Assembly (NCBI GenBank): GCA_015680905.1
Contig: CM027384.1
Location: 64,735,001-64,799,000, forward strand
Source: Coptis chinensis
Taxonomy: Eukaryota > Streptophyta > Magnoliopsida > Ranunculales > Ranunculaceae
Length of the DNA stretch: 64,000 bases
Direction of reading: 5' to 3'
The notes under the pieces were generated by a model. That model was not told where the DNA came from and searched no databases. It saw only the letters and a program-made list of their open reading frames with translations. Both the position numbers and the translations under genes were made by a program. Positions 1 to 64,000 of the stretch are shown one piece after another (within the stretch, counting starts at the first letter, position 1; each line of letters begins with the position of its first letter).

Positions 1-964
1 GTATTATACCTAAACTAAAATCGACTCTTGTATTGCATAATAAATCGATTTCGACAATACTCATTGAGATTGCGAATGTCCTATAGAGAGCGACTTTACC
101 CGTAGGTTTAGAAACAACTTACCCAACTCAGATTTTAACCCTCGTTGGAATGTTCTCCTCTTTCTTGACAAAATCGACTTATTAGACAAGACCGTTAATG
201 CGTTATCGTAGAAAATATCAAACATGTAACAAGAAACATTTATCGTTAGAAAGACATATACCCATGCAATACAGTACCATTAATATGTAAATATACATTC
301 ATATGCAATTCATGTCCGTGTAATCGTATATAAATATTTACCGGTATACGAACTTGATTCATGCATAATTCTAGGCTAAAACTTAAATAATAATCCATAA
401 ATATTTCCTAATACTATATACATGGCATACATGCAGAAAAACATAAAAAAAAAAAATTACACTAATACTGAAAATTGGAACCTGTAGCTTCCCGCGTTTT
501 CGCCCTTGAACTGAAACAAACGTTTCAATTCGTCGATGCGATTAATCCCAAAGGATTATCGAATTTTTCATGTACAGGATCAGATATTTAGGCCTGGAAA
601 TGTAGCAAGATAGATCTGTAGATGCTGGTGGTTGAACAGGAGCAGCAAAAAAGAAAAATCACTTTCATGGGCTGAGTTACACTACTTGTACGACTACACA
701 CCCGCGCACGCGTATCAAGTAATCCACAGTAAGTTCAATTTTTTATGGAAGTCTTATAATCTCCTGTAGTTTTGTTTCCCAGTCCTAACTTTGTGTACCT
801 GCAAGTGGAACGAAAAAATTTAAATCGAACAGGTCTATTGTAAGTGAAAAAAATACGAATTTGAACTAAAAAATGCAAACGAACGACAAGGAAAGGAATG
901 AAGAGAATGGGGGTTCCCCCTTGATGCAACTTCCGATCTTTAGCATGAGTTCTATGGCTTTAGA
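1..964 (-). mobile_element. Internal leader of Ty3/gypsy element C (body off left edge)
   Basis: This stretch lies on the internal side of the 5' LTR at 982-2433, so it should be the untranslated leader of a minus-strand element whose gag and pol are outside the window. No gag-like reading frame is visible. Related elements A and B in this window have leaders of about 640-710 bases before gag, so a leader of up to about 960 bases is plausible. A short A-run is at about 446-456. The assignment is inferred from position only. Confidence 0.5.
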
Positions 965-979
965 ACAGCAGCGGTGCCA
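965..979 (-). other. Degenerate primer-binding site of element C (tRNA-Asp type)
   Basis: The plus strand reads CAGCAGCGGTGCCA just inside the LTR. It resembles the 3' end of plant tRNA-Asp (GGCAACGGCGCCA) with about three mismatches. The same position relative to the LTR is occupied by a closer tRNA-Asp match in elements A and B, which supports the call. Confidence 0.5.
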
Positions 980-981
980 TT

Positions 982-1632
982 TGATATAAGCTTGGAGAAC
1001 ACTACTTAGAGTTTTGAACTCTCTAAATTAATGTAAAAGCAATCAAGATTCCTTACTCACGATCTTCGTTTCGTAGAGTTTGAATAAGGATTCGAACTAA
1101 CCTAAAGCTTAGAACAACTAAAAATTAGATGTTACAATAAAGGGAAATTAAGGAGTAAGGATATAATATAAATGTTAGATTTTTCCTTCCTATACAAACA
1201 TTAATAAAAACATTAACAATGAAAACATGCACTTAATACCGAAATGGAAATTTTAAAGAGAAATTGGAGAGTTAATCCTCTTCATGTGAAACTATCATTA
1301 GTGTTGATTTGAAATAGGTTTTAATTCTTCCTAGACTCATAGACAAGTCCCTAATGGAAAAATAGATTTGATCCCTAGCATGCATGGCTCACTAAATAGC
1401 TCATACATGCTAGCAAGTGAAACCAAACAATGACTTATCTCTAAGCTCATTGCTTGATTTCTAACTAAACTCTACACCAACTACCATTTTGGGGTAGGAT
1501 GTAGAGTTAGTTGTTCTTCCTAAACCTAACAAACCAACAATTGGTTTACCCTCACATGAGTTAGACTAACTCCCCAAAAGGGAAGTTAGATCATGATCCT
1601 TGTGACAAAGACTTATGAACTAATAAAAACAC

Positions 1633-1669
<37 letters not shown>

Positions 1670-2433
1670 AATATCCACAACCAAACTCACTTCTATATTT
1701 TCTAGAAGAACAAGTGTTCCTCCATTAAAACTATTACAAGCTTTTTAATAAAAACCAAAACTAACTTCTCATTTTCACTAAGGAACTAAAATAATACCAT
1801 GTGAGGAAAATAAGTCAAGGGAGTAAATGGAGTGTCCCCCACCCTTGTCTAATTTCTTCTCCATTTTAGAGAAATCTCATTTCCTCCCACGTGAATTATC
1901 AAACCACATTGATTCATTTTTATCTACCACATTAAAACAAAGTGACACCTTGCCTTTTTCTCACTATTAACACCTAATCTAATTTATTACATGCAAGGTA
2001 TCAACTTTGCACCAATAATTTGTTATCTTTGTCTTGATATGCTCCATGATTGATGACTCATCCAATCTTGTGGCCCCGCATAGTGGGTCCATGTGCAGTC
2101 CAGTGGCAGTCCGGTATTTTGGGCAGTTTTACAACTTCCCACCTATGCGTAGAGTTCATCGCCTACGATTATGCGAGCAGCTCTCTTGTCACATTCGGAG
2201 TCCTAGTTCGAGAGGTAGGAGCTTTGGAAGTTTGATGCTTCTACGTGGATTTGGAAGAATTCATATATACGCCGTTCCTCGTGCTTTATTGCAGGTTTAA
2301 CCAATATTTCCATGTTTACTGCAAATACCTGCAAAAGTATGAAAACATATTTATTTCATGATTATTAAACACATAATGAACCAAATTTATATGTCTCAAT
2401 CGGTTTTCATAATACACTTTTGGGTGCTTATCA
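982..2433 (-). mobile_element. 5' LTR of Ty3/gypsy element C
   Basis: The segment starts TGATATAAGC and ends GCTTATCA, the same TGATA...TATCA ends as the LTRs of elements A and B. The primer-site remnant lies on its left, so the element points to the minus strand and its body lies to the left of the window. The right end abuts the protease frame of element A, which stops immediately because the LTR begins with TGA on the minus strand. The partner LTR and target duplication cannot be checked here. Confidence 0.7.
1636..1666. repeat. (AG)n microsatellite inside LTR C
   Basis: About fifteen uninterrupted AG units. It is a simple sequence repeat and likely length-variable. Confidence 0.95.
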
Positions 2434-3417
2434 ATGGCCAAAAGACAAGGACATCGAACCATTTCGGCAGTTTATAAGCGCGTTGGCAGTTGCCAAAAAT
2501 GGACGCCCTAAGATGATCGGAACAGAGTCATTAACAACTTCTATATCGAAGTTAACAAAATCAGTAGGATAGTAGAAATCCTGGACCTTAACTAGCACGT
2601 TTTCAACCACACCCTTAGGATACTTAATAGACCTATCCGCTAATTGCAATGTCATTTGAGTAGGTTGCATCTCCTGTAGACCTATTTGTTTGTATAAATA
2701 ATACGGGAGTAAGTTGACACTTGGCCCCAGATCTAATAAAGTGGTGGTCGTATGAGAATCTCCTAAGGTGCATTGTACAATAGGACGACCAGGGTCCTTG
2801 TACTTCACAATTCTATTATGTTCTGTTAAAGTTGGAAATTGTTCAGTTAGAAAGGCGTCTTTAGGAATATTTGTCCTACGCCTACTAGTGCACAACTCCT
2901 TAAGAAACTTAGCGTGGTGAGGTAATTTTTTAATTGCTTCGAGAAAGCGTAGGTTAATCGTTAGATTCTTGAATACTTCCCTAATCTCGTCAAAGTTTGT
3001 ATCTCTGTTTAACATAGCTAATTTATGGGGAAACGGTGGTATCTCTCTATGCTTAGTGTATGATTCAACTGGATGTCTAACCTTTGCTTTTTGTTTCTTA
3101 GGTTGTGTTTTAACTGGTACCTCTACAGGGGTAGGCTCTTCAGTTTCCATTTCGGTATTTAGTTCAATCTCCTGTGTAGGGACTACTTGTGGGGTAACTA
3201 TAAGCATAGTTACATTGTTGTCAACCACTCTACCAGAACGGAGAGTGGTGATGGCATTTTGCTCACCTACGTTTACATTTTTCGTACTAGTATTACCGTT
3301 CACCTCAAAGGCTGTGTTTGGTGTTTTAGGATTAGGTATAAACTTGTCCCGAAACACACCTTTGGGTTGTACTTTCTCTTGAGCTAGCTGCTGTAAGGAA
3401 AGTTGGATGGCTTGCAA
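2434..3417 (-). pseudogene. Ty3/gypsy element A: gag C-terminus and retropepsin, truncated by element C
   Basis: The minus-strand frame encodes the end of gag and an aspartic protease that would mature the element's polyprotein. The retropepsin region reads DLGPSVNLLPYYLY and later IILGRPFLATANALI, the two hallmark blocks (catalytic D-[ST]-G-like, then hydrophobic-G). The usual alanine or serine after DLG is proline here, and the family normally has DLGASVNLLP, so activity is doubtful. The frame ends at a TGA that is the first codon of the inserted LTR C. Upstream the same frame is interrupted by a TAA near 3428. The linker region is rich in proline, glutamate and valine. Reverse transcriptase and integrase of this element must lie beyond element C, off the window. 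Confidence 0.85.
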
Positions 3418-3419
3418 AA

Positions 3420-4109
3420 TCTGTTGTTAAGATTGCATAAAGGTATCGAAACGATCCGGTTGTGGAAGAGTGTTAGCTATAGGTTGTGTGACAGGAACTA
3501 TGTCACGTTGATTATTTATGGGTGGGTTATGATAGTTATTATTATTAACTGGAACAATACCTCGATTTGTATTATAATTATTATTGTTATAATTATTATA
3601 ATTACCCTGACCTTGTGCTTGACCTTATCGTGGTTACGCTTGGTTGTTATAATTATTATAATTACCCTGACCTTGTCCTTGTCGTGGTGGAGGTTGGTTA
3701 TAATTGTTTGCTTGCCTAACATTTTGATTATTAAATCCTGGAGTTGTTACTTGTTGATTATTTCTCCAACTGAAGTTGGGGTGTTGTCTCCAAGGGGCGT
3801 TAGGAATAAGATAACTATTAATTGAGCAAACGTTATCTTGTTGTAATGTTTGTTGTTCCTAAACGAAAGGACAATAGGAGTCGGGGTGCTATGGACTCAA
3901 ATAGAAATTACATGGGTTGGAGTTGACATTCATGATGGGGATAGGTTTTTGTTGGACAAAAATAATCTCTACCTTTTTAGTTAGAGATTCGATTAAATTT
4001 TTAAGTTCTGGATCGGGTTTCATCTCAAACATACCGGTGGCTTTAGCTGTTGTAGAAGAACTAGCGGAACGGGATATATCATCACTACCCCAATTATTAT
4101 TTTGCTTAG
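3420..4109 (-). pseudogene. Ty3/gypsy element A: gag C-terminal half (Asn-rich linker)
   Basis: Minus-strand translation gives an asparagine-, tyrosine- and proline-rich linker typical of the region after the gag core in Athila-like elements. Two near-identical subrepeats of about 60 bases (about 3587-3640 and 3648-3701) encode repeated Tyr-Asn-Asn units. At its upstream edge the reading frame is cut exactly by the LTR of element B at 4110 and resumes in frame at 15,955 (QTK on one side, QNNNWG on the other). Several stops interrupt it, so it is not functional. Confidence 0.75.
4105..4109. repeat. Target-site duplication CTTAG (left copy) of element B
   Basis: CTTAG immediately precedes the LTR at 4110 and is repeated at 15,955-15,959 directly after the other LTR. 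Five bases is the expected duplication size for a Ty3/gypsy integrase. Confidence 0.95.
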
Positions 4110-5792
4110 TGATAGAAAATTAGTCAGTCTAAATTAATAGACTAATCTAACCCTAGTTATACCGCAAGCGCACAGCTATCGTTGAATATAGTTGCGGCTT
4201 GAGCGAATTCGATCCCACGAGGGATTGCTACTCGGAGACAATTGAATACTAAAATATTACCTAACCTAATTCGAACAATATTTGTTTTATGGAAGTTTGA
4301 GTTACTATTAACTAAAATTAACTAATTACTACGAAAGCAATAAATTAAATGGATTAACTATTAACGAAGAAAACACTAAGGCATTCGAATCCACCCTAGA
4401 CCGTTGTAGATTATCCTAGTTTAATTAATTTTAAAGTTCTCTTTTTAATACGAGTAGCATGAGGGAAAGGTAACCCTTGCTTGCTCGAAGATGTGAGCGT
4501 GTAATTCTTAAACAATTCTAACAAATCGTATTAATTGAATTTCAAACAACGATATAAACCCCTAGCAAAAATTGTCTTTTTACAGTACAACTTCTCACAG
4601 GTTTAAATAAACTTTAGAACCGAAGCTTCGATATCAACAGAAACTTAATCCAACAATTGACTAGTCTAGACATGGATTAAACATGCAGGATATAATCAAT
4701 GATAGAATTTCTACAGAAATCAGATAATTCAATTAATTATTTACTGTAAACTTAAGTCAGAGAACAATAACCCAATTAAACTTAGAAAACCTACGCAAAT
4801 CTAGGGCTTCATCTAAGCCCTAGCTTTGAATTTAGCTAGACATGATAAGTAGAACAGTAAAAACAGAAAAGAATAAACCCATTGATAAATCCAATAGAGT
4901 CTCATTGGGTTGGTTTATCTTCTTACGCTCCTTCGTTCCACTCAAAGTCTCGGCCTCTGCCCGCCTTCAATGCGGCGCCACTGGCGCTTTTTTTTCCAAA
5001 TTTCTCGACCTGTATTTCTGTGTTGTCCCCCCCTCTCTCTTTTCTCTCTTGTTTATATAATGGATTGGTTATGACCGGTGTTTGACTTGAATGGGATTCA
5101 AGTCGGTGGCGAAGAGTTCGGGTTTGGATCAGTTTTAGTCAAGTCGGTCTTTGTTTTGTGAGAAAGATAGATGGTAGTGATCCCGTGGCAGCTAGGTACT
5201 AATGTGGGATTTAATGATTGGTTATGGGCTGATTTTGGAAGGTCGTATTCGATTAAGAGATGATGTCTTTGGTTCAAATTGGAAATCCCATTTTCTGTTC
5301 GTGAGAATCAGAGTTCGAGAAGGAAACTAGAGCTTTGATCGGGTGGTCCGGTAAGCTGATTTGGTGAGTGCAGGCGCGTGTTCAATTTGGTCGGCCGAAA
5401 TTTGAGGGATCGGTTTCTCTGTTGTGCGAATTCAGTTTGGAGAATGAAACCAAAGTTTCTGTTCGTGAGCGAAGGGTGGAGAAACATAAGGTCTGATTCG
5501 GTGCTCTCATGTGGACATGAACCGGTATGGCCATTAGTTGTTAACTGGTTCGGTCCAACCTTTTAACTCTCTATACTGGGCTTTGGTCACTTGGGCTTAG
5601 TCAAGCGCTAGGAAATAGAGGCCCTCTCTATAGCACAATCAGTCAACTTCCAGCACTTTTCAACCTGTTCACGCATTCATACCATTTCTGCAAAAACCAA
5701 GGAAACACGATAATCAATAATTTAAATTATATAAAATAACCGGACTAACTCATATAAAATTGAAGGAATATGTAATAATTCTGCACTTATCA
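4110..5792 (-). repeat. 3' LTR of element B
   Basis: About 1683 bases from TGATAGAAAATTAG to GCACTTATCA. It is collinear with 14,280-15,954 at high identity. Differences are mostly small clustered patches of 1-6 bases rather than scattered substitutions. Confidence 0.95.
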
Positions 5793-5808
5793 AATACCCC
5801 CAAACTTA
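5793..5808 (-). other. Polypurine tract of element B
   Basis: On the minus strand the sequence directly before the 3' LTR reads AAGTTTGGGGGTATT, a purine-rich G-run in the position where plus-strand DNA synthesis is primed. The exact limits are approximate. Confidence 0.7.
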
Positions 5809-6666
5809 CATTTTGCTAGTCCTCGAGCAAAACTAAAACTAAACTAATGACAAAAACAAAAATTCTAACTCACTTTCGTAGGAATCACGATTACACTTTG
5901 CATGTGTAACAAGCCTTTTAAACCCCTAGGTTACCCCTAGTGGACGAGTTTAGTCTCGTGAGGGTTTTCAGAAACGGTACCCACAAACATTAACATAGCA
6001 TAACCAATGGTGAAATAATTTTCTCAGAGATAAAATCTTTTTCGCCCACTACTAAACAAGTTCAAAAATCAGCAATTGTCACAGTTTACATCATCATTAC
6101 CAAGACTCATCACTACTTCCAAAGATAGAAATCATTGATTACTACTCCAAACCAAAGCGTGTGTGTGTGTTTAGCCAAACTAATACAAGCTCATATCCAA
6201 GTAACGGCATTCCTAACTTACTATCCAAAGAATATATCAACCTCAATCCTCACCATTCATACACTCACAAGAAAGTCTCTCTTTAGATAAGTTTTCAATT
6301 TTACCTCCTCAGATGCGCGGGAAATGAGTAAAATAATAGAACATCCCACATACTTAGCTAGAAAGACGGACTTATAAAATTTCAAAAACAAATTAGTCTC
6401 ATAGAAAGAACATCAATCACATGTGAAGTGTCGGGTCCTTCACTTTAGCATCCTCTCACCTATTCTACACTTCATATCATACTTTTGTGATAAGTCCGGG
6501 TATTAAGGCGGGGCTTAGGATTGGTTGACAAGAAAAGGGTAAAAAGGAATCAAAAATTTCTGAGAATAAACTAAAGACCATCTTGTACTTGACCTTCATG
6601 GAAAATTTCTTCACTTTGTAGATCACATTACTTGACTTTCTCACTACTTTTGCTCACTTTTTCTCA

Positions 6667-6670
<4 letters not shown>

Positions 6671-6704
<34 letters not shown>
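6671..6704. repeat. 34-nt T homopolymer
   Basis: Uninterrupted T run in the element B tail. Length is likely unstable and may be misestimated by sequencing. Confidence 0.95.
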
Positions 6705-6705
<1 letters not shown>

Positions 6706-7379
6706 AGCAAAAAAGGAATGATTTTCTTCATTTGATTTTGGTAAATTTTCCTTCCGAATCTTCTTTCTTCTAGCTTTCTCCTTAGTCTTTTAGAAATTCT
6801 CAGAAATATGGGTAAGGCCAATAATATGGGTTTACACTCCATATCTGGAGTTGGGTTAAGTATAGTTGGTTTGAGAAGAAAAGGCTTAATTAATATATAA
6901 GGCTCAAAAGGGGTTAACATGATGATCCTACTAGGTGGGATAAGTAAAGGCTAATTGGTTCACTACTTGACTTATCAATATGATATTCCGCTTCGAATAG
7001 ACTACAAGACCTAATGGCTATCTCCCCAGTTGATGTCACTTCGTGATCGACCAAATTAAGAAAATGAGACCATACAACGAATTTAAGCACAGAAGAATGA
7101 TTGAGTCAACTTGGACTCAGAATTTACGTAAAAACTCTCCAAGAAATTCAAAGGCTCAAGTCTCATTGGTTAAGTCTCTATATTCCTCTTCTAGTTCACT
7201 AGGAGATTAAATTACTCTTCAATTTGACATGTATCAGGTGGCTAATAGTGCAAATTTCACTTGGGCTTAGACTTCATCAACAAAATCTATTTCTAGAGGT
7301 AGAAAATAGTCTAAAAGCAACAATAACTTCAAAAGTGATTCTTAACTTCATAGATTCCTTGAAAATTAGTGGCTTTAGA

Positions 7380-7386
<7 letters not shown>

Positions 7387-7437
<51 letters not shown>
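7387..7437. repeat. 51-nt T homopolymer
   Basis: Uninterrupted T run of about 51 bases in the element B tail. The poly-Phe frame across it is an artefact. Confidence 0.95.
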
Positions 7438-7443
<6 letters not shown>

Positions 7444-8184
7444 CTCATCATAGAAAATCACCATTAATCATACCATGTTGGACATTTATTTTTCGCTAAA
7501 CAAACATTTTGTTCCCACCCCCAAACTTCTTATAGACATTGTCCTCAATGTTAACATAGATACGGAATTTAAAAGATAACAACATAGACAAGTAAAAGTA
7601 TATAAGGAAAGAGGTTACCAAGAGCTTCCAAAGACGAAAAATACACCTGTAGAAATTAGTACCTCACAAAAGATATCACAATGATAATATAAAAGAGGAC
7701 CCAGTTACTACAATGACTAAAATGTGTCACGTGTCTCATCCCATAGAGTTACACGTCTCTAAAAAGGCAGAGAAAAGGTGCTAGAGTGGAATGCATGATA
7801 CACGTGCACAAAAGACTCAACAAAAATAAAAACATGGGTTGCCTCCCATAAGCTTCTGATTAACGCCTCTAGCGGGGCGAAATGCTTCGCACACCCAATT
7901 CTTAGATTAGCATTTTGTCTACCAACTAAACACAAAATGAACTCCCCAAAATTGAAAAAATTTCGACAGAGTCTCCTTTGTATTTTCGACATTTCATAAA
8001 TACAAAACCTGTCATAACCTGAAAATCACAATAATATGTTTCTCATTGGTTAACCCAAATGGAGACTAGGGGCTGGAATGAAATATTTGGGAGCAATACG
8101 AAGTGACTCTTACAAAAGAAAAGTAAAACCTAAAAACAACGAAAAACAAAACCTAAACTACTAAAATACAACAAGCATACTCCT

Positions 8185-8412
8185 TTAGTCATGATAAACA
8201 GGATCAATAAGATCCACTTCTTCCACATCCTTATTAGCAAAACCATCAAGATATGGTTTCAAGCGTTCACCATTAACCTTAAACATACGACCATCCGTAG
8301 GATCCTCTATCTCAACAGCTCCATAAGGAAAAACAGTTTTAACAATGAAAGGACCAGTCCACCTAGAACGTAACTTACCAGGAAAAAGACGCAAACGAGA
8401 ATTATATAGCAA
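8185..8412 (-). pseudogene. Element B integrase C-terminal region
   Basis: The minus-strand frame contains [18 protein letters not shown] followed by GAVEIEDP and [12 protein letters not shown]. This is the conserved integrase C-terminal segment of plant Ty3/gypsy elements of the Athila/Tat group. It lies directly downstream of the integrase core at 8543-9673 but is out of frame with it by at least one shift in 8413-8542. It would normally be the end of the pol polyprotein. Confidence 0.85.
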
Positions 8413-8542
8413 AACTTTTTGATTAGGTTCAAAGGACTTGCGAAGAATAGATTTATCATGAAAAATCTTAGTCCGCTCCTTGTAAATCTTGGCATTCTCA
8501 TATGCCTCATTCCTTAACTCAGCTAACTCATTTAATTGAAGC

Positions 8543-9673
8543 TTACGTTGTGAACCTCGCTTCTACGCATGTCAAAGTTAAAAGTTTTAATGGCCCGAAA
8601 GCACGATGTTCTAATTCCACAGGCAAATGACATGCCTTCCCAAACACAAGCCTATAAGGAGACATACCAATGGGAGTCTTATAAGCAGTCCTATAAGCCC
8701 AAAGGGAATCATTAAGACGTTGAGACCAATCCTTACGGTCAGGTCGTACCGTCTTTTCTAAAATCCGTTTAATTTCCCTATTAGATACTTCAACTTGGCC
8801 ACTAGTTTGGGGATGGTAAGGGGTAGCAAGTTTATGAGTAATAGAGTACTTTTTCATTAAAGATTCAAACGCACGATTTGTAAAATGAGTACCATTATCA
8901 CTTATAATTGCACGAGGAGTACCAAAACGAGAAAATATATTATATTTCAAAAAGTTAACTACAACCTTGTGATCATTCGTTTTACATGGCACTGCCTCAA
9001 CCCACTTAGAAACATAATCTACCGCGACGAGGATATAAAGATAACCAAAGGAAGGTGGAAAAGGACCCATGAAGTCTATACCCCACACATCAAAAAGTTC
9101 AACAACCAAAATAGGGGAAAGAGGCATCATGTTCCTATGGGAAATATTACCCGTACGCTGACATCGATCACATCCTAAACAAAACTCATGTGCATCTCTA
9201 AAGAGAGTAGGCCAATAAAAACCACACTGCAAAACCTTAGCAGCCGTCTTCTTAGGACCAAAGTGACCACCACATGCATGGTCATGGCAAAAGGAGAGAA
9301 TACTACGAAACTCACTCTCCGGAACACATCTCCTAATAATATTATCAGGGCATGATTTAAACAAGTATGGGTCATCCCAGGAAAAATACTTAACCTCAGC
9401 AAGAAACTTAGATTTATCTTGTTTTCTCCAATGAGAAGGAAACTGACCTATAACAAGATAATTAACAATATCTGCATACCAAGGCAACTGGGAGACATCA
9501 AAAAGTTGCTCATCAGGGAAGGACTCATTCAAAGGCAAAAGACTAGTAGAAGACTCTACTATAAGCCTAGACAAGTGGTCAATTCGACCACCGCTTCTCT
9601 CACCACTTTTATCCCTAATCTCAATGTCAAACTCTTGTAATAAGAGGACCCAACGAATAAGACGCTTTAGCAT
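8543..9673 (-). pseudogene. Element B integrase (with end of RNase H)
   Basis: An integrase that would insert element DNA into the genome. The amino-terminal zinc-binding HHCC module is visible ([10 protein letters not shown] near residue 131-139, then CLGCDRC near 165-171). The catalytic D,D,E set is present: D about 200 in GIDFMGP, D about 259 in SDNGTHF, and E about 295 in QVEVSN, giving the expected 35-residue D-E spacing. The first 30 residues ([12 protein letters not shown]) belong to the RNase H/integrase junction. The core is open for 376 codons and the catalytic set looks intact, but it is separated from RNase H and from its own C-terminus by frameshifts. The carboxy end changes frame after about residue 362. 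Confidence 0.92.
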
Positions 9674-9694
9674 CCTTTTTAGAAAGAAGATACT

Positions 9695-9931
9695 TCAAAG
9701 CCGAATGATCAAGAAAAACACGACAACCTTAGACCCTATGAGATAAGACCTAAACTTGTCTAAAGCAAACACAACAGCTAACAACTCCTTTTCGGTTGTA
9801 GTGTAATTCATTTGGGCATCATTAAGAGTTCGACTTCGATAATAAATTACATGGGGCAATTTATCAAACCGTTGACCTAAAAACAGCCCCAATAGCATAA
9901 TCCGACGATCACACATTAACTCAAAAGGCAC
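9695..9931 (-). pseudogene. Element B RNase H fragment
   Basis: The minus-strand frame contains YRSRTLNDAQMNYTTTEKE and LLAVVFALDKFRSYL, the signature of the Ty3/gypsy RNase H domain that degrades template RNA during reverse transcription. The glutamate in TEKE is the expected catalytic position. The frame is short and shifts at both ends, between the reverse transcriptase at 10,110-11,087 and the integrase frame at 9673. The intervening bases 9932-10,109 encode degraded connection-domain sequence. Confidence 0.85.
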
Positions 9932-10109
9932 ACTCCAATCGGTGGTTGTATGATAGGAGCGGTAGTCAATAAATGCTTAAGCTTCTCAAAAGCTTTCAAA
10001 CAATCGTCATCAAAGACAAAAATCGACGCCCTTACCAAGTAAATTGCATAAGGGGACGAGAAATCTTGCTAAAGTCCTTAATGAATCGCCTATAAAATCC
10101 AAAGATGAC

Positions 10110-11087
10110 CTAAAAAGACCTAATATCTTTCACAGTCTTAGGTGGTGGAAGACTAGAAATGACATCAATTTTTGCCTTATCAACCTCAATGCCTTTACTA
10201 GAAACGATATGACCAAGAACAATACCCTGTTGAACCATAAAATGACATTTCTCCCAATTCAACACCAGATTCTTCTCCTTGCACCTAATTAATACTAATT
10301 CCAAATGGTGCAAACCCTCATCAAAAGAATCACCAAATACAGAGAAGTCATCCATAAACACCTCAAGAAACCTCTCTACCATGTCAGAAAAAATGCTAAG
10401 CATGCATCTCTGGAAGGTACCAGGTGCATTACATAACCCAAATGGCATACGACGGTAGGCAAAAGTTCCAAAAGGACAAGTAAAAGTAGTCTTTTCTTGA
10501 TCCTCAGGTGTAATACATATTTGGTAATAACCGGAATAACCATCGAGAAAACAATAATACTGATGACCGGCTAACCGTTCGAGCATCTGGTCAATAAAAG
10601 GAAGAGGAAAGTGATCTTTCCTAGTGGCTAGATTCAACTTACGATAGTCAATACAAAAACGCCACCCAGTAGTCATACGGGTAGGAACTAACTCGCCATT
10701 CACATTCTTAACTACCGTAATACCAGACTTCTTAGGTACAACCTGAACCGGACTCACCCATTGACTATCGGAGATGGGATAAATGATACCCGCATCTAAC
10801 AACTTAAGAACCTCGGCTCTCACTACCTCTCTCATGTTAGGATTAAGCCGTCTCTGGAACTCACGGGTTGGTTTAGCATTATCCTCTAGATGAATATGAT
10901 GCATACAATCAGTGGGGCTGATCCCGTTAATATCAGCAATAGTCCACCCTAGAGCTGTTTTATGGTCTCTAAGAACCCTAATCAACTTACCCTCTTGTTC
11001 ACTATCGAGATTAGACGCAATAATAACAGGCAAGGTCTCAACAGGCCCCAAAAAGACATATTTAAGAGTATCTGGTAATGGTTTCAA
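10110..11087 (-). pseudogene. Element B reverse transcriptase
   Basis: The polymerase domain copies element RNA into DNA. Visible motifs in order are WVSPVQVVPKKSG (about 110-122), FCIDYRKLN (144-152), FLDGYSGYYQI with the first catalytic aspartate (about 182), FAYRRMPFGLCNAPGTFQR (209-227) and FMDDFSVFG with the aspartate pair (about 246-247). YxDD is FMDD here, as is usual for Athila-like elements. The frame is open for 325 codons and all catalytic residues are present. It continues into degraded sequence at the RNase H side. The product would normally be cut from a gag-pol polyprotein by the element's protease. Confidence 0.93.
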
Positions 11088-11124
11088 CTCAAGCTTAGGA
11101 GGACTATCTATGGAAGAAACCGGT

Positions 11125-11554
11125 TTAGACTTCGGAAGGAGAAAGAGGTTCTACCTTGGTTTTCCACTTATTAGTATCTAAGATCGGGGTAGCATCAAGC
11201 AAAGCATTAACTTCACAAATAGAACTATCCACATCAAAATTACCACCAAAATGAGCTAAACAAGACTCAAGAGGGTCATCGGAATAACTCTCTAAGAAAG
11301 TCTTATGGACCACGGACTCAATAAGATTAACTTCCCAAAAATCATCGCTCGGGGAGTTGTTGACCCACATTAAACACGTTAAGCTCGGTAGTCATATTAC
11401 CAAAAGAAAGTTTCAACACTCCATTACGCAGTTAATGATAGCATTAGATGTGGCCAAGAATGGGCGACCTAAGATAACAGAATGTGGTGCTTAGGGTCCC
11501 AACAGTATCTAGAACAATAAAATCAACAGGGAAATAAAACTTGTCAACCTGAAT
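11125..11554 (-). pseudogene. Element B protease-RT linker, broken
   Basis: A minus-strand frame at 11,125-11,370 encodes an acidic linker (for example SDDPLESCLAHFGG) that in this type of element lies between protease and reverse transcriptase. It is separated from the protease frame upstream and the polymerase frame downstream by shifts. The remaining bases to 11,554 encode the second protease block in another frame. No independent function is expected. Confidence 0.6.
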
Positions 11555-12312
11555 CAAAACATCCTCAATAATACCCCGTGGAACTCTCCCGCGCACCTAT
11601 CCGCTAATTGAAGAGTAATGGTGGTGGGTTTTAACTTACCAAGACCAAGCTGTAAATAAACCGAATAGGGTAACAAATTAACACTAGCCCCTAAATCTAG
11701 CAATGCCTTCTCAATCATATGATCACCAATTACGCAAGAAATAGTAGGGCATCCAGGATCTCTAAACTTAGGCGGGGTTTGGTTTTGGATAATGGAGCTC
11801 ACTTGCTCGGTAAGGAAGGCTTTCTTGTGCACATTCAACTTACGTTTCTGTGTGCACAAATCCTTAAGAAACTTGGCATAAGAAGGAACTTGTTTTATGG
11901 CATCAAGTAATGGAATGTTGATTTGAACTTGTTTAAACAGCTCCATCATCTCACTCAAATTAGATACTTTCTTAGCCTGATCTAACCGTTGGGGAAAAGG
12001 AGCTTTTGGTATATAAGAAGGTATAGGACTAGTCTGCACAGGAGTAGGAGGTTCTAAGCTCCCCTTGGAAGTATTACGACTAGTAGTCCCACTTACGTCA
12101 TTCTCCTCCCTTACAATCTCTATAGGATCAGGTCCAACCTCACCATCCTTAGGTACCTCAACCCTATTATCAACCTGTTTACCACTCCTAAGAATAGTAA
12201 TAGACTTGGCTTGCTCCTGGTGGTTCCCTTGGTTCAAGTTAGAACTTATTTCAAATTGTCCCCTAGGATTAGCTCTTGGTTGACTAGGAAACTTACCCCT
12301 TGTCCCTCTCAT
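11554..12312 (-). pseudogene. Element B gag C-terminus and retropepsin
   Basis: The aspartic protease that would mature gag-pol. The motif ALLDLGASVNLLPYSVY carries the catalytic Asp and is the canonical Athila-type form. It is preceded by FLTEQVSSIIQN and KFRDPGCPTI blocks shared with element A. The frame is lost right after LQLADR, where the next residues change frame, so the second half of the protease is not contiguous. The upstream portion is a low-complexity Pro/Ser/Thr gag tail. Confidence 0.85.
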
Positions 12313-12903
12313 TCAAAGTATTAGCAATTTGACCAATTTGAACTTCCAACTTCCTAAGGGCTTGAGCATTCTCTGAGTAGCCGTTTGGTGGCTTGCATAA
12401 ACCGGTTGGGTTGTTTCACGGAATTTCATGGTGGTCCATTGCTAATTGAGCCATAGTTTCTTCTAAAGGTGACAGCTTAGGTGGTTGGGGTGTATATTGT
12501 TGCACCGGGTTTGTATTACTAACTGGACCACCCGATGTATACCCTTGGACCAAGATAGGTTGGGGTGGTTCGCCCACCCGTGGTTATCACGTATTAGAAA
12601 AACGGATTATTGCCCGGCTTTTGGTGTGAATTAAAAGCATTAACTTGGCGATTGGCCTTGAGGCAATTATCAATCACGTGATCAAGACTATCGCCTGACA
12701 AACAAACAGGGGGGTCTCAACATTATTAACTTGAGCTGGAGATTTTGTCTCCTTTTCTACCTCAAGAGCCTCAACTCTTCTAACTAAGGCAGACTATTTT
12801 GGCATTCGAGTCAAAATCTTTATCAACGTGAAACATAACATTCTTTGTAGTACTACTAGCCACCTTCTTAGGCTCACGACTAGTTTCCCATTGTTGGACC
12901 TTT
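12313..12903 (-). pseudogene. Element B gag, degraded middle and C-terminal part
   Basis: No long frame is open here. It bridges the gag core (12,904-13,545) and the protease frame and, from its position, should encode the Gln/Asn-rich gag tail. It has several stops and shifts. Confidence 0.55.
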
Positions 12904-13545
12904 TCAAAGAACGTCTTCTAAAAACGACCATGCATCATCCACAGTCTTATCACAGAAATCTCCAGTACTCATGGTCTCAATCATAGCCTTAGAGCTAAAA
13001 TCAAGACCCTCATAGAGAATCTGTATAAGTCTACCCTTCTCTAGGCCATGGTTAGGACACTGCAAGAGCAGGTCCTTGAACCTCTCCATACACTTCCATA
13101 ATGACTCTCCATCAGCTTGGCAAAAAGATGATAAATTTTTTCTAAAAGCAGTTGCCTTATGATTAGGGAAAAAATTCTTTAAGAACACAATGCATAATCT
13201 TTCCCATGTAGTTATGGAATTAGATGGAAGGGTGTGAAACCAACTTTTCGCTTTCTCCTTAAGGGAAAAAGGGAATAACTTCAGCTTTATAGCCTCATCG
13301 CTAAACTGTTGAAGTTTCACAGTCCCACAAATATCTTCAAACTCCCTTACATGAAGATATGGATCTTCCTCGTCTGTACCCCTAAACTTAGGAAGTAGCC
13401 CAAGTAGATTGGGCTTTAACTCGAAATTATTAGCATTGGTCGGTGGAGGAACGATGCAAGACGGTCGAGTTGTCCTAGTAGGATATATGAATTCCTTAAT
13501 GGACCTAGGTACTTGGACAACAATGTCATTATTATTGTCAGTCAT
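12904..13545 (-). pseudogene. Element B gag core (retrotransposon gag domain)
   Basis: The capsid-type structural protein that would assemble the element's intracellular particle. The start is the ATG at 13,545 (MTDNNNDIV), about 710 bases after the primer site. The gag core is clear: FRGTDEEDPYLHVREFEDIC, then IKLKLFPFSLKEKAKSWF, then WERLCIVFLKNFFP, then ESLWKCMERFKDLLLQCPNH. These blocks define the plant retrotransposon gag family (PF03732-type). The frame stops after FLEDVL, where a frameshift separates it from the rest of gag. Element A carries a homologous but diverged gag at 15,955-16,700. Confidence 0.9.
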
Positions 13546-14254
13546 GTCAGCAAAAATTGGTGTATTACCGACAAAGGTTATAGGTATCTCTAACTCGGCG
13601 AGATTTCTAATCCTTTTATGAAGTGTCCGTTCAATTTCTGAATCAAATGAAAGCTAACTCGATTATTGGATCGAGTCTCAATCATAAACCACTTCTAAAA
13701 CCTAAGACTCTAATAAATGATGCAAACGATGCTCACACAAACAATACCAAACAAATATTTCAACCCAGATTGAATTTTAAATATTGTTTAATATATTTGC
13801 TCCTAAACCCAAATAACACGATTCCCAGTTCTTGTGCAAAAGCACCGTCACTCGATCCACGTGTCAAAAGAGCTTTCCTAATGAGCGGGCTAAAACCTGT
13901 CCTAATGCAATATGCCTAAGGCTGGTCAAGGTGATTTAACCTTCCTAGATGCAAGAAACAATGAAAACAAGCAAAACACACGAAACAAACAAAATTCAAC
14001 CCACAAAGGAAAGAGACGTACCTCCGGCGTGAGCCTTCGAGGGCTACTTGCGACGCCGGGTGACGACAAGCAAGAAACTTCACAAAGTCCACAACAAAAT
14101 CACGACTATCAACCTTGTAAGAAGAAATCTTTGCTTAACTATCTGCAAAAATAACTAAAATTAAACACGTAAACTACGAATTAATATAACTACGACTAAA
14201 CTTAAACTACGAATCACGATAAATAAGACTTTAAAACTCAATTGTGCCACTACA
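13546..14254 (-). mobile_element. Untranslated leader of element B
   Basis: About 710 bases between the primer-binding site and the gag start. No coding frame is supported. Confidence 0.8.
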
Positions 14255-14273
14255 ATCCCCGGCAGCGGCGCCA
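14255..14273 (-). other. Primer-binding site of element B (tRNA-Asp)
   Basis: The plus strand reads ATCCCCGGCAGCGGCGCCA. It matches the 3' end of plant tRNA-Asp(GUC) at 18 of 19 positions, the difference being G for A in GGCAACGG. It sits six bases inside the 5' LTR (14,280). Minus-strand DNA synthesis would start here. Confidence 0.93.
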
Positions 14274-14279
14274 AAAACT

Positions 14280-15954
14280 TGATAGAAAATTAGTCAGTCT
14301 AAATTAATAGACTAATCTAACCCTAGTTATACCGCAAGCGCACAGCTATCGTTGAATATAGTTGCGGCGAACGGGTCGATCCCACAGGGATTGCTACTCA
14401 GGACAATTGAATACTAAAATATTACCTAACCTAATTCGAACAATATTTGTTTTATGGAAGTTTGAGTTACTATTAACTAAAATTAACTAATTACTACGAA
14501 AGCAATAAATTAAATGGATTAACTATTAACGAAGAAAACACTAAGGCATTCGAATCCACCCTAGACCGTTGTAGATTATCCTAGTTTAATTAATTTTAAA
14601 GTTCTCTTTTAATACGAGTAGCATGAGGGAAAGGTAACCCTTGCTTGCTTTCGAAGATGTGAACGTGTAATTCTTAAACAATTCTAACAAATCATTATTA
14701 ATTGAATTTCAAAGAACGATATAAACCCCTAGCAAAATTGTCTTTTTACAAGATCTGACTTCTCCACGGGTTTAAAATAAACTTTAGAACCGAAGCTTCG
14801 ATATCAACGAAACTTAATCCAACAATTGACTAGTCTAGACATGGATTAAACATGCAGGATATAATCAATGATAGAATTTCTACTAATAAATCGGATAATT
14901 CAATTAATTATTTATCAGTAAACTTAAGTCGAGAACAATAACCCAATTAAACTTAGAAAACCTCATAAAATCTAGGGCTTCATCTAAGCCCTAGCTTTGA
15001 ATTTAGCTAGACATGATAAGTAGAACATAAAAACAGAAAAGAATAAACCCATTGATAAATCCAATAGAGTCTGGCGGGTGGTTTATCTTCTTACGCTCCT
15101 TCGTTCCAAATTTCAAAAGTCTCGGCCTCTGCCTTCAATCAGCCGCCACTGTTCTTTGTTTTCCAAAGCTCTCGACACGTATTTACGTGTTGTCCCCCTC
15201 TCTCTGTTTCTCTCTTGTTTATATAATGGATTGGTTATGATGGTGTTTGACTTGAATGGGATTCAAGTCGGTGTGAGAGGTTCGGGTTTGGATCAGTTTT
15301 AGTCGAAGTCGGTCTTTGTTTTGTGAGAAAGATAGATGGTAGTGATCCCGTGGCAGCTAGGTACTAATGTGGGATTTAATGATTGGTTATGGGCTGATTT
15401 TGGAAGGTCGTATTCGATTAAGAGATGATGTCTTTGGTTCAAATTGGAAATCCCATTTTCTGTTCGTGAGAATCAGAGTTCGAGAAGGAAACTAGAGCTT
15501 TGATCGGGGTGGTCCGTAAAGTGATTTGGTGAGTGGAAGCGTGTTCAATTTGGTCGGCCGAAATTTGAGGGATCGGTTTCTCTGTTGTGCGAATTCAGTT
15601 TGGAGAATGAAACCAAAGTTTCTGTTCGTGAGCGAAGGGTGGAGAAACATAAGGTCTGATTCGGTGCTCTCATGTGGACATGAACCGGTATGGCCATTAG
15701 TTGTTAACCGGTTCGGTCCAACCTTTTAACTCTCTATAATTGGGCTTTGGTCACTTGGGCTTAGTCAAGCTAGGAAATAGAGGCCTCTCTATAGCACAAT
15801 CAGTCAACTTCCAAAGACTTTTCAACCTTGTTCACGATTCATACCATTTCTGCAAAAACCAAGGAAACACGATAATCAATACGAAATTATATAAAATAAC
15901 TGGACTAACTCATATAAAATTGGGCGTGAATATGTAATAATTCTGCACTTATCA
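14280..15954 (-). repeat. 5' LTR of element B
   Basis: About 1675 bases with TGATA...TATCA ends, directly repeated at 4110-5792. It is followed by the CTTAG target duplication at 15,955-15,959. It would carry the element's promoter. Confidence 0.95.
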
Positions 15955-15959
15955 CTTAG
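15955..15959. repeat. Target-site duplication CTTAG (right copy) of element B
   Basis: Matches 4105-4109 exactly. It also marks the point where the gag frame of element A resumes. Confidence 0.95.
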
Positions 15960-16700
15960 TCTGATCTTCTAAAAATTTATAAGCCTCCGAGGCTCCTTTA
16001 CTTAAGAAACTACCCCCATTCATTATGTCAAGGACTTCTTTATCGTGGTGTAGAAGTCCTTTGAAAAAGGCACGAACTAATATGTCTTTCGCGAGGTTAT
16101 GGTGTGGACACTCTATAAGTAGATCGGTGAAACAATTCCAAGCCTCTGAAAATGATTCATGAGGATTCTGTCGAAAGAAATGAATCTTGGAAAGCATTTC
16201 ATCGGTCTTCAGTGGTGGATAAAAATGTTCCATGAATAGTTGAACAAGTTTAGCCCATGAGTCCACGAATTAAGAGCGCCAAGGGCGGTTAACCAAGACG
16301 CCTCCTTATCGGCTAAGGTGAAGGGAAATACCCTTAGTTTAATTTGTTCAGCACCTACCGTAGGATGGTGGAATGTAGTAAGGACATGGTCAATCCTACG
16401 CATGTGCTGATAAGGTTTTTCATGGTCTAACCCATGAAAAACGGGTAACAAATTAAATATATTTGGGGGGATTCGGAAATCCCCCATTGGGTCTGATAGA
16501 ACGATGCAATATTTAGGGCTATCGTTCAATGCTTTGTAAAAGTCAAAGAGAGGAGACTCTCTTTCTTCAGCCATTACTTCAGGTGGTGTGTGTGATATGC
16601 TAGCTAGAGGTGTAGTGAGTGGTATACTAGAAAGATTTGTTTGTTGCCGTTGTCGGTTAATTATGTTAGGTGTTTTTCTTCGGCCCAACCTTAATCTCAT
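15960..16700 (-). pseudogene. Ty3/gypsy element A: gag N-terminal half
   Basis: Two overlapping minus-strand frames encode the gag core. 16,700-16,209 gives MAEERESPLFDFYKALND, then NIFNLLPVFHGLDHEKPYQH and IKLRVFPFTLADKEASWL. 16,266-15,955 gives LFMEHFYPP, ESFSEAWNCFTDLLIECPHH and GASEAYKFLEDQTK. The blocks parallel those of element B's gag, confirming the same family. One frameshift lies near 16,260, at the NSW motif where both frames overlap. The frame is then cut by element B and continues at 4109. Confidence 0.88.
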
Positions 16701-17343
16701 GCAAGGCTAAGACCAATATTAATGAAACACAACAACACTCCAAACAATCCTGATATGCTAGTATGAACCTCTAACAGAAGATACGAGATGTGGAAGAAAA
16801 GAGTACCTGAAAGCCTTTTTGCTTCGCTTATGAATAGCGTCTTGTTTACGCGTGCTCAGTGTATATAACAAGTTAGAACACTGAAAACTTTGAAGAAATG
16901 GAAGTTCAAAACAAACCTGTGGAAATCGGGCGGTTTGATTTCAGGCGGAGGCGCTCGAGAATATATCTAGGCAGGGCGCAGTCGCTTTCGAGCAAAAGTT
17001 AGGATTCCAGGCGTGTGGGCGCAAGTGGCGCTCCAAGTTGGCCTTGGTAGGGCGTGGTGGTAGGTGGCTTAGCCAAAAGTTGGAATTCCCAGCGTGGAAA
17101 TACAGGTGGCGCCCAAGTTGGCCTTGGTAGGCGCAGTGGCTTCGACCAAAGGGTGGGATTCTAGGCGTGTGGGGCGGTGCGTGCTCCACTTTGGCTTGCC
17201 CATGTGAGCCCGAGTAATTTTTTGTGGAAACTTGCAAAGCTGAAACTGACAACCACAGTGAGAATCCAAACAAGGGTGGGTGGGTTATGAGACTTTGAAA
17301 AACTATCAATTCTAAAGAAAACAATAATAAAGAGTACTAAGAT
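16701..17343 (-). mobile_element. Untranslated leader of element A
   Basis: About 640 bases between primer site and gag with no convincing gene. It contains three imperfect tandem units (16,991-17,205). Confidence 0.75.
16991..17205. repeat. Three imperfect GC-rich tandem repeats in element A leader
   Basis: Units begin near 16,991, 17,071 and 17,143 (period about 72-80). Each contains a form of AAAGTTGGAATTCCCAGCGTG followed by GGCGCCCAAGTTGGCCTTGG. The units differ mainly by short indels in GC-rich positions. Confidence 0.8.
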
Positions 17344-17356
17344 GGCAGCGGCGCCA
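17344..17356 (-). other. Primer-binding site of element A (tRNA-Asp)
   Basis: GGCAGCGGCGCCA matches the last 13 bases of tRNA-Asp with the same single G-for-A difference seen in element B. It lies two bases from the LTR start at 17,359. Confidence 0.88.
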
Positions 17357-17358
17357 TT

Positions 17359-18478
17359 TGATAAACATAAAATTGAATAATTTACCTACGAAATGAACGA
17401 TGAAACTCAAAACACAAGTGAAACTAAACTTAATTTTGCGTTGCTATCAAAGATTTCTATACTCTCAATTCTATCGAAATAGAGTAGAGTAAAAAGTTCG
17501 TTCCACTCTTAGTTCCTTAGCATTCAAGTTTCCTAGATTGACTAATCTATTCAAAGTCTAATGAGAGCAATGGTGAGAATTATATTACGATGTGAATTAA
17601 AACTAGACGTAATATAAAGATTATAACTTTATTAAATGTAACTAAACAATAATTGAATTCTAAATTAATAACTAAGAATTGAATAACAACAACTGAAATT
17701 AGATCTAACAATTTTAAATGACAAAATCGAAATGAACAAGAAATAACTATTTTATTTATCTAATCAATGAAAAACTATAATTCCAAGAATTAATCTAAAA
17801 CAATGTATGAAACTAATTAATTTAACTAATTGAATTCAAAAACTAGATCTACAGGTTATTTTAATGGCTACTTTTTATCCTATATTCTCTAACTATCCCT
17901 TTCTTAAGAGCTAAGTCTTCTTTTATGTAAAAGAGGAGACCAGATCCATAATTTCGTGCATGGGCTGAGGAGCCATATTTTGGGCCGGAAAATCGAGCCC
18001 AAAGCCCAATTTCTTCAGTCTACAAAGCCCGTTTCAGCTGGTTTTGACTTTAGTAGACTTTTCATCCACTTCTGCTTCTCTGATTGGGTTAAGGCTTAGA
18101 CCATTGGAAAGCTCTTTCCGAGCCGGTCGTTTTGACGTAAGGTAGGCCCAAATCCAAGGCCTGAGTCCAAAGATATAGTCTTTGGAAGTTCTCACTTGTC
18201 TTGTCTTGTTTTTAGCCGCCTGTTGACTTTTCACTTTTTGGCCAGGGCTTCATAAAGGCTTTGTCTCCTTGAATCTTAGCCTTTATCACAAAACTTCTTA
18301 GCAACCAACCCTTTGCTCCTTTATATCGCCAAAGTGGCACATTTCTGCACATAATTGAGTTCCATGCCTGAAATACATAAAAGCATGTAATTAGCATTAA
18401 CTCTTATTTATTACTCGCATAATTGGTCTAAAAGTAGTATTATTAAGGGGTTAAAACTACAGTTTTGGGCTCTTATCA
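17359..18478 (-). repeat. 5' LTR of element A
   Basis: About 1120 bases, from TGATAAACATAAAATTG to GGGCTCTTATCA. It is AT-rich in the left half. The partner LTR is off the left edge. GAACG follows at 18,479 and should be the target duplication, which cannot be verified here. The ORF fragment to the right is cut exactly at this border. Confidence 0.85.
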
Positions 18479-18755
18479 GAACGTAGTTACTATTAAAAAA
18501 ATTCTTCTCCCCCCTCAGGTCGTACATGGCCAGGTCGGCCTTCACCCAACCAAACTCCTCCCTCAGAGAAGCATAACAATCTTCCAACCTAGGCCTCCTC
18601 GCATCCTCAGCCCTCGTCTCCAACAATGGAGACGAGGAAGCCTCATCACCACTACAAGACTTAACTTCAATATCTTCCTCTTCATCACTTATTGTCCTCT
18701 CTCTCCATTCATCAATTTCAACTTCACCACTCAAACTATCACTAGTTATAGACAT
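18479..18755 (-). pseudogene. Fragment of a further retroelement-like ORF, cut by element A
   Basis: The minus-strand frame starts at an ATG at 18,755. It encodes an acidic, Ser/Glu-rich N-terminus (EVEIDEWRERTISDEEEDIE) and then PRLEDCYASLREEFGWVKAD. It is cut after DLRGE by the end of the element A LTR. The LREEFGW block resembles the start of plant putative gypsy-type ORFs, but this is recognition from memory of the style rather than a firm family match. It could instead be an exon of an unrelated host gene. Confidence 0.4.
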
Positions 18756-20049
18756 TGCAAAATCAAAGAAAGAAGAAAAGATCAAATTTTTAAGTTGAAA
18801 AGCCCGCACCTGATAGCAAAGGAAGAGCAATTTTTTTTTTCTTTCTTTCTTTCACTTTGTTTTATTTCCTTTGCTTGAAGAATGAACAGATGAAAACCTT
18901 TCACAAAACCAAAACCCTTACCTGCCCAAAACCTCGAGAAAATACAAATCGTTTCAGTTTCCCACACAAGCATAATCATGACTAGCCCACAAAATCGCCG
19001 TGATTTGGGCCCATGTTTCAAAACCCAACTGTTCCCACACATTTTTCGAAACCTAAATTCAAAACAAATAGCTGTTAGACACGTGTTTTCAGACTTTATT
19101 TTTTAAACCGTCCTTTTTCCACCCAACAGTTGTCCAAAGAACGGATAAAAGTGGGCCAAAAAAGTACCCCTGTTCCACACTACAGTACACATATCCACAT
19201 ACCAGATCGTCATCTTTCAACTCGTCCCACACCATCAGATCATACCCACGACCCAACACCCAGGTCGTCCATAACATCAGTTACAGCCATTTATGAAAGC
19301 AAATCAACTAGCGCAATCTTGGAGCTCAATCAACGCCACAATCAAAGAGACATTAATTTTGTGACAGCAGAATAATAGCGAATCATCAAAATAGCACACA
19401 AGGTGGATCTACACTTCATAACAATCCAAAGCAAATATGAAAAGTCAGCTTGAACATCTATAAATAGAGAGAGATGAACTATATAAGGATTTATTCAAGT
19501 TTACCACAAGAAACTTAATACATAGGCAACTCTTATTCCGAGAAGAGTGCAGTCATTCCCTATCATCCAAATCATCAAGTCATTGTCCAGTAAACACTAA
19601 CATCTACAATAATTATTATGATGTCGGTGAGTTCATGCGATTCATGATCATTAGCTTAAGTTTAAGAATTGGTTTAAAGTTTGATCAAACAATTCAATGT
19701 GCTGCAATAATAAGCAATGAATGAATGGATATAAGAAAGAAAGAATACCTTCGGTTTTGACTTTTGAGCTATTGCCTTTTGACGTGGGCTTTGAAGAAAC
19801 TAAAAAGTATTCGTCACATAAATTTGAATATTAACATGTTAGGGTGAGGGTTTTAATGGTTTGTGTAAAAATCTTTTGTTACATTAAGAATGTCTATAAC
19901 TGTGGCCGGAAAATTGAGACTATTTATAAGCTCCACGTAAGCCAATATGGTTATAGAGTGTAGAGTGTAGACTCTTGGTAGAAAAATGGGAGTAACAAGT
20001 TTTTGGTCAATTTAAACTTTAAACAAGGCCCATCTTATTCCCTACATGG
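18756..20049. other. Non-coding region, possible remnant of the element that hosts A
   Basis: About 1.3 kb without a supported gene. A TATA-like TATAAATAGAGAG sits at about 19,459 on the plus strand. No LTR pair or primer site could be recognised. Confidence 0.5.
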
Positions 20050-20057
20050 CTACAGCC

Positions 20058-20466
20058 CATGGCCCAAAATATCGCCGAGATATCTGATATCTTGCCGATA
20101 TATCTCGGTAAATTGGTACACCGATATCGATATTTCCGACATATATCCACCGAATATTGAACCCCTTTTTTTCCGATATATATCAGAATTTCCGATATGA
20201 AAGTTTATATCGCCGATATAATCGATGTTTCCGAGATAATCGATATATATCAGTTGACTTTTTGACCAATTGTTAATAACTTAATATTGAAATTTCCGAA
20301 ATATCCAATATATCTGAGATATATCGGTAAGATATCCGAAATATATCGACGAGATATCCGATATTTTAGAAACTTTGGACTGGTCACCAAAAAAACCGAG
20401 ATATTCGATATATCTCGGTTTTTGGATACACCGATATATTAACCGATATCGAAATTTTGGGCCTTG
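20058..20466 (+). mobile_element. Small non-autonomous element F1 (hAT-like, 8-bp duplication)
   Basis: A 409-bp element with terminal inverted repeats CATGGCCCAAAATATCG and CGAAATTTTGGGCCTTG, flanked by a perfect 8-bp direct repeat CTACAGCC (20,050-20,057 and 20,467-20,474). The interior is filled with degenerate GATATATC units, many of them self-complementary. It has no coding capacity. It shares ends and interior with F2 at 21,066-21,465, which is in the opposite orientation. The hAT assignment follows from the 8-bp duplication and CA...TG ends. Confidence 0.88.
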
Positions 20467-20474
20467 CTACAGCC

Positions 20475-21057
20475 TACATGACCCTTGTTAGTTTTAATCT
20501 TCGCTTTAAAGAACAATACTAACACACTCGGTGGTCGGTGCAACATGGTGCTTCCTGGTGGTAGACGTATTTTATTAAGATCACTTTGGTAATAATAGAT
20601 CACAAGAAAAATGTTAATTTTCACATATTAATGTCACACCCCTATATAACGAGCGGAACATTAAAAACATGTCAGACCATCATTTCAAATTTGCCTAGCC
20701 AATTGTAAACCAGAGAACAAGAAACATATAACTCCTATATTCACCAAGTCACCAACATGAAGAAAACTTATGGGTTCTGATAAAAAAATAATAATAAAAA
20801 AAAAAACTTGTGGGCTTAACTACGGCTTATGAGCAATGAAACTTTTTGTTGGTTGGTTTTGGGCCACCAACAGCTCAGGGCGGGACCTAGATTTGATTAA
20901 CAAAATTTCCTCCCCGCAAACGCATCATGTAACGATGGACTATTGACCATGGTGTGAGACGAAATTAAAGAGGGAAAGCGCATTCATGTCTATCCCAAGT
21001 TCCCAACGACAAAATTACATATATTCGGATCATAGAACATGACACAAGCTTATGGTA
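20475..21057. other. Non-coding spacer between F1 and F2
   Basis: No gene or repeat is recognised. A short A-rich low-complexity stretch is at about 20,785-20,805. Confidence 0.7.
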
Positions 21058-21065
21058 CATTGCAG

Positions 21066-21465
21066 CAAGGCCAACATATCGAATTAAGTGAATATTTCGA
21101 TGTACTAAAAAACCGATATATATCAAATATATCGAAAATATCATAAATATATTTTTTTTTGTTGATCAGTCAAAATTTTGTTTTGTATATCGAGATATTG
21201 GAAATATCGTTGATTATATCGAAAATATCGTCAATATATCGATCAAAATCAATAATATTTGGTCAAAATCAACAATATCGATCAAAGTCAATAATTTATA
21301 TCGGATATATCGTATATATCGATCGATATATATCGTTATATTATAAATTACGATATATATCGGAAAAAAAAATTCAATATTCGGTTGAGATATATTGAAT
21401 ATATCCATGTCGGTGTACCAAAAAAACGATATATATCGGATATATCGGCGATATTTTGGGCCTTG
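21066..21465 (-). mobile_element. Small non-autonomous element F2 (same family as F1, inverted)
   Basis: A 400-bp element starting CAAGGCCAACATATCG and ending GATATTTTGGGCCTTG, with a perfect 8-bp flanking duplication CATTGCAG (21,058-21,065 and 21,466-21,473). Internal GATATATC-type repeats match F1 when reverse-complemented, including a GGTACACCGA block. It is non-coding. Confidence 0.9.
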
Positions 21466-21473
21466 CATTGCAG

Positions 21474-22485
21474 TCCTCATAAATTGTGTCCCACGTCAGC
21501 TGCTTATAATCATAAAACAGTCTCGAGTTAAATTCAATAAATTCTTGAATTGCCAGTAGAACGTAATTTTAGCGAATTATCTTTCACCTTAGACGGGATT
21601 TTTTATTGTTGGGGTTTGTAGTTTAGGAGGTTGCACTTATGGAGACAATGTTGTATTAATGCAAATGAATTCGACCTGTATTTACATGTTGAAGAATCTT
21701 CATCAACAAAGCACCTATACAACTGAGTGAATTTTCTTCTTTGGAAAGGTTTAAAAATAATTCCACCAAAATTCTTTCAAAAATTATCTGATGGAAACAC
21801 TATAGAAAGAAAAGTAAAATAAGAGTGGCCTATTTTTCTATAATTTTTAAAGTGTTTGTTTATCCATAGGAAAAAAAATGAGTTTTTTCATAGGAAAACA
21901 AAATCATGAAAATGGAAAAGGCTTTATGTCTTTAGTTAACTCTTGAAAATTTTGAGTAAAGAAAGGAAATGGATAGCTAGGGGCTCCTACTAGCACATCC
22001 AACAGTATAATTATTCATTTCCATAGTTTTTGCAAACAAACTTGATTATTATTTTTTCCAGTTTTCACTTTATTTTCCACAGTTTACTAAACACACACCA
22101 TTTTTAAATTATTTCCATTCAATTCTATGAGGTAGGAGAAACAGCTAATAGAGCAGTGGTAGGAAAGATTGAGAAACATGAGGATGCTTGTAAGGCTAAT
22201 CAGTATTGTTTCATTCCGTTTAGTTAAGACAATTTTGGTTTCTTGGCATAACAGTTTGTTGAGCTCCTTAAGAGGTTGCAGAAAGTTATGGACGGTAACG
22301 TAATGATAGCTGGTTCTAACGAGTTTGTATTTAGGAATATATGATTTGTCATTCAGAAAATACTGGGGTAGCGCATTTTGTTACATGCTTGTCCTAATCA
22401 TTTGTAAAACTCGTTATCATTATCAATAAAATTTCCATTTAAAATAAAATAAAATATAATAGAAACAAACGGAACCAAAACCACA
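21474..22485. other. Non-coding region
   Basis: About 1 kb, AT-rich, with no supported gene or repeat. Confidence 0.7.
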
Positions 22486-22493
22486 GTTCTCCC

Positions 22494-23232
22494 CAGTGTA
22501 GTCAAGGCGCAAATAGGCGCGCGCCTAAGGCGCAAGACGCACTTTAGTGCCTCGCCTTGACCAAGGCGCGAGAGGTAACATAAGGCGTGCGTTTTTTGTG
22601 CCTTTTGTTGAGGCGCGCGACTTATCAACTTTTACAATTTTTTTCTTTTTTTTTACAATTTTTGCTATATGTGACACATTTACACTCGATCCAATGTTAT
22701 ATGATATAAGAAATTATACAAATTTAGTAAGTTTCATTGTGGAGTACATTTTAAACTTAATTTTGACTAGTTTTTGTTAAGTTGTATGGATTGAGAGAAG
22801 ACACAAAGATAGATTAAATTTTAAATGAAGTTTTACGAGATTCTAAAATTTGAATCACGTGTTCTATTTTATGAAGAACTCATTTGGCTCAATTCGATCG
22901 GTTCATTATTTTAGTTTATTGAAGTTGAGCTAGATTGTATTGAGAGATACGAATTTTATTTTGCTTTTTACTTATTGCTTAATATTTTTCTTTTAAATGA
23001 TTACAATGGTTTTATGTTTACAATCACATAAAATTAATTTTAAAGTTTGACTAAGCAAATCAGTAATAATTCATGTCATATTTAATATTTATTTTATTTT
23101 TTATTTGATATATCTATTTTTCTATTACTACGCGCCTCACTTCAATCAGACGCGCACCACACCTCGCGCATTGCGTCTAAAGCACAAGAGAGTGTTGCGC
23201 CTTAGACGCGCTTTAACGACTTTAGTACACTG
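22494..23232. mobile_element. Non-autonomous hAT-like element G
   Basis: A 739-bp element with CAGTGTA at the left end and TACACTG at the right end, an inverted GC-rich subterminal region rich in AAGGCGC motifs, and a perfect 8-bp duplication GTTCTCCC (22,486-22,493 and 23,233-23,240). The interior is AT-rich and non-coding. Ends and duplication size fit the hAT superfamily. Confidence 0.88.
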
Positions 23233-23293
23233 GTTCTCCCCACACTCAATTCTCGATTTCTCGGTTCTCCCCACACTCAATTCTCGATTTCTC
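23232..23293. repeat. 31-bp perfect tandem duplication next to element G
   Basis: Two identical 31-bp units (23,232-23,262 and 23,263-23,293), each beginning GGTTCTCCCC. The unit includes the right target duplication of element G, so the tandem copy probably arose after that insertion. Confidence 0.85.
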
Positions 23294-24056
23294 AACAGCT
23301 GGTATTTAGGTGTTTGCCTGCGCGTTAGGAAAACTGAGACATGGGTAAAATCCAATCCACAACAATATATTGTGGACTTCGCCCATTTTTCAAAAAAAAA
23401 AATACCATAACAAACCAAAAATGAAGAAATGTCAGTTGAACAGTTGTTAAAAGTAAACTGTACTTGCTGTCATTCTGTACGGGCATTTAAGAATGCATTA
23501 TCCGCATTGCAGTAACATGTATGTGCAAAATTGGTAAAACAGGAGAAAAACTTACACAGGGTCACATTGAATACGACTTGAGAAGTTGAGAGAACTAAAA
23601 GAGCAGGCAGGACATGAGGTGCGTATACCGCCTCTATGCTTGCTCAGTTGCTCTATACAGTCTCTGAGTGTTTCCCTCTTCAGGTCAGTTCACATCACAC
23701 TTTTTTTAATTTCTGCCACTAATTAATTCCTTGTCAGTGTTGTTGGTTGATATAAAACGCAATACTACAAAAATCTTAAAAAGTGCAAAAATCTCTTCCG
23801 TCTCTTTCTACTTCCCTCTTTACAGCTCCTTCTTCACATCAGCAACTCTCACTCACGTGCTCACAATATATCCAACTTCACTTTCTACTTCTTTTGAATT
23901 TATGATGAACAAAGACCCCTTCATTTCCAGGTTAATAATCCTCTCCGCAGCATTTCTTTACTGGATTATGTGATCTATTCTTGTTGTTTCATAGATCAAA
24001 CTGTTTGAATTGTTTGGTTACAGATCTGTCTAAATTTGAAGCGATTTTTTACTACT
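23294..24056 (+). promoter_or_regulatory. Upstream region and 5' UTR of the SOSEKI gene
   Basis: A TATA-box-like TATAAAA is at 23,751-23,757. A possible 5' UTR intron has donor CCAG|GTTAAT at 23,931 and acceptor TTACAG at 24,023. An upstream ATG pair near 23,902 opens a short frame that, if that intron is removed, would end about 12 codons later. This is inferred from sequence only, with no transcript evidence. Confidence 0.45.
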
Positions 24057-26466
24057 ATGGAAGGGAGAATGAGGAAATATAGAGAAACTAGTCCAGATAG
24101 GGCAAAAGTGTGGAGAGAACCGTCACCGAAAAATTATATTAGAAGAGTTCCTGTTGTTTACTATCTATGTCGAAATCGTCATTTGGAACATCCCCATTTC
24201 ATTGAAGTTCCACTTTCATCGGCTGAAGGTCTTTACTTGAGAGGTAAACAACTGGTTTAGTATATTGTTACTTGTTTGGGATGGACTTTGAATTTTTTTT
24301 GTTTTTGTAGATGTGATTAATCGTCTCAATGCGTTGCGAGGAAGGGGCATGCCTTCTATGTATTCTTGGTCTTGTAAGAGGTGAATGGCGTACATTTTTT
24401 TTTTTTTTTTGCTTTGTTTTGTTGTTTTTTTTTTGGATTTGGGGGTGCTAATTATTTTGGTTGCTTTTGGTGATTCAGAAGCTATAAGAATGGATTTGTT
24501 TGGCATGATCTTTGTGAAGATGACCTTATACATCCTGCTCATGGAAGTGAATATGTACTAAAAGGTTCAGAAATTCTTGAAGAATCTCATGCAGGTAATT
24601 TGAATCTGAAAGAACTTTAATCCTGTAATATACATACAATGCTAAGTTGAAATTTACATAGGTGTTGAATGAGCTTTGACAACCATGAATTGCGGATATT
24701 GTCTTCTCTTTAGATCATTTACATCCCAACAGTAATGCGAAGCTGCAAAACTCGAAGCAATTAGAAGAACCTACTTCTACGAGAAGCCAGGAATCTTCTT
24801 CTTCATTTTCAAGCATGGAGAAAGAGACAAGACCTTGTCAAGAAGATGAAGTGTCTCCTCCTCTGCAACGCCCTGAATCTTGTAGTGTGTCTCCAGAGTC
24901 TAGAGTGGGAAAGGATACCTCGTGTGTGAGCTCTATGAGCTTGACAAATTACAAGGTCTGCAAAGGGGATGGTGCGGCTAATGCTTCAACACAGACTGAT
25001 GAATGTGTAGGAACGAGCAAATCGCGAGAAACATGTATACGAGGTGTTTCAACTGATGATGGGTCACTAGAATTAGAGTGCAGTGGCCATCATCCAATCC
25101 AGGTTCAGCCGGCAAAGGAGAACTCTGAACTTTCCAGAGATGAGGTTTCACCACCTCCATCTTCCTCCAGTACTTCCTCAGGTGGCAAGACAGAGACATT
25201 GGAATCTTTGATTAGAGCAGATTTAAACAAGATGAATAGCTTCAGGATCCTGGAAGAGGAAGATATTCGTCTGCCTCCTAATACCAAATTGAAGCCTTCA
25301 AATGTGCTTATGCAACTGATTTCCTGTGGTTCAATTTCAGTGAAGGATCACAGTTTTGGCCTCATACCAACCTACAGGCCTAGGTTTTCTCACTCAAAAT
25401 TCCCCTCACCGTTATATTCTTCTTCCATGATGATGGGAGAGCTTGATTGTCTCTCAGATAACCCCAGGATTATGGGTTTGAGATTGGAAGAAAAGGAATA
25501 TTTCAGTGGAAGTCTCATTGAGACTAAGACAAACAAGGGAGAGGGGGAAGGATTTACTGGTCTGAAACGCTCTTCCTCGTACAATGCCGACAGGTAAATA
25601 TGTGTTTAAGTTTCATGTTACAATTCCTTGAGGTTTAACAGTTCAAAAGTGTTGAAAAGCTTACTATCCACAATGTGAACTTGAACTTAATTAGATGCCA
25701 TGTTTATGTAAATGTTCCAGCCTTCCAGGTCCCCAGATCTAGATACCTAGTTATGAATCTTTATCTTCAATTGTTGATGTGTAAAACCAAGAATTATCAG
25801 GTTTACATGTGTCACCAGTATTTCGCACTTATGTCTATTCCATTAATGACGTGTTTTATTTCAATCCGTGACACAGTCTGAAAAATTAGTTAAAGAAAGA
25901 ACTTTTGATCTGAGAAAGAAAGAAAGCACTAAAATGTGCTTGGATTATATTTCTAGTTGTTCTGAGAAGAAGTTGGAAAATACTTCTGATGCAGGACATG
26001 TAAACCATCAGATTCAGCAGGGGAGAATGAACCAGTTGACTCGGCACGTTCTAAGTGCATCCCTCGGTCAATCAAGGCTTCATTGTGTAAACACCCAAGG
26101 AATGAAGCAACAAAATCCCCTCTTTCAGAGAGGCCAAGAAATTCTTCATCAGGTGCTGATATGTCAGATGCAGCATCCTTGAGCGTGTCAAATGCTAGCA
26201 GTAAGAGGTTCACTGAATCATCTTCGAGCAAAAAATCTTCGAAAAGATTAGATTCGTTTAGAGAAGATAAAAGTAAAGCCGTCAAAATTGAAGAAAGTTG
26301 AGTTTCAAGTCTTTGTATATATGCATCGTCATGATCATATTTATTTGTGCTTAAGTGCATTGGAGTCGATGTTTGATTGAACCTCTTAATGCTATCTCCC
26401 TGCAGGCTTGCCTCCGGAGCTCGGGTTATAATCCAATCAAAGGCTCCATGGGAGGATAGTGAATGA
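24057..26466 (+). CDS. SOK: SOSEKI-family polarity protein (DUF966, DIX-like domain), six exons
   Basis: SOSEKI proteins polymerise through an N-terminal DIX-like domain and mark cell edges to orient plant cell polarity. Proposed exons are 24,057-24,243, 24,311-24,380, 24,479-24,594, 24,714-25,593, 25,995-26,297 and 26,406-26,466, about 538 residues. The DIX-like domain spans residues 31-121, with [43 protein letters not shown] and YVLKGSE. A Ser/Glu-rich middle follows, then the conserved [19 protein letters not shown] block and a basic C-terminus with [15 protein letters not shown] and [11 protein letters not shown]. The start is the first in-frame ATG (MEGRMRKY) and fits the family. Introns 1-4 have GT...AG ends. 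The donor of intron 5 does not: the conserved frame needs a splice after AAAG, followed by TTGAGT. All domains are present and no internal stop is seen, so this is the one probably functional host gene here. Confidence 0.93.
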
Positions 26467-27313
26467 AATTTTTGATCACAAACCTGTAGCAGGAGCGGGT
26501 GGGGTTTCATTTATATGCTTAAATGAGAATATGTACAACATTTTTGAGTTTATGTGAGCCAAGTCACTTCTGGTTGTACTCAAAGAACTTATTTTTGTCT
26601 GGTAATATGTAGAAGGTAGGTTTGGATATCTCATTGTAATAGAATTTAGAAGCATTATTGTTTCCGTGAGTTTAGAAGAGGTGTGCTGGTTTACAGTTTA
26701 CTACTTTAGTGGTAGTTGCGGTTATGTTACTTCTGTAAACATCAAATGTCCATGCTTTGGTTTTGGAAGGCTGGGATATTCTGTATTTACTAGATGTCTA
26801 GATGTGATCCATAATCCATGTAGGCCTAGTACTTCGATTCGCTCAGATTTTACTGTCGTCCCTTACTTGATCCTACTGTCAGTCCCTCTGTCTTGTCATC
26901 CACTCTCGTACTATGTTCCAGAATTCTACAGTGATTCAGATTTGCAACTTGCAGAGAAGATAACTGTGTCCACAGAGGGCAACTTGGTCATTGCCTCCTA
27001 TGTACAGTCTAGAATTTAGACATATTAATTGGTTAGATTTCTCTGCATGGTTGTAAAGGTAGGACCGTAGGAACAGAACTTTTGCTGGTTGACTATAGTA
27101 ACATTCCCTTCCCTATTTTTTTGTATCTTTTTGTTGGTTGATTTTTAATGCACCACGACTTGGTCAACAACACTACCAAGATTCTCTTCTCTATATTAGA
27201 AGGAAAATAGCTCTCTCACAGTCTCACTAAAAGTTTTGGACAGTGATAAAGAGAGTATAAAGTAAGGGGAAACCGGAAGAGTATTAAAATTGGGTCCAGT
27301 ATTGGGCGCCACA
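26467..27313. other. 3' flank of SOSEKI gene, non-coding
   Basis: It contains the presumed 3' UTR. The frame at 26,666-27,019 has no recognisable motifs and I do not consider it a gene. Confidence 0.65.
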
Positions 27314-28030
27314 CAAATTGGATTGGGCAGTCTCCAGCCCAAGCCCAAATACGCAAAACCAAAAAAAAAGCCCAAATACACCGCCCACCTAATAATGAAA
27401 CCGGAAAAACTTTTTCCACCGGTATCATCTCTATCGTCATCGCGAGTCTGAACCCAAAAAAAAAAATTGAGTTTTTTCTCATCTATCTAAAATTTAGTGA
27501 AGTATTATCTCATCTCTCACCAACACGCCATTGTTAAGCTATTCTCATTGCGAGTTTTTCAATTGTTCTAAAATTCAGGTTGGTTCTTCTTAATTTTCAA
27601 GCTTGATTTATAGTGTGTTATGTTAATTATGTATTTGATCATTGTGAGTTTGTATAATTAATTATGGTTTTTTGGTGATTCGCATAATTAGTCATGCATT
27701 TAGTCTTCAAGTTCTCAAATTTTGTTTCTTTTTTTCCATCATTTTCTTAATTTCTTAATTTGGGATGATTGGGTGCGTAGATTTTGTGAACAAAAGATCT
27801 TACTAGAGGTTGTTTTCACATTCCTTATTCCGTATTGTTTTCTTATACCCTCTGGGAATGGGAATGATGGAAGACATGATAAATAGACCTTCAAATTCAG
27901 GAGTTGACAGAGCGCACATATGGCATTAGCCTAGAATTTCATCATTGTTTAGCCCTTACATGTTTGTTCATTTGGTGTTTGGTCCAATAGTGCTCTGGTC
28001 TCTAATTTAACAATATTCATCGTCAACAAT

Positions 28031-28073
28031 CCTAAGTATACTAAAGGTGTTCCAATACCTTTAGTGTACTTAG
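28031..28073. repeat. 18-bp-arm inverted repeat
   Basis: Arms CCTAAGTATACTAAAGGT and ACCTTTAGTGTACTTAGG pair with one mismatch across a short loop. Confidence 0.85.
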
Positions 28074-28176
28074 GTGGAAGAGGCAGCCTCAATACCTGCC
28101 ACGTTAAATAACAAAAATAACCACCTAAACTGCTGTTGTCTGAAAACTTACAACTGAATCAAAACTCACCTACTAC

Positions 28177-28234
28177 GAGCTGTAAAAAGGGTCTCACCTA
28201 CTATGACAAATAGGTGAGACCTTTTTTACAGCTC
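28177..28234. repeat. 24-bp-arm inverted repeat
   Basis: The left arm begins GAGCTGTAAAAAGGGTCTCA and the right arm ends with its complement, separated by a 10-base loop. At most one mismatch lies in the A/T run. Confidence 0.88.
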
Positions 28235-28784
28235 ATTTCCAAGTACAGTCCATACTTATGATTAACAACCCTATAATGAAAGTAACACCATAACCTTAAA
28301 GCGTGTAGTCATGACTTATGAAGCACAGGCCATAAACTAGGATGGTTGAGTGTTTTTTCTAACTCCAAATGGCAGCAAAGTTAGGATTTTCCCTGAGTGC
28401 AAAGGCTGTAGAATGATTCTTTCGTAAGGTTGCTTTCATTTCAAATGACCCACCACAAAAGAAAAACAATTCATGGTCACCTAGATAAGGTTGGTTCAGT
28501 GGCATATAAGTTGCAAATATAGAGGGAAACAGTTTAAATTTTGTTTAGCCAATGTAGTTTCACTGTGATTAAATTGCACATGTTTGTGTGTACCTGGGTA
28601 AGTCCCTCACACACCAGTTTATTGACTTATGTGCTTTTACTAAATAACATTTAGGTTTCATCTGATTTTAGTTTTAGAATGTCAAGAATGTAGTAATTTT
28701 GTTGGTTTGTTTTAGAATCTTCAGTTATTTTGATTTTTTTTTAATACCCGGTGCATTGTTTTAAGACTAGGTTCATTTGTATTA

Positions 28785-28885
28785 AACATAGCAATTTATC
28801 TGGTTCGATTCCATTATCTATTGGAAATTGTTTGAATTTACTGATGTTTGATTTTTATTTTAATGATCTTAGTAGTGTACCAATT
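28785..28885 (+). pseudogene. Leucine-rich-repeat gene fragment
   Basis: Plus-strand translation gives SNLSGSIPLSIGNCLNLLMF followed by DFYFNDLSS. This is the plant extracellular LRR pattern (LxGxIPxSIGNCxNLxxLDxxxNxLS) of receptor-like kinases and proteins. Only about one and a half repeats are present, without start or splice context. It looks like a captured piece of a host gene just upstream of the PMD gene. Confidence 0.65.
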
Positions 28886-29000
28886 ATGACATTTGTTTCG
28901 TTGCGAAGTAATCCTTGTTGGAATTTTTTGAAGTTTTGGAAGTTTAGATGTCTTGGAACTGTAATAGTTACCAATACTTGTTTTATTTTTCTTTTTAGCA

Positions 29001-31345
29001 ATGGGTCTTCGATCAAAGAATGTGAAAAATGTAGCGAAAACTACATTCAAGGGTGTGAAGAGATTGTTTGGCGGCGGTTCCTCTAGTGGTGACGCAGTTG
29101 GAAGAAAGAGACAAAGGGCAGAGGGCTTAACGGCATCAACACGTAGAGGGGACCACAAAGAAAAAGAGGTTCCTGAAGTTGATTCATCGAGTGAAGATAG
29201 TGTAGATAGTGATCACAATGTAGGTTTAGATATAAATATGGACAAAGGAAAGAGTATAGTGGAAGAGGAGAGTAAGGAGAGTGAGGAAGGTGAGGAGGAG
29301 GGTGATGAGGAGGGTGAGGAGGGGGATGAGGAGGATGAGCAGGATGATGATGTGGAAGAATATGTGGTAGAAGTCGTACCACCAGTGGAAGAAGCACCTC
29401 TGGTATTGGATTTTTTAAGAAAATCCAATGATGATTTGGAGTTTAAAAGAGGTGAGTATGGGGTTGGCCCGTATGAGTTAGAGTTGTTTTATGACTATAC
29501 GGTGCATGTCGCTCGCGATGTTTGGGAGAGAAGGATAATATTTTGTTTTTCTGTAGCACTTTGATTTTCTTTTACAAAATCTTTTGTTTCTGCTCATATA
29601 TATATCTAATGCGTGCTTGGTTGTTTCAAGAGGATCGCGGAGCGTTGAAGTGTGTTTCATACTTAGCGAAGTTCTGCCAATGGTATTTCAAGAATGAATT
29701 TGAAAGGTCTCCGAGATTTTTCCAACAGTTGAGAAGGACTGGGTTGTTTGATCTCGTGGTAAGTTATCACGAGCATATAGATCCTCCATTGGTCTTTGCG
29801 TTTGTGGAGAGATGGCATCCGGAGACCAACACTTTCCATATGCTATTTGGGGAGATGACTGTGACTTTGGACAATGTTGTGCAAATCTGTGGAGTCACAG
29901 TTAGAGGAAGAGCGGTGCAAGGGGACAGTGAGTTGAACTTATAAGAATCGATAAATCTCTTACATCGTTCTCTGGGTCTCCCTATTGATTTGATTAAGGC
30001 GGAGATGGAAACTAGCAAGTTCACTTCAAAAGTAAGGCTGGAATTCCTCCGAAAGTATTTTGCTAACAAGGTTCATGATAGCCCCATATGTGATGCTGTT
30101 GGGAAGGTGGTGGAGAAGGCATCGAGTTTCCAGGAAGTCCAACGGGCTGTCAGAGCTTTTATCCTATTTTTCTTTGAATGTGCCAATTTTACTGACAAGT
30201 CTGGGATTGGAGTGCTTATATATTATCTGAGGCCGTTGTTGAAATTCAGTGAGATAGGAGAGTATGTATGGGGTGCAGCAGTTTTGGCGTTTTTGTATAG
30301 AGGTCTTGGGGCTGCTACATGTGTGAAGGTGAAAGGGGTTACAGGCTATATGACTCTTCTACAGGTAAAACTTTAGTATTTTAGAGATTAGTTTTTTTAA
30401 TATTAATTTTATTACTCTATCAATATGTTAACTATTTGTGTATATCTAGGCGTGGATCTATGAGTATTTTCCGGTACTCAGAGCAGTCCTAAACATGGAC
30501 TATAGCTTGTCTCAGCCGTGTGTTAATAGACACACAGTAGTCGCTTTACACTATTACGATACAATGTATGCATTGCAATATTATCGAGCGATACTTGATG
30601 ATATGAATTTTTTCAATATAAGTATTTAAGTTTGTTTATATATATTTTCTTTAGTAATTGATCATTGGAGTTGTTAATGACACATTTGATTTTGTTTCAG
30701 GTTGATTGGCATCCCTACAATAATGTCAGAGATAGAAGCCCAATCGATGACATTGCATTTTTTGAGGGATTGCTATGTTTTTTCAACATTGTCGAGCTTT
30801 ACGCTGTCGCAACGGTGGTGCGTCAGTTGGGTCATGTGCAGCTTATACCCGTAGATCCTCCAACACTAAATTTGAGAACAATAACTGTGGCAGGACGCGG
30901 GTATGAGGTGAACTGGACCAATATTGGGCCACTTTACTGGGAGTCATGGCAGAATCACGTGACCAACCCTGCCATAGAGGGCCTATCTCGTCTTATCCAT
31001 GGGAATGTCATCTAAACTACATGACTTGGTATGCGAGGAATTCTCATATTCGATTGAGCGTCTTCCTATTCATCCCTCCCTGGAGACACTTTCTAACTGT
31101 TCACCGATTGTGAATATTGTGATTTTTAATTGAGTTTATCTAATAGTGATTTTTTGCATTCGATTGATAACTTATCTTGATTTCCCTTTTTTCGACAGAA
31201 CGACGTCATCGATGAAACTAGTCACATGCTAGAGAGAGGTTTGCAATTGGCTGGGAATAATATTCCAGAAGAAGCAAGGTCCTCCTTCGAACAGGCGTAC
31301 AACTTGACTAGGTGCAAGTACAGTGGTGGGCGTTATAATTCATGA
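29001..31345 (+). pseudogene. Plant mobile domain (PMD) gene of the MULE unit, inactivated
   Basis: PMD proteins (MAIN/MAIL1 family in plants) are known as host silencing factors and as passengers of transposons. Exon 1 (29,001 to about 29,519) encodes a basic N-terminus and a long Glu/Asp-rich tract, then YELELFYDYTVHVARD. Exon 2 (about 29,633-30,364) carries LKCVSYLAKFCQWYF, the diagnostic FVERWHPETNTFHMLFGEMT and TVRGRAVQGD, then EYVWGAAVLAFLYRGLG. Exon 3 starts at 30,450 (AWIYEYFPVLRA). Exon 4 starts at 30,701 (VDWHPYNNVRD). A last exon, 31,199-31,345, ends in a TGA. Defects: an in-frame TAA at 29,942-29,944, and a one-base shift near 31,012 before NYMTWYARN. The exon 3 donor is unclear. 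It converges on the transposase gene. Confidence 0.85.
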
Positions 31346-31592
31346 TTTGTTTCTTGTAAGGAATGGATGGATGTTTGATTTTGAATGATGTTTGATTTTG
31401 GAATTAATGACGTTTGGAATTTGTTGTTATTTGATTTTGAATGAATGATGGATGTTTGGAATTTGTTGTTATTTGATTTTGAATGAATGATGGATGTTTG
31501 CGTTTGTTGTTAAGTGGAATTTGATGTTTGTGTGGTTGTATGGATATGAAAGTGTTGTAAAAACGAAATGAACTTTTAAAAAAAAATTGTCA
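31346..31592. repeat. Short tandem repeats after the PMD gene
   Basis: Degenerate repeats of GATGTTTGATTTTGAATGA and TTTGGAATTTGTTGTTATTT fill about 31,370-31,520 (best period about 54 bases). The region is non-coding and presumably the 3' UTR or terminator region. Confidence 0.65.
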
Positions 31593-31750
31593 AAACGATC
31601 TAACCACATCGTTTGGTATAAAGACCAAATGACCGCTTCAGATCATTTGGCCTTTATACCAAACGACCGCTTCAGATTGTTTGGCTTAAAGCTCAAACGA
31701 CCCAGCCACATCGTTTGGTATAAAGGTCAAACGACTTCACCATGTCGTTT
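31593..31750. repeat. Dyad array 1: five 22-nt inverted modules on a 34-nt register
   Basis: Modules start at 31,593, 31,627, 31,661, 31,695 and 31,729, exactly 34 bases apart. Each is an inverted dyad of the form AAACGAY, eight bases, then RTCGTTT. The 12-base linkers are related to GGTATAAAGACC or its complement. The array lies between the 3' ends of the two convergent MULE genes. Confidence 0.93.
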
Positions 31751-32050
31751 GTGATAAAATTAAGTAAAATCAAATCACATCAAATCAAATCAAATTACAC
31801 TTATTCCAAATTACATCAAAATATCATATTGATAACATACGAACATTATTTACAAATCACTCGATTGTCGTCCGAATCAATTTAGTCAATCACTCGATTT
31901 CCAAATCAAATCAAATAAAAGCCTTAACATTATTTCCAAATAAAATAAAAATCAAATCAAATTACACTTGTTCCAAATTACACCAAAATAACATGTCAAA
32001 ATGAATTTACAAATTACATCAAAATATCATATCGACAACATACAAACAAC
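31751..32050. other. AT-rich intergenic spacer between convergent MULE genes
   Basis: It holds repeated AAATCAAATCAAAT and TCCAAATTACA motifs and two similar blocks (about 31,790-31,830 and 31,960-32,045). No gene is seen. Confidence 0.65.
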
Positions 32051-34754
32051 TTAGTCGATAACATGTACTGTTGGGTCTTCAACGGGCTCGTTTTCCCGTA
32101 TTAGATTAGGAATGTTCAATGCCATAAATTGCAATTGCCTTGCTGTCAATGCCAAATTCCAACTTTCAGCAATATCATATCGAGCTCTAAGCCATTGGCG
32201 CATTACTGGAGAAACCGGACAATCTTCAACAAGTTTAATATTGACAAAATGATTTCCACTACCATGTGCGCTACCCAATACTTTTTTCACTCTCTCAGGA
32301 TTTGCTTGGGTTCTCAGCAGCATGATAAGGAAGCACTGACAAGCTCCTAAATGCAGGAGGACAACATTAAATCTTGAAGCAAATAAGTATCCAGCAAAGG
32401 GCATGCTCATCCACTTATTTAAGGGTGCGTAACCTTATTCATGTAGGATTTCCTTCATTGCATAAACAACCTCACTTTGACTGTACAAAGTACAATAAAG
32501 GGGGAGGTTGTCAGTAAGCTCTTGGTACAAGTCCTTTCTCATCTTTGGCCATTCTTCTTGACTTCTTCCTAATGCAATACAGAAAGCTCTATAACTGTAG
32601 TTGCCATCGCCAACAGGGTCATCGAATCTAACAATGTATTTATGTATTTCTTCAAGAATATCTAACCCGTAATCCTTAGGACCCCTCGTCTTTCCAAAGT
32701 CTAACCCATTATTCACATTTTGTGGTGTGGCTGTTTTTGGTGTTTTTGGAGAAGGCTTATTTCTTGGTGTGATTGTTTTGGGTATTTTTGGAGAAGCCTT
32801 ATTTGTTGGTGTGGTGTAGGTGTTTTGGGTTGATATTTTTGGAGAAAACTTCTTTCTTGGTGTGGTGTGGGTGTTTTAGGTGGGCGTAGTGTTTGGTTGT
32901 GACCAGACCCACTCCTCATGGTCACATTGAGAATGTTCAAAATGAGATGGATCTCGCTTTGAAAAGTTCTCATCTCTAGTTAGAAGCTTTCTGCTGCAGC
33001 TACCTTTTGGCCGACCTTTGGTTTTTGCTTCCTCACGAGGCGGTACTAGCCATGTACTTTATGGTACGACAATCTCCATAAGTTTCCTAATTATAACCCT
33101 CTGCTCTTATTCAGAAACCATTGCAAACCTTTTCATGAACAAGTCCATCGAAGGTGTAACATCGGGACCAACACCCACTGACACATTGGGAGAAACAGAC
33201 ACTGTTTTCCAAAAGCGGTCGATAGCAGTCAAAGGGATGGACCGCTCTTGCTCTTCAAACTCAATTAATTCATGAGCTCGTGCGCAAATAATACCAATAC
33301 CTGATCTCTCCATCTTTAACACGCTTTACGCGGGTATCTATTTCTTCAAATAGCAAGTCCAAATACTTACGTGAGACAAGGCCTCTGAGTTCACGAAACA
33401 AAGGAATCTGGTGGTGGTGCTGAGTTACAATCATACTCCTCTCGAAGGTAGCTCTAATCTCGGACATCTGGATCTCTAGAATCAGGTGGATTATGCTAAA
33501 CATTCTAAAAAAACCATGACAATTTGCATTTCCTAGTACACGTTTCACCTGAGCATGAGACCCTTCAATTCTATTGGTCGTTGTACTCCTAAAATGAATG
33601 TGTTGGTCAGTCCAACAACATACGAATCGATCCCTGTAAGGAAACCAAGTCTCTTGCAAATAACTAACAAAATTGGAGTACTCAACCCTGTAATATTTTT
33701 CCAAAGCATCCCATCTACACTAGAAAATAACCTCTGTCTTCGATTTGACTACAATGTTCCACGAGAACTGGGCCTTCTCTACAAGTTCTGTAGTTGGAAA
33801 AATATTGTAACATTTTGAAAGGACACACATAGCGATATGCCATCTACATAGATGCTTGTGTGCGTTAGGGAAAACTTTGTCAACGGCACTTATCAGGGCC
33901 AAGTCCCTGTCAGACATGATCATGAATGGGCTTATATCACCAAGCAAGCCACTAAAATGATGCAGGGCCCACTCATAGTTGACTGTTGTTTCAGACTGAA
34001 GCAGCACCTGACACACGGTGAAAGACTTCCACGTTGAACTTACCCTAACAAACTGTACGAAAGACCACCGATACCTATTAGTTTTGTAGGTAGCGTCTAA
34101 CATGAAAATTGTTGGAAAAGTCTGAGCTAACTTAACATCTTCTGGATGGGCCCATAACAACCCCGTTATCTCCTCGGTATTCTCATCATGTCTTAACTCC
34201 TCAAAATAATGTTCTTTTGCTAACAACTCACGCAATCTCTGCAATTGTATGAGACAATTCATATCCAATTTCCTCACCTTTTGCCTTGTAGTGTAGACTT
34301 GGGATATACTAGATATGTTTTTATGATACCTATTCTTGATGGAATCCAAAATATTTTTAGGCTTTATTCCATACTTACTCATCTCTGACAAGTACTCGAA
34401 CTCTGGGATGGTCAAACGAGTAGCAAATGCATGTCCTTCAAGGGTCTTCGCCAATACATGGTTGTGAATACCATTTCTAACTTCTATTTTCCAACTATCG
34501 ACAGTGCCGCATTGGAAAACACCTTTTAACTTAAATGGACATCCCGATTTCTTGGTTCCCGACCTTCTCTTATTAGCCCTCCCTTCGCCTTCCTTCTTGT
34601 GTGACCGATACACACCCGAGCACTCCCAAGCCAAATTCAATCTTGTTACTTGGTTTCCCTTTTCACACTCCGACTTTTCAATGACCACAACAACATTAAC
34701 TTGTTTTCCTCTAGCGGTTGCCCAACCGATTGCCTCGCTATGCGTATGAAAGAC
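32051..34754 (-). pseudogene. MULE transposase fused to OTU-like protease domain, main exon
   Basis: The element's mobilisation enzyme. Read on the minus strand it opens with a FAR1-like zinc-binding region (FHTHSEAIGW, ECSGVYRSHKK, KKSGCPFKL, GIHNH). The MULE catalytic domain follows (IFMLDATYKTN, MSDRDLALISAV, HLCRWHI), then TTTNRIEGSHAQVK and CARAHELIEF. After a GRPKGS motif comes a proline-rich repeat linker (32,973-32,713), then an OTU-type cysteine protease region (RFDDPVGDGNYSYRAFCIAL, WPKMRKDLYQEL, FASRFNVVLLHL). Defects: TAG at 33,720-33,722, a one-base shift near 33,300, TAA near 33,110, and TAA at about 32,435. The OTU catalytic Cys is Tyr. The acceptor at 34,754 follows an intron with donor at 34,851. 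Confidence 0.88.
32713..32900 (-). repeat. Tandem repeats encoding a Pro/Lys/Gln linker
   Basis: Three to four units of about 54 bases encode variations of SPKTPTPHQ and LLQKY between the transposase and OTU parts. They contract and expand in steps that keep or nearly keep frame. Confidence 0.75.
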
Positions 34755-34851
34755 CTAAACACATAAAAAACAACTATTACGAATACACTAATAAAATTAC
34801 ATTTAGAAAATTTAAAAAAAAAAAATGAAATCAATGCCTACTCCATCATAC

Positions 34852-34935
34852 CTCTTCCGTAGTAAAAATTTCTGTTGCATCACTTAAAATCGGTTGACAA
34901 TCCACGTCATTCGAGTTTGCAGAGGATCAGTTCTC
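34852..34935 (-). pseudogene. Upstream exon of the MULE transposase gene
   Basis: The minus strand encodes NSNDVDCQPILSDATEIFTTE and ends at a GT donor (complement of 34,850-34,851). It splices in frame to the acceptor at 34,754. Its own upstream acceptor is not resolved, because a TGA lies just before the conserved segment. Confidence 0.6.
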
Positions 34936-35056
34936 GGATAGCAGCAAAGAATCCTACAAATAGAAGAATAAAACAGGAGTCTCAAACAATTTGTATTTAG
35001 GTAATGAAGGATTTCAAAGTCACAAAAAAAACTAAACTTCTAACTAAATTTAGTCC

Positions 35057-35214
35057 AAACGACCCAGCCATGTAGTTCTATAGAGGGTCCAAATGATCCA
35101 ACCATGTAGTTCCATAGTGTCACCAAACGACCCAGCCATGTCATTCCATAGTGTCCCCAAACGACCCAGCCATGTCGTTCCATAGTGTCCCCAAACGACC
35201 CAGCCATGTCGTTT
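35057..35214. repeat. Dyad array 2: five 22-nt modules on a 34-nt register
   Basis: Modules start at 35,057, 35,091, 35,125, 35,159 and 35,193, again exactly 34 bases apart. The left arm is AAACGAC (AAATGAT once) and the loop is CCAGCCAT. The right arm is GTCGTTT or a decayed form (GTAGTTC, GTCATTC). Linkers are CATAGTGTCCCC. The array lies upstream of, or in an intron of, the transposase gene. Confidence 0.93.
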
Positions 35215-35332
35215 GGGCTCGGGTTTTGCATTCATTCAAGTGTTTTGCATTCATTCATTCAATCAATCAATCAAGTGTTTTGTATTCATTCTAATCAAGT
35301 GTTACTTCATTATTTAGGTTTGCACTTTGTCG

Positions 35333-35521
35333 TCAACGATTTCTCGGCATCTCATTTGCTCGACTAGTCGTATCTTCTAATTCTTCAAATTCTTCACCTT
35401 CACCTTCAACATTTTGTGCCACTTCTTCACTTTCAACATTTCTTCTATTTTCTCCTTCTCTAATTTGTTGTTGCACCTCAAACATTACCTCAAATGCTTC
35501 TTCTTCATCTTCATGTTTCAT
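35333..35521 (-). pseudogene. Possible first exon of the MULE transposase gene (acidic N-terminus)
   Basis: The minus-strand frame starts at an ATG at 35,521 (MKHEDEEEAFEVMFEV) and is strongly acidic, like the N-termini of many plant MULE proteins. It lies upstream of the transposase exons on the same strand. No clear donor was found. It may instead be a chance frame. Confidence 0.4.
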
Positions 35522-35641
35522 TTAGAGAAACTTGAGTATTTTATGTAAGGAGTAAGGATTTTGATGAAAAAAGGAGTAAGGAGGAGTAAATGAGAAACTT
35601 GAGTATTTTATATAGAGATATTTGAAATTTTGATATATTTT

Positions 35642-36360
35642 GAATAATTAAGTGAAATATGTTTGTAAACCCTAAACCCCAAACTAGTTTATTATTCATA
35701 ATTGAAAAAAAAAATGGAAAATAACAAGTTTAGATATAAAACAAATTATTATTTTAGATTTGGATAATTGAGTGAAATATGTTTGAAATTAAAATTTTTT
35801 TTATGTCGGTTCGAAATTTGTAAATCCTGAACCCTAAACCCAAACCCCAAACTAGTTTATGATTCAAAATTTGAAAAAGAAAATAAAAAAATAACAAGTT
35901 TAGATATAGAACAAATTATTATTTCGAATAATTAAGTGAAATATGTTGGTACGAAATTTATAAACCCTAAACCCTAAATCATAAACCCCAAACCCCCAAA
36001 CTAGTTTATGATTCACAATTTGAAAAATAAAATAAAAAATAACAAGTTTAGATATAAAACAAATTATTATTTTGAATAATTAAGTGAAATATGTTGGTAC
36101 GAAATTTGTAAACCTTAAACCCTAAACCCTAAACCCCAACCCCCAAACTAGTTTATGATTCACAATTTTAAAAATAAAATAAAATAAATAAAAAGTTTAG
36201 ATATAAAACAAATTATTATTTCGAATAATTAAGTGAAATATGTTGGTATGAAATTTCTGAACCCTGAACCCCCAAACCCCAAACTAGTTTATGATCCACA
36301 ATTGAAAAAAAATAAAGATAAATAACAAGTTTAGATATAAAACAAATTATTATTTTAGAT
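35642..36360. repeat. Five-copy tandem repeat with telomere-type CCCTAAA motifs
   Basis: Units start at about 35,642, 35,762, 35,926, 36,074 and 36,223 (lengths 120-164). Each reads GAATAATTAAGTGAAATATG, then a telomere-like AAACCCTAAACCC stretch, then CCCCAAACTAGTTTATGATT, then AACAAGTTTAGATATA. Length differences come largely from the number of CCCTAAA-like hexamers or heptamers and from one extra insert in unit 2. Confidence 0.9.
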
Positions 36361-36747
36361 TTTGGCATGTTTGATTACATATTTTAACTTGGTTATATAG
36401 ATACTATGTTATAACAGATAAAGAGTGTAGAGTGCATGTAATTGTGTTGGTGTAACTAATTGTGTTGTTCCTAACCCAATTTTTTAAATCGGATTTCAAT
36501 TTTTCTAATTCAATTGGGATGTGTTGATAATTCATCATTACTAATTCAATTTTGCAGATAATTGTTTAAATAAATTATTGTACACTTATGATCGATTAAT
36601 TATTTGTATTATAAGAAAAGTGTTCGGTGTTTATGTATAAGAAAAGTGTAATTGGTGTTTATGTAATCAATTTTTATTGGTTAATCAGGCTAATCATTGG
36701 TTAATCAGGAATTTCCTTGGTTGAGAACTTCTCAATTATTTTAGTTC
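36361..36747. other. Non-coding spacer in the MULE right arm
   Basis: AT-rich, with no supported gene or repeat apart from a short repeated GTTTATGTAATCAATT-like motif. Confidence 0.6.
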
Positions 36748-37034
36748 AAATGACTTCACCATATCACCCCATAGAAGCCCTAAACGACCTAGCCATACCG
36801 CTTCCATGTGATACCAAACGGCATGGCATAGCCATTTCAATGCACACACAAATGGTGTGGTCAAGCCGTTTGAGTGTACACTCAAACGGTACACGTTTGA
36901 GTGTATACTCAAACGATTTGGCCATATCATTTGAGTGTATGCGAAAACGACGTGGCCATATCGTTTGAGTGTATACACAAACGACATAGTGGGATCGTTT
37001 GAGTGCACACCCAAACGGCCCGAGGCGTTCGTTT
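36748..37034. repeat. Dyad array 3: nine modules on a 34-nt register
   Basis: Modules start at 36,748, 36,782, 36,816, 36,850, 36,884, 36,911, 36,945, 36,979 and 37,013. All steps are 34 except one of 27, where the fifth dyad has lost seven bases. Arms vary together (AAACGGC with GCCATTT, AAACGAC with ATCGTTT). Linkers are themselves palindromic, GAGTGTACACTC type. It ends about 90 bases before the proposed right terminal repeat. Confidence 0.93.
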
Positions 37035-37138
37035 TGGCGAAACCGGTTGAATTGGTTGCTGGGCCTGGGCTTTGATGGCAAACTTGTAATATGGAAAACT
37101 TGTAAAAAAAAATTTGAGGGGTTGCCCAATCCAATTTG

Positions 37139-39533
37139 ATTAGTGCCTGATTGAATCAATGCAACTTTGAATTTTGTATATCTTTATTTTCAACTTTTTA
37201 AACAGTTTTGGCATACAAAATAACACAAAGACAGTTGTTGCTATCTGCTTACCATGGAGTTAATATTAGGGCACCCGTACAAGTCAATTTCCAATTTCAT
37301 CCAACACTTTCACTACAGTTGAGGGTATTGGGGTATTTTCACTACAGTTGACCACGAAGATAATGGTCAAGATGTGTTGACTTGGACGGGGTGTGAAAAT
37401 GGGGAGGGAGGGTATGTGTCTAACTAACCCTTACTAGCCATTTGGCCCGGCCTATGGCCAGACTTGCTAGATAGATAGCTAATGACTCAAAAGCCTAAAG
37501 TCCACTTGAATAAATAATATATGTATATTGATAGCTAATGATTCATTGCATACTTTGTTTGAAGGGTTTATATTTTTCTATTTTTTTTAAGAGATTGCAA
37601 GCTCTCAAACCTTGATCTAGTAAGTGTAATGCGTACATTTTTTCTGGCTGATGCATCAGCAGTAGCGAAAGACAAATCGATGTCAATTTCAAATCTAGAT
37701 GAATATCATGATATAGGTGACAATGAATGTTTGTTTGTACACCATATTGCACCATTTGCAATATTGAAGTATTGAGACAAATAATAATTATCACAACAAA
37801 AATGTAATTTCTTTAGATTCCCAAATCAATTTGATCATTCAGGTTACTTGCTTTGGAGATTGACATTTGCTCCATCAATTCCTTGTACTTAGGACTACTT
37901 CAGGAAACTGTTATACATGACAGCTGAATTCTATAGTCTTTCGAAGTAGATGCAACTTTAAGAGCATGTCCTTGAGGCAGTTATTTTCGAGACCGGGTTG
38001 GGCTAAGATAAGTCACATTTGCACCACACAAATGTTTGCCATCTGAATGTAATTGTAGTTGTGATATTATTCTCTAGTCACTTGGAAGGGTATGTTGTTG
38101 TGAATACCGTCTCATTTATCTGTGGGCGTGTCAGAAAATTAGAGTTAGAGGCCGTTTGGTTTTTTAGCCTCTAAATGCAATGTGCTTCTCATTTATCTGT
38201 GGGCGTGTCTGGAATTTAGAGTTAGGGACCAGTTTGGTTTTTTTAGCTTCTGAATGCTGAAATCTGAATGTGCCCTCTCCTACCTCCGAAAGCCTTTGAA
38301 TGCAAAGCTCTGAATGTTGTAAACATGTTTGTTTTGTTTATGTCAAACTGAACCTCTTAGTAAATGCCTGGTACAATGTATGATAACTAAAGAAGTTACA
38401 CAATCGAATGTAACTAAATGAAAGAAACAAAAACAAATAATAAACCTACAATGTAAAACTATTACAGTCTAAAAACAGAGATGAAGAAACAAAGTGCAAG
38501 GTTAAGATAAACAAAGTGCAAAGTTAAAAGAAAGGCATTGGAGCGTTAATAGCGTGAAAATGATATTACATTGGCGCAGTTGACCCAAATGAAAGAGATG
38601 TGACTTCAAAGTTCTGCAATTGGCAATGAAATCATATTCACCTAAGTGGCCTAAAATGAGGGTACAATCCGTTAAGCGCGTATACATTTTAAAGGGATTA
38701 CAGAAAGGTATAATACCTCAAGTGTAATCAATGTCTACCTCAATAACATAACTGCAAGCCAAACAAAAATATTAATCAAATTGGTATAAATCTTAACACA
38801 CATGATTATGCAATAAGAAATTAAGTTTATTACAGAGTCCAGGGAACAACATGGATTTATGAATTTCTTTTTTAGGAGGGGAAGGTATCAAAAGCTAAAA
38901 GGGAACAAAGTGATCGACATAGGTAGTTGGAGAATATTTCAATTCAACAGGAATGTATATGCAATATTAGTATAATGATAGCACTTTGTAACGCCCCAAA
39001 TCTCATGCAATTACATACCTATGATACATGACTTTTCTAGTAAATTTTCGACAAAGTCTCCTTTGTATATTCGACATTTCATAAATATAAATTTGTCATA
39101 ACCTGAAAATTTAATAAGAATACATCCAAACCAAATATAAAACCTCATACCTCAATTGTAAATTCAACTACTAAAAGATATACTGATTCGTAGAACCAGC
39201 TACTTAATCATCTCAACCAATGCCAGTTAAATCAAGTAACCAATCCTCGAATAAGAAGAAAACTATAAATATACAAACATCCCAAAAACCCTAATACACG
39301 ACTTATACAGTGCAACTAACATACATACATCTCCACATTACAGATACATTCAAATCTCACCGAAGCAAAAAAAAAAAAAAAAAAAAAAAAATCACAAATT
39401 ATAGATTGCGATGAGCACAAATTACACTTGATCTCACTCACTAACTCACAGGTTTACTATTAAGATTGTGCTAGCAGTATCTGTATAGATTACTCTATAA
39501 ATCCATTTCAAAGAGGAAGCAGATTTTCAGGTA
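37139..39533. other. Non-coding region with small duplications
   Basis: No gene is supported. Two diverged copies of a roughly 80-bp unit containing TTATCTGTGGGCGTGTC lie at about 38,113-38,190 and 38,191-38,270. A segment at 39,040-39,115 resembles the tail of element B (7963-8030). An A homopolymer of about 26 bases is at 39,366-39,391. Confidence 0.6.
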
Positions 39534-39697
39534 GCAACAGTAGTACCAGCCCCAGCCCCAACACTACTTCCAATGCCAATTCCAATACCTCTATCGCCAA
39601 CGGCAATGTGAGAGTCCAATGAATATATTTGATAATAGTATGCCAAAGTACCGAAGTTAGAACCAACGACCACCAAAATTAAAACAGACGACTCCTA
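39534..39697 (-). other. Possible terminal exon of an unrecognised host gene
   Basis: After an acceptor-like TTTAG, the minus strand is open for about 54 codons. It encodes one hydrophobic segment (VLILVVVGSNFGTLAYYYQI) and a Gly/Ala-rich tail (GIGIGIGSSVGAGAG) ending in TGA. The sequence looks coding in composition, but I do not recognise the family. Other possible exons on this strand are near 40,611-40,740 (YQVDHFFVTTQPIILEAG before a GTAAGA donor) and 41,170-41,210. Confidence 0.3.
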
Positions 39698-41822
39698 AAC
39701 ATACGCAATAAATACATAATTTTAGACTATTAGATGAAAACAATATATGCACTAAGTAGCAGTCAAAGGTGTAACATATATCAATTTATTAACTGTGCCT
39801 ATATTGCTAGCAGCATAGCTATCGAGGATCGGAAACAAATGCAACAAAATATAAGTTACTTGGTTAAGTGGTTTGATCTACAAATCGTGTAAAACATAAT
39901 AACTGTTTATATGTATTTGTGGATCATAGAAAGAGTTTTTAGTTTTATCAAATTGTGTGCAAATTTGAAGAATATAAATGGAATCTTAAATCAGTATGGC
40001 CTTCTCAAAATACATACATAGTTCGAATGAACAACTAAGGCGACATCACAACAAAGAAAAAATGGAGTTTAAGGAAACTACATTCTTAGAAAGTCAGAAT
40101 ATATACTATATGGAGCTTGGATCTTTAAGTAGTTAGACTTACAGATGGATGCCATTAAGCTTAGGAGAAGGTGGGCGAAGGAGAAACCAAACTAACAGAA
40201 TTTTCTATGAATGACTTTATTTACCACCTATTCAACCAAATCCCTCCATTCAAACTCAGCGACTTTATATATATAAGCATAAAGCAAGCATAACTCAATT
40301 TGAAAATCACTACAAAAAAAAGAACTAAGAAAGATTGGGAAACATATATTTTTTTATATAATTCCAACACAACACAACAGCTTATATTTTTTCAAAGTTA
40401 AAATTTTCAACACAACAACTTAAAGATAACGTTGTCTTATTCTAATATAGATAAAGTGATAAACATGGTTACAAATTGCAAACCTATTTCAAAAAATGTA
40501 AATAAACCCCAAAGTAAATCTTCAATGAAAAAAACCCCCAAATTATGTATGAAAAACAAATAATAAAATAGAGGAAATAGAATGAAAAATCTTACCTGCT
40601 TCCAGTATAATGGGCTGTGTTGTAACAAAAAAATGGTCAACCTGATACAACAGATTAGAAGAGATAGAGCAATGGTATTCCAAACCATCAGAAGCTTTGT
40701 AGACATATGATATTCCCCTATGAATTATAGGGGTATTATTTTGTGGGTTTTGATTGAGCAAAACGGTTTTTAACCCCTTACATCAAGCTGAATAAGTTGT
40801 TTTAAATCTACAATCTAAACGAAACAAAACTAATAAGAAAGCAATCACAAACATTAAGAAAATTGAGAGATGGTTACCGGACAGGCATGAAATGAGAGAG
40901 AGAGAGAGGATGTTAAAAGTACGAAAAAGCATCGAGTGTCTTACAACAAAGAAAAAAGATTACAATAATAAAACATGCATATTATACAGTGTTCGCTTAC
41001 TTACCGGAACAAACACTATTCGTTTACTTATAGATGATATTCATCAAACTACATGTGCAAACATTGATCTAGAGAATTACCAATAAGACAATCTAATATT
41101 CAAGAGAAATTCATTTAGCCATGAGAAACACACAATTGAAAAGAATTAGAAGATTAAAGAGAAATACTAACCTGTTATGTGAAACCTGATTACAGACGCA
41201 GCAAGAAGCACTGTATTAGAAAAATGAAAACTATGAAGCCAAAAGCCAATCAACCGTAGGAATCTCAAAAGTTGATTTACAGAATCCAAACAAATAAAAA
41301 ACATGCACAATTTCAACTCAACAGTTTCATAGTTTTAGCCAAATAAAAAAGGCAATAATTTGGGAAAAAATAACAATTGAACAAAAGAAGTAAGGAAGAT
41401 GTTTTGTGTTAAGAGCTTATTATCCCTTCACTACTTAACATGCAACCCATAGATTCGCTGCCAATTGGCTAACACAACATCGTAATAAACAATGATATTA
41501 ACTTAAAAGAATTCATACTCCGAGTTAATCACAATCTACATACTAATAGAAATCCCCCGAATACAATTAGTTGTGTCAAAGAATGAACATGTTGTTAAAG
41601 TAGAATATTCCATACTTATAAATATATGCAATCAAATAAAATGATAATATGGCGAGGGGCAAGGAACCAAATCAAAATTTATATCCTAATTTCATCCAAG
41701 GGCTTATTCCACTCTATTACTTACATAATGATATATCTCACTTATAGTCGATCTTATATTGTAAATAGGTTCATTTAAATGCATTTGGCTTGAAATTCAG
41801 ATTGAATCCCTTTCTGACATTT
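39698..41822. other. AT-rich region without a firm gene
   Basis: Apart from the weak exon candidates mentioned for 39,534-39,697, nothing is supported. A short (AG)n is at about 40,891-40,908. Confidence 0.55.
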
Positions 41823-41827
41823 CAAGC

Positions 41828-43052
41828 TATAGGAACCGTTATGGTTGTATGTCATCTATTACAAACCGTGAAAACCCATGCGTAGCGGAATAAGGGTGTT
41901 CATGATTTGGTTAAGAATCATACCTTTGAACAGCTGTGATATCTCTGAGAATCCAAGCTCTACGATTCAGCAACCTCTTGATCTTCTGTTGTATTTCTAT
42001 CTTGGAATGGACGTTGTGTGGGCAACGATCTACCAGCCCTTTCTTTCTCTCTTGGTCGAATTTTGGGACTAATTGTGCTTTAGCAATCACTCAGTATTTG
42101 GCCAGGAAAGAAGGGTTTCTTTATATAGGCTATAACAGGGACTATGAGGAGAAATTAGGGTTAGGTCTCCTGACGGGCTTGGGCTTCCCATGTTCGCCCA
42201 GAACACACGGCCCAAGTCCGTCAACAAATGACTTATTCCACTAAAGGCCATTGTTGCACTACTGCCCTAATCCTAAATTACGTGTATTACGTTTATGGGC
42301 TCTATATTATATGCTTGTTGATCTCCCAGTATTAAGATATCGAATGCCTATTGATTAAGTCAAGTTATTGACAACTACATTAATCAACTTCTTATGTCTT
42401 TAAGTAGTACCACTCAACCTCATGTCGGATTAAATCCACCTACAGGGTTTACATGACAATCCTTATGAGCTCCTCAAGGGGACATCATCAACCTGACTTC
42501 TTGCAGGTCACAGATTCCTTCTATAATCAACAGCATACCTTACATACAATGTCATTACCTAATCCATCTAGTTTGTTGATTCACAAATGAATCTCACTCA
42601 TTGATGATTTAAAGCAATGTACAATGCACATAAGTGCCCGTTATTATATCTGGATTAAGAGGACAAGCATCCATAATAACAGAGGTGTTTGTTCTCTTAT
42701 ATAGTCAGTATAAAGAGAAACAACCTCACTTGGTCCTGTTCAATACACACAAAGTGTACTCGTGTAATCCTGTAGTCAAGATAGATTAATACCATATTAT
42801 ACTACAACTATACCAATGGTTTGTCCAAATCCATCTAGGTTGTGAATGTTTACTTATACTTTATAAGATACTGATGATATGATCTTCTGTGTGTCACCAC
42901 ACACCATATCATCTACAATATAAAGTATTAGACACATGCATATAACTAATAACATATATAATATGCATAACATTTGCCCATATAATTCTCATTCAAAAAA
43001 TGAAGAATTAGAGTTAATACAAAAGTAATGCTTTTAGTATATAACCCTATCA
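41828..43052 (-). mobile_element. Probable solo LTR (Ty1/copia type)
   Basis: A 1225-bp segment ending CCCTATCA on the plus strand (TGATAGGG on the minus strand), flanked by the 5-bp direct repeat CAAGC (41,823-41,827 and 43,053-43,057). Its left end is TATAGG, which would be the expected TG with one G-to-A change. No internal element sequence or second LTR is adjacent. The copia type is guessed from general style (TGATAGGGTTATATAC). Confidence 0.6.
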
Positions 43053-43057
43053 CAAGC

Positions 43058-46048
43058 AAAATTTTATCATCAAGATAGTGGGTACATACTCATTACTAAC
43101 AATTTATTTATGCGGTCATTGTCAAAGATAGATGGGTCGGTGAATGAATGCATTAAGATCCATTAAAAAGCTCACATATATAAATCATACTTAACGATAC
43201 TGCCTTACACTTGCAGCATACCATTTCCCATACATTATTTCTAACTATATTTTGTCCATAATAATCTAGGACTTGCCATGCACCTAGAGAAGAAAGAAAA
43301 AAGAAAAGTGATACCTTTGAGGGAATATAAGAGTTGCACAGTCCTTTACTCACCGTACAAAATCCACCTTTCACTTTTCTTCATAGCAACTACGAAGCCA
43401 CAAAAATGAATAAAGTATAAGAATACTAAGAATTATAAAATCAATATTTGCTAACAATTGTAAATTGTGCAACTATGCCTAACTGTTAGAAAAGAGAGTT
43501 TGAATGCTAGAAAACAAAAAGTGTATGACTCATTCATAAGTAACTAATTAATTGTGATTAAAACCTCAATCTATTCAGAATACATTAAACTAATAAGAAT
43601 AGATTATGGAAGTCAAGGATCTATAATCTTTGAACAACAAATGGAAAATTTTCCTTTAGACTATGGTATAATAATAAGTTAATGTAAAATGTTGAACAAA
43701 ATAGTAACTTACATAGACCAAATTGTGGAGGCAAATTTGCAAGAAGCAAGAGTGTTAAACATTATGGCAATATAAAAGAAAGGGAATAATGTGTGAATCA
43801 GAGACGATCATACATCAGATCATGTAATAGCATTCTAAAAAAGAGGGGAGGGGTTAAGTTAGAAAGAAGCCAATTGAACTAATATATGAAAATTAAATCT
43901 CTAATCGAAACAATTATATCAGCAAAACTGCATTCCTTCATATAGGATGCAAATGAACAACACGAATAAGAAAGGGTTCACCATCATTCCAATGAATTGG
44001 AATTTCAATGTAATCAACCGCCTTAGTGAATACATCCATAACCTTGTTGTATCATGAAGGAATTAGTACGAGAGGGAGATTGTTTCTCATTCCAAAGAAA
44101 AAAAAATACTGGATATTATACTATATATTGTCTATTTTGTGTGTGTAAAAAGAAAACAAAACTTGCCATCAAAGCTCGAATGTCCATTCAATTTCAGCCT
44201 AGTTTTAAATGATAATACATCTTGCAAAATAGCCATACTTGGGAGCCAAAGACGGTTTCATGAAGAAGAGGTATCATATTATGTAGACAATGTTTAATGC
44301 ATGGCACAGTTTCCCATATACTTTGATGACCTTGAGAGATATATGACAGGTACTATCAAGGGCACAGACTCCAACTATCTTAAGCAAATGCCTCATCAAT
44401 GTTTAGCAGGAACTGAGGAAGATTTATTCCAATTTCCTCTATCGACAACCACTCCCATGTTTTAAAAGTCTACTTCTTAGCTAATGTCAACTATGCTAAA
44501 AAAAATTAGTACCAGTTGCAAATCATCTAAAGCTACAATGTATCTAACTCATGCTTTCACGATGGTGATGGGGTCCAATGCGTGCTGTGTACTGAATGTG
44601 AGTGTGTACCGATTAGTTGTAAAACTATGAGCGAGCTCAAGAATAGTAGGACGCATTGAGAGTTTCACCTTTTGCCATTCCTGGATACTCAGGAAACCCA
44701 CTTAATCAGCACTCCACAAATAAAAATCAATATAATTACACTTCGCAGTCAGAGTAGCAATTAAGACGCATTCGAAAAGGTCAAGCCAACATTGCACTTG
44801 GTGAGGTCTCGACTGGCAGTATCAAAAGAAACATCAATACCAAGCGCAAAAACAGTAAAAGTGTAAAACCCATGCCTTCATTCCAAGGCCTAAACTAAGT
44901 TACAACAAATTATGGTAGAAACATGCTTTTTGATGTACCACAACTAATTTAAGCTGATTAATCATAATCTCTCAGATAGTTCAATCGATGAGAACTTAAC
45001 TAAGTACTGGACAATACTATACTAAAAACAAACAATGTATATTTTATCATTAGAGTAAACAATTCAGAACCTAACAATACAAAGATCTAAGTTTTATAAC
45101 AATACTATTACTTGATTGAGTATTCAAGAAGAATACGTGCCTTAAAATCATATGTTTATCTTTTTAATGATCCCACAAAAGATAATTTTGTTTTTAAGTT
45201 TTCACCAATGGCGTAGAAAACATGATGTAGGTTATTGCCAATGGTTCTCATGCAACCAAATGGATAATGGTTTAAAAACTACATAATCCTAAAATGACAA
45301 AATATATAAATTCTAACCAAAGTCAAGTTTGTGAAAATGTTGAAATTAATAACCAAAACATTAAAGAACAAAACCAAAAAGAAATCACCAAAGTCCACGC
45401 CACATGAAATTAGGAAGAACATAGGTAATGCATGGTAAAGTTTAATGCCAACATTGCCCACTACTATTAACATATATTATATGTGAATTCATACTTCACT
45501 ATATACAATGTAGCCTTATAAGCCTTCGACTTCATATACCAAAAAGAGATGAACAAATCCAAAACTTGTTCAAATAGTAAAAAGTCCATTTCTTTATGTT
45601 CAAATAGTACAAACTGAGAGCACACACACACCCATAAAAAGAAGAAGAAGATCAAAGTAGTAAAAGAGCCATAGTTTAGTGAAAACATTTCAAGAAATGG
45701 CTTTTATAATGGGTAAAACGTTATGTTTCAATAACTGTGAAGCAAAAAGAAAGAAAAGAAAAGAATAAAGATTAGATCACAATGAGCGCGCATGGGGGTA
45801 GGAAACCAAAAAAGTACCAAAATCAAATTTGTTACAATTTTATAAAAAAAATAATTTTAGTTCCCGACTCAACCTCTGACCACTTGTACTTAGACTTCCA
45901 CCTTCAACATGACAATATCTAAGGGTCCAAACCCTTCAAATTTCATTTAGTGAAAATGTAGTACCCTTCAAATTTCATATAGCAAAATGTAGTAGATAGA
46001 TATGTTCATAGACTGACTCTTTATCATGGAGGGATAGAGGAGAGGTTT
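43058..46048. other. Non-coding region
   Basis: About 3 kb, AT-rich, with no gene I can support. A small duplicated block ACCCTTCAAATTTCAT occurs at about 45,928 and 45,963. Confidence 0.6.
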
Positions 46049-46053
46049 AGACT

Positions 46054-46659
46054 TGTTGTGAATAATTAACTGCGGAAACAACGTTACCCACACCAAACGG
46101 ATCAATCCTACACAAAGATTGATCTTTCTCAATAGACAAGACTTCAACACCCTCCAAGCAATATCCCAACACTTCTCAATATCAAATAACAAGCATATGA
46201 AATAAAACAATCAATGTAAAAGAAGAACAAACCACAAGACGAGATATATCGTGGTTCGGCAATTTGCCTACTTCCACACTGCGAGTTCCAAGCTTTACTA
46301 GATGTCCGGAGTAACTGATTACAAGTCTCTCTCAATTCACTCACAAAGAATGAACACTCAACTCACAAAGAATTGTTCTCTTGTAATCACTCTCTTTCTT
46401 GGTTTTGGAAAAGTTAGATTTTCCAAAAAAAACTGATTTTGTTTTTATACCAAAAAACCAAAAATCGCGGTTACTGTAGCGAGGCCCGCAAAAAAAGACT
46501 GAGCGGCGCGCTACTCTGGCCTTGAAATACAGTATTAAAGCCATGGCCATGGCGCTTCTTTGGCGTGGAAGCGCACTAAATCATCTGGAGTAGTGGCGAA
46601 GTCGCGCCACTCTGGCGGCGGCGGCGCCTCGACCGTGAGAAACAGAAATTTTCTCTACA
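46054..46659 (-). repeat. 3' LTR of element D
   Basis: About 606 bases from TGTTGTGAATAATTAACTG to TTTCTCTACA. It matches 50,923-51,508, except in a GC-rich patch (46,490-46,640) where the copies differ by many short indels. The bases immediately right, read on the minus strand as GAGGTGGAGAA, are the polypurine tract. Confidence 0.93.
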
Positions 46660-46843
46660 TTCTCCACCTCGGTGAGGTTTTAACACATAAAACCAAGCCG
46701 AACACATCCAGCAAGATCACATCCAGTAGGAACACCTCCAAAGAAGAAGACTTCGCGATCAATCAGCGCCTGAAGGGCGATGCCCACACAGGGGCTCTTT
46801 TCAAACATGTAGGATTTGGAGCAAGTCCAAACCGTGTTGGAAC

Positions 46844-47230
46844 TTAACTCCGGTGACAACTTTCGGCCAAGATATCGGCGGGGTTGTCATGGGTGTCTAC
46901 TTTCTCAAGTGCTACATCACCATCCTCAACGACATCCCGTATAAAGTGATATCGGACATCAATATGCTTGGTCCGACCATGATGAACTTGGTTCTTCGCC
47001 AAATGAATAGCACTCTGACTATCACAATACACAGCAACACTGTTCTGCTCAATACCCAAATCATCTAGAAGACCTCGAAGCCATAGTGCCTCTTTTCATC
47101 TCCTCGCCATTTGCCATATACTCTGCCTCAAGGTAGTAGATAGAGCAAAATCTGTAGCTTGTAGCATAGACCTCCAACTAACCGGTGCACCATGCATCAT
47201 AAACACATAACCAATGAGTCGATCGTCATC
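46844..47230 (-). pseudogene. Element D RNase H
   Basis: The minus-strand frame contains VAVYCDSQSAIHLAKNQVHH and GRTKHIDVRYHFIRD, the conserved end of the Ty1/copia RNase H domain. KVDTHDNPADI closes the polyprotein. The first catalytic aspartate region upstream is in a shifted frame. Confidence 0.9.
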
Positions 47231-47233
47231 TAT

Positions 47234-48113
47234 CTAGATCACCCTCGCATAATCAGAATCCACAAACCCATTGACATAACAAGTGCCTCCACCATAAGCT
47301 AATCCCACATCCAAAGTACCCTTCAAGTACCTTAGTACCCATTTCATCGCCTCCCAATCTTTGCTTCCCGGATTTGCCATATACCTGCTCCAAACACTAA
47401 TCGCACGTGAAATGTCCGCGGCGCAGTGCACACCATAGCATACATCAAACTACCCACGGCACTTGCATAAGGAACATTAGCCATATGCTTTTGTTCCTCC
47501 AATCAACTAGGAGAGAACTTAGGTGAAAGCCTAAAATGCCCAACTAAAGGAGTAGAAACCGACTTTGCATTCTCCATACCAAATCGAGAAATTACTTTCT
47601 CGGATGTATTTCTTCGAGATACACCCTATCCGCCGCTTCTTCCTATCTCTCATCAATCTCCATGCCCAGTATCTTCTTGGCTCCACCTAAGTCTTTCATC
47701 TCAAACTCAGAGCTAAGTTGAGATTTCAACTTGTCTATCTCCACCATGCTTTTGGAAGCAATAAGCATGTCATCCACATAAAGCAGGAGATAGATGAAGT
47801 CATTACAACGAAGCCTTCTAAAGTAGACACAGCAGTCATACTTACTTCGGGTGTACTCATGTTGCATCATGAATGTGTCAAAGCGCTTGTACCATTGCCT
47901 GGGCGATTGCTTTAACCCGTACAGTGACCGATTCAATTTGCATACATAATCTTCTTTCTCAACAAACGACAAAACCGCTTCAGGTTGTCTCATATAGATC
48001 TCTTCTTCCAAGTCCCCATGCAAGAAAGCAGTTTTCACATCAAGTTGCTCTAACTCCCAATTGAAGTGAGCAACTAAACTTAATAACACACGAATGGACG
48101 TATGTTTGACCAC
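47234..48113 (-). pseudogene. Element D reverse transcriptase
   Basis: This polymerase would copy element RNA. The frame at 48,113-47,643 contains LDVKTAFLHGDLEEEIYM, VCKLNRSLYGLKQSPRQWYK and LLYVDDMLIAS with the catalytic Asp pair. KDLGGAKKILGMEI follows. The thumb and connection part resumes in another frame at 47,431-47,234 (WEAMKWVLRYLKGTLDVGL, GFVDSDYA). At least two frameshifts separate these pieces. The N-terminal fingers at 48,114-48,300 are degraded. Confidence 0.92.
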
Positions 48114-48396
48114 CGGGAAAATACCTCATTGTAGTCAACTCCTTCCTTCGTGAAAAACCTTTGCTACCACTCTTGCCTTGTACCCGATCTTGTCGGACTC
48201 GGGGAAGGACCTCTTTCTTTTCTCAACACCCATTTACTACCGATAGTCCTTTTGCCCTTTGGCAATAAAACTAGGTCCCATGTGTGATTTTTATCAAGAG
48301 ATTCCATCTCTGCTTGCATAGCTACCAACCAATCTCTGTAATGAGCATCTCTAACAGCTTCCTTGAAGCTATCGGCTCATCATCTTCGATATTCGG

Positions 48397-49285
48397 TCAT
48401 ATGCCACTAAATCCACGACCATAGTGTTTCACCGACTTCGTGCCCATACTTGTGCACTTCTTTAACTTGTCTCGTGGCCTAGGGTCACCCACTACAAGTT
48501 CGCGGATGCTCTTGCTCTTCTTCCTGTTGTTTTGTGTGGTTCCATGATTTGGTACCTCATCATGATCTAACCGGTCATCTGGCTGCATCGGACAACTCAA
48601 GCTCGGTAGCTTGAACTTCTATAGACTCGCCATTCTCCCGCTTGCTACTTCCGGCTTCTTGAAGATAACACCGAAGTCTCATCAAAAGTAACATCTCTGC
48701 TGACCAGGAACTTGTGGGCTTCTAGACACCACAATCTGTATCCCTTTACCCCATTTGCGAAGCCTAAGAATATGGCCTTCTTAGCTCTAGGATCTAGTTT
48801 GTTGTCCCTCACATGGTAGTAAGCTGTCGATCCAAACACTCGCAAGATACTATAATCAGCTGGGTTACCTGACCACACCTCATAAGGTGTCCTGCAATCT
48901 ATAGCTGGTACTGGTGACCTATTGTATAGGTAACACGCCATGGACACCGTGATCGCCCAATACTCTTTGCCTAGGGACGGCATTAGACAATAAACATCTT
49001 GCTCTTTCAAGCAAAGTTCTATTCATCCTCTCTGCCATTCCATTCTGCTGTGGCGTGCCCCGATCGATTAATGCGGCAATTCCACACAGCACCTGGTAAC
49101 TCTTGGAAAGGTCCATAGGTATACTCAATTACCATTGTCGGACCGTAATGTCTTTACCTTCCTGCGTGCGATTCTCAACCCTTGCCTTCCACTTCTTAAA
49201 TGTCTCAAACACTTCATCTTTCGATTTCATCATATACACCTACACATAGCGAGTATGATCATCAATGAATGAGACATAATAGCGG
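48397..49285 (-). pseudogene. Element D integrase, broken
   Basis: Minus-strand frames encode the end of the integrase core (GTPQQNGMAERMNRTLLERA with the catalytic Glu, about 49,080-49,020). The downstream block follows (YLYNRSPVPAIDCRTPYEVW, VFGSTAYYHVRDNKLDPRAKK, FLGFANGVKGYRLW), with low-complexity linker to 48,397. The two first catalytic aspartates would lie in 49,140-49,285, where the frame is lost. Copia integrase joins element DNA to the chromosome. Confidence 0.87.
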
Positions 49286-50781
49286 TTACCTCCCTTGGAA
49301 GCCACCACGAGGGTCCCCAAACATCCGTATGCACATAATCAAGGATGCCCTGTTGTCGGTGTGCTTGCTTGACTTGAACTTGACTCTGCAACTTGCTTCC
49401 CATAGACCTTGATGCTCACGAACCCCATACTTGGCTTCTTCAAGTTCTTCAAGAACCCTCGCTTGCACAACTTCGGACAAACCCTTTTCACTCATATGCC
49501 CTAAACGCATATGCCACATCTTAGTGCACTCAGAATCATTACTACATGCACCCACTGCTACATCGCCTATCACCGTACTACCAATCAGAGTATACAAGGT
49601 TCCATATTTTTGACCCTTCATAACAATTAAAGAGCCATTAACAATATTTAGGACTCCACCTTCGCCCACAAACTTGTGGCCTTTGGAATCCAAGGTACCA
49701 AGAGAAATAAGACTTTTCTTTAGCTCAGGAACATGTCTCACATCGGTTAGAGTCCTCACTACACCATCATACATCTTGACCCGTATAGTTCCAATTCCTA
49801 CCGTCTTACAAGCAACGTCATTACCCATTAAAACAGAACCACCATCAATGCTCTCATAAGAAGTAAACCACTTTCTATTCGGGCACATATGATAGGAACA
49901 TCCGGAATCAAGAATCCACCTCTCGGTCATATAGTCTTGTGTGGACACACAAAGACTGAACTCATCCTCTTCAGAGCCTGAAGCATAATTTGCCTCAAAT
50001 TTTGCCTTACCTTTCTTCTGACCATCTCTCTTGTTCTCTTTCTTCGGGTGGGGACAATTACTTGCGTAATGTCCTTTTTCATTGCAATTGTAGCACTGTA
50101 CATGTTTTAAAGGCTTCTTTGACTTGGACCTAGAATTATCATTACTTGAATAATTCTGTTCAGACGAATTTCCTCTTGCCACTAGCCCCTGACTTGCATC
50201 AATGCTATTCTCTACACGTGTCTTCTTCATTAACTCATAAGAAAGAAGAGCACTCTGAACTTCGTCAAGATCGACGACTTCTCTGTTCATGAATGTAGTC
50301 ATTAGATGCTCATAGCTTTCTGGCAAGGAGAATATTAAACATGCCGCTTGATCCTCATCATCCATCTTCATACCAACATTCAAATAATCCGCTAGACGTC
50401 GACGGAACTCACTCACGTGCTCTTGCATCGTTGAACCATCGACCATCATGTACCGATAAAGACGCTTCTTAAGGTACATCTTGTTCGTCATGCTCTTGGT
50501 CATATACATAGACTCTAGTTTGAGCCAAATACCGCAGCGTGGTATTTTCTCCCATCACACTATACATGACCTCATTAGCAAGACATAACCGGATTGATGA
50601 ACAAGCCCAAGATCGAACTCTTCCCAATCATCATTACTCATACTTTCGCCGCCTTAGATTTAATCCCCTTCAAAGCCTTGTGCAAACCTTGTTGGATGAG
50701 GATGTCCTTTACTTGGACTTGCCAAATCCCAAAGTTATTCTTCCCATTAAACTTCTCTACTTCAAACCTTGCGTTTGACAT
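49286..50781 (-). pseudogene. Element D gag and protease, start of integrase
   Basis: Gag begins at an ATG at 50,781 (MSNARFEVEKFNGKNNFGIW) but shifts frame within 50 codons. The main frame 50,509-49,286 encodes the rest: a gag helical core ([33 protein letters not shown]), the CCHC zinc knuckle [14 protein letters not shown], the aspartic protease ([30 protein letters not shown]) and the pre-integrase motif [13 protein letters not shown]. All key residues of the protease and knuckle are present. The carboxy end drifts out of frame into integrase. Confidence 0.92.
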
Positions 50782-50908
50782 CTTGGGAGCCATCTTTCAA
50801 GTTACACACAATAACCCAAAAAAAACAGTTTCACCTCGGAATTTAATCGAACACCTTGTCTACACAAATTTCGAGTACTAAACTCAAAATCCTAGGTCGT
50901 ATACCTAC

Positions 50909-50920
50909 GCTCTGATACCA
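50909..50920 (-). other. Primer-binding site of element D (initiator tRNA-Met)
   Basis: On the minus strand it reads TGGTATCAGAGC, the usual plant copia primer site complementary to the 3' end of initiator tRNA-Met. It lies two bases from the 5' LTR. Confidence 0.95.
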
Positions 50921-50922
50921 AT

Positions 50923-51508
50923 TGTTGTGAATAATTAACTGCGGAAACAAACGTTACCCATTGACCAAACGGATCAATCCTACACAAAGATTGATCTTTC
51001 TCAATAGACAAGACTTCAACACCCTCCAAGCAATATCCCAACACTTCTCAATATCAAATAACAAGCATATGAAATAAAACAATCAATGTAAAAAGAACAA
51101 ACCACAAGACGAGATATATCGTGGTTCGGCAATTTGCCTACTTCCACAATCGCGAAGTTCCAAGCTTTACTAGATGTCCGAGTAACCGATTACAAGTCTC
51201 TCTCAATTCACTCACAAAGAATGAACACTCAACTCACAAAGAATTGTTCTCTTGTAATCACTCTCTTTCTTGGTTTTGGAAAAGTTAGATTTTCCAAAAA
51301 AAATGATTTTGTTTTTATACCAAAAAACCAAAAATCGCGGTTACTGTAGCGAGGCCCGCAAAAAGACTGGCTGGCGGGCGCTATGTTAAAGCCATGAGCT
51401 GGCGCTTCTTTTTGGCGAGCGCTGGCTAAATCACTGGAGTAGTGGCTGAAGTCGCTTTTCACTCTGGCCTTGGCGGCCTCGACCGCGGAGAAAACGAAAT
51501 TTTCTACA
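50923..51508 (-). repeat. 5' LTR of element D
   Basis: About 586 bases, a direct repeat of 46,054-46,659, followed by AGACC as the right target duplication. Confidence 0.93.
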
Positions 51509-51513
51509 AGACC

Positions 51514-54500
51514 TGAAAAGAAGAAGATAACACCGGAAAGCTTAATATAAATAAATAAAAAGAAAAAAAGTCAAGAAACCCTATCCAGTCCCTAACTTCA
51601 GTTTGCATAACAAAATGTACACTTCATGATTTGCATAATACTGTTTACCATTAGGGCGTGAGATTTATAAACGTGGCCCCCATGTGGCACAATTGCAACA
51701 AATCTGTGTTTTTTTTTTCAAATGAACTAATTTTGAGTACTTTTCATAGGTTATATAACTCGGTTGTTAAACTAAAACTTAGAACCAAATAACCAAATGA
51801 CTGGGATTCATATGTTGCAGAAGAATCTTTAAAAAATGAATGTAAACTGATACAAATAATAAGAGAAACATTTCATCGAATAAGTGCAAGGACAATCAAA
51901 TTTTAAATACAACGCCATCGTGAAAACCAACTCAAAATGAAAAAAACTATGAATTTATTACTTGAAAGGCTAAAATAGGGGATATGATATTGGTTCACCA
52001 TGATAAATCATTTCAATGCATGATCAGGGAAATACAAAGTTTTGTTCTTACCATATTAAACGTTTGTTAGAAGACATTCCATTAGAGATAACCTGTTATG
52101 ATTACAACTCCTCCTCATCGAGCTTCGTATTGTGACTCTATGCTTTCTATAAAATGTGAGTAGACACTGAAACATGATAAAGTCAAGTAATGCTGAGATA
52201 TATAGAAAGAGGGAAATTCCTTTTTGCCTTTACAAATTTCTAATTTTCATGAATAAAGTTTGTATATGTCAAAACCCTGCATTTCTAGACATTACATCCA
52301 CCCTCTGAAAGAAATTTTTCCTTTGTAGATCACTTAGGTATTCAATAATCACAGAGTCATCCCTGATGCTTAAGTCCATTAATGAATCCTAAAAACCCGA
52401 CAAAGTTCAAAGATGTGTGAAGTAATACCTTGCATAAATATTTACTGGATACCAATAATATAAAGATATCTCCAATTATAACCAAATTATTTGCTTAAAA
52501 CATGAATATCTTTCCAAACTAAACCCAACATATATAGCATATTGTCTCCCCAAAAGCTTAATTATTAACTAACACCTTAGGGGACTGAATACTGAGATTT
52601 CAAATAACACCTAACTGTAAATCCTCAACACGAACTCCATGGTAGTTATCTAAATCCAACTATTTCCAATAGCAACACATTTATTCTAGCGCGCATAACT
52701 AAGTTATTTGTCTTATATCCAATTTGGAATGAAACAAATGTATTATCAAAGAAATGCACTTTGCCTAAAGACGCTTCACAGAACTGCATTGTTGTTCATA
52801 CCTTTTTAAATTATATGCATTGCAGGTACATTTCAACAGGTCAGCCCTATTAGAAGTAAAACCATTTTTTTGCATATATGTATATATACTAAAGCAATCG
52901 ACATAAATTCAAAGAGAAAAAGCATTGTACTCCCCATCTTGCTTGAATTCAGTAAATTTTATTAAGAATGCAAATTCATTCCAAACTTTAGTGCTAAATT
53001 AAGAAAAGAACCTGATATAAAATATTATTCTGGAAAGGATCAAAAGACAATTTAGGCATACATATTATCTATAAAATCAAAAAGAAAAACCAAAGAACAT
53101 ATAAGCAAATTCAATCATTTTTCTTTCTTTCTTTCTTTATGATGTACAACACAACCGTGTGTAGCAAAACGAACACTGCTCATATCATTTAAAGCAAGTT
53201 AGATTATACACTTATCAACTAAACAAATGAAATAAAAATGAGATGTGCCTCCAGCTAATTCAAATTAGAGAACAATTCCAACCAACTACACCATGGTGTA
53301 GCGCCAACAACTTTAATAGTAACAGAAAATATTTTCTGAGTTGGGAAGGAATGCCAGGAACCATGATTAAGGACTTGAAGTCATGGTCGTCAAGTGCCAT
53401 TACTTTCTCTGCAGCAAGAACAGTTTCGGTTAAAAGAAAATTGAGTAGGAGCAATTTCTAAATTGTGCACTAAGCTATCATTATACCTTGCTCAGATCCA
53501 AAGGGACAAACTCTAAACACAATTAGAATTACAAAATCAAGCCGCCACCAATGTAAAACTACCACCAACCCATTGTGTAAGTCTGAAACAGGGTCCTGTA
53601 GGCCCAAAAATACTTGTATAGCCTAGGATGTATTTTGTTCAGTCCCCCATAGAATTTAGAGTGGAAGATATACTATGTTTTGACACTCAAACAGATTTTG
53701 CAACCTAAGCTGTGCTTTTGTTTATGATAACGGTAGTAAAAGTTTTTTTTGTGTAATCATCTTCAGATGGATCCCTCTATGTAAGCTGATTATTAACACT
53801 CCATATGTCCATTCCTCTTGCACCATGGGCAATACCCAGTTAACCTAAGGAAGCTCATTAGGTGGCATTGCCACATCAGCATCATAAACGAATTGGAGGA
53901 CAGGGCCAGAAGTAATACATAGAAAATATATTAATTGTTTAAAAAATCTACTACAGACGATTGGCTCGATTCCCCATAAAAGGGGAGTGAAGGACGTATG
54001 ATAGCAGTAATAAATAAATAAAAAATTGTGCAAGCATCTTCAGATGAATCCCTTTGTGTAAGCTGATTATTAACACTCGATGTCCATTCCTCTCGCACCA
54101 TGAGCAAAACCACCTAAGTAAGCTCATTAGGTGGCATTCCCATATTAGCACCATAAACGAATTGGAGGACAGGGTCAGAAGTAATACGTATCAAATATAT
54201 TAATTGTTTAAAACCGAAATCTACTACAGAGCATTAGCTCGAATCCCAATCAAATGGGAGCCAAGGACTTACATGCGAATCACCATTGTTGCAAATACTT
54301 GGGCAATCATATCAAAGACAACTACCAATCAAAATACTATACACACAACATATATAACATGCACATAAATCTAACAGGAATAATATAAAACATGCTGAGT
54401 AGCAGAAACCGCAATAAAACTCGACCTTTCTCTGAAAATATGAGTGAGAATATATTAATGACCTGGCTCACTATACCAGTCCTTTTAGAGCACGGTCAGA

Positions 54501-56271
54501 GTGCTCTAACCAAAGTTAATGCTTCCATGCTCCATAGACACAGTTGCTTTGTGGGGAAAAATGATAGAAAATAAAACAATCATAGCCTGAAATCAAAATC
54601 AGCAAGACAAACCAATAAATAAAGTCAAGGAAAAAAAACATAACGTAATGACAAACACGAAAGTGGATAGATACGATATCGCTGTACTGGACGCAATAAA
54701 AAAGGACGCTAGGAAATTCAACATGCAACACATTAGTGCTTCAAGTTTTGATGAATTTGAATTAGTGGTTAGTATTCGTATTTATTTTTCTTTGGATGCC
54801 AAGAGTAATAGTTATTACTTTAGGTACTTGCTGGTTTCGTCATTGTAGTAGTGTAACTGTGTAAGCATTTACTTTCATAAGGTGTATGTCAAAGGGAAAT
54901 TTTTTAAATAGCACTTGCAACTAAAAATATAAGGGTTGTTGTTAGCGAGTACACATATTTTTTGGATTATTTGAATGCTTAAATCTAAAGTAATTAGAAA
55001 TTTCATACACAAAACTTGTATAACTATTTACTCACACTGATTATGCTACTAACATTTAATACCACTGAAGACAATCATAGATGCCCAACTCGTTGAGAAC
55101 ATGATAAAGTTAAGAAGAAAAGGATATAAAAGTTCAATGCCAGATAAATTAACACAATCTCCGAGTAAGCCTAATGATATAAAATAGTATCGACATCAAC
55201 ATGCATACCTTACATAGATTGGATGCACTTATTCGCAAGACATTTTTAAAAAAAGAGAATAGAGTAACGAAGAAAAGGCCTATTAGGAGACTAGGTGGAG
55301 AGATGGCTTGGAACAACAGCCTTAACCGATTAAAAATTGAAGTGTCAAAGCTTAGGGATTAAGGGAAGCAAGCACTGAAGTGGAAAGGCAAACTTTGTTA
55401 ATTTGATATATTGATATCAATATAATAATATTGTAGAGACACCATGTTAGACACCAAGCAGTTCCAAAGTTAATGACATTACATAGTTCACAAATAACAA
55501 TGACATATACTAAATGAAAACAGATCAAGACACTATGTAACGGATGCGCCCTCTTAAGGTTAATATAGTGAATACATAATCGGGTGAAAAACAATATAAG
55601 ACAAAAAACTGAGCTAAGAATATACCCTTCTATTAGTTTCTTTGGCAAACCTAGCAGTCTCATTAGGCACAATCAAGTAACATTGTGCGAGGGTGAACGA
55701 TGGAAGTCCCTCACTTTACACAGAGTTGTGAATTTTTTTAATTTGGTGTTTTGTTAATGAAATATTCACAAAACTTTTTTTTTAATACACGCATATCAAA
55801 AACAAACCCTTAGCATCGCCAATAAAAATCATACGAAAAATGCATCAACCAATATGCTAATTAAATGAAAGAAGCATCTTTTTTTTACGGAAGATACAAA
55901 CCTGTGAAATTGAAGCTTGTTACAGCCAATAACAACCTCTAGCTACTGAAGAAAACTAAAGCATGAAATTGAAGATTGTTTCGGTCATTGACAATATTAG
56001 AGAGAGAAAGAGAGATGATTAAAAATTTGAACACCTAAAACTGCTAACAGAGAATTTGAGGGAGATAATTTGATTTGAAGAGAGAGAGTACCTGATTTAA
56101 AAACAGACAACAACATTCGCTTTATATAATTTCTTCAAAGTTCGTTCTTTTTCTCTAGATCTTCAGAGTTCGTCTTCTGATTTGACTAGAGGGGTTAGTG
56201 GGAGCGAGAGAGAGATACTTGGAAGGAATGAATCGCCTGTTGGGTTTACTGACTCATCTTTATCAAGTTAG
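51514..56271. other. Long non-coding region
   Basis: No gene could be supported. A diverged tandem duplication is at 53,758-54,268. Frames at 53,260-53,454 (minus; FKSLIMVPGIPSQLRKYF) and 54,648-54,848 (plus; DRYDIAVLDAIKKDARKFN) look protein-like but match no family I know. The right part (56,100-56,230) has promoter-like TTTATATAA and GAGA runs. Confidence 0.5.
53758..54268. repeat. Diverged tandem duplication of about 235 bp
   Basis: Copies at 53,758-53,995 and 54,035-54,268, both running from CATCTTCAGATG through GTAAGCTGATTATTAACACT and AAACGAATTGGAGGACAGGG to AAGGAC. The offset is about 277 bases. Confidence 0.85.
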
Positions 56272-56492
56272 TTTTTTTTTTTTGGTAAAGGTTGGGGGTG
56301 GGTTTTGAGTTTTAACGAAAGGTTTTTTTTCTCTTTTTCTTTTACTTCGGATTGTTATGCGAACGGTTACCAAAACTGGGCTTGAGTTTGTTTGTTTTTT
56401 CTGCCGAAGCTGAGGTGTCCACCTCAGAGAAAAAAAGGGGGCTGAGGTGGCTTCCTGGGAGCATTCTCAATTACTCAGTATTAATGGTCTTT
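56272..56492 (+). repeat. Direct repeat R1 flanking gene-fragment cassette
   Basis: About 220 bases repeated at 58,106-58,330 in the same orientation. It contains the perfect hairpin CTGAGGTGTCCACCTCAG (56,410-56,427) and ends CTCAGTATTAATGGTCTTT. The element class is not established. Confidence 0.85.
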
Positions 56493-56738
56493 GATGGTCT
56501 TTGATAGAAAGAAAGAGGACATGGAGTGTATTGGACTTGGGCAAATGAGGCCCCAAGAAAGAGAACATATGAAATTGTTTGCATGCTGTTTGTAATCATG
56601 AGGAGACTGCACCTTTCGAACCAAAAATACCTGAAAAGTGCAATGCTTTCGTAAGTTAGTAACAAATAATTCAAAGTTAAAAATAAATTATTGAATGAAA
56701 TATTTAATTAATACATAAAAAAAAATTGGCATTTGGAC

Positions 56739-56900
56739 CTTAGAGAGGAGAATTCTTGCTCCAACATGTTTGTTATCGAAGCCAAATGTATTATCAGACT
56801 CATCAGCACCAAGTGTTTGTCCATTAACTTGAATATAATTCAAATAAGTTGAATTTTTAGTTGCTTTGTGCAACCATGCAGCACCCCATAACAACTCATC
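56739..56900 (-). pseudogene. Glycoside hydrolase family 9 (endo-1,4-beta-glucanase) exon fragment
   Basis: A single 162-base minus-strand exon with an AG acceptor before it and a GT donor (GTCCAA) after it. It encodes DELLWGAAWLHKATKNSTYL and then GQTLGADESDN, FGFDNKHVGARILLSK. These match the conserved internal exon of plant cell-wall endoglucanases (normally FGWDNKHVGAR; Trp is Phe here). No neighbouring GH9 exons are visible, so it is an isolated piece and not a gene. Confidence 0.88.
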
Positions 56901-57462
56901 CTTCAATAAATTGAAAAACTAATCAGAACAAAACCCTTCAGAAACTACATTCAATAAACTATGGATGGATAGCTGTTTACTTGGTAACCAGAATAAGAGC
57001 AGTAAAATGGTGCTTTCAGCGAAATGTATGCATGTGTGAGAAAAAAATATGGTGCACGGAATACATAATTGGTCTTCAATCGTCACAATCAAACGTGAAA
57101 GGATTGAACATCACTCACCCCATTCTTGGCTGCCTTTGCTTTTTGTAGGTTATTTCACTGCTCTTCATAGCTAATTCTGTTGGATTTGCTATCAAGAACC
57201 GTTAATGTCCAAAATCAAGGACCGAACCAATAACAAACAAAATAAGACTTCCAATAAATTTGCATTTCCTAAGAAAAGTACGTCAAACGCAAAAATAAGC
57301 TCCCAATTGAAAGAACATCAAATAGTTTAATCCAAATAATGATGAAATAAGGCAGGAGCAACTGACCATGTCAATACCGCCATCTATTGCAGCTAGAACA
57401 TAGTCCAAATAATCCTATCTACACCCTGCCATTCCGAGATAACAAAACCCTGCAAAAAGCAC

Positions 57463-57809
57463 ACAACGTCGAGGCTGAAGTTTGGGTATTGAAATAAAAG
57501 CCATAAGAACAAACGACAAAAGAGAAATAATACCCAAAGAAACAACACCATAACCAACAACGGTTAAGCCCATATAATTAAAAAAAAAGATAAGTGTTCA
57601 AGGCATACCACTTTTGAGAATTGGGAAAAAACACTTCATATAATCATCATAGAGAACAAGATAAGCAGCTTTGTTAATAACACCAATAAGGAATTTTAAA
57701 GAACCCATCTGAAAACCCCAAAAGGGACCGAAAGCTTCATCAACCCAAACAACATAACCACCATTATCAGGAAAAGAACTAGCAAGTTCAGCAATTATTA
57801 AATTTCATA
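57463..57809 (-). pseudogene. Polyamine transporter (LAT/PUT family) gene fragments
   Basis: Minus-strand 57,809-57,598 encodes IIAELASSFPDNGGYVVWV, EAFGPFWGFQMGSLKFLIGV and YLVLYDDYMK. 57,579-57,463 encodes NYMGLTVVGYGVVSLGIISL and then LMAFISIPKLQP. Both are consecutive membrane segments of plant L-type amino-acid/polyamine uptake transporters (usually GGYVVWVxxALGPFWGFQ and NYRGLTIVG). A stop and a deletion separate the parts. The rest of the roughly 480-residue transporter is absent, so this is a captured or truncated copy. Confidence 0.85.
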
Positions 57810-57836
57810 CCGGAAATGCTCATTTTATATTTAGAA

Positions 57837-58035
57837 TTAGCATGCTGTCGGTAAGAGGTTGTACCCTAAAGCGAAGTCTGTCCCTGAGGAAGTCGGTAAT
57901 CTTTTACCTTTTTTAAGTATTGCAACTTCTGTATCATTAGAAAACAAATCGACTTTTCTTAGTTTCACTTCACCATCTCCTTTTGAGTTGTGCTCTCTTT
58001 CTTCTTTCAATCTCTTCACTTTCAATTGCAAAGAC
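57837..58035 (-). pseudogene. Unidentified exon fragment in the cassette
   Basis: After an acceptor TTTTTACAG, the minus strand encodes SLQLKVKRLKEEREHNSKGD and VKLRKVDLFSNDTEVAILKK, a charged, possibly coiled-coil stretch. The family is not recognised. It shares strand with the GH9 and transporter pieces. Confidence 0.45.
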
Positions 58036-58105
58036 CTGTAAAAATAAACATAATAAAAATTCAAAATCTAGAGATCTGGATTGAATATTGTGCTAGGTTT
58101 TTCTT

Positions 58106-58330
58106 CTTTTTTTTCCGGTAAAAGTCGAGGTGGGGTTTTGAGTTTTGACGAAGGTTTTTTTATTTTTTCTTTTCTATTAAGATTGTTGCGCGAACAGTTT
58201 CCAATTGGGCGTGAGTCTGTTTTTTTTTCTGCCGAACTTTTATAAAAGTTGAGGTGTCCACCTCAGAGAAAAAAGGGGGTTGAGGTGGCTTCCTGAGAGC
58301 ATTCTCAACTACTCAGTATTCATGGTCTTT
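58106..58330 (+). repeat. Direct repeat R2 flanking gene-fragment cassette
   Basis: The second copy of R1, diverged by scattered substitutions and an insertion before the hairpin. It includes GAGGTGTCCACCTCAGAG and ends CTCAGTATTCATGGTCTTT. Confidence 0.85.
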
Positions 58331-58344
58331 CATTTGTTTCTAGG

Positions 58345-58684
58345 GACCAAGATGCCTTGCAAGAACATTGGGAGATATCATTAATGCTTATGAAAAACGT
58401 AAGCAAAAAAATGCTCATTAGTGTGGGACAAAACTTGATTATGGAAATTGCTCAAACCGAGTTATAGATTCATAATTAGCAACCACAAAGAACTTGTTTT
58501 TTTGTTATTTTTGAGACCAAGATGCCTTGCAAGAACATTGGGAGATATCATTAATGCTTATGAAAAACGTAAGCAAAAAAATGCTCATTAGTGTGGGACA
58601 AAACTTGATTATGGAAATTGCTCAAACCGAGTTATAGATTCATAATTAGCAACCACAAAGAACTTTTTTTTTTGTTATTTTTGA
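58345..58684. repeat. Near-identical 170-bp tandem duplication
   Basis: Two units, 58,345-58,514 and 58,515-58,684, each starting GACCAAGATGCC. I see one difference (G to T before the T run). It is a recent duplication or a possible assembly duplication. Confidence 0.93.
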
Positions 58685-58815
58685 AGTTTTCAACTTGTAA
58701 TGTGGATTTGTGGAGTACCTTTTCTAAGATTTAGATCTGTTTAAGGTGTACTAAAGTTCCAAATCAAACTCTATTTTCGATTCCTTTTGACCCGGAAAAG
58801 GTGATACTTGAAAGG

Positions 58816-59308
58816 CACTGTTCTAAAAATCGGTCTAGGCGGCCGCCTAGGCAGTCTCTAGGCGCTAGGCCAGCCCAACCGACTCGCCTAGGCCCAAGTA
58901 GTTTAAAAAATCGGTGGACCGATTAGGCAGGTCTAGGCGGTTCAATCATTTTTTTTTGAATGATTAAATGTCGAAAATTAAAGGCCCGTGTAGGCTTAAG
59001 ATTTGAATTAGTGTAAAAGACTAAAGTCTAATGTAAATTATATGCCACTTAAAAAAAGAGTATGTTTTTATATGAAGTCAATATTCTTCAACTATTACAC
59101 ATTTTTGTAATAAGTATCTTTGTTTGTGTTTATTTTTTGAGTTATGGTAAATGATTTTCTTCATTTTTTGTAGTATAGGTGTGTATTATTATATATATTA
59201 GGAAAAAAAACTGCTTAGCGCTTAACCCGTCTAGGCACTGCCTAGAAGGCCTAGGTGTTAGGCACTCTCCCACCGCCTGACTACCGCCTAGCGTTTTTTA
59301 GAACACTG
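58816..59308. mobile_element. Non-autonomous hAT-like element H
   Basis: About 493 bases with terminal inverted repeats CACTGTTCTAAAAATCG and CGTTTTTTAGAACACTG and GC-rich subterminal CTAGGCG motifs at both ends. Flanks CTTGAAAG and CCTGAAAC agree at six of eight positions, offset by one base. It is non-coding. Confidence 0.8.
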
Positions 59309-60117
59309 CCTGAAACAAATTCTACTGAAATCCAAGCTGTACCACAAGGGTATAAGTGTATAACATGGAGAGGGAAAATTGTTTGTTACTACATGATTGT
59401 AACTCGGGTGATGACTTTTCTGATGAGGAAACAAAGTTCTTGAATGATCATATCACGTAAGTAGATTTTGGATATGCCAACAATCACCATGGGATAGAAT
59501 AGCTACTAAACAGGTTAACTCAGTTGTGTTGGTAACCAATGGGGGAGCCAGGAATTTATTTCAGGGTGGGCAAAATAGAAGACGAATTACATAAAATATT
59601 GTAAATGCTAGACACACTTGAACATTAATTATTGATTCCAAAAACTTGAATTCACAGAAGAAATTTACAAGTATATTTACACATCAAAGATCCATTTTCT
59701 CGAAGCATTGCATACCTGCAAGCTTAAAATTGTCTCAGAACCAATGCTCTTAAGTATCTCCTTCTTGTTGTGACCACACTATCGTTTAACCAATGCTTTG
59801 TTTTCAGTTTAACTACGTCACTTCCTTAGTTTGATGTGCTAAGAGCCAATTAGTTGTCTTTCATTTGTTCAAATATATTTCTCGACAAGCAAGGCAGTAC
59901 AATAATCCAATATGACGATAGAAATTGCAAAATTATAAAATCTAATTTTGGGCATAATGAATTTTTTTAACAAGAGATTAAATTAATTTACCAAATGAAA
60001 ATGGCTTGGTAGTTGATACAGTATGTGCAAGGATAAACCCATGAAGAAATTTTTCACTTTGTTATGGTGCTCTCAACTTACTGAAAACTAGTTAAAACAA
60101 ATGAAAGGGATAGTAGA
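59309..60117. other. Non-coding region
   Basis: No gene. A sequence GGGGGAGCCAGGAATTT at about 59,547 resembles one end of a common plant hAT-type element, but no second end is found. Confidence 0.6.
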
Positions 60118-60125
60118 GATGGTAT

Positions 60126-60474
60126 CAGGGCTGGCTCTGGGGCAAGGCCAACTAGGCGACCGACTAGGGCCCCCAAGCTTCAGCCCAACTAAAAAGGCCC
60201 CATGTAGACCACAACTTTTGTAGTTGGTTAGGCAAGACCAAAGTCAATTTTTGGCAATAAAATACATAATAATCTTTGAAAATGCTGCAATGACTCGAAC
60301 CCACATACATCCACTGAAACTGAATACACAACCACTACACTACACATTTATTTATGTTATAATTTCCAAAAATTATATCACAAGATATATAAAATGGTGC
60401 AGAAAAAAAATTTCTGGGTTTTTTTGTCATGTAAGAGCTCGCCTAGGGCCTCCACAATCTCAGAGCCGGCCTTG
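60126..60474. mobile_element. Non-autonomous hAT-like element I
   Basis: A 349-bp element with ends CAGGGCTGGCTCTG and CAGAGCCGGCCTTG, and a perfect 8-bp target duplication GATGGTAT (60,118-60,125 and 60,475-60,482). It is non-coding. Ends and duplication size fit hAT. Confidence 0.92.
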
Positions 60475-60533
60475 GATGGTATATATTCCATGTGTTGTTT
60501 TAGGAGTAGCATACTAGCATAGTTATTCTTTTT

Positions 60534-60669
60534 GTTGGTCATATCTTTGGGATATCTGCATGCCAATGTACAATTATATATCTACGACCATTACACAGAA
60601 AAATATCTAAGGAATATACTAAAAGTTGGTCATATCTTTGGGATATTTGCATGCAAATGTACAATTATA
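60534..60669. repeat. 46-bp direct duplication, 91 bp apart
   Basis: GTTGGTCATATCTTTGGGAT with following sequence occurs at 60,534 and 60,625, with few differences. Confidence 0.85.
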
Positions 60670-60907
60670 CCTAGAAAAATAAAATAGATCTTTCAGAATC
60701 TCTGTCAAGAATAGAGGAGACTATGTCGATAACAAAGGAATTAAAATTCATCATATATATTTTGATCGAGGAACATTCTAGCATTCGAAGAGTATTTCTT
60801 TGTGGTAAGGCTTTTTTCTGATAAGAATAGCTCTAACATTAGTTCTGAAGCAACTCTACTGGATGCAAGACCACCTTTTCTTTGTGGTAAGCAAGTAAGC
60901 AACTCTA

Positions 60908-61326
60908 AGAGCTTCTAGCTCAATTGGTTGTGTACTCTTCTCCTCGTGGGAGAGGTTGCAAGCTCGAATCCCACCAAGTGTTGGTTGGGATTTCTTTCTT
61001 GTGTAATTATGTGATGGGCCTTTGGGCCAGGTGAGTCTTCGGGCTAATGACAAGGGTGCTGCTATGATAGGTGGACCAAGGAGCAAAAGCAAGTCTTCAT
61101 AGACAAGGTGGAGGCAGTTGGGTCTACTCAAAATGGCGCATCGACGAGAGCCTTCTGGCTAGGTTCTCTTCAGGGTTGGTGAGCCTTCGGGCAATGTAAG
61201 CCTTTGGGCTAGTATCCCTCCAGGGTTGATGAGCCTTCGGGTATTGTAAGCCTTCGAGCTAGGGTCCTTTGATGTAACCTGTGTGGGTCTGCCTTAACCC
61301 TCTAAATATTTCAAAAAAAAAAAAAA
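60908..61326 (+). mobile_element. tRNA-derived SINE
   Basis: The head is tRNA-like with an A box TAGCTCAATTGG at 60,916-60,927 and a B box GCTCGAATC at 60,962-60,970 (one mismatch to GWTCRANNC), as used by RNA polymerase III. The body contains repeated GAGCCTTCGGGC motifs and ends in a poly(A) tail at 61,312-61,328. The direct repeat AACTCTA (60,901-60,907 and about 61,327-61,333) is the probable target duplication. The body is long (about 420 bases) for a plant SINE and may include an internal duplication. Confidence 0.82.
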
Positions 61327-61569
61327 AACTCTACGTATAAAGTTCAAAACAAGGAAAAAGAAACTAGTGGTACAGAGAACATAACAACACAATGACAAAT
61401 AACATAAATGGGAAGAAAAAAAAATCGTTCTCCTACTTTTTTTTTGTAATTGTATTAATAGCAAGAAAAAATATACTGTTTACACCATGTGAGAACCTTG
61501 TATAGGCTCTCCAGCTTCTGTACTATGTAAGGTGTTGATTCTCAGCTCTTGATACAAAAGGAGGTTTAG

Positions 61570-62352
61570 TTACATTGCCCACCAATGCTTCACTTCATTT
61601 GGAAGAGAAGCTCTTTTCTTGGCACACACATCTGCTCTAAAGTTAACTTCTCTCCAAGTACTAGTAATCATGATATTAACTTTGGTTCTTATTCTCTCCC
61701 AATCTTCCTTGACCAACAAATGCACCTGGTTTTCTGAAAGGCATTTACTACTGATGTGGAATCTGATTCCTCCCAAATTTGAGTCCAACCAAGCTTGATG
61801 GCCTTCTTTATCCCCTCCACGTGCGATTGCTTTCGATTTTGCCACATAGTTGGTAGTCACCATTAGCCCACCTATCAAGGTTCCAATCACCTCTCCAGTG
61901 TAACTTCTGAACATAGTTTCCCTCTCGGCGACACCAGGGTTCCTTCGAGCACAACCATCATTCTTCACTTTGAGAAAGTTGTGAGGTGGTGATGTCCAGT
62001 AGCACTCAACTTCTCTTGGAGTTGTCCTCATTTTGTTATGCAATCCCAATGCATGAAGTGCTGCCAATTCTTGAACTGTGTTACTCATAACTCCATCAGA
62101 CTTTTGATAGGCATTTCGGATGGCTTTTCTCACCTGCCCATCTCTTGGTCTTGTATTTTCATACAATACCTTGCTGGTTGGGTGCAATTTTGATTTCCAA
62201 AGAAAAGCATGCCAACTGGCCTTAGTGTTGGAGTTATCCCTCACATGAGGAAGAAGAGAAAACAAATACTGTTCGTGTGAAGAAGCCAGAACACACACGC
62301 ACTCAGATTGGTCATGCCCAAGGTGAGCCCGCGCCCTTGTCGTGAAAAACAA
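61570..62352 (-). pseudogene. LINE-type RNase H domain remnant (non-LTR retrotransposon 3' end)
   Basis: The minus-strand frame encodes HNFLKVKNDGCARRNPGVAE, RSYTGEVIGTLIGGL, YVAKSKAIARG and WREVNFRADVCAKKRASLPN. This is the RNase H-like domain that follows reverse transcriptase in many plant L1 LINEs (RVT_3 type). The first aspartate is kept (DGCARRNPG), but the usual glutamate of the YVAESKA motif is lysine and the next Asp region is scrambled, so it is inactive. The upstream part (WHAFLWKSKLHPTSKVL) resembles the linker after the polymerase domain. The rest of the LINE is not visible. Confidence 0.8.
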
Positions 62353-62954
62353 GATAGTTTTTTTTTCAGCCTCTCATGAAACATGTCTACTGAAGTTTGG
62401 GAACTGGAAAAATAAGAGGGTGCGCACGCGCTGAGATTGGCCTTGCCAAAAGCGCGCTTGCGCTCATGCCTGAATATGTCGGGTTCTGATTTTTCTACAA
62501 TAAATACAAAATTTCGCAGATGCACTGAAATTTCAGATTACTATAAAAACAAAATTTAGGTTTTGGAAAACCAAGTCTTGAATAGAAACCGAATTTTGAG
62601 ATAAACCAAAATTGAGAGGTAACCCTTGCAAAGAAGAAAAGCTTGTAAGGAGAGAGGAGTGATCTTGTAAGTTTTGAGAGACTTGAGAGGAGTGATTGTG
62701 ATCTTCCTTCCCATACTTATAAAAAGATTTGCTCTTGTGGAAGTAGGCATCATTGGCCAAACCACGTTACATCTTTGTGTTATGGTATGTTTTACTTTCT
62801 CTAATATTTCTATTGCTTGTTTGTAATAGTTATATCCATAGTTTAGGTTGTGGTTGTTGGTTATAGTGAAAGATTAGATTTTCATATTGGAGTAGTAGAT
62901 TGTCCAAGTGTAAGCTATTTTAGTAGGGATCGATTGATATCGTTTTCCCTAACA
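62353..62954 (+). mobile_element. Region containing the 5' LTR of Ty1/copia element J
   Basis: The LTR should end at TTTTCCCTAACA (62,954), two bases before the primer site. A TATA-box-like TTATAAAAAG at about 62,718 would be its promoter. The left limit cannot be fixed, because the partner LTR is off the right edge. Two related GC-rich blocks at about 62,290-62,335 and 62,420-62,465 contain AGATTGG and GCGC motifs. Confidence 0.6.
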
Positions 62955-62956
62955 AG

Positions 62957-62967
62957 TGGTATCAGAG
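62957..62967 (+). other. Primer-binding site of element J (initiator tRNA-Met)
   Basis: TGGTATCAGAG, the plant copia primer-site sequence, about 100 bases upstream of the gag start. Confidence 0.92.
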
Positions 62968-63067
62968 GCAGGTTAGATTAATCACAAAAGTTAGTTATCC
63001 AAATCTTTCCCAGAAGGTGTTTGATAAAATTTCTAAGAAGGGGTTTGAGTTGAAATAGCTTGTTAAG

Positions 63068-64000
63068 ATGGACCATTCTATAAACACTCGCATGGCTAGT
63101 CTAAATAAAGGTAACTACACTATTTGGAAAGCCAAGATGGAAGACTTGCTCTATTGCAAGGACTTGACACAACCAATTGAGAATGGAAGAGTAAAACCAG
63201 AAACAACTGGCGTGGCTGAGTGGAACAAGATTGACAGAAAAGCTATTGGGTACATTCGACAGTGAATTAACGACAGTGTCTTCCACCATGTATCCCAAGA
63301 GACTATAGCTTTTGGCTTGTCGAAGAAACTCAAAGACCTCTATGAGAGGAAGTCGACCGAAAACAATGTACTACTCATTAAGAAGTTTGCTAACACGAGG
63401 TACAAAGAAGGTTCCTCAATGTCTGAACATCTTAATGAAGTACAGAATACCATTAATCAGTTGCATTTGATGAAGATTGATATGGGTAACGAAGTTGAGG
63501 CTTTGTTACTATTAAACTCTCCACTCGACAGTTGGGAGACTTTAGTAGTTTCTCTTGGCGGAGCTGCTAAGGATGGAATCATTTCCAAGGATATAGCTAC
63601 TGGGGCATTGTTGAATGAGAAAACAAGAAGGGGTTCACGAAGCAGCTCCTCTCACTCAGAGATCCTTGTCACAGAGAAGTGGGGGAAAGGTAAGAGCATA
63701 AAACCATCTCATTCTAAAGGTGATGACAGAAGCAAATCTAGGGGTGATACTAGAATTCCTAAAGTAGAGAGACAATATTACTATTGTGCCACCAAGGGTC
63801 ACTTCAGGTATGAGTGTAGAACACTGAAGAGGGATGAGAAGAATAATTGTGTACATGAAGATATGGTAAAGAGGAACGGAAGCACATGCCGAGATACTAC
63901 CGCACTAGTAGATAATGGTCTAGTGGGAATTGTGTCAGATTATGGTGAATGTTGTGTTAGTACCTCATGCCAGGATACAGAGTGGGTGATAGATACAGGA
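63068..64000 (+). pseudogene. Ty1/copia element J gag-pol, 5' part, one nonsense codon
   Basis: The start is the ATG at 63,068 (MDHSINTRMASLNKGNYTIW). The gag core follows (KLKDLYERKSTENNVLLIKK, SEHLNEVQNTINQLHLM, NSPLDSWETLVVSL). A zinc knuckle is present in the form YYYCATKGHFRYEC, where the first cysteine is Tyr. The aspartic protease just begins at the window edge (WVIDTG). The frame stays open to the last base except for a TGA at 63,263-63,265, where the family normally has Trp. This is a Copia element on the opposite strand to D and not closely related to it. The remainder is outside the window. Confidence 0.9.

Follow-up and report, generated by a model that had tools for sequence, protein, structure and literature searches.

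The window, a stretch of 64,000 nucleotides of Coptis chinensis DNA (contig CM027384.1, positions 64,735,001 to 64,799,000), contains a Mutator-like element (MULE) in which a plant mobile domain (PMD) gene and a FAR1-like transposase gene are convergent, and three arrays of a short inverted dyad. The features, in window positions, are the following (n.s.: no strand assigned).

27292 to 37160, n.s.: whole MULE, about 9.87 kb, its ends placed where similarity to other copies stops
27292 to 27329, plus strand: left terminal inverted repeat (TIR), imperfect, from end comparison read by eye
29001 to 31345, plus strand: PMD gene, several exons, PF10536 in three exon ORFs
31593 to 31750, n.s.: array 1, five dyad modules in a 34-bp register, between the convergent genes
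32051 to 34754, minus strand: main coding part of the transposase gene, with PF10551 (E 2.7e-20), PF21056 and PF08731
34867 to 34957, minus strand: putative transposase exon 2, from splice signals and conservation
34958 to 35300, n.s.: putative transposase intron 1, holding array 2
35057 to 35214, n.s.: array 2, five dyad modules
35301 to 35521, minus strand: putative transposase exon 1, acidic N-terminus
35821 to 36355, n.s.: satellite upstream of the transposase gene, a 148-bp tandem repeat containing telomere-like AAACCCTA units
36748 to 37034, n.s.: array 3, subterminal on the right (about 125 bp from that end), nine modules including two degenerate ones
37123 to 37160, minus strand: right TIR, imperfect, from end comparison

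The element is a MULE: its transposase domain matches PF10551 (73 bits for a cut-off of 27.6), its ends are TIRs, and 9-bp target-site duplications flank two other copies. The original prediction that the arrays lie inside one Mutator-like unit is supported. The TIRs, read by eye, are imperfect and about 38 bp long in the window copy and in other copies; a left-TIR pattern with up to three mismatches gave 421 matches genome-wide and none for its reversed control. The duplications, also read by eye, are exact in E14 and E2, two of the five copies with both ends placed; E17 has an 8-bp AT-rich match, E8 is unclear and the window copy has no clear duplication. Copies E2 to E17 were picked because arrays 1 and 2 both matched, and the presence of these two arrays in 11 of 11 copies therefore carries no weight.

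The PMD exon ORFs match PF10536 with E values of 1.5e-16, 2.5e-12 and 0.0022, the last falling under the Pfam cut-off. In the window copy, an in-frame stop interrupts the PMD gene at 29942-29944, and the main coding part of the transposase gene is split into several ORFs. Seven of 11 copies have an open putative transposase exon 1, in which indels keep the frame. A protein search with a transposase exon returned seven relatives, some of them named FAR1-related (Vicia, Chenopodium); a PDB search with one PMD exon gave no match. Copy E9 lacks the PMD part. Between two lineages, dN/dS in PMD was 0.43-0.47 over 474-497 codons, indicating past purifying selection and thus that PMD was useful to its carriers. 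Raw identity alone had hinted at faster evolution of PMD than of the transposase, which would parallel VANC. This idea was dropped because synonymous divergence differs too (dS of 0.69-0.77 in PMD and 0.14-0.17 in the transposase), which points to different histories for the two halves of the element.

All three arrays were found where they had been predicted, with array 1 between the convergent genes and array 3 near the right end. Array 2, expected upstream of the transposase gene or in one of its introns, falls in the putative intron 1. Modules start at 31593, 31627, 31661, 31695 and 31729 in array 1, and at 35057, 35091, 35125, 35159 and 35193 in array 2. The strong modules of array 3 start at 36816, 36911, 36945, 36979 and 37013, the weaker ones at 36782 and 36850, and the degenerate ones at 36748 and 36884; the module at 36884 is shortened and is the source of the 27-base step. 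The proposed five, five and nine modules thus stand for arrays 1 and 2, and 15 of the 19 modules are strong, but array 3 includes two weaker and two degenerate ones. A search of the window with up to two mismatches in the 14 arm bases returned 11 sites, all 11 inside the arrays, for a mean of 0.1 on 30 first-order Markov shuffles of the window. The arrays are genuine and far exceed chance expectation.

The module had been described as AAACGAC-N8-GTCGTTT. The inverted dyad was recovered, but the conserved core is AAACGA-N10-TCGTTT, two inverted half-sites repeated every 34 bp; the seventh arm pair is often non-complementary (C opposite A in 122 of 235 modules). The linker is often the centre of a second dyad (GAGTGTATACTC, GGACTTAGTCC), so that half-sites alternate with spacers of 10 and 12. 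Across the 11 copies (E12 beyond base 14900 left out), exact inverted half-site pairs 0-30 bp apart had a spacer of 10 in 78 of 78 cases, everted pairs a spacer of 12 in 55 of 62, and module steps measured 34 bases in 164 of 191. A strict 34-base step with a single 27-base exception holds in the window, but among the other copies 27- and 41-base steps recur and off-register modules occur. Genome-wide, pairs with spacer 10 numbered 4424, against 465 in the reversed control, those with spacer 11 142 against 214, and perfect 14-base dyads 1362 against 2. When spacers of 0-30 were pooled, 6064 pairs were counted against 20854 in the reversed control; thus the half-sites themselves are not enriched and spacer 10 alone stands out.

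Module number varies between copies: array 1 has seven modules in all 10 other copies and five in the window copy, array 2 has five to eight, and array 3 ranges from none (E8, one of 11 copies) to about 18. No array was found at the left end of the window MULE family, whether in its copies or at L034 and L035, two additional left-end loci. A sister MULE carries an array at the same place in the transposase intron as array 2; a second one precedes its PMD gene, on the side of the left TIR. An absence of array 1 from this sister was rejected as a finding, as it came from one copy in which a deletion (window 30797-31862) also takes the PMD end. Finally, a MITE of about 0.8-0.85 kb with MULE-like ends consists mostly of array and ends, with arrays inside both ends; its ends gave 779 matches genome-wide. 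Its end scored above all 500 shuffles against the MULE right end in 9 of the 10 copies tested (E12 left out); for the window copy, the score was reached by 2 of 500 shuffles.

Twenty-seven perfect-dyad loci were sampled among the matches listed, all in the first ~40 Mb of one chromosome (L036-L041 chosen for different dyad centres, the rest as listed). Homology outside the modules assigned eight to the window MULE family, three to the sister MULE and eight to the MITE. Another repeat family accounts for five loci sharing non-module sequence (L046, L047, L048, L060 and L052, the last moved out of the MULE group), and the other three have short or indirect matches, L051 to L049 only, and L056 and L057 short ones to array-bearing loci. 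In L046, L047, L048, L051, L056, L057 and L060, 256-462 of 600 bases are unmasked. Dyads thus go with MULEs, or with a MITE that has MULE-like ends, at 19 of the 27 loci, and the dyad is common genome-wide, but 8 of 27 have no shown MULE relation. Neither of the two outcomes named as contrary to the original prediction, common arrays free of any MULE association or intact related MULEs without arrays, turned up among these loci and the copies picked for arrays 1 and 2. L042 (3.3 kb), a top PF10551 locus among the matches listed, contains no dyad.

The A/T positions of the arms are conserved while the linkers drift. In array 1, A/T-only arm columns differed between copies by 0.024, against 0.115-0.118 for the other A/T columns of the module (p 0.0016; few columns, 8 of 11 copies, without the window copy, which has five modules, and without E15 and E8, which have an off-register step). 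In array 2, the arm columns differed by 0.031, against 0.044 in the centre and 0.169 in the linker (p 0.0068; few columns, 9 of 11 copies, E14 and E15 being off register); its centres are almost as conserved as its arms, and 2 of 33 slid masks performed no worse than the arm mask. A/T flank columns differed by 0.092-0.152, and the CpG positions of the arms vary as much as elsewhere. Moreover, the arms are the same in five array types with unrelated linkers: arrays 1-3, the MITE array and the array upstream of the sister PMD.

From the spacing lock, the arm conservation and the persistence of the arms despite unrelated linkers, we infer, with moderate confidence, that the arrays serve in cis as docking platforms for a dimeric DNA-binding protein encoded by the element, with a VANC-like or TnpA-like role. 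A protein-binding platform, one of the roles put forward in the original prediction, is on the sequence evidence the likeliest. Each dimer would occupy a pair of inverted AAACGA half-sites separated by 10 bp, and adjacent dimers would lie 34 bp apart. The bound protein would most likely, by analogy with VANC or TnpA, protect the intergenic DNA, transposase intron 1 and the right end from silencing, and the sites of that end would also help the transposase to recognise the element. The putative binder could be either the transposase, through its AFT/FAR1-type N-terminus, or the PMD protein, neither being favoured by the present data.

The VANC-like role is suggested by the VANDAL elements of Arabidopsis, in which tandem arrays of a protein-bound motif lie in introns, intergenic and terminal non-coding DNA, and in which the unit number of VANC targets changes between copies (PMC5735166). 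The array positions here match the places bound by VANC21 in VANDAL21 (PMC5735166), and unit number changes as in VANC targets. VANDAL21 and VANDAL6 also share a second protein besides the transposase, tandem arrays of a short motif and a variable unit number (PMC5735166, PMC10398659). Other features weaken the docking reading. The VANDAL21 motif YAGTATTAY is in one orientation, whereas AAACGA-N10-TCGTTT is inverted and in a 34-bp register (PMC5735166), and the array unit is neither YAGTATTAY nor the VANC6 motif AGTTGTCC/AGTTGTAC. VANC-target motifs typically diverge between families, whereas here the core recurs in the sister MULE and in the MITE. VANDAL has VANC where this MULE has a PMD gene; nine ORFs of the unit scanned against Pfam gave PMD, MULE and a few other domains, and neither of the VANC domains DUF1985 and DUF287, although small or spliced exons could escape. 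En/Spm is similar in that the element-encoded TnpA binds repeated motifs, and activation of Spm by TnpA, accompanied by demethylation, has also been reported; the binder here is putative, and En/Spm belongs to the CACTA superfamily, with motifs described as subterminal, unlike the MULE arrays (PMC2613891, PMC10398659).

The arrays may instead be nothing but transposase-binding subterminal repeats serving synapsis and cutting, as in Ac/Ds, En/Spm and Muta1, the internal arrays having been displaced from the ends. We consider this rather unlikely. Array 3 has a subterminal position in 10 of 11 copies, the sister array lies between left TIR and PMD, and the MITE, with its arrays inside both ends and an end resembling the MULE right end, is small enough (~0.85 kb, mostly array and ends) for end recognition to fit at least as well as docking. 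However, two of the three arrays are internal, and array 2 occupies the same intron in the sister. The missing left-end array in the window MULE family copies, L034 and L035 speaks against this explanation and, with the absence of array 3 from E8, also weakens the docking reading.

Ac/Ds belongs to the hAT superfamily, which has a hAT transposase and an 8-bp target-site duplication; the element described here has a MULE transposase and 9-bp duplications in E14 and E2. The Ac transposase binds subterminal AAACGG hexamers cooperatively (PMC3260210). These clustered hexamers, kept in many non-autonomous elements, are one base from the AAACGA core, which lends the subterminal explanation some support, but they are subterminal whereas the arrays are also internal (PMC3260210). 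The resemblance is likely a coincidence of a short word. The Aedes MULEs Muta1 and Muta5 carry nine-copy subterminal tandem repeats, variable in number and kept in non-autonomous derivatives; these repeats are 12 or 15 bp long and lie inside long TIRs at both ends, and the available excerpts of that report mention no internal arrays (PMC5225508). In the window MULE family, a subterminal array is found at the right end only; the MITE has one at both ends.

It is improbable that the arrays are functionless satellites spread by duplication, with arms shared by common descent. Tandem duplication and loss do alter module number, and 27- and 41-base steps and off-register modules exist. However, within the same modules the arms stay conserved as the linkers drift, and arrays with unrelated linkers have the same arms. 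Drift would not make one spacer 31 times commoner than its neighbour unless all copies were young, which the divergence of the linkers disfavours.

The arrays had also been proposed as a source of hairpin RNA, and could as such feed or block small-RNA silencing. Predicted RNA folds were stable against shuffles (z of -9.8, -4.1 and -8.6 for arrays 1, 2 and 3), and array 1 lies between convergent genes. However, these z-scores follow from the palindromic repeats, as any palindromic tandem array folds so, and a hairpin does not need an exact 10-bp spacing. Among 235 modules (excluding those of the MITE nested in E12 and two chance sites in E16), double-sided changes over seven arm pairs occupied 19 of 1645 cells, against 22.9 expected under independence, with a slight excess at two pairs (6 against 4.4 and 2 against 0.6). 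C-to-T and G-to-A changes were balanced (55 and 50), and C mostly stands opposite A in the seventh pair. Thus, neither pair covariation nor strand asymmetry clearly supports selection for hairpin RNA, and the proposal is quite improbable. Hijacking of a host transcription-factor site as promoter or enhancer is very improbable: the sister array does lie upstream of PMD, but a unique host region was shown for none of the 27 sampled loci and array 1 is at the 3' ends of both genes.

Within the docking reading, PMD itself may act against silencing in a sequence-specific manner, as an independent counterpart of VANC that polymerises as dimers on inverted AAACGA half-sites in the 34-bp register. We put this forward tentatively, as a doubtful possibility. 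PMD is known in MULEs as PMD-transposase fusions, in grasses and Amborella, and an anti-silencing role for MULE-captured PMD has been suggested; the PMD proteins MAIN and MAIL1 act in transposon silencing in Arabidopsis (PMC5418596). In contrast to these fusions, PMD is here a separate convergent gene, and arrays are not mentioned in the available excerpts of that work (PMC5418596). If PMD were the binder, MULEs of the autonomous type, a recombinant sister lineage and MITEs in their hundreds would all carry one code, and a single protein could control chromatin at a network of sites across the genome. A PMD-carrying MULE with conserved arrays in VANC-like places makes the anti-silencing idea directly testable. 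As a layout for binding arrays carried by mobile elements, a rigid dimer code would be new, and it might offer a way to targeted demethylation.

The statement that no described element has this pattern was too strong, given the VANDAL arrays and the subterminal repeats of Muta1, Ac/Ds and En/Spm: the arrays resemble known plant systems, with a different layout. A few literature searches aimed at such a layout did not find the 34-bp dyad architecture reported.

Two minor observations concern the copies. A nested second autonomous MULE in E12 was rejected, as the 2.8-kb insert itself contains the MITE; the ends of this insertion are hAT-like. The 148-bp satellite with AAACCCTA units is common to the MULE copies and the sister element.

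Sequence inspection of the window confirmed the three predicted arrays of inverted dyads, at 31593-31750 (array 1), 35057-35214 (array 2) and 36748-37034 (array 3). Fifteen of the 19 modules claimed were strong, two were weaker and two were degenerate. Allowing up to two mismatches over the 14 arm bases, eleven sites were found in the window, every one within the arrays (mean in shuffled sequence: 0.1 sites). The core consists of the half-sites AAACGA and TCGTTT with 10 bp between them. Over 11 copies of the Mutator-like element (MULE), this spacer was found in 78/78 exact half-site pairs within 30 bp, and a spacer of 12 in 55 of the 62 everted pairs. The predicted 34-base step was exact in 164 of the 191 module steps in these copies. 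The module centre is often TGGCCA, giving a 22-bp near-palindrome. Since the linkers are often palindromic as well, the arrays amount to alternating half-sites.

The half-site pair was also counted over the 935.6 Mb genome, with the reversed pattern as control. At spacer 10 it occurred 4424 times (control: 465), and at spacer 11, 142 times (control: 214). With spacers 0-30 pooled, it was rarer than the control (6064 against 20854), so what stands out is the spacing rather than the word itself. For the perfect seven-base dyad there were 1362 occurrences, versus 2 for its reversed control.

The element and its genes were delineated as follows.

27292-37160, MULE; ends placed by comparison with ten other copies
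29001-31345, rightward, plant mobile domain (PMD) gene; Pfam PMD match in three exon ORFs
35521-32051, leftward, transposase gene; Pfam MULE transposase domain

The terminal inverted repeats are imperfect and of about 38 bp. Exact 9-bp target-site duplications were found in two copies (E14 and E2), and none was visible at the window copy. The latter is damaged, as shown by in-frame stops and by an array 1 two modules shorter than in the ten other copies. A DNA-binding AFT match at the transposase N-terminus was marginal (22.1 bits, Pfam cut-off 21.6). The first exon is acidic, and 7 of 11 copies keep it open, with indels that preserve the frame; together with splice signals, this would place array 2 within the first intron of the gene. 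A tandem satellite with a 148-bp period, carrying telomere-like AAACCCTA units, lies upstream of the transposase gene (35821-36355); it is retained in other copies and in a sister element (period 152 bp). Copy E8 (L029/L030) has no array 3: window 36663-37029 is missing and both adjoining parts are present. In copy E14 (L027), the left part of the MULE (window 27917-29329) is present a second time, inverted, at oriented bases 2311-3777.

Variation between copies was compared at A/T-only columns, which lowers the effect of cytosine deamination. In array 1, arms differed by 0.024, and centre and linker by 0.115-0.118; in array 2, the values were 0.031 for arms, 0.044 for the centre and 0.169 for the linker. 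Flanks differed by 0.092-0.152. When the arm mask was slid over non-CpG columns, an equal value was reached at 0/33 positions for array 1 and 2/33 for array 2. Variation does occur at the CpG columns of the arms (about 0.17-0.22), which is the pattern expected from copies that are methylated and decaying. Moreover, the arms are common to five array types whose linkers are unrelated.

The arrays had also been proposed as a source of hairpin RNA. Their predicted folds are strong, but this follows from the repeats themselves. Two arm pairs had a slight excess of double-sided changes (6 vs 4.4 and 2 vs 0.6 expected), whereas the seven arm pairs together gave 19 vs 22.9 expected with independent sides, and the seventh is mostly mismatched. 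C-to-T and G-to-A changes were balanced (55 and 50), whereas a one-strand hairpin would tolerate one class. Thus, a hairpin RNA function is not clearly supported.

Three contiguous loci (L041, L063 and L064) contain the related sister MULE, with the same gene order. Its transposase intron holds four decayed modules, matching the array 2 site; three further modules lie upstream of PMD, with no more than one near the expected site of array 3 (right end not located). This copy is uninformative on array 1, because of a deletion, seen as a junction of two alignments, that begins inside PMD and extends across the site of that array. Its transposase gene carries an insertion of roughly 1 kb, in which the palindrome-like CACTGTTCACGTGAATAGTG forms the basis of tandem repeats (L063, 1024-1273). 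HSP identity was 66-84% for transposase and 40-75% for PMD. Synonymous divergence, from seven comparisons all with one partner, was 0.14-0.17 for transposase and 0.69-0.77 for PMD, and therefore the two halves have different histories. Comparison of these loci with the window suggests that halves were exchanged between related MULEs. The PMD dN/dS between the two lineages (0.43-0.47) indicates that PMD was under purifying selection.

Other perfect-dyad loci were sampled on one chromosome (27 loci, from three listings of one, six and twenty), and homology was judged with modules masked. Nineteen were homologous outside the modules: eight to this MULE family (the weakest, L049, at 71% identity), eight to a MITE, and three to the sister MULE, two of these being its own reference sequences. 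Five more (L046, L047, L048, L052 and L060) share non-module stretches 82-99% identical to each other; they appear to form one repeat family, of a kind not identified, with its own non-module sequence and MITE-like linkers. L051, L056 and L057 gave short or indirect matches only. No unique host region was shown among the 27 loci.

The MITE is about 0.8 kb long, with arrays inside both ends, and its end has 779 matches genome-wide. This end resembles the MULE right end in sequence: the score was above all 500 shuffles in 9/10 copies, and 2/500 shuffles reached it for the window copy. Copy E12 (L025/L026) carries an insertion within its right end (oriented bases 13005-15835), with hAT-like ends. 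The dyad-rich MITE is nested in that insertion, making three nested elements.

The explanation that fits the arrays best is that a protein encoded by the element docks on them, because the site is dimer-sized, spacing-locked, conserved, so far found in a group of repeats, and located in intron, intergenic and terminal MULE DNA. The transposase and the PMD protein are both candidates for docking on the modules, and the docked arrays could act in VANC-like anti-silencing or in transposition. Functionally, the nearest parallel is with Arabidopsis VANDALs and their VANC system. There, VANC21 occupies motif arrays in introns, intergenic and terminal non-coding regions and causes methylation to be lost, and its target arrays gain and lose units (PMC5735166). 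Two other element proteins, Spm TnpA and MuDR MURA, are also reported to accompany hypomethylation (PMC10398659). The arrays may serve transposition as well, given the MITE and the subterminal array; by analogy, Ac hexamers do so (PMC3260210) and Muta1 subterminal repeats may (PMC5225508).

The original prediction knew of no element with this pattern. Searches of the open-licence literature turned up no MULE described as having a 34-bp array of inverted half-sites, but element-borne binding-site arrays are known. PMD anti-silencing is already in print, as speculation (PMC5418596). As far as could be seen, the dimer register, the PMD link and the sharing among MULE, sister and MITE are new. Elsewhere in the window, 58345-58684 is a tandem duplication of 170 bp, with two copies 99% alike.
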